From positions 1-37,594 of the forward strand of contig JANXZQ010000499.1 in the NCBI GenBank assembly GCA_025355445.1: DNA of 37,594 bases, written 5' to 3'. The notes beneath the pieces were generated by a model that made no database searches, was not told the DNA's origin, and saw only the letters and a program-made list of their open reading frames with translations. Positions 1 to 37,594 of the stretch are shown here, in pieces. Position numbers and translations under genes: made by a program. This DNA comes from Gammaproteobacteria bacterium. GTDB lineage: Bacteria; Pseudomonadota; Gammaproteobacteria; Steroidobacterales; Steroidobacteraceae. Positions within the stretch are counted from its first letter, which is position 1. Every line of letters begins with the position of its first letter.

Positions 1-1152
1 GGTGTAGTCGCCGGTCTGCTCGACGTTGCGCACCAGATAGCCGGCAGTGTAGACCGCCTTCAAGGGGCCTAGCTTGCCATCGACGGTCAACGAAGTCATC
101 TCGAACTTATCGTTGTTGTGAGCCGGGTTGAACAGCGTGACTTCGAGCGGATTCAACGCAGCGCCGTCCGAAGCGTTCGGTTGCTGGTAAAACACCCCCT
201 GCGAATGCATGGATTGGTAGCTCTGCGCCAGAAGCACGTCCCAATCATCGTTGACCTTGTACAGCAGCTGCGCTCGTATGCCTTGGTAGGTCACCGGGTT
301 GATGTCACGGGCAGCGATACTGTTGTTGTTGAGCGAGGGACTGCCCGGGGGCACGCCGTAACCCGTCGCATCCCCCGCTGCGCAATGGCCCGCCACCGGT
401 GCGCCCACGGTACAGCCGGTGGCGTAGCCGGCATAGTGAATGCCGATGTCCGTGTCCTTGCGTGTAAACGTGGCCGGCACGTTGTCGATGTAGCCGCCGC
501 GCTGATCGTTGTAGATGACGGCGCGTACCGCCATATGTTCGGCGATCAGGGGCAGGTTCAGGACCGCGGTAGCGTCTGAATTATTATCGCCGTGGGCGGT
601 GGTGCCGTAACCCGCTTTGACGCTGGCTTCGGTCACATCGATCTTGGGTTGGTTGGTAATGTAGCGAATCACCCCCGCTTCCGCGCCCGCGCCGAACAAG
701 GTGCCCTGAGGGCCCTCGAGAACCTCGATGCGATTCAAATCGGCGGCGTAGATGTCAAGATTGCGGTTCGGCAACTGGCCCGATTGATTGTCGAGATAGA
801 TCGCGACATTCGGGAATAAGCCGGTGGAGGAACTTCCTTGGCTGGCCTGCGAGCCTGCGCTCAAGCCGCGCATGAAGACTTCGTTCTGCCCGGGCCCATT
901 GTTGGCACTGGTGACGTTGGGCAAATACTTGATGTAGTCGTCAAACGTCGTGATGTTGAGCTGCTGCAGGGCCTGGCCCGTCAAGGCTTGCATGGAGATC
1001 GGCACGTCTTGCATGCTTTGCTCGCGCCGCTGCGCCGTCACGGTGATTTCCTCGAGGGCGTCGCTGGCTCCCTCCGCGGTCGCCGCCAGCAATTTCGTGC
1101 CTGGCAGCGTGCTCAAGATGGCAGCGATCGCAATTGAGAGCTTGGAATTCAT
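1..1152 (-). CDS. TonB-dependent receptor, N-terminal part (C-terminus runs off the window start)
   Basis: Minus-strand reading from ATG at 1152: MNSKLSIAIAAILSTLPGTKLLAATAEGASDALEEITVTAQRREQSMQDVPISMQALTG...FDDYIKYLPNVTSANNGPGQNEVFMRGLS...NRIEVLEGPQGTLFGAGAEAGVIRYITNQP. TonB-box-like EEITVTAQRR and plug motifs. Absent from the ORF track because no stop lies in the window. Confidence 0.93.
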   Translation of the reverse strand, partial: MNSKLSIAIAAILSTLPGTKLLAATAEGASDALEEITVTAQRREQSMQDVPISMQALTGQALQQLNITTFDDYIKYLPNVTSANNGPGQNEVFMRGLSAGSQASQGSSSTGLFPNVAIYLDNQSGQLPNRNLDIYAADLNRIEVLEGPQGTLFGAGAEAGVIRYITNQPKIDVTEASVKAGYGTTAHGDNNSDATAVLNLPLIAEHMAVRAVIYNDQRGGYIDNVPATFTRKDTDIGIHYAGYATGCTVGAPVAGHCAAGDATGYGVPPGSPSLNNNSIAARDINPVTYQGIRAQLLYKVNDDWDVLLAQSYQSMHSQGVFYQQPNASDGAALNPLEVTLFNPAHNNDKFEMTSLTVDGKLGPLKAVYTAGYLVRNVEQTGDYT

Positions 1153-1239
1153 CACTCATCCCCGCTTGTTCATTATGTCTGTAATAATTATACTAACAAT
1201 AGGCAGACGTCAACCGCCGTTGTTTTCCTGTCACTCCCA

Positions 1240-2007
1240 ATGTGGTGGCAGCCTGATAGCGCATTGGCATCACAGGAGCATGGATTGGCACTACGAATGG
1301 TCGGCTCGCCTGAGGACCGCAAGCAAACAATAGCCCGCGCAACCTGCCGCGCCATCATCGAGTTGGGCTTACATCGGATGAACCTGCGGGATATTGCCCG
1401 CGCGCTTGGCACGACCACGGGTCCGTTGCAGCACTATTTCAGAAGCAAGGAGGAATTGCTTCTGTACACCAAGAACCTCCTCGTCGATGAGCTATTAAAT
1501 AACGCTCGAGAGGCCGGAAATAAGCTGCGCGGCGGCGAGCGCTTGCGCGTCGTCTGCGAACACCTGCTGCCCTTCACCGAATCCGCGAGAATGGCATGGC
1601 TGGTGTTGACGGCATTCAACGGCCGCGCGATCGGCGACAAGCAACTCACCGCGATGCAAATTTCGCGATACACGAAATGCCGGCAGTTCTTCGCAACGGA
1701 AATCACGCTCGCGAAGGAAACGGGAGTTCTAGATCCCTCGGTCGACCCCGCGCTCGAGGCGATCGCCCTCGCAAGCTTCGTCGACGGTCTTGCGGTGCAA
1801 GTGTTGTTTCTGAGTAAAGCTGACGCCAAGCGAGCACAAGAAGAATTGGTTCGGGGGTACCTGGAACGCAGCTTCGGGATTGCGCGCAGTCCCGGCGGAA
1901 ATAGCCGCGGTCGCATCGCAAACACCCGCACTCGCGGCGCAACCGCGGCCGGACAAGTGGGTGCCAGGCGATTGTCGATCGTTTCCCGTCGCGCCAGGAA
2001 GTTGTAA
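1240..2007 (+). CDS. TetR family transcriptional regulator (start may be internal, e.g. 1297)
   Basis: HTH: RATCRAIIELGLHRMNLRDIARALGTTTGPLQHYFRSKEELLLY; divergent from the TBDR at 1152. Confidence 0.88.
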   Translation: MWWQPDSALASQEHGLALRMVGSPEDRKQTIARATCRAIIELGLHRMNLRDIARALGTTTGPLQHYFRSKEELLLYTKNLLVDELLNNAREAGNKLRGGERLRVVCEHLLPFTESARMAWLVLTAFNGRAIGDKQLTAMQISRYTKCRQFFATEITLAKETGVLDPSVDPALEAIALASFVDGLAVQVLFLSKADAKRAQEELVRGYLERSFGIARSPGGNSRGRIANTRTRGATAAGQVGARRLSIVSRRARKL

Positions 2008-2045
2008 GCCTCATTCGCTGCGCTTTTTGGCCTACGCGGCCCGCG

Positions 2046-2138
2046 TCACGGCATGCTGAGACGTTGGTCGATGAGTTCGCGTACCCGATTCGCGAACACC
2101 GCCATTTCGAACGGTTTGGTGATATTATTGCTAGGAAT
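2046..2138 (-). pseudogene. C-terminal remnant of a response-regulator receiver domain
   Basis: Minus-strand reading IPSNNITKPFEMAVFANRVRELIDQRLSMP* preceded in frame by TGA (2139-2141); resembles receiver-domain '(Y)ITKPF...L..RVRELI'. Confidence 0.6.
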
Positions 2139-2226
2139 TCAGTCCAATAGCGCGGCTCTCATGAACCGCCGTGCAGTCCAATTCGTCGCAAAGCGCAGGG
2201 TTTGCCAGACTAATTAGACCTAACAA

Positions 2227-2700
2227 GTGAGTGCCGACATGCTCCGTGCAATCCAATTAAGATCGATCCTGGGTGGACTCGCCATCGCCGCCACGCTCGG
2301 CGGCTGCATCGCGGCCGCGCCGCCTCCGCGCCACGCCCATCATCCTGCCTATTTGCATGCCTTATCAAATCTACGCGCCGCGCGTTGGCTCATCGAACAT
2401 CGCCCGGGCGATTGGACACAGACTTCAGACGAAGTTGTGGCAGTGCGCCAGATCGATGCCGGTATCGCCGATCTCAAGCAAGCCGCATACAATGACGGAA
2501 AAAATCCAAGCGATCATCCGCCGCTCGACGAGCATCCCGACCACGCCGGGCGCATTCACGAAGCCATTGAATATCTGCGCAAGGCCCGAGCGGACATCTC
2601 CAGCGAAGAAGACAATGGCGCCGCCCAGGGGTGGCGCAACCGCGCCATCGGGCATATCGACGCCGCGATCAATGCAGCGCGCCGCGTATTCCACGAGTAG
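2227..2700 (+). CDS. Small putative lipoprotein of unknown function (start perhaps 2239)
   Basis: Signal peptide with lipobox-like ATLGGC; remainder helical (LSNLRAARWLIEHRPGDW...IHEAIEYLRKARADI). Confidence 0.65.
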   Translation: MSADMLRAIQLRSILGGLAIAATLGGCIAAAPPPRHAHHPAYLHALSNLRAARWLIEHRPGDWTQTSDEVVAVRQIDAGIADLKQAAYNDGKNPSDHPPLDEHPDHAGRIHEAIEYLRKARADISSEEDNGAAQGWRNRAIGHIDAAINAARRVFHE

Positions 2701-2778
2701 CGTTTAGCACGCTGGCTAGTGTGAAGGCCGGACAATCCGTGCGGCGTGCGCGGCCTATATCTGCGGGAGAAATAATCA

Positions 2779-3666
2779 GTGAGTGAGCCTTGGTGTGTCC
2801 TTCTGGCAAGTCGAGAAGAACCTGAGCGCCTGAGCGTGACAGCACCGGGTCGCGGCTCCTCTCAACGACACCCTGTGCTCAGCAATTGCGATCCGTTGAC
2901 CGGCACGCTGCGACGTGCCGCTAGCGTGACCTCAATCGACCGGATTGCTGCAGTCATTGCGGGGTCGGCTGATCGTTGGCGGCAGTGTTCGTTGAAAGAC
3001 ATTGGTCATGGCAATCTCTTCGTTCAGCCCAAGTACCAAGGAACGGGATACGAAGTGTTGCTCGCTCTACTGACGCTCGAAAACCGTATCTCACCGACGA
3101 CGCCAGTGTTATTTCTTCCCGCGGATCATATTGTGAACGATGAAGAAGTGATGACGAACTCTCTGCAGAGCATGGCAGAATGGATTGCTGACGAACCAGG
3201 ACCAATCTATCTGCTGGGGGCGGTGCCGCAAGGACCCCATGACCAGCTGGGCTACATTGTTCCATGGCACGATACGATGCTGATGCCGACCGGCGTTTAC
3301 GAGTTTGTCGAGAGGCCGGACGTACACCAGGCGCGCAAGCTGATAAATGCCGGCGGTCTCTGGAATACATTCATATTCGGCGGCAATGTTTCCTCCTTGA
3401 TCAAGCTATTTCGACCGAGATTTGATGCGGCAATTGCCTCCCTTCGCGAAGCGCTGCTCGCAAGCCCGATCCAACCGGACCTCGTGCGCACCTACGATCG
3501 CTTGAGTCCCGTCGATTTTTCGCAGGAAGTTCTCGCAAAGCAGCTCGACAACCTCAGCGTGCTGCGTCTGCTACGTTGCGGGTGGTGGCCCTTGAAATCA
3601 CCCACGTACAATACGCAGCTGGCCGGTGGCTCGGAATCGTGGCTCGATACAGACAGCGCTCATTAA
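2779..3666 (+). CDS. Mannose-1-phosphate guanylyltransferase-like nucleotidyltransferase, divergent signature
   Basis: NLFVQPKYQGTGYEVLLALLTLENRISPTTPVLFLPADHIVNDEEV...GLWNTFIFGG resembles the ManC nucleotidyltransferase core, but the N-terminal GGxGxRL signature is not present. Confidence 0.65.
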   Translation: MSEPWCVLLASREEPERLSVTAPGRGSSQRHPVLSNCDPLTGTLRRAASVTSIDRIAAVIAGSADRWRQCSLKDIGHGNLFVQPKYQGTGYEVLLALLTLENRISPTTPVLFLPADHIVNDEEVMTNSLQSMAEWIADEPGPIYLLGAVPQGPHDQLGYIVPWHDTMLMPTGVYEFVERPDVHQARKLINAGGLWNTFIFGGNVSSLIKLFRPRFDAAIASLREALLASPIQPDLVRTYDRLSPVDFSQEVLAKQLDNLSVLRLLRCGWWPLKSPTYNTQLAGGSESWLDTDSAH

Positions 3667-3674
3667 CAGGGTCC

Positions 3675-3858
3675 GAATGGCCGCAAGTCGTGTTGCTGCC
3701 ACAGATGAGCGGCGGCTCCTCCACGATGCGACTCTGCGCGAGATGGCTCAACAGATCCCGCGACGCTGCACGAGTTTTCGCGCATCCGAGGCATCGAAGA
3801 GGCCAAGCTAGCCCGTTATGGAGAACGCTTCATCGAAGCGATTCGACAAGCTACCTAG
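3675..3858 (+). pseudogene. Frameshifted remnant of the HRDC C-terminal domain of a RecQ-type helicase
   Basis: One frame reads LLHDATLREMAQQ; the next frame continues PATLHEFSRIRGIEEAKLARYGERFIEAIRQAT* (stop 3856-3858). Matches the HRDC pattern (E. coli RecQ ...NDATLIEMAEQMPITASEMLSVNGVGMRKLERFGKPFMALI). Left boundary approximate. Confidence 0.7.
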
Positions 3859-3949
3859 CATCACCATGACGTGGTTATGCCGGCGGCCTCGCCATCAATG
3901 CCACGGTTGGCTCGGTATCAGGTCGTCGCTCGCTGACCGCCGGCTGGAT

Positions 3950-4465
3950 TCATTCCCGCGTTCGGGGAGGGGCGGCATGGAAACCGCGCTCCATTTGCCG
4001 CTTCCGCCGGCACGAATCTGCCTGGACATCGACCTTCGTGCTGCCGCCGCCCGCAGCGATGGTCGCCTTTGTATCGGCGGTCGACGCATCAGCGTCCTTG
4101 ATTGATGTAGCGTCCCCATAAGTGGACGTAAAGTAAACGCCCAGCAGCTTGATTTCCGTCTCATCGATCGGCGCGCCGTAAGCATGCTGCATCTTGACCA
4201 TTTCCGCCGTCCATTGTGTCAGCGACATATGCGGAGGCTGCAAGTTGATATAGTCAGCTGAATGACAGATTCCGCACTTCTGAAGCGCGATCGGATAGCC
4301 CGGCAACTCCGACGCCCGCAGTGCAACGCCTTCCGGCGGCAGCTTGATTTCGTGAATATTTACCGTTGCAGCACCTGCAGGCATGCTCAACACGAGGTTG
4401 CCAAAAACCAGAAAAACGGCTGCGCCGATGAGTCGAGGGTGGATCACCTTGCGCTTGGCGTGCAT
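3950..4465 (-). CDS. sorB: Monoheme cytochrome c, SorB-like sulfite dehydrogenase subunit
   Basis: Signal peptide, CGICH heme motif, adjacent to the SorA-like gene (SorA stop ends at 4467; ATG at 4465). Confidence 0.68.
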   Translation of the reverse strand: MHAKRKVIHPRLIGAAVFLVFGNLVLSMPAGAATVNIHEIKLPPEGVALRASELPGYPIALQKCGICHSADYINLQPPHMSLTQWTAEMVKMQHAYGAPIDETEIKLLGVYFTSTYGDATSIKDADASTADTKATIAAGGGSTKVDVQADSCRRKRQMERGFHAAPPRTRE

Positions 4466-4466
4466 G

Positions 4467-5696
4467 TTAGGCGACCACTACTTTCAGCGATTCGATCACG
4501 TTTCGAGCGTAGCCGCCGGGATTCCAACTAGCCTGCTCGGGTTGAATCTCACCTTGGTTGCTGGTGGCGCGCACACGCAGTTCCAATGGCCCGCGCTCGC
4601 GCGGAGTGATGGATAAAGACCATTGGCGAAACGAGTACTTGCCCAAACTCTCAGCCAAGCGGGTTTCGCGCCATCGCCGTCCACCATCGTCCGACAGTTC
4701 CACTTTTCTGATTCCCGTACCGCCGTCGAAGGCGATCCCTTTAACCAGCGCCACGTGCCCCATTCTCAAGATCGCGTTGTTGGATAAACTCGTGATGAAC
4801 GAACGGACTTTCAGCCGAGAAATCGGCCGTGTGGAGGCCGGCGATGTACCCGGCGCGACACAGGTGCATTCATTGTCCGGCACCCGATAGGCGGTAGTCA
4901 TGAAGAACGCGTCGTGGCCGGTAAAGGGCGCGTCGAGCACTTCGATGTCCGACAGGTGTTTAACCCAGTACGTGCCGAAGTAGCCGGGCACGACGAGTTT
5001 CAGTGGATAGCCGTTCAAGAACGGCAACTCCTCGCCGTTCATGTTCCACGCCAACAGCACATCGGCGTTGAGTGCCAGTTCGACGTCCAGCGCCTTGATG
5101 AAGTCTGGCGTACTGGGCAATACCGGCGTATCCAATCCGTTGAAGGTCACCTGTTTCGCGTTGGCAGCAATACCGGCCTTCTCGAGCACGGCTTTTAGCG
5201 GCACGCCCACCCATCGCGCATTGCCCATGGAGCCGTTGCCGAGTTGGGCGCCGAACACCCGCGGAGTCGAGTAGCCGCGGCTGTTGCCGGAGCACTGATT
5301 GACCGCCGCGATTTCTACGTGTGCCCCCATCGCCTTGATCTCATCGAGCGACAGGGACAGTTGCTGCTCGACTTTACCGCGCACATTAAGTCGATAGGTC
5401 GCAGGATCGATCGACAGAGGAATGTTGGCCAAGTGGTAGCGCACAAAAAAGGCGTCGTTCGCAGTGACGGCGCCCTCGTTGAAGGCAGCGAATGGAGTCT
5501 CTAAATGCGGAGGTCGCGTCGTGATGCGCAGCAGCGGCCGTTTCTGCGGGTAAGCGATGAGTTCCCGGGTGCCGTTATCAAACGGGAGACTTTCTGTTGC
5601 AGCAAACCCGCGCCGGGCGAGCCCGAGCGCCGAGAGTCCGGCGATGGAGTCACGCAAGAATCGGCGACGACCCATACCGTTGAGGAGCGTTTGCAT
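4467..5696 (-). CDS. sorA: SorA/SoxC-like sulfite oxidase-family molybdopterin oxidoreductase, Tat-exported
   Basis: Tat motif GRRRFLRDSIAGLSALGLA; Moco-ligand region AAVNQCSGNSRGYSTP; Mo-co dimerisation domain KVRSFITSL...GIAFDGGTGIRKVELSDDGG. Confidence 0.85.
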   Translation of the reverse strand: MQTLLNGMGRRRFLRDSIAGLSALGLARRGFAATESLPFDNGTRELIAYPQKRPLLRITTRPPHLETPFAAFNEGAVTANDAFFVRYHLANIPLSIDPATYRLNVRGKVEQQLSLSLDEIKAMGAHVEIAAVNQCSGNSRGYSTPRVFGAQLGNGSMGNARWVGVPLKAVLEKAGIAANAKQVTFNGLDTPVLPSTPDFIKALDVELALNADVLLAWNMNGEELPFLNGYPLKLVVPGYFGTYWVKHLSDIEVLDAPFTGHDAFFMTTAYRVPDNECTCVAPGTSPASTRPISRLKVRSFITSLSNNAILRMGHVALVKGIAFDGGTGIRKVELSDDGGRRWRETRLAESLGKYSFRQWSLSITPRERGPLELRVRATSNQGEIQPEQASWNPGGYARNVIESLKVVVA

Positions 5697-5767
5697 GACC
5701 CAATCTTGTTCTTACCAGGGTCAAGACGCAAATTGCTTAAGGGCCATTCCGAAACGATCCGCAAGAG

Positions 5768-7051
5768 CTAGCAACGCGCGACGGGCTCCTCAACGCGGAT
5801 CGCGACCCAAGCAAACGCCGCCACCAGTGCCGCACCCACACCGATATTGAACGCCGTGGTCCATTGTTGATGTCCTGACAGGTAGGCCACGACCGGGATG
5901 CCGATCGCGCCGGCCAGAGAGCCGCCGGTGTTCATGAAGCCGCTTACGATCATGGTGTCGCGGCGCCCCAAGGTCATGGCCGCGCCCCAGAACGCGCCTT
6001 CAGTAAGTTCGATGCAGCCGAAGCACAGCGCCAACGCCGCCACCGCCCAGTAGGCACCGGTGGCATTCACCCCAAGCCACAGCAAAGCCGCAGCCGTCGG
6101 CAGTGCCAGCAGCGGCACCAACCGGTAGCCGGCGAGCACGCCGAAGCGCTTGCACGCCAGTCCGGTCAACAGACCTCCCAAGCCCGAGCCCACCGCCGCC
6201 GCCAGCGGCGGCACTCCCGCCAGCCAGCCGCTCTCGAGCACGGACAGATGCCGCTCTTGCACCAAATACAGAAACGCCCAATTGCCGAGCAGGTAGAAGG
6301 CGTAGTTCATGGATAGGTACGCGAAGAACAGCAGCAGCACGTTACGATTGGCGAGGATACGGATGACTTGTTTCGCACCGGCTGCCGGCCGTACGCTCTC
6401 GACGTGATCGCCGATGTCCTGCAATTCCTGCGGCGACACCCCCGCGTGTTGGCACGGACTGTCCCGGCCGTACGCCGCCCACCAGCCGATCAGGAGCAAC
6501 GCCGGCAACGTAGTCCAAAAGAGCGCGTTGCGCCAGCCGAACGAATTCATCAAGGTGGCGATCAGCGGCGGCGTAGCGGCGGCGCCCAATTGCAGGCCCA
6601 TGGTCTGCAGCCCCACCACATAGGCCCATCGATGCGGAGGAAACCATGCGCGAAACAGCCCGGCCGACACCGGGAACGTGGCCGCCTGCGCAGTGCCGAG
6701 CAGCAGTTGCAGCACCAACAGGACGGCAAACAATTGGACGCCGTGAAACGCCGAGGGTGCCACCGGAGTTAGGATCATGGCGACGAACGCCGTCAATCCC
6801 ATGACCACCAATGCGCGCCGCGAGCCGAAGCGTTCGGCCAGCGCGCCGATCGGAATCTGAAACACCGTATAGCCAATGACGAAGGCTTGCTCGAGCCAGC
6901 CGATCTGCAATTGGCTCAAACCCAGTTGCGGCATCATCGGCTCAGCGGCGACAGTGATGCTCTTCTGCTGCAGATAGGCGATGAAGCCGAACCCGAATAG
7001 GAACGCGAAAATCTTCCAGCGCACCCAGCTTGCGGGGGCGGCGCGAATCAC
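5768..7051 (-). CDS. MFS transporter (anion:cation symporter-like)
   Basis: About 12 hydrophobic segments; WLEQAFVIGYTVFQIPIGALAERFGSRRALV typical of MFS loop 2-3. GTG start overlaps the upstream stop (GTGA). Confidence 0.9.
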   Translation of the reverse strand: MIRAAPASWVRWKIFAFLFGFGFIAYLQQKSITVAAEPMMPQLGLSQLQIGWLEQAFVIGYTVFQIPIGALAERFGSRRALVVMGLTAFVAMILTPVAPSAFHGVQLFAVLLVLQLLLGTAQAATFPVSAGLFRAWFPPHRWAYVVGLQTMGLQLGAAATPPLIATLMNSFGWRNALFWTTLPALLLIGWWAAYGRDSPCQHAGVSPQELQDIGDHVESVRPAAGAKQVIRILANRNVLLLFFAYLSMNYAFYLLGNWAFLYLVQERHLSVLESGWLAGVPPLAAAVGSGLGGLLTGLACKRFGVLAGYRLVPLLALPTAAALLWLGVNATGAYWAVAALALCFGCIELTEGAFWGAAMTLGRRDTMIVSGFMNTGGSLAGAIGIPVVAYLSGHQQWTTAFNIGVGAALVAAFAWVAIRVEEPVARC

Positions 7052-8088
7052 CCCGACGCCGGCACGCCCTGCGGCTGTTGCTGCTGGATCAGCTGCGCAA
7101 TGCGCCGCCGAAACCGCAGGGGCGCGGCATCGATGGCGATGTCGATGTTCGGCGTGCGCGTGTCGGCAAAGCTCTGCTGCACGGCATTCAATATCGCTCG
7201 GTCTTCCTCGAATGCGCTCTTGACCCCCTCTCCGAGCAAGGACGACAGCTGCTCGTCATTCGGGAACACATTGCGCATCTGAAACCAAAAGTAACGGGTA
7301 TGGCCGGCATCGACAGGGGTCAGAAAGTTGTACGAGTCCATGATGAAGGCAGCGGCGCGCCGTTCCGCATCCACGCCGCCTTCGCCCGCCGGCACGAACA
7401 CCGCCTTGATAAGGGCGTGACTTGGGTAGCGGACTTCATAGTGCTGCAGTCGATCGCACAACCCCTGAAACGGCATGAAAGGCACATAAATGGGTGCCAC
7501 CTCGACCGCGTTCATCCAGCGCGACGCGATCACGCCGCTCTCGGAAGCCGCCACCTGCACCGGCGTGGACTCGCAGGCCGCATTGCCGAACGAGCTGCGA
7601 TGCACCCAGGCCACGTGCGACGGGTCGAGCAGATTGTCCGTCATGTACAGGTAATTGCAGTCCACCGTCATCGCATCTCCTTGGGTCATGCCCCAGGACG
7701 GATGGCCCCAATGCTCGACGCGGAATATCGTGGACGCATCCGCACGCTCCGCGCTGCCCATCCAGATCCAGAGCAAGCCATAGCGGGAGACCACGGGATA
7801 GCTGCGCACCCGTGCCCTCTTGGGGATGCGGTCCGCGCAGGGCATCCGCACGCACTCGCCCGTAGCGTTGTATACCAGGCCATGGTAGCCGCATTCGATG
7901 TCGTCGCCCTGAATGCGTCCCATGGAGAGCGGCAGCTTGCGGTGCGCGCAGGCATCTTCCAGCGCCACCGCAGTGCCGTCGGTCTGGCGGTACAGAACGA
8001 TCCTCTCGTTCAGGATTTTGATCGGCAGGGGCAGATTGGTCAGTTCGCGATCCATCGCCGCCACGTACCACGCATCGAATAGGAACAT
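7048..8088 (-). CDS. Rieske non-heme iron oxygenase, VanA (vanillate O-demethylase oxygenase)-like
   Basis: Rieske motif CAHRKLPLSMGRIQGDDIECGYHGLVY; mononuclear iron motif DNLLDPSHVAWVH. Start ATG at 8088 within TGATG. Confidence 0.9.
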   Translation of the reverse strand: MFLFDAWYVAAMDRELTNLPLPIKILNERIVLYRQTDGTAVALEDACAHRKLPLSMGRIQGDDIECGYHGLVYNATGECVRMPCADRIPKRARVRSYPVVSRYGLLWIWMGSAERADASTIFRVEHWGHPSWGMTQGDAMTVDCNYLYMTDNLLDPSHVAWVHRSSFGNAACESTPVQVAASESGVIASRWMNAVEVAPIYVPFMPFQGLCDRLQHYEVRYPSHALIKAVFVPAGEGGVDAERRAAAFIMDSYNFLTPVDAGHTRYFWFQMRNVFPNDEQLSSLLGEGVKSAFEEDRAILNAVQQSFADTRTPNIDIAIDAAPLRFRRRIAQLIQQQQPQGVPASG

Positions 8089-9281
8089 CACTGAACCTCG
8101 CCGGCGCAGCTTCCAGGGTCGCGCTCATTCGCTTCACCAAGCCGTCGCGCCATGTACTGAACCAAGTCCCAGACCGTACCCTCGTAGTCGTCGGGCGCCA
8201 GCGGCCCCGGCCTATGGGACGGACTGTGTAGTCCTATTTGCAGCCTCTCCAGCTGAGCTCGATCCTCGTCGCAGAATGCCTTGCAAAAGCGCACGTACGC
8301 CATCACTTCCGCCGCCTGCGGATTGTCAGGCACGCCGGTCACGCCCCAGCGCACACCCACCCTATCGGCGCTAAAGGGCCGTATACACATATAGAGAGTG
8401 AAGTGCGGACAGAAGCCGACCACAAAACTGGGATAGATGCAGTAAAAGACATCGGAGCGGCGTTCCTGGCCGGTGAGGTCCGGATGAAAAGGTCCGCGCT
8501 CCGGACAATCGGCGTGAAAGTTGGCGCGGTAGCCAGTGAATGCGGGACCGTTCGGCAGCTTCTCGCACAGCACCGTGGGCGTGATCGAATGCAGGGTCTT
8601 GGCATGCAACGGGCTCAAGTGATAGCCCTCCATGAAATTCTCCACCAAACATTTCCAATTGGTGTTCCACACCTCTTCGGCCTGGTACAGAAAATGCTGC
8701 TCGGCCGGATGGTAGTTGCGGATGAAAGGCTCGATGGGGCTCAGCTGCGGCGCGAGCGGCAACGCCCTCCCATCCAAATCGACGAAAATGTAGCCCTGCC
8801 ATACCTCGCTGGTGAACTGTTTGAGGGCGCAGTCCTGCTTGTCGAAGTTGGCGCTGTCCTTCATCAGCGGCGCGGCCACCAACCGGCCGTCGAGTGCATA
8901 GGTCCAACCATGATAGGCGCAGGTCAAACGCGCCGTGCTCCCCGCGCCTTGCATGACGGGGCTGCCGCGATGCCGGCATACATTGGCCAGCACCTTGACG
9001 GTCGAGGCAGTGTCTCTCACCACCAGCAGCAGCTCATCGATGAACTCGGTGGTGAAGTAATCGCCGACGTTGGGAATCGCGCCCACATGCCCGACGCATA
9101 TCCAGGCGTCGCGAAACAATCGGTCGCGTTCGAGCTTTAGGTAGTCGGGCGAGGTATAGAAGCCGGCGGACAGGGTCCGGGCTTGAGTGCGAGGCAATTG
9201 ACTCAAGGATGCCAATTCCGCACGGAGCCTTCGCACCGTCGGCGACGCTGCTCCATCGGCATGAGTATCAGTCAAGGCCAT
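8088..9281 (-). CDS. Aromatic ring-hydroxylating oxygenase alpha subunit (Rieske)
   Basis: Rieske motif CRHRGSPVMQGAGSTARLTCAYHGWTY; iron-site ENFMEGYHLSPLH. Start ATG at 9281 within TGATG (ORF track extends to 9308). Confidence 0.92.
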   Translation of the reverse strand: MALTDTHADGAASPTVRRLRAELASLSQLPRTQARTLSAGFYTSPDYLKLERDRLFRDAWICVGHVGAIPNVGDYFTTEFIDELLLVVRDTASTVKVLANVCRHRGSPVMQGAGSTARLTCAYHGWTYALDGRLVAAPLMKDSANFDKQDCALKQFTSEVWQGYIFVDLDGRALPLAPQLSPIEPFIRNYHPAEQHFLYQAEEVWNTNWKCLVENFMEGYHLSPLHAKTLHSITPTVLCEKLPNGPAFTGYRANFHADCPERGPFHPDLTGQERRSDVFYCIYPSFVVGFCPHFTLYMCIRPFSADRVGVRWGVTGVPDNPQAAEVMAYVRFCKAFCDEDRAQLERLQIGLHSPSHRPGPLAPDDYEGTVWDLVQYMARRLGEANERDPGSCAGEVQ

Positions 9282-10786
9282 CACGGCCCCGCAGCAATCG
9301 ACAGGCACTCATCGACCAGACCCCCGTGGCGCACCTTGGCCACGATGGCGCGCATGTCGAACACGCGCTCGCCTTCCTCGCCGATGTGCAGCAAGGGAAG
9401 CAGAGTTTGGTAAATGAGCCGGGGAACCGGGCCTAGCTCGTCGATGGCAAGTTCGCGTCGCGCCATGGCCCACACCGCGATCAACATCTCGAGCGCGACC
9501 GCTTCCCATGCGCGATCGACGACGGTTTCCGTCTGGGTCACCGACAGCGGCAGCAGACTGGTGACATCCTCAACCCCGTCGGCCGTGTGCCCGACGTAGT
9601 GCAGCAGCACGGGCGCGGCAGCCGCCATCAAGGTCCCCATGCGGGCCGCACCGATGTAGTTCAAATTGATGGACAGGATGCCGCCGTCCGCGGCGCCGTC
9701 CGCGGCCAAGCCCACGGGTAGTCCGGAAAAGGGCGGCGACTGTAATTTCAGCGCACGCTCCATGCTTTGGATCGCCGTCTTGGCGAGCGCCTGCCGCAAG
9801 GCGTCCAGCGACAGCGTCGGCAGCAGCGACACCATGCTGGAGGAGGTAAATAGCTCGCCGCTATCGATATCCACCAGGGGATTGTCCGCGGACAAGTTGA
9901 TCTCCGCCTCGAACTGGGTCTTGGCCCACAACCACACTTCGTACGCGGCGCCGTTGATTTGCGTGATGCTGCGAAAGCTCAGCGGGTCTTGCAAAAATCT
10001 GGCCTCGCCCACTTGATGCAAGCGGCTGCCCTTGAGCGCACCCAACACTGTGCCGCGCGAGCGTACCTCGCCATCGCCGCGATAGCCGCCGGCGGCACCT
10101 TCGGCCTGGGCTCGTGTCCCGCCGCGGAGCCCCTCGAGCGCGGTCGCGGCGGCGAGATCGAATGCGCCGAGCAGCTGTTCGACTTCGGCGAGAACCAGGG
10201 CGCCGGCGCCGAGCGCAAAGCTGTTGTTGTCGATGAGAGAGACGGATTCTTTCGGCGCCAGCGAAAATCGATCGCGCAGGATGGGAGCGCCGCTATCCAG
10301 AGACCGCCCCAGCAGCGCCAAACTGAGTTGCGATAACGGAGTCAGGTCCGCCGTGCCGAACGAGCTGTCGAGGCGCACCTCCGGTAAGCGCGGAGCGGCA
10401 TACAACTTGAGCAAACGCTGGACCAGCACCGGCCTCACGCCGGTTCGGCCGCCGGCGAGATTGTTGATCAGCACCACCAGCATGGCGCGTACCGCGGCAT
10501 CGGGCGCGGCCGGCCCGGGAAAATCAGTCGCCTCGCTGATGATCATGCGATCGCCAAAATCGGCCATCTTGTCGTCGCCGACGTGCACGTCCTTCTGCGA
10601 TCCGATGCCGGTGGTCACGCCGTAGATGGCGGATCCCGCCGCCAGCTGCTTATCAACGACCTGGCGCGAGGCGGCGACCCGGCGCCATGACTCGGCGCTC
10701 AGATCAAGCAGTCCAGGCCCGCGGGACAGCTGCACTATCTTGGCGATAGTGAGTGCGGTCCCGTCGAATAGATGCAGCGGCTGCAT
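9281..10786 (-). CDS. Divergent HAL/PAL-superfamily lyase with Gly-Thr-Ala at the MIO position
   Basis: YGVTTGIGSQKD, INNLAGGRTGVRP, DLTPLSQLSLALLG, QDPLSFRSITQINGA, SADNPLVDIDSGE align by eye to the Lyase_aromatic family; the ASGD motif reads GTAD. Confidence 0.85.
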   Translation of the reverse strand: MQPLHLFDGTALTIAKIVQLSRGPGLLDLSAESWRRVAASRQVVDKQLAAGSAIYGVTTGIGSQKDVHVGDDKMADFGDRMIISEATDFPGPAAPDAAVRAMLVVLINNLAGGRTGVRPVLVQRLLKLYAAPRLPEVRLDSSFGTADLTPLSQLSLALLGRSLDSGAPILRDRFSLAPKESVSLIDNNSFALGAGALVLAEVEQLLGAFDLAAATALEGLRGGTRAQAEGAAGGYRGDGEVRSRGTVLGALKGSRLHQVGEARFLQDPLSFRSITQINGAAYEVWLWAKTQFEAEINLSADNPLVDIDSGELFTSSSMVSLLPTLSLDALRQALAKTAIQSMERALKLQSPPFSGLPVGLAADGAADGGILSINLNYIGAARMGTLMAAAAPVLLHYVGHTADGVEDVTSLLPLSVTQTETVVDRAWEAVALEMLIAVWAMARRELAIDELGPVPRLIYQTLLPLLHIGEEGERVFDMRAIVAKVRHGGLVDECLSIAAGP

Positions 10787-10789
10787 GGT

Positions 10790-13255
10790 CTAGAATTTAT
10801 AGGAGAGTCGCAGTCCCAGCGTACGCGGCCGATTGACCGTGACCAGGCGCACGAAGTCGAAGCCGTTGATGTAGAGCTGCGCCCGAGTGTCGCTGATGTT
10901 TTCGCCGAACAGCTCGACTCCCCAGGCGTCCTTTTTGATTCCGAGCGATGCATCGTAAGTGGTGTAGGACGGCTGGTCTTGCCGCGGCGACTCGAATGCG
11001 CCCTGGGTAATGACCGACGAATAGGAGTGCGCAGAGTGCTGCGCTCCCACCTGCCAGTAACCGTGGTAGTCGTTGAAGGGAATTTCGTAGCGAAGACGAA
11101 TGTTCCCTTGAAACGGCGGGGATTGCGCCAGCGTGCTGCCTTGGCCGTCGGTCGGGAACAGAGAGACCGGCACGCCGCTGTTGCCGGCCAATGACGGCAC
11201 TGATTGTTGCGAGCTGCTGTTCCAGGCGACTGAAGACATCAAGGCCAGATGCTCCGTGACATTGAAGATAAGGTCGCCCTCCACGCCGCGCACCCGATAG
11301 TCCGGGCCGTTGGCCGTAAATATCTGATTACCGTACAGGCCGGGATCGAATATGGCCAATTGAACGTTGTACCAGTCTTCTTGATAGATGGCGCCGTTGA
11401 ACTGAATATGGTGATTGAGCCAGGAACTTTTCCAGCCGATTTCCTTGTTCTTGAGGGTGTCGGGTGCATAGAACAGGGGTATTTCGAATTTACCGTACAG
11501 AGGCGAGTTGGGAGTGATCACGCCCTGGCCGCGGTTGAATCCGCCCGGCCTGAATCCTTCCGAATAGGTGGCGTACAGCAAAACATCGTCCGTTACCTTC
11601 CAGCTTAGGTTGACGCGGCTCTTATGGCCGGAGAACGTCTTGTGTAGATTATCCGCATCCAGGTTCTTGCCATTCTGACATTGCCCGCTCGCCACATCCC
11701 GGCAACCGTAGCCCGAATTGGCCGAACCCAACTCATAGGTATCCATGCTGTAGAGGCGGGTACCCAGCGACAGCGTCAGGCGCTTCGGCACGATATCCAG
11801 GTCGACATCGCCGAATAGCGCCTTTTGCTTGTAACCCCGGGTGATATCGTCGAAGAACACGTCGCCAGCGGGGCGTATCGATGGGTCGATCTGCGTGGTG
11901 CCGGCCAGCGGGGCCTGGCCGTTGAATCCGGCTTGCTGATTGCCGTAGAACCAATTGGTATTGTCTTCGATCTTATAGTCTTCCCAGAACACGCCAAGGA
12001 TGCCGCGGGCCCGCCAGTCGTCGGGCGTGCTCGCGCGCAGCTCATGCGTCTGGTGAGTATTCCTCTCCGAATCCTTCCACACCGCGCTCGGTGAGTAACA
12101 AATATCTTTCGCTGCCGTGCCGCCGAGCGATGGACCATCGCACTGGTAATAAGCAGCATAGACACCGCGCGCATAGGCCGTGTAGTCGGTCACTTGCGTC
12201 ACCTTGCGATCCAGATAGCCTCCGGTGTACACCAGCTTGAGCGGGCCGACGCGGCCATTCAAGGTCCAGGCCGTATCCTCGAATTGATCCTTGTCGCTGG
12301 AAGGGTTGTACTGCTGCACATTCAAATCGCCGAGCGTCGGATCAAAGGCGAACACGCCATCCGCCTCGAGGCTCTGATAGCTCTGTTGCAGCAGCAGACT
12401 CCAGTCCTCATTCATCTGATAGAGTGCCGATACCCGGATTCCCTGGTAAGTCGTCGGGTTATAGGCCTTGTTGATCAAGCCATTGTTCGACACGGTGGAA
12501 CTGCCTGGAGGCACGACACCGCCGAAGTAATCGACGATGCCGATGTCCGTCCCTGAGCGGGCGAATGTCCCTGGGACATTGTGAATATAGCCGCCCCGGG
12601 AATCATCATAGATGACTGCGCGGATCGCGAGAGTATCGGCGATCAAGGGAATGTTGAGGTAGGCGTCGGCGCTGCTGCTGGGGTCGCCGTGAGCCGTGAT
12701 CGAATAGCTCGCGTTGACTCCCGCCTCGACGGCGCCGAATTTGGGCTTGTTGGTAATGTAGCGCACGGCGCCGGCCTGTGCGCCGGCGCCGTACAGAGTG
12801 CCTTGCGGCCCTTCCAGGACTTCGATGCGTTCGAGATCCGCTGCATAGATGTCAAGATTGCGGCCCGGCAGCTGCGCCGATTGATCGTCGAGATAGACCG
12901 CCACATTGGGAAAACTGTTGACGCCGCCGCCGCCTTGATTGCCGCCTTGGGTGGTCGAAAGGCCGCGCATATAAATCTCGTTCTGACCCGGTCCCTTACT
13001 GGCCGTGCTGACATTGGGCAGATACTTCACGACGTCGTCGAAGGTTTGCACGTTCAATTGACTCAAGGTGTCTGCCGTAAGGGCCGTGATCGCGATCGGC
13101 ACGTTTTGCAGACTTTCGGAGCGGCGCGTTGCGGTCACCACCACTTCAGGAATCTCGCCGCTGCTGGCGATCGATTGATCGGCCGGCGCTGCATAGATTG
13201 CCGTGCTGCCAAGAGCCGCGGCAATTGCGAGCGACAGTTTAGTTTTGTGGCCCAT
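10790..13255 (-). CDS. TonB-dependent receptor
   Basis: Signal peptide, EIPEVVVTATRRSESLQNVPIAITALT, plug motif RIEVLEGPQGTLYGAGAQAGAVRYITNKP, C-terminal strand ending ...LRLSYKF. Confidence 0.96.
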   Translation of the reverse strand: MGHKTKLSLAIAAALGSTAIYAAPADQSIASSGEIPEVVVTATRRSESLQNVPIAITALTADTLSQLNVQTFDDVVKYLPNVSTASKGPGQNEIYMRGLSTTQGGNQGGGGVNSFPNVAVYLDDQSAQLPGRNLDIYAADLERIEVLEGPQGTLYGAGAQAGAVRYITNKPKFGAVEAGVNASYSITAHGDPSSSADAYLNIPLIADTLAIRAVIYDDSRGGYIHNVPGTFARSGTDIGIVDYFGGVVPPGSSTVSNNGLINKAYNPTTYQGIRVSALYQMNEDWSLLLQQSYQSLEADGVFAFDPTLGDLNVQQYNPSSDKDQFEDTAWTLNGRVGPLKLVYTGGYLDRKVTQVTDYTAYARGVYAAYYQCDGPSLGGTAAKDICYSPSAVWKDSERNTHQTHELRASTPDDWRARGILGVFWEDYKIEDNTNWFYGNQQAGFNGQAPLAGTTQIDPSIRPAGDVFFDDITRGYKQKALFGDVDLDIVPKRLTLSLGTRLYSMDTYELGSANSGYGCRDVASGQCQNGKNLDADNLHKTFSGHKSRVNLSWKVTDDVLLYATYSEGFRPGGFNRGQGVITPNSPLYGKFEIPLFYAPDTLKNKEIGWKSSWLNHHIQFNGAIYQEDWYNVQLAIFDPGLYGNQIFTANGPDYRVRGVEGDLIFNVTEHLALMSSVAWNSSSQQSVPSLAGNSGVPVSLFPTDGQGSTLAQSPPFQGNIRLRYEIPFNDYHGYWQVGAQHSAHSYSSVITQGAFESPRQDQPSYTTYDASLGIKKDAWGVELFGENISDTRAQLYINGFDFVRLVTVNRPRTLGLRLSYKF

Positions 13256-13380
13256 ATTCCCATCCCTTTCTGAGTCGCCATTCGTAATGCGATTGCCTGC
13301 GACGCCGTGTCGGTCGTCAGCTTTGGCCCGAGTCTAAGGTCTGTGCCGCAAGAGATCATTAGACGCTTCCTGCGATATGC

Positions 13381-13408
13381 TTTAGTCTTACTAAACTTAT
13401 CGACTAAA
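13381..13408. promoter_or_regulatory. Putative operator: perfect inverted repeat TTTAGT-CTT-ACTAAA plus a third ACTAAA half-site
   Basis: 13381 TTTAGTCTTACTAAACTTATCGACTAAA 13408, in the divergent TBDR/LysR intergenic region just upstream of the LysR ATG (13423). Confidence 0.5.
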
Positions 13409-13422
13409 TTGCGGTAGATTCC

Positions 13423-14358
13423 ATGCGCAAGATGTCACCGCTCGCGGCCGTGCGAGCATTCGAGGCAGTAGGTCGGACCGGCAGCGTGAAGCAGGCCGCC
13501 CTTGAATTGGGCGTGACCTCAGGCGCCATCACTCAGCACGTGCACTCTCTCGAGACCCATCTCAAACGCCGGCTGGTGCAGCGCAGTGGACGGGGCATCG
13601 AACTCACCGTGTGGGGACGCCTGTACCTGCCGCGGCTGGTGTCGGGGTTCGAGGAGTTGCACAAAGCGGAATTGGAAGTGGAACGGGCCGGTCAGACCAG
13701 CCGCCTGGTCATCAGCACCTATCCCTCGCTCGCCACCAAATGGCTGTGCCCGCTCATGTTTGCTTGGAAAAAGCAGCACCCTGAAGCATTCGCCATGATC
13801 GCAGGCGTCCACCCTGAACCCCGCATGGATGACGATGAGGCGGACTTTCGGATTTCGTATGGGAATCGCCACCGCCATCACGCGCGGCATATGCGCCTGT
13901 TCACGGATCGTGTGATGGTGGTCGCCAGTCCGGCCTTGGTCAAACGAGTGGGTCGGATGAAACACTCGACCGAACTGTTGCATCAGCCATTGCTGTGGGT
14001 CGACTGGGGCAACGAGTACCTCGCGCTGCCCTCCTGGCCCGATTGGTTCGAGGCAGCTGGCGTACCGGCGGCGGGAGTGTCGGCCGCACATTTGCGCCGC
14101 GACCTGGTGTTCTCACTGCCAAGCGCCTCCGTCGATGCTGCGCTCGAGGGGTACGGCTTTGCCTTGGCGCAGTATTCATTGACGGCGAGCGCCTTGGCGT
14201 TGGGAACTCTGGTTCAGGTACTGCCCCTCGAACTGCCGCTCCCTGAAGCTCACTTTCTAGCTTGGAGCAGCGCGGCACTCGATAAGCCGCTCGGCGGCGC
14301 ATTCCATTCGTGGCTTATCAACGAAGCACGTCGCTTTGACGTTGCCTTGCGCGTTTAG
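13423..14358 (+). CDS. LysR family regulator (GcvA-like)
   Basis: N-terminal HTH: MSPLAAVRAFEAVGRTGSVKQAALELGVTSGAITQHVHSLETHLKRRLVQRSGRGIELT. Confidence 0.92.
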   Translation: MRKMSPLAAVRAFEAVGRTGSVKQAALELGVTSGAITQHVHSLETHLKRRLVQRSGRGIELTVWGRLYLPRLVSGFEELHKAELEVERAGQTSRLVISTYPSLATKWLCPLMFAWKKQHPEAFAMIAGVHPEPRMDDDEADFRISYGNRHRHHARHMRLFTDRVMVVASPALVKRVGRMKHSTELLHQPLLWVDWGNEYLALPSWPDWFEAAGVPAAGVSAAHLRRDLVFSLPSASVDAALEGYGFALAQYSLTASALALGTLVQVLPLELPLPEAHFLAWSSAALDKPLGGAFHSWLINEARRFDVALRV

Positions 14359-15332
14359 GCGACGCCCCGATGGGGACGCTCCAGTAGAGGCCCGTCCACG
14401 GCGCGTGAATTCGCGCACTCCTGTCTGAGCTGCTGGGGTGTTTTATGATAAATGGCGAACATCTGCCTGAACAAACTGCTGCGGCTGCCGAATCCCACGT
14501 GTTCCGCAACCGTCGTTAGCGACCATGCGGTCGTTTGCAGAAAACGCAATGCCTTTGCGGCGCGAGTGCGATTGAGAAATTCCGACGGCGTAACTCGGTG
14601 CACAGCCTTGAACGTTCGCAAAAAGTGGTACGGGGAAAGATGGGCGGCGGCGGCGATGTCGCGCAAGCCAATCGAATCGGCGTAGCGCGTGTAAATGTAA
14701 TCGATGCCGAGGTCTATGCGCTCCAGCAATTCCCGGCGGGTTGCGGGTTTCAACGACGGAACGCGCGCCTCGAGGCTCGATCGGTTGTAGTGGTTTTTCA
14801 GCATCCTTTGCAGCAAGAACAACAATTGTTCTTCCAGCCAGCCCTCATCGTGCAGGCCGCTGTCGATGACCGTTCGAATGTGACGTAAAGCGGGACTGAC
14901 GACGCTGTCATGCGCGAACAATCGTTCGGAAAACTCGACGGCCGCTTGTGACTGATCCCCGTCTTGCGCCAGCAGCTGCTCGTCGCCGCGCAACAGCGCC
15001 TGACGCACCTGAGCTGCCAGGTGAGTGTCAAAAAAAATGGTAAACGAGTGCACGGGCCGAATCGCCTCAATGCGGCTGCCATAGCTGCGGCCATGGTTGA
15101 GTATCAAGTAGGTATCGTCATCGACGGAAACTCGCCTACCGTCGACGAAGTAATCCTCAGAGCCCCCGAAGGCGGCTTTGATCGAAAGCAACTGACGGAA
15201 TTCCGGATATTCCGCCAGACGCGCTCGCGCAGAGATTACGGCGGACTCACGGCCCCAGCGTGCGTAGAACGACCTTCTGAAGGCGTGATCCCGTAGCGCC
15301 GGCATTTGTTTATAAATCACTCGGAGCTCCAA
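14355..15332 (-). CDS. AraC family transcriptional regulator
   Basis: C-terminal HTH: IGLRDIAAAAHLSPYHFLRTFKAVHRVTPSEFLNRTRAAKALRFLQTTAWSLTTVAEHVGFGSRSSLFRQMFAIYHKTPQQLRQE. Confidence 0.92.
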   Translation of the reverse strand: MELRVIYKQMPALRDHAFRRSFYARWGRESAVISARARLAEYPEFRQLLSIKAAFGGSEDYFVDGRRVSVDDDTYLILNHGRSYGSRIEAIRPVHSFTIFFDTHLAAQVRQALLRGDEQLLAQDGDQSQAAVEFSERLFAHDSVVSPALRHIRTVIDSGLHDEGWLEEQLLFLLQRMLKNHYNRSSLEARVPSLKPATRRELLERIDLGIDYIYTRYADSIGLRDIAAAAHLSPYHFLRTFKAVHRVTPSEFLNRTRAAKALRFLQTTAWSLTTVAEHVGFGSRSSLFRQMFAIYHKTPQQLRQECANSRAVDGPLLERPHRGVA

Positions 15333-15584
15333 CGCACCCCTGACCCTGCCTAAGCTTATCTCGCTCTTGGTCGATGATAGTGTCAGATCTTGCTAAATCC
15401 TGGGCGCCCGCCGCCGAATCGGCACGCGCGTCGCAACAAGACAACAAGAGTGACAATTCCGATGACCAGCCAAACGGTTGAGCTGGACCAATTGCGCAAG
15501 AAACGCCGCACTCCCCCTCTCTGGGTCCGGCAAGCTCTAGCGGCCGTGATGTCCTCAAATGGATACTGAAGGTTGTGCCTTTCG

Positions 15585-16643
15585 ATGCGATTACTGGATA
15601 GAGTTGCCAATTCCACTGGGTGTTTTCGCCTGGCACTTGGCAGCGGAACAAACACCGTGTTTGAGGTCACCGCGGCGACGCAATATGGCGCGTCGGTCGC
15701 GAACTGTCCGCTGCGGTATGTGCTGGGCGACGATCTGACTCGAGCGAGCGCCCAGCTGGCTTTTGCCGACGGTGTGCGCCTGGCAGGTTGTCTGGACCTG
15801 TTGCGGGTGCCCGCCACTCGGCTGTGGGTAGAATGGAACGACAGCGTGCACCAGAGCGTCATACACGAAACCGGATCGGCCACGGACTACGACCCCGGGT
15901 CGCTCGGCAGATCGGTGGGCGTTTTTTTACAGGGCACATCCGATGGCCTCGGCGCGGTCGCGCGCACGTTTTGGTCGCACGCCGGCGTGAATGAGTCCGA
16001 AGTCACCATTTCCCCTATCGAGACCCACATCGACCTGCGCGGCCAATTTGCAGAAGCGGTCGACATTCAGGGGATGCTATGGGGTGGCCTGGCGGCGATC
16101 TCGGACCCGCGCGATCACGCGATGTCGACGCTGCTCGAGTTCGTGAGGTTTCGATTCGATGACGCGTGGGCTGCATACTATAGAGCTGCCGCAAGCGACC
16201 CGGAGACTCGAAGACAAATAGTCCGCGCAACCTTGGCGGCGGTGGCCCGCGACCCACCCCTGCTGCTCGCGTTCTTTCTGCTGCTGTCGGCGAACAATGC
16301 GACGCGATCGATTCCAATCTCGCGGTCGGTCATCAATCGCAAACGGCGCGCGCTTGGACGCGCCAGTCTCTTGGATCATATCGAAGTGCATGCGTCGCTC
16401 GATGCCCACCCCACTGCCTCGGATCACGTGCCCCTTGGAACTTTGCGGCGCCCACCCAGGTTGCACCACGTGCGCGGCCATCTTGTGCGTCGAGACAATC
16501 GGATCTTTTGGCGGACACAGCACCTGCGCGGCAGTGCATCTCACGGGATCGTTCGGTCGCGGACGGTTTGCCTCTCGTTTGCCCGGCCGCGCACGGACGC
16601 TGCTCACCCTGTCGACTCCCCCTCCAACCAACTACGCACATAG
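15585..16643 (+). CDS. Conserved hypothetical protein (phage/integrated-element-type family suspected)
   Basis: Long ORF; C-terminal region SRSVINRKRRALGRASLLDHIEVHASLD...PRLHHVRGHLVRRDNRIFWRTQHLRGSASHGIVRSRTVCLSF has the look of a conserved domain. ATG at 15585 preferred over the track's TTG at 15573. Confidence 0.6.
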   Translation: MRLLDRVANSTGCFRLALGSGTNTVFEVTAATQYGASVANCPLRYVLGDDLTRASAQLAFADGVRLAGCLDLLRVPATRLWVEWNDSVHQSVIHETGSATDYDPGSLGRSVGVFLQGTSDGLGAVARTFWSHAGVNESEVTISPIETHIDLRGQFAEAVDIQGMLWGGLAAISDPRDHAMSTLLEFVRFRFDDAWAAYYRAAASDPETRRQIVRATLAAVARDPPLLLAFFLLLSANNATRSIPISRSVINRKRRALGRASLLDHIEVHASLDAHPTASDHVPLGTLRRPPRLHHVRGHLVRRDNRIFWRTQHLRGSASHGIVRSRTVCLSFARPRTDAAHPVDSPSNQLRT

Positions 16644-16649
16644 AGCGCC

Positions 16650-18362
16650 ATGATGGAATTCAAAAAGACAGAGCCGAACCGGTTGCCCTGGCTGGTGATG
16701 GCGAGCCTATTGGCCGCTGGACTCGCCACGCCCAAGGATTTGCCGGACGGCACCAGCAAGGTGCTCGCCGCCGCGGGCGCAGCCCTGCGAAATCAAGACT
16801 ATCGTGGCACCCTGCGTATTCTCGAGCCTGCGATGAATGCGCTGGCCACCAATGCGGCCGCGTGGCGCAATCTCGGCGTGGCTCACCTCAAGCTTCATGA
16901 GTCCGATGCGGCACAGCAGGCGTTTGGGAGGGCCCTAAAGCTCGATCCCAAAAACACCCGTTTGCTGATGTTCCTAGGTCTAGCTGCGGCCCAGTCAGGG
17001 CAAACGGAGCAAGCGTTCGAGTGGTTGCAAAAGGCCAAGGCGATGCGGCAGGTCGATATGACGCAGCTGGACATAGAACCCGACATGACCGCCTTGCGCA
17101 GTGACCCCCGATATTCGGCCTTATTGCCCCGACCGGAAGATTTCGCGCATCCCTTCGTAGAAGCAGTGAACATCATTCGGGAGTGGGATGGTGAAGTCGC
17201 GGGCGATCAGTTCGGCTGGATCGCGCGTGTGATTGGCGATGTCGACGGTGATGGTGTCAACGATTTCGTCACTTCTGCGCCAACCAAGAATATCGACGGC
17301 GAGAATGCCGGACGAATTTATGTCTACTCGGGAAAAACCGGACAATTGTTGTGGAAGGTGGACGGTGCGCCCGGTGATCAATTGGGGACTGGTATCGAGG
17401 CCGCGGGTGACGTCAACAAAGATGGTATTCCGGATGTCATCGGCAGCGCGCCAAGCATCGACACCGTGTACGTTTATTCGGGGCGGAACGGCCGCGTCCT
17501 CATGACCCTGCATGGGGAAGCTGCGGGCGATACATTTGGTGCTCACGTAGCCTGCGTCGGCGATGTCGACGGCGACGGATATTCGGACATCATCGTGGGC
17601 GCGCCGGGTAACAATACCGGCGGAAAAGGAGCCGGACGTGCCTACGTATATTCGGGTAAAGACGGCCGGCTGCTGCTGACGCTCAACGGCAAACGCGCAG
17701 GCGATGCCTTCGGCAGCACCGTCAGCGGCTATTCGGACGCAAAGCAGCACCTTCTGCTGGTGGGCGCGCCGGCAGCGGGGCCCCGTAAGAGCGGCCGCGT
17801 TTACGTGTATCGGGATCTTTCCCAAAAGCCCGCGTTTGTTTTCGACGCCGATCCCACCGGCGTCGCATTGGGATACATGTTCCTCTCTGTACTGGGGGAC
17901 GTCGATGGTGACGGTGTTCCCGACGTATTTGCGTCGGACTGGTCGGACGCTGGCAAAGGCGCGGGAACCGGGAAGGCATACGTCTATTCGGGCCGAACCG
18001 GCCGCAGGCTCTACACGTTCACCGGTGAGACGGCGGGCGAAGGGTTCGGGACCACCCAGTCTGTCGCCGGTGATGTGACCGGCGATGGCCGCGCTGACCT
18101 CATCATCGGCTCGTGGCAGTACAGCCGCGAAGCGCAGGGCGCGGGGCGCGCTTATTTGTACGACGGCCGCAGCGGCCAACTGCTCAGAACCTACACCAGC
18201 CGAGTGCCGGGAGATACGTTCGGCTTTGATGCGGTGGGCATGGGTACGCGCGACGGCAACGGTCAAAGCGAGCTCTTGATCACAGCGGGATGGAGCGGGG
18301 TGCATGGATATCACTCCGGCCGCATCTTTCTCATTTCCACCGGGATTAAAAGCCCGCTATGA
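16650..18362 (+). CDS. Exported TPR plus FG-GAP (integrin-alpha-like) beta-propeller protein
   Basis: TPR-like AAWRNLGVAHLKLHESDAAQQAFGRALKLDPKNTRLLMFLGLAAAQSGQTEQAFEWLQKA followed by repeats containing DVDGDGVND, DVNKDGIPD, DVDGDGYSD, DVDGDGVPD, DVTGDGRAD. Confidence 0.9.
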   Translation: MMEFKKTEPNRLPWLVMASLLAAGLATPKDLPDGTSKVLAAAGAALRNQDYRGTLRILEPAMNALATNAAAWRNLGVAHLKLHESDAAQQAFGRALKLDPKNTRLLMFLGLAAAQSGQTEQAFEWLQKAKAMRQVDMTQLDIEPDMTALRSDPRYSALLPRPEDFAHPFVEAVNIIREWDGEVAGDQFGWIARVIGDVDGDGVNDFVTSAPTKNIDGENAGRIYVYSGKTGQLLWKVDGAPGDQLGTGIEAAGDVNKDGIPDVIGSAPSIDTVYVYSGRNGRVLMTLHGEAAGDTFGAHVACVGDVDGDGYSDIIVGAPGNNTGGKGAGRAYVYSGKDGRLLLTLNGKRAGDAFGSTVSGYSDAKQHLLLVGAPAAGPRKSGRVYVYRDLSQKPAFVFDADPTGVALGYMFLSVLGDVDGDGVPDVFASDWSDAGKGAGTGKAYVYSGRTGRRLYTFTGETAGEGFGTTQSVAGDVTGDGRADLIIGSWQYSREAQGAGRAYLYDGRSGQLLRTYTSRVPGDTFGFDAVGMGTRDGNGQSELLITAGWSGVHGYHSGRIFLISTGIKSPL

Positions 18363-20548
18363 GGTCCTCATCAACGCAGGCGCAATGGGCAGTGATCGCA
18401 CGCGCCGTCCCGTCAGCTGAAATACCGCATTGGCGATTGCCGGTGCTACAGGAGGTACCGCAATCTCACCGGCGCCGGACGGAGCCGCGTTGCTCGCAAT
18501 GATCTGGACATAGGTCACCGGACTTTCGGACATGCGCAGCAACCGGTAGTCGTTGAAATTATTTTGTTCGATGCCTCCGTTCCTGAGAGAAACAGCCTCA
18601 TAAAGCGCTGCGGACGTACCGAACTGAAGCCCTCCGGAGATTTGCGCCTCTAATCCGAGGGGATTGACGGCTACGCCGCAATCGACCGCGGCCCAAATAC
18701 GATGGACAGTCAGCAAGTTCTGCGCCGCCAGCGAAACTTCCGCAACAATCGCAATATAAGAGCCTCGACAGCAATGACAGGCCAGCCCGCGTCCGCGCCC
18801 CGGGGCCGCTTCGCTTGCCCAAGCCGCGTGCTCGGTAACCGCCGTAAGAACCCGTCTGAGACGGTCAGCTTCGACGTCCGTCCCATCTCGGCCCGGAATA
18901 TTCCGTCCTCCGGGTAGCATCCCCATTCGATACTGCAGCGGATCCTTTTGTGCGGCCGCCGCCAACTCATCGACGAAGCATTCGACGACGAACGCATTGA
19001 TCGAATCCTCGACCGAGCGCCACCACCCCACCGGCACCCGGCATTGCAATGCGGTGTATTCCATGCGAAATGCCGGGACTTCGTAGGGGACATCGCGGGC
19101 TCCGCCTACTTGCGTCTCCTCCGGCGCCGACTGATGCGAGGGTTGCAAGAATGCCGCGATCGAGACCGATGACATGCGATCCAACCAAGCCTTCGGAAAA
19201 CCTTCAACGTCGAGCGATGCACTCACGGTATGAGCCGCTGCAGGACGATAGCGATCGAACTTGAATCGTCCTCGCGAGTCCAAAACACCTGGACCGGCGC
19301 GCTGACCCGGCTTGCGATCTGCGCGGCTTCGACGGCGAAATCAGTGGCATCGCGTCGCCCGAATCCACCCCCAATCAGGGTCTGATGCACTATCACCGTC
19401 TGCGGCGGCCTACCAAGAATGCCGGCGATAGCCGCTCGCGCGTGCGCAGCGTTTTGCGTGGGAAGCCACGCCTCAACCCCATCGGCTTGAACATGTACCG
19501 TCGCATTCATGGGTTCAATGGTTGCATGCGCGAGAAAGGGCAGCTCGAATGTCCTCTCAATGATTCCTCGCGTGCCAGCGAGAGCGGCAAGTGCATGACC
19601 GCGGGTCTGGACGACGGACCCCGCCATTGAGGTGTTGCGGCGCAATGACGCTGAAATCTGCAGTGAGTTCAAGTCCGCGTCGTTTTGAAACTCCCAGTTG
19701 GCCTTGAGGCGGCGCCGCCCCTCAACGGCAGCCCAAGAGTCGCGAGCGACAATAGCAACCCCTCCGCGCGTAAACGCGTCATGCCCGACCGCGTCGATTG
19801 CAAACACGGAGTGTACTCCCGTGACGGCTAACGCCGCGGTATCGTGGAACGATCGCAGTCGTCCGCCGATGCGTGGACACCGTGCAACGACGGCACGCAT
19901 CATTCCGGGCAGGCGCACATCGATGCCGTAGATTGCCGACCCATCGACTTTGCTCGCGCACTCAATGGCGCGTACAGGACGGCCAATCAGTCGAAACTCC
20001 GCGATTTGCTTCAGCTTGACCTCGCCGAGCTGCGGCAGCGCGGCGGCGTCCGCCGCGACATCGGCATACCTGGCTTGCTGCTGATCCGGTCCCAGAATCA
20101 TTCCAAATTCGGTGCGGCAATGGTCGGGAAGGACACCCCACCTCGCGGCGGCTGCCCGGATGAGGAGATTGCGGGCCTGCGCTCCTGCACGTCTTAAGGG
20201 CAACCAAAGTGATCGAACGCTGTCGCTTCCCACGGTCAGATGGTCATACTGCGCCGTATTGACTTGCGCCTGTTGCACGTCGACGTTCGCCCAGTCGACG
20301 TCGAGTTCCTCCGCAAGAATCCTGGAAAGAGAAGTCAGTACACCTTGACCCATTTCCGCCTTTGCCACCAACAGCACGACGCGGCCATCGCCCATGATCT
20401 TGATCCAGGCGTCGAACGGACGCGGTTCATGCGTGCCGGCGGCAGAGCAAGGAGAAAGGTGAATCCCCAATAACACCGCGAGCGCACCTGCCCCGGTCAT
20501 TCGAAAAAATTGACGGCGCCCGATGTCGCTTGGCGATGAGAAGGGAAT
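18357..20548 (-). pseudogene. IorB-like aldehyde oxidase/xanthine dehydrogenase-family molybdenum hydroxylase large subunit, apparent frameshift near 19259-19268
   Basis: ORF 19223..20500 ends VFWTREDDSS; ORF 18357..19283 continues FKFDRYRPAAAHTVSASLD...; together they form one IorB-like protein. The Tat motif RRQFFRM lies upstream of the track's ATG; 5' end uncertain. Confidence 0.8.
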
Positions 20549-20564
20549 GTCAGCTCACCGCCAT

Positions 20565-23500
20565 CTACAATTTCATCGTAAATGCCACGAACAGCTGGCG
20601 CCCGAGCTGGTCATAAGTCGGGAAGGAGTTGGCTGCCCCACTCGCGGCAACATTCGCCGACACGACGGGCGGATCGCGATCGAATACGTTGTTCGCACCG
20701 GCACGCAGCTCCAAGGTTCGTCCAAGACTCCAACTGGCGGAAAGATCCAAATAACTCTGCGCCGCCAACCGTGCGTCGAACGCATCGAAGGATCCATTCG
20801 ACAAGGTGGGCTCGGCGCTGTTGGTATCGAGCGAGACCTTGCCGATGTAGCGCCACAGGGCTGTCAACTCGACATTCCACGGAGTCTGCCAGTTGAGCCG
20901 AAGATTGTGCCGCCATTTTGGATTCACGGTCAAACATTTTGGGCCAAACAGCCCTGCACAATCATAGGTGGGCAGGCCGGGCTGGGTAGTGGTGTTCTTC
21001 AACAGCGCGGCGCCGGTGAAATTGAACAGCAACGAGCCCGCTCGTTCGGTCAGCGGAAGTTTGTAAAGAGCCTGCACGTCGACGCCTTCCACCTTTGCGC
21101 CACCCACGTTGTTGTTGAGCTGCACGATATAGCCGCCGGTCGCGACACTCGAGCCACTCAGTGATCCCGCCGACGTGCGAACGATTTGACTGCAGGACGC
21201 GGGATCTCCCGTCGCGAGGCATTGCTGCAGAAGGAGGGGAGCGGACAGCGCCCCGACGGTGCTGGTCAGCTTGATCCGGTAGTAATCGATGCTGCCGGTG
21301 AAATTCGGCAATTCCGCGGGTGTGAACGTCATGCCGAGGGTAATCGAATCAGCCTGCTCGGGTTTCAAGCTGGGATTGCCGCCGGTCAGCTGTCCGCACT
21401 GCAGCGCGACGCATTGCTGAATGCGATCGGTGGTGCCACCATTGCCGTACTGGGCAGCAGTGACTCCTGTCCTCTGGCATTGAACGAAGGTGGCGGTCGC
21501 TGCCGTCAACACGCCCGTATTCGGATCCCGGGTGGGCGCGCAGGGATCAACGCTCGGCGAAGAGATCAAGCCGAAGCCGGGGGGCGTGAATAGCTCGATG
21601 ATATTGGGTGCGCGGATTGCACGCTGATAGCCGCCACGCAAGCGAATGTCGGATGTGGGAGCAAATTGCACTTCGAACTTGTAGGTGTTGACCCCGCCTG
21701 CCAGCTGATAGTCGGAACGACGAAAGCCGGCATCGGCCATCAATTCCTTGATCCCGGGTTTGTCTTGTACCAGCGGCGCACGCACCTCGAAGAAACCCTC
21801 CTTGAGCGAGTAGCCGTTGTCGATGGCCACGGACGCGCCTCCAAAACCTGACAACAGGCCGCTCTGCTCACCCGAATCGGGCGCGAACGACAGCTTTTCG
21901 TTCCGGTGCTCGAAGCCCACGTTGACACCCAGCCCCTCATTCGCAAACGGAGATTGCAATCCATACCTTGCGAGATCGCCGGTGATGTCCGCGTGTGCGA
22001 TGCGCTCGGTGACCGTGCCGTAGGACGTACCCACGGTATACAGCGGCGCCAATTGCGCCTGGGTCACCCCGCCGGTCTTGAAGATGTTCCAAGGCACACA
22101 GGGTGGTCCGCTGACGCACAGTGGATTTGCCGCCGTCCCTGTTGCCTGCAGCGCATTCGACACTGCCTGAAAGTTCAGGTAGTTGCTGTTGGCATTGAAC
22201 AGGGTGGTGTAATAGTACTGAGCGTATGCATCATAGTTCCAACCGTCCGCGATGAGCCCCTGGGTCCCCGCGACGGCGCGATAATTCGTGTGGTCCCACA
22301 CGGATGAACGGCCGCCGCCCTCGACGTTGCGCCGGCCGATTTGCAGGTTGGCACAGTTGGGAGACACATAGTTTGCCGGTACCGGGTTCGGCACCGGCGG
22401 ACATCCGGGCGAGGCCCGGTCCGCCGCAATTTGCGCAGGCGTACAGATCACTGACGCTTCCTGGGCGCTGAGTAACGGGTTGCTGCAATTGACGTTGAAG
22501 CCGCCGCTTTGCGTGGGATCGATGGGATTGGAGAAGAACAGTCCGGAGGGGGCTACGTCTATTCGCGTCTTATCATCCATGAATCCGAATTCGGCATAAG
22601 GTTTCGCGTGTTCGTTGATGTCAACGTGTGCAAAGAATCCAGCCGTGTAGCGCTGATCGCCTCGCGACATGTAAATGTAACGCTGTGAATTGAAAACGGC
22701 AGGCGGATTCGAGCCCGGTTGCGGCCAGGGCAGAAACTGGTCGCCCACCACGGTATAGGCATTGTTGTTCGGCGCGCCGAACTCGTTGGAACTTTGCGAT
22801 CCGCCGCACATCACGCCCGTTTTCGCAGCATTCAAGTTGAGCTGGCAGGCGCCAAAGTCTCGCGCGGCACTCGCTATGGGATCAGCCTGCAGATAATTCA
22901 GGTACGCCGTGACATTGCCCGCCCCATCGGCCACGTTCGATCCCAGCACCAAGCTGAAGCTTCGATTACGGCCATCGTGACGGCTCCCCGATGCCACGTC
23001 GAACCCTTGTGCTGCCTCCAGGCCCTGAGCGTAGCCGTTGTGATTCTGATGCCAATACTCTCCCTCCTGGGCGTCGAACCGAACGCCCTGAAAATCCCTT
23101 TTCATGACGAAATTCACGACGCCCGCAATGGCGTCCGATCCATACGTGGCGGAAGCTCCGCCGGTGACGACGTCGATGCGCTCTATCAATGCGACGGGAA
23201 TCTGATCAAGATCCGGCGCCGAATTGGGATTCGCGGTATTGGGATCTCCCGTACCCAGCCTGCGGCCGTTGACCAACACCAGCGTGCGCTGCGGGCCCAG
23301 GCCGCGAAGATCGGCAGTCGAGATACCCCCGGGGGTCGAAAGCCCCGCGGACGTATTGCTGAAGTCGGTGGCGGCATTTTGAAAATTCTGGGGCAGCTGA
23401 TTGATTAGATCGATGATGTCGGTCTTTCCGCCTTGACGGATTTCCTCGGCGGTCACCACCTGAATAGGCGAAGTACTCGTGAGATTCGGCGCCGCAATGC

Positions 23501-23639
23501 GCGAACCGGTTACGACCACCTCCGCAATTTCGTCCCCTTTCGGTGCGGGCGACTGCTGAGCCTCGCCGGGCGAGCATAAAATGAAGGCCAGCACCAGGCT
23601 CAATGAGCAATTCAATAGACGCGAATCAAAAATACGCAT
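20565..23639 (-). CDS. TonB-dependent receptor (large, about 1024 aa)
   Basis: EVVVTGSRIAAPNLTSTSPIQVVTAEEIRQGG; STADLRGLGPQRTLVLVNGRRL; RIDVVTGGASATYGSDAIAGVVNFVMKRDF. Confidence 0.96.
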   Translation of the reverse strand: MRIFDSRLLNCSLSLVLAFILCSPGEAQQSPAPKGDEIAEVVVTGSRIAAPNLTSTSPIQVVTAEEIRQGGKTDIIDLINQLPQNFQNAATDFSNTSAGLSTPGGISTADLRGLGPQRTLVLVNGRRLGTGDPNTANPNSAPDLDQIPVALIERIDVVTGGASATYGSDAIAGVVNFVMKRDFQGVRFDAQEGEYWHQNHNGYAQGLEAAQGFDVASGSRHDGRNRSFSLVLGSNVADGAGNVTAYLNYLQADPIASAARDFGACQLNLNAAKTGVMCGGSQSSNEFGAPNNNAYTVVGDQFLPWPQPGSNPPAVFNSQRYIYMSRGDQRYTAGFFAHVDINEHAKPYAEFGFMDDKTRIDVAPSGLFFSNPIDPTQSGGFNVNCSNPLLSAQEASVICTPAQIAADRASPGCPPVPNPVPANYVSPNCANLQIGRRNVEGGGRSSVWDHTNYRAVAGTQGLIADGWNYDAYAQYYYTTLFNANSNYLNFQAVSNALQATGTAANPLCVSGPPCVPWNIFKTGGVTQAQLAPLYTVGTSYGTVTERIAHADITGDLARYGLQSPFANEGLGVNVGFEHRNEKLSFAPDSGEQSGLLSGFGGASVAIDNGYSLKEGFFEVRAPLVQDKPGIKELMADAGFRRSDYQLAGGVNTYKFEVQFAPTSDIRLRGGYQRAIRAPNIIELFTPPGFGLISSPSVDPCAPTRDPNTGVLTAATATFVQCQRTGVTAAQYGNGGTTDRIQQCVALQCGQLTGGNPSLKPEQADSITLGMTFTPAELPNFTGSIDYYRIKLTSTVGALSAPLLLQQCLATGDPASCSQIVRTSAGSLSGSSVATGGYIVQLNNNVGGAKVEGVDVQALYKLPLTERAGSLLFNFTGAALLKNTTTQPGLPTYDCAGLFGPKCLTVNPKWRHNLRLNWQTPWNVELTALWRYIGKVSLDTNSAEPTLSNGSFDAFDARLAAQSYLDLSASWSLGRTLELRAGANNVFDRDPPVVSANVAASGAANSFPTYDQLGRQLFVAFTMKL

Positions 23640-23822
23640 TCTGCATGTCTCCCTGGCATTCGCTTTATTTTGACCGCTCGATCTTTCGTCGCGGTTTCTC
23701 CGAGTCAGGCCCGGCTGCGATGCAAACGATATAGGGGACGATCCACGACCGTGGTGCAGTTGTTGCTAACTTTTGATGTGATTAAGCCGCGTTGGAGACA
23801 CGGTTACTGATATCCATGCGCA

Positions 23823-23843
23823 CGCGGGTGCGGCACACCCGCG
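23823..23843. promoter_or_regulatory. Perfect 8-bp stem hairpin in the leader of the penicillin acylase gene
   Basis: CGCGGGTG-CGGCA-CACCCGCG; no T-run follows. Confidence 0.4.
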
Positions 23844-23887
23844 AATACGCGATAATCTAGGACCCTTCCCACCCAATAAACGAGACC

Positions 23888-26268
23888 GTGATGACGCGAC
23901 AATCGGCCTGTGTATCGATAATCCGTCTTGGTTCCTTGCTCTGCTTCGCCACCCTCAATGTCGCTGTGGCCGCTGTCGCCGATTCAGAAATCCACGGCGA
24001 CAAGACAGTCCAGGGACTCCTCATGCCCGTGCGCGTGCAGCGTGACCGCTGGGGCGTTCCGCATATCTACGCGAAGAACCAACACGACTTGTTCTTCGCG
24101 CAAGGATTCGTCGTTGCGCAAGACCGGCTGTTCCAGATGGAACTATGGAAGCGCTCGGGCCAGGGCCGACTGGCGGAAGTACTCGGGGCGGGGGCGGTCG
24201 AGCGCGACAGCAATGCACGGCGACTGCGCTACCGCGGCAACATGAATACGGAATTCGCGAGTTATGCGCCGGACGCAAAGGCAATTCTCGAAGCCTTCAC
24301 TTCGGGCATCAATGCCTATATCGACGCCGCACAAGTGCTGGGGGGACCGGGGCTTCCGGTCGAGTTCGCGATGGCCGGATTCCGTCCTGAGCATTGGCAG
24401 CCCGAGGATTGTCTGAATCGCCTGGCCGCTTACGCCATGACAGGAAACGCAGGTGCGGAACTTCAACACGCTGAGCTCGTGTCTTTGTTGGGCGCCCGCC
24501 AGGCCACCGACCTGTTCGAGTTTGATCCCGCCGTCGCGTTGGATCCGGCGCCGGCGGCAAATTACACGGGCTTGTCGCCGAAACTTCTGAAGGACATCGT
24601 CAGTAGCGATCAGCGCATCGAGTTCCGGCCGCTACGGGAGAGCAATAACTGGACCATCTCCGGGAACTTGACCGCGACCGGAAAGCCTCTGCTGGCGAAC
24701 GATCCGCATCGCGTCATTGCACAGCCGTCGCTGCGATACATCGTGCATCTGGTGGCGCCGGGTTGGAATGTCATCGGCGCCGGCGAGCCCGGGCTGCCGG
24801 GCGTCGCCCTAGGCCACAATGAGCACATCGCCTGGGGATTCACGATCTTCGGTCTCGACCAACAGGACCTGTACTTGGAATCTCTCGATCCCGCCGATCC
24901 AGAGCGCTATGCGACTGCGAGCGGTTGGCAGCGCATGGAAACAAGAACCGAAGTCATCGCCGTGCGCAATTCGAAATCAGTCCCGGTACAAGTCAAATTC
25001 ACGCGGCATGGCCCGGTTCTATGGCAGGACGGCACGCGCGCGCTGGCCTTGCGCTGGGTGGGAGCGGAGCCGGGAACCGCCGGCTATCTGGGATCCCTCG
25101 CCCTTGATCGAGCGCAGAATTGGCAGCAATTCGAATCGGCCATGCCGCGTTGGAAAGTGCCTTCCGAGAATATTGTGTATGCCGATCGCCAAGGCAACAT
25201 CGGTGAACACTCCGCCGGCTTGGCGCCATGGCGAAAGACCTGGACCGGGATGTTGCCGGTCCCCGGTAATGGTGCGTTCGAATGGAGCGGTTTCGTCCCG
25301 ACGCCCAAGCTGCCGCATAGCTTCAACCCGGCGACCAGTTTCATCGCAACTGCCAATCAAAAGATGATCCCAGATCACTACGGTTACGCGGTGGGCTACG
25401 AATGGGCAGACCCGGCCCGCTATCTTCGCGCCAAGGAACTCGTCGAAGCCGCCAAGAGCGCCGGGCACAAACTGACGGTGGCGGACATGGAAGCCTTTCA
25501 GTTGGACGTCGTTTCGTTGCACGCGCGCGCCTTGCAAATTCTACTGCGTTCCGTGCTGGCCGACGAGATAACAAAGTCACCCGATCAGGACCGCTCGGCA
25601 GCGCAACTGCTGCTCTCCTGGGATTGCGCACTGCACGCGGATTCCCCGCAAGCCGCGCTCTATGAATTATGGGTTGTGGAATTGCGCAAGGCCGTTACCG
25701 TTTTGATCGTGCCTGAGAACGCTCGAGCAGCGTTGGGCCTGCTGTCCATTCCGCAGGTGATCGCCGTATTGACGCAGTCCCGCGCGGGCGTAGCCGGTTC
25801 GGCTCCGCCACAAGACGCCGCACGTTTGCTGCTGAGCACTTTACAGGACGCGCGAACTCGTTTGGTCGCTCTACAGGGGAGCGACATGCGAGGGTGGTCC
25901 TGGGGCCATCTTCACCACGTCCGATTCCTCCACCCGCTCGATAAATTATCCGGCGGCGCAGAACTGCTGGATAGAGGACCCGTAGAACGGCCGGGCGATG
26001 GGGATGTCCTGCAGGCGACATGTTCGAGGACGACACTTTCGATCAGCTCGACGGCGCCAGCTACCGGCAGATAGTGGATCTGGCAAACTGGGACAACTCG
26101 CGGGCGATCAACGTCCCTGGACAGAGCGGACAGCCCCGCAGTAAGCACTACGACGATCTCTTGCCGCTCTGGAGCGAGGGCCGTTATTTTCCCTTGGTCT
26201 ATTCCAAAGAGGCCGTGGATCGCAACACGACCGACACCTTGCAACTCGCGCCGATGCGCGCGCACTGA
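23888..26268 (+). pseudogene. Penicillin acylase (S45 Ntn-hydrolase) family protein with an apparent C-terminal frameshift near 26012-26025
   Basis: VQRDRWGVPHIYAKNQHDLFFAQGFVVAQDRLFQMELWKR; nucleophile region ESNNWTISGNLTATGKPLLANDPH; C-terminal motifs GASYRQIVDLANWDNSRAINVPGQSGQPRSKHYDDLLPLWSEGRYFPL continue in another frame (ORF 26020..26268). Confidence 0.85.
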
Positions 26269-26327
26269 GCGGGCACGGTCCGTCCGTACGGTATACTCAA
26301 TCCAACGAAAACAAAATGGGAAGCCGC

Positions 26328-27740
26328 ATGATGAACCGATTGGTCCTCGCCGGAATTGCACTCGTGAGCCTGTCGGCGCCGGCGCTCGCCGCAACGGCCT
26401 CGCTCACTCCGGGTCAGGCCGAGTTCCGCGCCCTGTACAAGGAACTGGTCGAGACCAATACCACACTCTCATCGGGCAGCTGTACCCTGGCGGCCGAGCG
26501 GCTGGCCGCGCATCTAAAGTCGGCCGGATTTAGTGACTCCGACCTGCACTTGTTCACAGCGCCCGACCATCCCAAGGAGGGCGGACTCGTCGCCATATTG
26601 ACGGGGCGCGATCCGAAGGCAAGACCCGTATTGATGCTGGCGCACTTGGACGTGGTCGAAGCGCGGCGCGAGGATTGGACGCGCGATCCCTTCGTCCTCG
26701 TTGAAGAAAACGGCTTCTTTTTCGCTCGAGGAGCCGCCGATGACAAGTCCATGGCGGCGATCTGGGTCGATACGCTGTCGCGGTACAAGAAAGAAGGCTA
26801 CCGGCCCAAGCACACGTTGAAGATGGCGCTGACCTGTGGCGAAGAGACCAGCGGTGCCTTCAATGGCGCACAGTATTTAGCCGCCAATAAGCGCGATCTG
26901 ATCGATGCCGCATTCGCCTTGAATGAGGGCGGGGGTGGAATGCTGGATGCGCAGGGCAAACCGATCTTTCAGGGTATCCAGGTCGGCGAAAAGCTTTCAC
27001 AGAACTACACGCTCGAGGTGACGAACCCGGGCGGTCACAGTTCCCGTCCCTTGCCGGACAACGCCATCTATCATCTGGCGAACGCCCTCGTCCGCGTCCA
27101 GGGGCATCCGTTTCCCGTGGAATTCAATGACACCACGCGCGACTACTTCACGCGATTGGCCCCGACCCGGACGCCTGAAGAGCAGACAGCGCTCGCCGCG
27201 CTGCTGAAGGATTCCACCAACGAATCGGCGCGCGCGCTGCTGGAGCGCGATCCCGACATCAACGCCATCCTGCACACGAACTGCGTCGCGACATTGCTCA
27301 GCGCCGGCCACGCCACCAATGCCCTGCCCCAGCGCGCGACGGCGAATGTCAATTGCCGCATTTTCCCGCGGACCAGCGCGGAAACGGTTCGTCAAACGCT
27401 CGAACAGGTCATCGCCGATGCCAGCGTCCACGTGTCGCTGCGCGAGGTGCGCAATGCACCCGCACCACCGCCGCCGCTCGACCCCAAGGTGTTGGGCCCC
27501 GCCGAAAAACTGGCTCGCGAGATGTGGCCCGGAACGCCGCAGCTGCGTCTGATGTCGGCCGGCGCAACGGACGGCGCGTTCCTCACCCCCGTCGGCATTC
27601 CGACCTACGGCATCTCGGGCGATTTTGGAGATCCTGACGGCAACGGCGCGCACGGCCTCAACGAATACCTGCGCGTGAAGGTGGTCTATGACAGCCGCGA
27701 CTACCTCTACCGGTTGATGAAGATTTACGGAGACCAGTAA
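26328..27740 (+). CDS. M20 family metallopeptidase, exported
   Basis: VLMLAHLDVVEARREDWTRDPFVLVEENGFFFARGAADDKSM and LTCGEETSGAFNGAQYL metal-site motifs; signal peptide; GGGAAG ribosome-binding site before ATGATG. Confidence 0.93.
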   Translation: MMNRLVLAGIALVSLSAPALAATASLTPGQAEFRALYKELVETNTTLSSGSCTLAAERLAAHLKSAGFSDSDLHLFTAPDHPKEGGLVAILTGRDPKARPVLMLAHLDVVEARREDWTRDPFVLVEENGFFFARGAADDKSMAAIWVDTLSRYKKEGYRPKHTLKMALTCGEETSGAFNGAQYLAANKRDLIDAAFALNEGGGGMLDAQGKPIFQGIQVGEKLSQNYTLEVTNPGGHSSRPLPDNAIYHLANALVRVQGHPFPVEFNDTTRDYFTRLAPTRTPEEQTALAALLKDSTNESARALLERDPDINAILHTNCVATLLSAGHATNALPQRATANVNCRIFPRTSAETVRQTLEQVIADASVHVSLREVRNAPAPPPPLDPKVLGPAEKLAREMWPGTPQLRLMSAGATDGAFLTPVGIPTYGISGDFGDPDGNGAHGLNEYLRVKVVYDSRDYLYRLMKIYGDQ

Positions 27741-27742
27741 TA

Positions 27743-27779
27743 CATTTTCCGGCCTCGCGGCGGGCTGCTACGGAAAATG
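27743..27779. terminator. Possible bidirectional terminator: 9-bp inverted repeat spanning the convergent gene ends
   Basis: CATTTTCCG (27743-27751) ... CGGAAAATG (27771-27779); 19-nt loop; the right arm overlaps the last codons of the minus-strand gene. Confidence 0.45.
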
Positions 27780-30089
27780 CAGTGTGTTCTGGTACCCCAA
27801 ACGCCAGGAGACACCGTCGGCCGACTTCCAGACGATGTCGTTCGACCAATAGCGCGACTGGCTGCTCCCTACGACGAATACTGTTCCGCTGAGAACGGCA
27901 AAGGCGCCATTCGGAACGTCGCTCGAGCGTTGTTGCCAAGTGCCTCCGTCACTCGAACACCACACATCGTGGACGCTGACCGAGCCTGGATACAGACATA
28001 TATCGCCGCCTATTGATACTCCCGGCCCGAATGTCTGCTTCGGCAGCGTGTCGTCGGACGCAACCTGGGTCCAGACGGACCCGTCCGGCGATGACCACGC
28101 GTCACTTGCGATCGTGGATGTGGACAGTGACGTGTAACCGCCGATGACATACACCAGATTGTTGTGCACGACCACTCGATAGCCCAAGCGGGGCCCGTAA
28201 GGCGCATTGGCCAGCGCCTGTGTCCAGCTTGCGCCATCTGACGATGACCACACTTCAGGGATAGTACCGTCTGTATCGCTGCCCGCGAACGCCAGCAATT
28301 TTCCGTTCACCTCGACCACCTGATTGAGGTTCGTGGCGGAAAACGGAGCGGCGTTCGTCAACACAGACCAGCTTTTCCCGTCAGTGCTTTGCCACACTTG
28401 TCGGTAATAGTTGGGCGCGGAATACTGCCAGCCGGCAATGAGAATCAGCCTATCCGACCGGGCCAGCATCTGGGCCAAACTGCTGACGGCCGGGGTGGTG
28501 TGCGACTGCTCCGTCCAGTCGATTCCGTTGGCCGAAGTCCATAGCTCCGTCTCATCGCCCAAAGCCCAGAGGCTATTCTTAAACGGAACCATCGCTATCA
28601 CCGACGCACCCGGGACCGCCGCTGACAACGAGTGTTTGGACCAAGATTCGCCGCCGGTGGAGGACCACACTTCATCGCTTCCGCCTCCGATGACCCACAG
28701 TTGGCCGTTCAGATACTCGGCACCTTCCTCGAAGCGAGCTGAGAATTGAGCACTGCCCGTGACCAGAGTCCATTTGCGCCCGTCGAAGCTGGACCAAACA
28801 TCGCGCTGGGCACTCTGATATCCGTCATTTCCGGCAATGAGCCACAGCTGTTTTCCGTCCGTAATGACGCGTTGAGAAAAACGCGCGCCAAATTCAGCTT
28901 GTGCGGTCTCCTGTACCCAGCTGGCACCGTCGGCTGAAGACCAGATATCTGCGTACACGCCGCCCCAGAATCCTCCCAAAATCCACAAGCGCCCGTTGAA
29001 TGACACAAGCTCAGCAAACTCCCGACCGCCCCACGGCGCGGCGGTCGTTGCGGCGGTCCAGGCTGCGCCATCCGTAGAACACCAGACGTCATTGGCAAGC
29101 TGATTCGCTGAGAATTGCCCTCCTGCAATACACATGGCGCCGTCGGAAGCGGCTGCTGCAAAGAACGCTCGTGCGGGAAATGCGCTCGCTGTCGCCTGTT
29201 TCCATGTCTTGCCATCCGAAGACGTCCAGACATCATTCAGCACCGCCCCTGTCGACATGCTTTCTCCACCAATCACCCAAAGGGCATTCTTGAACGCAAG
29301 CAGCTTGAAATAGTTGCGCGCAGGGAAGCCCGCATCGGCATTCTCCAGTTGCCAATTCGACCCATCGGCTGAAGACCATACCTGGTTGGGGGCCTGGAAG
29401 TTTCCCGTGACCAACCAGTGCCTGCCGTTGTGGGCGGTGGACCCAAAATTCCTCTGCGTTCCGAACTTCTGTTCCGGGAGGACAATGGGTTCGGTCACCT
29501 TGGCACCGTATTGCAACCAGTAAGCTGCCGGCTTCTGCAGGGTGGCGACAGAGTCCGTCAACAGAGACGCAGAAGCCGGCGTCTGAGTTCCGTCGCTGCA
29601 CACCGAGTAGTGGGAGGGATCGCATGCCAGATCCGTCGAGCGAGAGAAATCCATTTCGAGGTAGTCAGAAATGAACGACACTTGAGTGTCTGACGGACCG
29701 ATCCAGGCATTGATACCGATGGTTCTGGGGGCAATGTGCATCGAGTAGCTGGCTTGCGCGGCCAGGTAATTCGCGTCCGACGCTTTGGACGCTGTGATGA
29801 CAACGTCCCCGACCGTAACCAACGTGACTTGGCTGGTGTTCGCGTCCACTTTTGCAAGCGAAGGCATGCTGCTCGTATAGGTGATAGCGCCTGTGCCCGC
29901 ACCTCCGGAAGCCGGATTCGAATAGGATGCGTCATCCAGGATAGCGTTCACAGGTCCCGCATTTGCGAATGAAATGGACTGCGCCTGCGGTGATGGCGGT
30001 GGTGACGTTGGTGGTGCGCCGCCGCCTCCACCTCCGCAGGCAGCCAAAGCAACCGTCAGCAGGCCTGCTAAATATGCACGAAGTGTCAT
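27768..30089 (-). CDS. Putative lipoprotein with kelch/galactose-oxidase-like repeats
   Basis: Lipobox VALAACGGGGGG; many repeats of the type VWSSADGxxWxxxxxxAxFxxRxxxxxxxFxxxLWxIGG. Confidence 0.85.
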   Translation of the reverse strand: MTLRAYLAGLLTVALAACGGGGGGAPPTSPPPSPQAQSISFANAGPVNAILDDASYSNPASGGAGTGAITYTSSMPSLAKVDANTSQVTLVTVGDVVITASKASDANYLAAQASYSMHIAPRTIGINAWIGPSDTQVSFISDYLEMDFSRSTDLACDPSHYSVCSDGTQTPASASLLTDSVATLQKPAAYWLQYGAKVTEPIVLPEQKFGTQRNFGSTAHNGRHWLVTGNFQAPNQVWSSADGSNWQLENADAGFPARNYFKLLAFKNALWVIGGESMSTGAVLNDVWTSSDGKTWKQATASAFPARAFFAAAASDGAMCIAGGQFSANQLANDVWCSTDGAAWTAATTAAPWGGREFAELVSFNGRLWILGGFWGGVYADIWSSADGASWVQETAQAEFGARFSQRVITDGKQLWLIAGNDGYQSAQRDVWSSFDGRKWTLVTGSAQFSARFEEGAEYLNGQLWVIGGGSDEVWSSTGGESWSKHSLSAAVPGASVIAMVPFKNSLWALGDETELWTSANGIDWTEQSHTTPAVSSLAQMLARSDRLILIAGWQYSAPNYYRQVWQSTDGKSWSVLTNAAPFSATNLNQVVEVNGKLLAFAGSDTDGTIPEVWSSSDGASWTQALANAPYGPRLGYRVVVHNNLVYVIGGYTSLSTSTIASDAWSSPDGSVWTQVASDDTLPKQTFGPGVSIGGDICLYPGSVSVHDVWCSSDGGTWQQRSSDVPNGAFAVLSGTVFVVGSSQSRYWSNDIVWKSADGVSWRLGYQNTLHFP

Positions 30090-30099
30090 GTAAGACTCC

Positions 30100-32346
30100 T
30101 CAATCCTTTAGGTTCACCGCGAGAACGGTGCCGTTGGCATCACCGGCGGTATCGACTGCCACAACGTATAGAACGCCGTCGGCAGACAGAGCGAGCCGAC
30201 CCGCTATTGGAATGCTCCAGACGGCCTGGTGAGTGCTTTGACTGATGGCATACGTCGTAGTGTTGGTACTCACGAATACCAAGTTGTTCGTTGCGAGCAC
30301 ATCGCCGACAAACCGAATCTCTGACCGATAAAGTTGCGGAGCCCATGACCACAGCAGCGTTCCGTCTGATTCCGAGCGGGCTTCGAGACGGTAAGGTGAC
30401 GAATTGACCGCGTACAGCATGGAACCGCCGTAGGCAGGGTTGCCGCTGTATCCGCCCGGAACCTGCCAGCGTAGGGATTGCGCGTTCGTGTCGAAATCCA
30501 GCAGGGAGTTAGCGTTGGGATTGCCTACATTGACTGCAAACACTGACCCGGGTTGTCCCAGCACCGGCGCAGAAAACATATTGTCTCCATTCCAGTGAAA
30601 GCTCGGGTCCGCAATGGAGGCGACCAATGTTCCAGAGTGGCGGTCGACCACACTCAACTGCCCGGCTGACGAGCTAGGCCCGCCGGTATACGCGTATGCG
30701 TAGTCGGCATCCACGGCAGGTGTCCATTCGTCGTACTGCTGTAGCATCGTGAAAAACGATTGCGTGCCCACATTCGCGTCAAAGGCATACATGCCGCCGA
30801 AGTAACCGCCGTCCTCGAACACCACGCCGTTATCCACTGTTGGAGCCAGATAGCGCTCCCCCTGGGAATCGAATGCTGTCTGGAATATCCGAGTGCCGTC
30901 GTTTGCGTTAAATCCATACATCCAAGTCGCCTGCTGTGGACTGGTTGTCACGAACACCTTCCCAGCGGAGATCGCGGGAGGATTCAAGGTAGCGATGATG
31001 TTGATGCCGGCGAGATCAACGGCGAAATCGTGCTGCCATACGATACTGTGGTCCAACTCATTCAGGGCATAGGTCACATAGCCGGAGTTGACGTATAGGC
31101 GTCCGGCACCGGTCGTTACGGTGCTGACTTGTTTGTCTGGTGCCGTCCATAGCCAACGGCTCGCGAAAACGGTTGGATCAAGCGTGACCGGCACAAAGCC
31201 GGAGTGCGCCGCGTTTCGCTGAAAGGTCTCCCAATCACCTACGCCAGGCCATGGCGTCAGGGGTGTCAAGCCGGAATTGGTATTTGTCCCGATCTGTACG
31301 TCGAACGGCACAAGCACCGGCGAACCGGGCGCAGACTGCACGCAGGTCTGGTCGTGGCATACGTTAAGTTGGAATGACCCCGTGTAGTGGCCCGCGGCGA
31401 GCGAGGGATTCGCCTGAACGGTCAGTGTGTAGTGATTGGACATCTCAGCAGAGAGCGTCGCTGTGCCCAACAGCGTCCCGCTCGAGTCATTGACGCTGAC
31501 GTAGATCGGAAATGAAAGCCCGGTCGCCACCGTCGCCGACACTTTGATCAGAAAGGGAACGGGGTCGCCTGCCGCGAACGTGCCGTTGGCAGAGGCCGGG
31601 TTCAAGGTGAGAGCCGGCGGCGCAGCAAGTACTGTGAACTCGTACGGTACCGGGACCGGAGAGCCGGTGAGCGGCGATGTGCATGCGGAATCGTTGCAGA
31701 GGTTGAGGAATAGCGTTCCGTTACGGTGCCCAGAGGTGAGCGAACTCGCGGGTTGCACGGTGATCGAGTAGGAACCATTGTTGTTCGCCGTTATTGATCT
31801 TGCCGCAGATAGAACGCCGTCCGGGTCCGTCAAGGACACGAAGGCCGGAACAGTGATGGGCGTGGCCGGGGTCACTGTAATCGTCAACGCATTCGGCGAT
31901 CCCGCCGTAAATGTGGTCGACAGGACGCTCGGTGCCAGCGCGTAAGCAGCTATTACGGAAAATTCGAACGCGACGGACACAGGCGATCCGGCGACAGGTT
32001 GGGTGCAACCTTGGTCATGACAGATACTTACCTGGAAGCTGCCCGTATATTGGCCAGCCACGAGGGTGGATGAAGTCATGAGGCCGACGGAATAGGACTC
32101 TCCGGCGCGGGGGGTGAGCGTCGCGGTTGGCTGCAGCACTCCTTTCTGATCTGTGATTTTTACGTAAAGGGCGCCCGGCAATGGCGCCGTCGCTGTTGCT
32201 ACAACCGTCAGCTGCGTGCTCGTTCCTGCTACATAGGTGGCGGTCACCGACGTAGGAGCCAGCGTAATTGCCGGTGCCGGCCCAGCACCGCCGCCGCCGC
32301 AGGCACTGATTAACCATGCACAAACGGCAAGCGTTACCGCTTTCAT
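30100..32346 (-). CDS. Putative lipoprotein with three Ig-like repeats and a C-terminal PQQ/quinoprotein-like beta-propeller
   Basis: Start MKAVTLAVCAWLISACGGGGAGPAP (ATG at 32346, internal to the track ORF); three repeats ending in C(H/N)D..C motifs (CHDQGC, CNDSAC, CHDQTC); C-terminal half has strand patterns such as YGFNANDGTRIFQTAFDSQ. Confidence 0.82.
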   Translation of the reverse strand: MKAVTLAVCAWLISACGGGGAGPAPAITLAPTSVTATYVAGTSTQLTVVATATAPLPGALYVKITDQKGVLQPTATLTPRAGESYSVGLMTSSTLVAGQYTGSFQVSICHDQGCTQPVAGSPVSVAFEFSVIAAYALAPSVLSTTFTAGSPNALTITVTPATPITVPAFVSLTDPDGVLSAARSITANNNGSYSITVQPASSLTSGHRNGTLFLNLCNDSACTSPLTGSPVPVPYEFTVLAAPPALTLNPASANGTFAAGDPVPFLIKVSATVATGLSFPIYVSVNDSSGTLLGTATLSAEMSNHYTLTVQANPSLAAGHYTGSFQLNVCHDQTCVQSAPGSPVLVPFDVQIGTNTNSGLTPLTPWPGVGDWETFQRNAAHSGFVPVTLDPTVFASRWLWTAPDKQVSTVTTGAGRLYVNSGYVTYALNELDHSIVWQHDFAVDLAGINIIATLNPPAISAGKVFVTTSPQQATWMYGFNANDGTRIFQTAFDSQGERYLAPTVDNGVVFEDGGYFGGMYAFDANVGTQSFFTMLQQYDEWTPAVDADYAYAYTGGPSSSAGQLSVVDRHSGTLVASIADPSFHWNGDNMFSAPVLGQPGSVFAVNVGNPNANSLLDFDTNAQSLRWQVPGGYSGNPAYGGSMLYAVNSSPYRLEARSESDGTLLWSWAPQLYRSEIRFVGDVLATNNLVFVSTNTTTYAISQSTHQAVWSIPIAGRLALSADGVLYVVAVDTAGDANGTVLAVNLKD

Positions 32347-32510
32347 TGTTGTTATTCTTCCCTGAAGTTTGTTCGGCGAACGGATTGTCCGCCACTGAGT
32401 AGGGACATTGCAACGCTTGGGGAAGTCGTCGGGTTCTTGGCAGAATGCAACAGGTCCGCCACGGGCGACCGCCACTTGACAAAACATGGCTCCGACCACT
32501 AAGGGAGACG

Positions 32511-32691
32511 ATGAATACCGAACCCACTTTTGACGATATGACGTCGCGGACGGTCGATCAGCAATTCCGGGCGCAATTGTTCTTCAAGTACGAGAACCCG
32601 CAGCGGGCTGGCGCGTTCAAATTTCGCGGTGCATTTAATGCGGTATCCAATCTGACTCCGCAACAGCGGCGCGCCGGCGACAATCCTGCCC
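32511..32691 (+). pseudogene. Remnant of a threonine/serine dehydratase-type PLP enzyme (N-terminal piece, internally and C-terminally deleted)
   Basis: MNTEPTFDDMTSRTVDQQFRAQLFFKYENPQRAGAFKFRGAFNAVSNLTPQQRRAG resembles the IlvA-type '...SRTLD...FFKCENFQR.GAFKFRGA.NA' with about 20 residues missing after PTFDD; ribosome-binding site AAGGGAGACG precedes ATG. Confidence 0.75.
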
Positions 32692-34239
32692 TCATATCTC
32701 CTGCAATTCAATTTCGCTGCTCGGCAGCGCCGAGAGTTCCAGCCAATCCAGTTCTTGCTCGAGTTCATGGAACACGTTCTCTTCGATTTCGCCTGCGCCC
32801 CGCAAATCGTGCAATTTCGATCGCTGGGCGGCCACCGCACGTGCCAGTCCCGTGTCGAACCGGGTGGGCGCCTGCGGGTCGCGTCGAGAACCGGCCACGA
32901 CCATGGTCTCCTGAAACTGCTTCTTGAGAACGCTCGCGACCGCCGGGGGCTCGCTCTCGGCAGACGCAAGGCCGGCCTCGATGATCTGCATGCGCGCCTT
33001 GCTCATGGCCGCTTTGAACTCCTGATCGTCGCCAATACCTGCCCAACGAATCAGAGGCTTCAGCGTCAGGCCTTGGACGATCAGTGTTCCTAACACGACG
33101 CACATCGCGCTGAGCACAATCAAGTTTCGATCCGGGAAATTCGGCGGTAGTGCAAAGGAAGTCGCCAACGTCAGCAGTCCGCGCGTTCCGCACCATGAGA
33201 TAACCATAGTGGCCCGCCACGAGAGCGGCTTTGGGAGCCACAAGGGCTTGATCGCGCGCCACACGCGGCTGCTCACTGCGTGATAGATGACGAGAACGAC
33301 AATTCGGACGAGGATCACGGTGGCTAGAATCAGCAAGGCAAACCGCAGCGCCGGCCACAATTGCTCATGAGGCAGCGCGACAATGATGGCGCGGGTTTGA
33401 AGGCCCATGAAAAGGAACGCGAGCACATTCAAGACGAAGACCACGGCGGCCCAGACCGCGTAGGACTGCACCCGGTCGCGGGCCGTCACACGGCCAGGCA
33501 TGATTTGGCCGATAACCATGGCGTAGGTCACGACCGCGAGCACGGGGGAGATATTCAGCCGGTCAGCGAGCAGCCAGACCCCGAACGTGCCCGTGAACTG
33601 CATGATGATGCTTGACTGAGTGCCGGAAAATGCGTCGGCTATGGCAACGTAGCATTTCCCCAGGACCAGTCCGAACACAATGCCGCCCGGAACTGCCAGC
33701 GCGATGCGCGCCAACCCATTGTCCGCATCGGATTGCAATGCCGCCGCGGTGGCTACTCCGAAAATGAGCAGCGCAGTGGCGTCATTGAGCAAACTCTCGC
33801 CTTGAATCACCAGCGAACCATGACGCGTCAAATCGATGCGATTCGTGACTGCATTGACGGCGACGGCATCGGTTGGCGCTACGATGGCACCCAGGGCCAC
33901 CGCGGCCGCGATCGGTAAACCTGCGAATTTCCAGCCCAAGACGGCCACTGCGGCAGTCGTTATGATCACCGCGCCTACCGCCAGTACCAGCAAAGGCACC
34001 CATAGCCGTCTTAGATCTCGAGGCGCCGTGTCGTAGGCCGCGTCAAGCAAGGCGGGCGCGATGAAAATGACCAGGGCCAGCCGTGGATCTATTTGAATGG
34101 TCGGCGAAAACGGCAAGAACGCGACCGCGACTCCGGCGACCGATAACAAGGTGGGGTACGGCAGCCCGAGGCGGCGCGAGCCTATGAGAAGTACGGCCGC
34201 GACAAAGAGCAAGAGCACCAAATGTTCGAATAACGCCAT
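32692..34239 (-). CDS. CPA1-family Na+/H+ antiporter
   Basis: Multiple TM segments; LGAIVAPTDAVAVNAVTNRIDLTRHGSLVIQGESLLNDATALLIFG. Confidence 0.93.
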   Translation of the reverse strand: MALFEHLVLLLFVAAVLLIGSRRLGLPYPTLLSVAGVAVAFLPFSPTIQIDPRLALVIFIAPALLDAAYDTAPRDLRRLWVPLLVLAVGAVIITTAAVAVLGWKFAGLPIAAAVALGAIVAPTDAVAVNAVTNRIDLTRHGSLVIQGESLLNDATALLIFGVATAAALQSDADNGLARIALAVPGGIVFGLVLGKCYVAIADAFSGTQSSIIMQFTGTFGVWLLADRLNISPVLAVVTYAMVIGQIMPGRVTARDRVQSYAVWAAVVFVLNVLAFLFMGLQTRAIIVALPHEQLWPALRFALLILATVILVRIVVLVIYHAVSSRVWRAIKPLWLPKPLSWRATMVISWCGTRGLLTLATSFALPPNFPDRNLIVLSAMCVVLGTLIVQGLTLKPLIRWAGIGDDQEFKAAMSKARMQIIEAGLASAESEPPAVASVLKKQFQETMVVAGSRRDPQAPTRFDTGLARAVAAQRSKLHDLRGAGEIEENVFHELEQELDWLELSALPSSEIELQEI

Positions 34240-34300
34240 GGCGTTCCAAGATTACCCGGAAAGCGGTCGGCTGGATGTAAGAGAGGGCATCGTATCTGGA

Positions 34301-34323
34301 CCTCGGCACCCCCTGTGCCGGGG
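34301..34323. promoter_or_regulatory. Strong hairpin in the divergent intergenic region
   Basis: CCTCGGCAC-CCCCT-GTGCCGGGG (9-bp stem including one T-G wobble), between the antiporter and radical SAM genes. Confidence 0.4.
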
Positions 34324-34430
34324 TCTGAGCACGCTAGGCCGACTGTGGAGCGGGAGAATTTCGATCGGTAGGTGCTAGCCCTCTATGTAGAGCAAAACCC
34401 CAATGTAAATTGCGCTAGTCTGCGCGTACC

Positions 34431-36401
34431 TTGCGCGTTCTACTCGTCACGCCGCCGATGATCCAGCTCAATACGCCCTATCCCGCGACGGCGTATCTAA
34501 CCGGGTTTCTGCGCTTGCACGCCGGCCGCCTCGGGCTCGAAGTCAGCCAAGCTGATGCGTCGCTCGGTTTGTTCCTGCGCCTGTTCTCGGCACCCCTGCT
34601 TGCACGCATGTCCAACGAACTGGAGCGGCGCGCACGCAAGGCTGGCAGGCGCGTTCCTATGCCGCCGTCGATCAAGCAATTTCTGGCCGATGCCGAACGC
34701 TACATCGACACGGTCGAGCCCGCCATTCGATTCCTGCAAGGACGCGATCCGAGCCTGGGATTTCGCATTGTCGGGCGCTCTTTTCTTCCCGAGGGTCCGC
34801 GCTTCGAACACTTGAGCCCGCCGCCGACAGCAGAGCACGCGGCGCTCGACCAGCAGCTGTTGTCCGCCTTCGGCACATTGGGCACAACCGAGCAAGCCCG
34901 CTACCTGGCGAGCCTGTACGTCGACGACCTCGCCGATGTTTGGCGACAGGGCATCGACCCGCGGTTTGAGTTCGCACGCTACGGCGAGCGCCTGGCTGCA
35001 AGCGCCTCCTCATTCGATCCACTGCATGAGGCACTGTTGGGTGAGCCGACTCTGATCGATACAACGCTGGATGAGCTGACGCGGGAGCTCGTCCTCTCAT
35101 CGCAACCCGACGTCGTTGCGTTGACCGCCCCGTTTCCCGGCAATGTCTACGGCGCATTCCGCATGGCCAGTGTGATTCGTGCGGCACAGCCCGACACGAC
35201 GTTGATCCTTGGCGGCGGCTGGGTCAACACCGAACTGCGCGGCTTGCGCGAACCGCGTGTGTTTGACTACTTCGACTACGTCACGCTCGACGATGGTGAA
35301 CGCCCGCTACTCAATCTGCTGGCGCGGCTGAGCGGTCACCAGGCATCGCTGGTACGCACCTATGTTCGCCGCGACGGCGCCGTCGTGCTCGAGAATGACG
35401 TGACGCAGCACGACATACCCCAACGCGATACAGGCATACCTACCTACGACGGCTTACCGCTCGGGCAATACGTGTCGCTGATGGAAATGATGAACCCCAT
35501 GCATCGTCTCTGGTCGGACGGTCGCTGGAACAAAATTACTCTGGCGCATGGTTGTTACTGGAAGAAGTGCTCGTTCTGCGACGTCTCGCTCGACTACATC
35601 GGCCGTTATGACCGCCCTGGCACAGACCTCATCATGGAGCGCATTCGCGGTCTAATAAATGAGACCGGTCAGACAGGCTTCCACCTCGTCGATGAAGCCG
35701 CACCGCCGGCAGTCATGCGTGCACTCGCGAAGCGGCTGATTGCCGAGAAACTTAAGATCACATGGTGGGGCAACATCCGCTTCGAAAGGGCATTTACCCC
35801 CGAGCACTGTCGCCTGCTCGCCGACGCCGGCTGCGTGGCCGTGAGCGGCGGGCTCGAAGTGGCATCGGATCGATTGCTCGAACTTATGAAGAAAGGCGTC
35901 ACGGTCGGGCAAGTGGCACGCGTGACGCGGGCATTCACCGACGCGGGGATCATGGTCCATGCGTACTTGATGTATGGATTTCCGACGGAGACCACACAAG
36001 AGACCATCGACGCGCTCGACCGCGTGCGCCAGTTGTTCGCCGCAGGCTGCATTCAATCGGCATACTGGCACCGTTTTGCGGCGACGGCGCATTCGCCCAT
36101 TGGCCTGAGTCCGGAAAAATACGGCATCACGCTGCGCGCTCCACCCAACGTCACCTTTGCTCACAACGACCTGGAGTTCGACGATCCGGTCGGCACTAAT
36201 CACAACTTTTTAGGAACCGGCCTTAAGAAGGCGCTCTACAGTTACATGCACGGCGCCGGCCTCGATCAAGACGTACGCGTTTGGTTCGAGCCGCCCGAGG
36301 ACGGCTTTCGCGACGGTCGGCAGCGCCGCCGCCGCTCTGCAGCCTCTGTGGTCCCGGCGACGACTGTGCCGTCGAACTTGATTGAGCAGTGCCTGGCGTA
36401 A
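34431..36401 (+). CDS. B12-binding-type radical SAM protein
   Basis: TTG start; N-terminal RVLLVTPPMIQLNTPYPATAYLTGFLR; DVVALTAPFPGNVYGAFRMASVIRAAQPDTTLILGGGWVN; cluster motif HGCYWKKCSFCDVSLDYIGRY; GGLEVASDRLLELMKKGVT. Confidence 0.88.
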   Translation: MRVLLVTPPMIQLNTPYPATAYLTGFLRLHAGRLGLEVSQADASLGLFLRLFSAPLLARMSNELERRARKAGRRVPMPPSIKQFLADAERYIDTVEPAIRFLQGRDPSLGFRIVGRSFLPEGPRFEHLSPPPTAEHAALDQQLLSAFGTLGTTEQARYLASLYVDDLADVWRQGIDPRFEFARYGERLAASASSFDPLHEALLGEPTLIDTTLDELTRELVLSSQPDVVALTAPFPGNVYGAFRMASVIRAAQPDTTLILGGGWVNTELRGLREPRVFDYFDYVTLDDGERPLLNLLARLSGHQASLVRTYVRRDGAVVLENDVTQHDIPQRDTGIPTYDGLPLGQYVSLMEMMNPMHRLWSDGRWNKITLAHGCYWKKCSFCDVSLDYIGRYDRPGTDLIMERIRGLINETGQTGFHLVDEAAPPAVMRALAKRLIAEKLKITWWGNIRFERAFTPEHCRLLADAGCVAVSGGLEVASDRLLELMKKGVTVGQVARVTRAFTDAGIMVHAYLMYGFPTETTQETIDALDRVRQLFAAGCIQSAYWHRFAATAHSPIGLSPEKYGITLRAPPNVTFAHNDLEFDDPVGTNHNFLGTGLKKALYSYMHGAGLDQDVRVWFEPPEDGFRDGRQRRRRSAASVVPATTVPSNLIEQCLA

Positions 36402-36413
36402 GATGCCGCGCGC

Positions 36414-36971
36414 GTGTTGATTGCCTTCAACAAACCGTTCGGGGTCATTTGCAAGTTCCGCCCCGAACAGGGCCGCCGTACTCTTGCAGACTTCATTTCA
36501 ATTACGGACGTCTACCCCGCAGGCAGACTCGACACCGACAGCGAAGGATTGTTGCTGCTGACGGACAGCGGCGTATTGCAAGCACGCATCTCGAGTCCGA
36601 GTCACAAGCTTCCGAAGGTCTACTGGGCTCAGATGGAGGGCGAGCCGACCGCTGCGGCATTGCTCGCATTGCGTAACGGCATTACTTTGAGCGACTTCAG
36701 GACACAACCCGCCGATGCACGCCTGATCGACGCGCCCGATAACCATTGGCCGCGCGATCCGCCGATTCGCCATCGCGCGAAAATTCCGACTTCATGGCTC
36801 GAGTTGACCCTGCGCGAAGGCAAGAACCGTCAGATCAGACGCATGACGGCAAGTACGGGCTTCCCCACGTTGCGCTTGGTACGAGCGCGCATCGGACGGG
36901 TCTCCGTGGAAGGCTTGGCGCCCGGCGAGTGGCGCGAAATTGATGCGGGCTCACCGTGGGCTCAGAGGTGA
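36414..36971 (+). CDS. rluE: RsuA/RluB/RluE-family 23S rRNA pseudouridine synthase, RluE-like
   Basis: FNKPFGVICKFRPEQGRRTLADFI; catalytic Asp motif GRLDTDSEGLLLLTDSG; LREGKNRQIRRMTASTGFPTLRLVRARIG. GTG start. Confidence 0.9.
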   Translation: MLIAFNKPFGVICKFRPEQGRRTLADFISITDVYPAGRLDTDSEGLLLLTDSGVLQARISSPSHKLPKVYWAQMEGEPTAAALLALRNGITLSDFRTQPADARLIDAPDNHWPRDPPIRHRAKIPTSWLELTLREGKNRQIRRMTASTGFPTLRLVRARIGRVSVEGLAPGEWREIDAGSPWAQR

Positions 36972-36978
36972 CGCGCAT

Positions 36979-37029
36979 TCTCAGCCACCAGCTCGCGCTC
37001 ACCCACCCACCTCGCGCTCAGCCACCCAG
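36979..37029. repeat. Short imperfect tandem repeat, 19-bp unit, about 2.7 copies
   Basis: CTCGCGCTCACCCACCCAC (36992-37010) / CTCGCGCTCAGCCACCCAG (37011-37029), two mismatches, preceded by partial TCTCAGCCACCAG. Confidence 0.7.
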
Positions 37030-37594
37030 TCCTCGCTCGAGAATTTTCGGGTTTTCCCGCCATCGCTGCAGCCACTCTTGCGCCACATCGCCGGGATACA
37101 CATCCTCGATCCCCTCCTTGAGCGCATTGACGATGGCCTTCGCCAACGAATCAGGCGTCAACTTGGGTGGTGGCAGCGCCTGGTTCGATTCATCATCGAT
37201 CGGACCGGGGAAGACATTGATTACGCGCACGCCGCTCGACCTCATTTCAGCGCGCAAACACTGCGACAGCGACAGGGCCGCCGCCTTGGAGGCGGAAAAC
37301 GTGCCATGCGGCGGAAAGTTGCTGAGCGCATAGATCGACAAGAGATTGACCCACGCGGCCGGGCTGCCTTCGCCTTCGGCGCTGCGGCACCTCATCGCAG
37401 GCCCCAATTCCCGGGCGAGCCGCAGCAGACCAAAGTAGTTGATATCCATTTCCGCTGCTGCGCCGTCGATCCCCTCGCGCGCCGCGATGCCGCCGCGTGG
37501 CGCAATGCCATAAGCCTGATGCACTTCCGCCGTGTTGATCAGGATGTCCACCTGGTCGCCAATCTCAGCGGCCATGTGCTTCACGCTGGCAGCG
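37018..37594 (-). CDS. Short-chain dehydrogenase/reductase-like protein, N-terminus beyond window end
   Basis: DILINTAEV, MDINYFGLLRLARELGPAM, WVNLLSIYALSNFPPHGTFSASKAAALSLSQCLRAEMRSSGVRVINVFPGPIDDE. Confidence 0.88.
   Translation of the reverse strand, partial: AASVKHMAAEIGDQVDILINTAEVHQAYGIAPRGGIAAREGIDGAAAEMDINYFGLLRLARELGPAMRCRSAEGEGSPAAWVNLLSIYALSNFPPHGTFSASKAAALSLSQCLRAEMRSSGVRVINVFPGPIDDESNQALPPPKLTPDSLAKAIVNALKEGIEDVYPGDVAQEWLQRWRENPKILERGLGG

Follow-up and report, generated by a model that had tools for sequence, protein, structure and literature searches.

A lyase gene within a TonB receptor and Rieske oxygenase cluster

Inspection of the window, which is the whole analysed stretch of 37,594 nucleotides (contig JANXZQ010000499.1 of assembly GCA_025355445.1, a gammaproteobacterium of the Steroidobacteraceae), revealed five minus-strand genes that overlap or lie a few bases apart, encoding a TonB-dependent receptor, a lyase, two Rieske oxygenases and an MFS transporter (Table 1). 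The lyase reading frame is uninterrupted and is matched nearly end to end by the PF00221 profile (E 1.6e-75; 255 bits against a cut-off of 27.3). With the HutH model TIGR01225, however, it scores 162.9 bits, far under the equivalog cut-off of 539.15, and a separate HutH gene is present elsewhere in the same genome. The MIO group is a built-in cofactor that is normally made from an Ala-Ser-Gly loop in enzymes of the histidine ammonia-lyase (HAL) type. By alignment, the protein is akin to histidine ammonia-lyase, but one residue of this loop has been lost.

Table 1. Coordinates of the cluster genes and of selected positions of the lyase in the window.
Feature	Position	Strand	Basis and remarks
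MFS transporter	5768..7051	-	PF07690 1.9e-43; orthologues adjoin the lyase in L011 and L014
Rieske oxygenase 2, VanA/DdmC-type	7048..8091	-	PF19112 1.5e-44; DdmC 4.6e-39; 4-bp overlap with neighbour
Rieske oxygenase 1	8088..9308	-	Start overlaps lyase stop; CntA nearest solved relative
Aromatic-amino-acid-lyase-family protein, 501 aa, probably MIO-less	9281..10786	-	PF00221 profile match
Glu406, equivalent of HAL Glu414 and ergothionase Glu411, kept	9569..9571	-	Alignment
Tyr377, at the Lys (QK) position of ergothionase-like proteins	9656..9658	-	Alignment
Q266DPLSFR272, Gln and Arg kept, HAL Tyr280 replaced by Leu as in ergothionase	9971..9991	-	Alignment
Asp186-Asn-Asn188, for HAL Asn195-Gly-Thr	10223..10231	-	Alignment
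Shortened MIO loop S142-F-G-T-A-D147	10346..10363	-	Alignment; one residue shorter than HAL SVGASGD
Glu85, for HAL/ergothionase His83	10532..10534	-	Alignment; invariant in five orthologues
Tyr55, equivalent of HAL/ergothionase Tyr53, kept	10622..10624	-	Alignment
TonB-dependent outer-membrane receptor, first gene of the operon	10790..13255	-	Ends just ahead of lyase ATG; orthologues L011-L013
LysR-type regulator, divergent from the operon	13423..14358	+	Orthologues L011-L013

Homologues were sought in overlapping samples of 98 relatives, 217 family genomes, 396 order genomes and 369 class genomes, and in one scan of an 84,980-species genome collection. All these searches together yielded five intact copies (the window and loci L011, L012, L013 and L014) and one decayed copy, so that this type of lyase is rare. 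The four other intact homologues share 60-75% identity with the window lyase, and the decayed copy (L015:10001-10651) is devoid of residues 148-429. The named host genomes are metagenome-assembled, and their titles suggest palsa, bog and other environmental samples. A search of viral contigs gave no relative of the lyase; matches on plasmids were all below 60% identity (the best-ranked at about 30%), the annotated ones being HAL-type. One match at 4e-52, a PF00221 protein with a GACGD loop and Cys where the MIO-forming Ser stands (L064:545-2080, minus strand), was set aside as it is MIO-type-like by motif and unlike the window lyase.

The gene setting recurs with the lyase. The TonB receptor gene adjoins it in the window, L012, L013 and L014 (a different TonB type in the last). 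Rieske 1, Rieske 2 and the LysR gene each occur at four loci out of five, the MFS gene at three. A carboxylesterase gene adjoins the cluster in L012 and L013, and a betaine-type ABC transporter is absent from the cluster. Immediately downstream of the MFS gene (3950-5696, minus strand), the window also encodes a SorA sulfite dehydrogenase, which scores above cut-off at 637 bits, together with a CxxCH protein. At the window edge (1-1155, minus strand) stands another TonB receptor gene, whose product belongs to the same subfamily and is about 50% identical to the receptor type of the cluster.

Carnitine monooxygenase CntA (6y8j/6y9c) is the best PDB match of Rieske 1 (9e-32), and the GbcA model matches at 6.5e-42. 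The NFxExYH arrangement is shared as well, with Glu at the bridging position (NFMEGYH in Rieske 1, NYMECYH in CntA), and a bridging Glu is a feature of the group V, quaternary-ammonium Rieske oxygenases (PMC7948474). The Cys-X-X-Cys pair after the bridging Glu, which occurs in some group V enzymes (PMC10952381), is on the other hand absent from Rieske 1. Its Phe at the position of CntA Tyr203 also aligns with a Phe of the ordinary dioxygenase 2ckf.

The shortened loop and the active-site positions

The loop region of the lyase reads LDSSFGTADLTPL. The minus-strand translation of 10319-10390 is RLPEVRLDSSFGTADLTPLSQLSL, as the first-pass annotation had it, and lies inside the intact frame. The accompanying claim that Gly-Thr-Ala takes the place of Ala-Ser-Gly proved to be a register error, off by one: HAL SVG-ASG-DLAPL corresponds to SFG-TA-DLTPL, with two residues from the conserved Gly to the Asp in the lyase and three in HAL. 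As aligned, the change is thus a deletion of one residue and not a three-for-three swap. No A[STC]G triad occurs anywhere along the 501 residues, which includes the rest of this loop, where a canonical Ala-Ser-Gly could have been overlooked. The loop is GTAD in the window, L011, L012 and L013, GVAD in L014 and GSAD in the decayed L015. The shortening can be regarded as neither chance nor a private mutation, because all four other intact homologues carry it and dN/dS between the window lyase and L011, its nearest homologue, is about 0.13 (dS was saturated for several distant homologue pairs); nor does the lyase fall within the HutH clade. While the shortening is directly legible, we infer from it that the protein almost certainly lacks MIO.

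The earlier suggestion of a methylated, MIO-like group made from the loop Thr is disfavoured accordingly. It would describe a conventional ammonia-lyase or aminomutase, and Thr does stand in the loop of four of the five homologues. Nevertheless, the Thr position can be Val, as in L014, from which a dehydrated methylated MIO cannot form, the triad is one residue short, and the clade is MIO-less where characterised, leaving this explanation highly improbable.

The motifs YGVTTG, LIDNNS and QDPLSFRS were all recovered in the lyase as first described. The replacement of Tyr by Leu in QDPLSFR is real; it is not peculiar to this protein, however, being common to ergothionase, as is the short loop. 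The residue roles considered here for HAL are general family knowledge, Tyr53 being the catalytic base in both HAL and ergothionase. The lyase resembles HutH in family, fold and the equivalents of Tyr53, Gln277, Arg283 (Gln266 and Arg272 in the lyase) and Glu414, and differs from it in the missing Ala-Ser-Gly, and hence presumably MIO, and in the replacement of His83, Asn195, Tyr280 and Phe329, the last by Met318. The Tyr280 position is Met in L014, and Asn195-Gly-Thr has become Asp-x-Asn invariantly across the five copies. Since Tyr55, Gln266, Arg272 and Glu406 are kept, residues able to perform acid/base elimination would be present; this set is invariant in the five full-length copies.

Another departure lies further along the chain. 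Every complete ergothionase-like sequence sampled carries a QK motif, where the present type has Asn/His-Tyr preceded by a two-residue insertion near 374, and in the window lyase lysine is missing from the whole stretch between residues 347 and 484. The part predicted to read the substrate ring therefore differs, on alignment, from both HAL and ergothionase. An AlphaFold model built from five sequences gave a recognisable fold (pTM 0.73, mean pLDDT 66) with pLDDT below 50 over residues 143-148, and residue distances are left out because of this poor active-site confidence.

Kinship with ergothionase

Treponema denticola ergothionase (6s7j) is the top PDB match of the lyase by sequence (E 1.1e-35) and by profile search (1.8e-54), and ranks first in a fold search with the AlphaFold model; HAL, PAL, TAL and the aminomutases rank below it in all three. 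Ergothionase, an enzyme that releases trimethylamine, is devoid of MIO (PMC13405746). The resemblance to this enzyme (6s7j/6s7q) extends over the fold, the want of Ala-Ser-Gly, a loop equally one residue short (GEGD against GTAD), QDPLSFR with Leu for Tyr280, and the equivalents of Tyr53 and Glu411. Identity is nonetheless only about 25%, the Lys is missing, His83 has become Glu, the two-residue insertion is extra, and the hosts have no partner thiourocanate hydratase.

A survey of 399 Pseudomonadota genomes added short-loop PF00221 lyases with GAAD or GAGD (L024-L031) and a class with the motif GSVG-YL-[ST]HMAH. The former share with the window lyase the G-x-A-D loop and QDPLS[YF]RC and have the highest outside identity to it (29-30%), but they retain the QK lysine. 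In a tree computed with the loop columns removed, the window lyase, ergothionase and the GAAD/GAGD lyases form one clade (100/100), the MIO-bearing side being represented by the HAL-type clade only. Forcing the lyase together with HAL or with the GSVG-YL class was rejected narrowly by the AU test (p ~0.044 each), and the lyase clade sits on a very long stem, at 4.3 changes per column. Membership in the ergothionase lineage is the best-supported placement on these comparisons.

The gene settings of the GAAD/GAGD lyases also differ, as betaine ABC transporter genes, OsmF-like and ProV-like, flank the two for which transporter genes were annotated (L054 and L055), in contrast to the TonB receptor, MFS carrier and two Rieske oxygenases described above. 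The L055 member lies within a hut operon, as expected for histidine-betaine breakdown. Ornithine-cyclodeaminase/alanine-dehydrogenase-family genes were seen near GAAD or GAGD lyases (L054:7176-8195 and L057:8110-9171) and may represent a linked step.

Other proteins apparently without MIO were encountered. The GSVG-YL class is a second, well-populated PF00221 class, devoid of Ala-Ser-Gly and of the next Asp, with LINGT/LVNGT and QEDH kept. Its members include L022:4128-5624 (contig C192 of the window's own genome), L014:12851-14416 (minus strand, beside the lyase homologue and MFS gene of that locus), L033-L036, L038, L039, L041, L043-L045 and L048, and in several genomes (e.g. G885, G909 and G837) a second PF00221 gene follows about 100 bp downstream. 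A third MIO-less protein of the window's genome (L004/L058, contig C522:14-952), which runs off the contig end, has an LGEGD loop and YWFNRGTG for YGxxTG, and groups with ergothionase in the tree, where its branch is long.

Proposed reaction and its alternatives

From the sequence, loop length, clade and operon we infer a chemistry, leaving group, substrate and order of steps. Without the Ala-Ser-Gly electrophile a primary amine would not be activated as in HAL, and the substrate would already bear a good leaving group, most likely trimethylammonium. Following uptake through the TonB receptor and the MFS carrier of the cluster, the substrate carboxylate would be held by Arg272 and the beta proton removed by Tyr55, upon which trimethylamine would depart to leave an aryl-acrylate product, and the two Rieske oxygenases might carry the catabolism onward. 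Hercynine, hypaphorine and the betaines of Tyr or Phe are candidate substrates. Of the options raised by the first-pass annotation, operation without MIO is supported by the loop deletion and clade membership, and a leaving group better than ammonia is the best-supported, given that ergothionase expels trimethylamine without MIO.

Taken as a whole, it is somewhat probable that the protein is an ergothionase-lineage lyase that needs no MIO and expels trimethylamine from a (hetero)aromatic betaine, probably not ergothioneine. Regarded separately, a tertiary-amine leaving group, most likely trimethylamine, is reasonably probable, because the one characterised clade member acts in this manner, and a substrate other than ergothioneine is likely. 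An aromatic betaine is further supported by the betaine-type transporters adjoining two GAAD relatives and by the closeness of Rieske 1, with its bridging Glu, to carnitine monooxygenase. Against this reading are counted the long clade stem, the AU p of ~0.04 and the cluster without a betaine-type ABC transporter; a quaternary-amine-type Rieske oxygenase is moreover not readily placed after the loss of trimethylamine.

That the enzyme is ergothionase proper, yielding trimethylamine and thiourocanate from ergothioneine or the sulfonate of it, is suggested by the nearest solved relative and by the SorAB-like genes just downstream in the window. These genes were discounted as evidence for a substrate with sulfur, as they are separated from the MFS gene by a 71-bp gap and are not conserved beside the cluster in relatives. 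Ergothioneine is moreover unlikely because the Lys and His83 are changed and each genome has one HutU-type urocanate hydratase: in all five host genomes, some of them incomplete, no thiourocanate hydratase was found, and the single urocanate hydratase of each scores as an ordinary HutU, under the thiourocanate hydratase cut-offs. Ergothionase proper is hence improbable. An MIO-less lyase acting on an aromatic 2-substituted propanoate with another leaving group (water, an acyl or glycosyl oxygen, or another amine) is less doubtful, while still unlikely; Glu85, Asp186, Met318 and the insertion near 374, which differ from HAL and ergothionase alike, are consistent with it, as are the missing betaine-type ABC transporter and the carboxylesterase gene of L012 and L013, whereas the only characterised clade member considered and the transporters of the two GAAD relatives point to trimethylamine. 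The large internal deletion in L015 might indicate a decayed, catalytically dead HutH paralogue, but with the dN/dS ratio, the invariant Tyr/Gln/Arg/Glu set and the conserved clusters this is very unlikely for the intact copies.

Overall, elimination without MIO is already known in this superfamily from ergothionase, and the novelty here lies in a pocket that diverges and in other neighbouring genes. The lyase likely represents a previously undescribed MIO-independent subfamily that Gammaproteobacteria of peatland, and probably of lakes, encode in a TonB/Rieske catabolic operon; its substrate would be an aromatic betaine other than ergothioneine, or else a molecule whose leaving group is not an amine. 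If the proposed reading is true, ergothionase would be no lone oddity, and a branch of the HAL superfamily, little studied so far, would eliminate without the cofactor through varied pockets. It would then become testable whether loss of the electrophile always pairs with a pre-activated (quaternary) leaving group. A gene class that default labelling would call "histidine ammonia-lyase" would also be recognised, and bacteria of this kind would be a further possible origin of the trimethylamine of peat and lakes.
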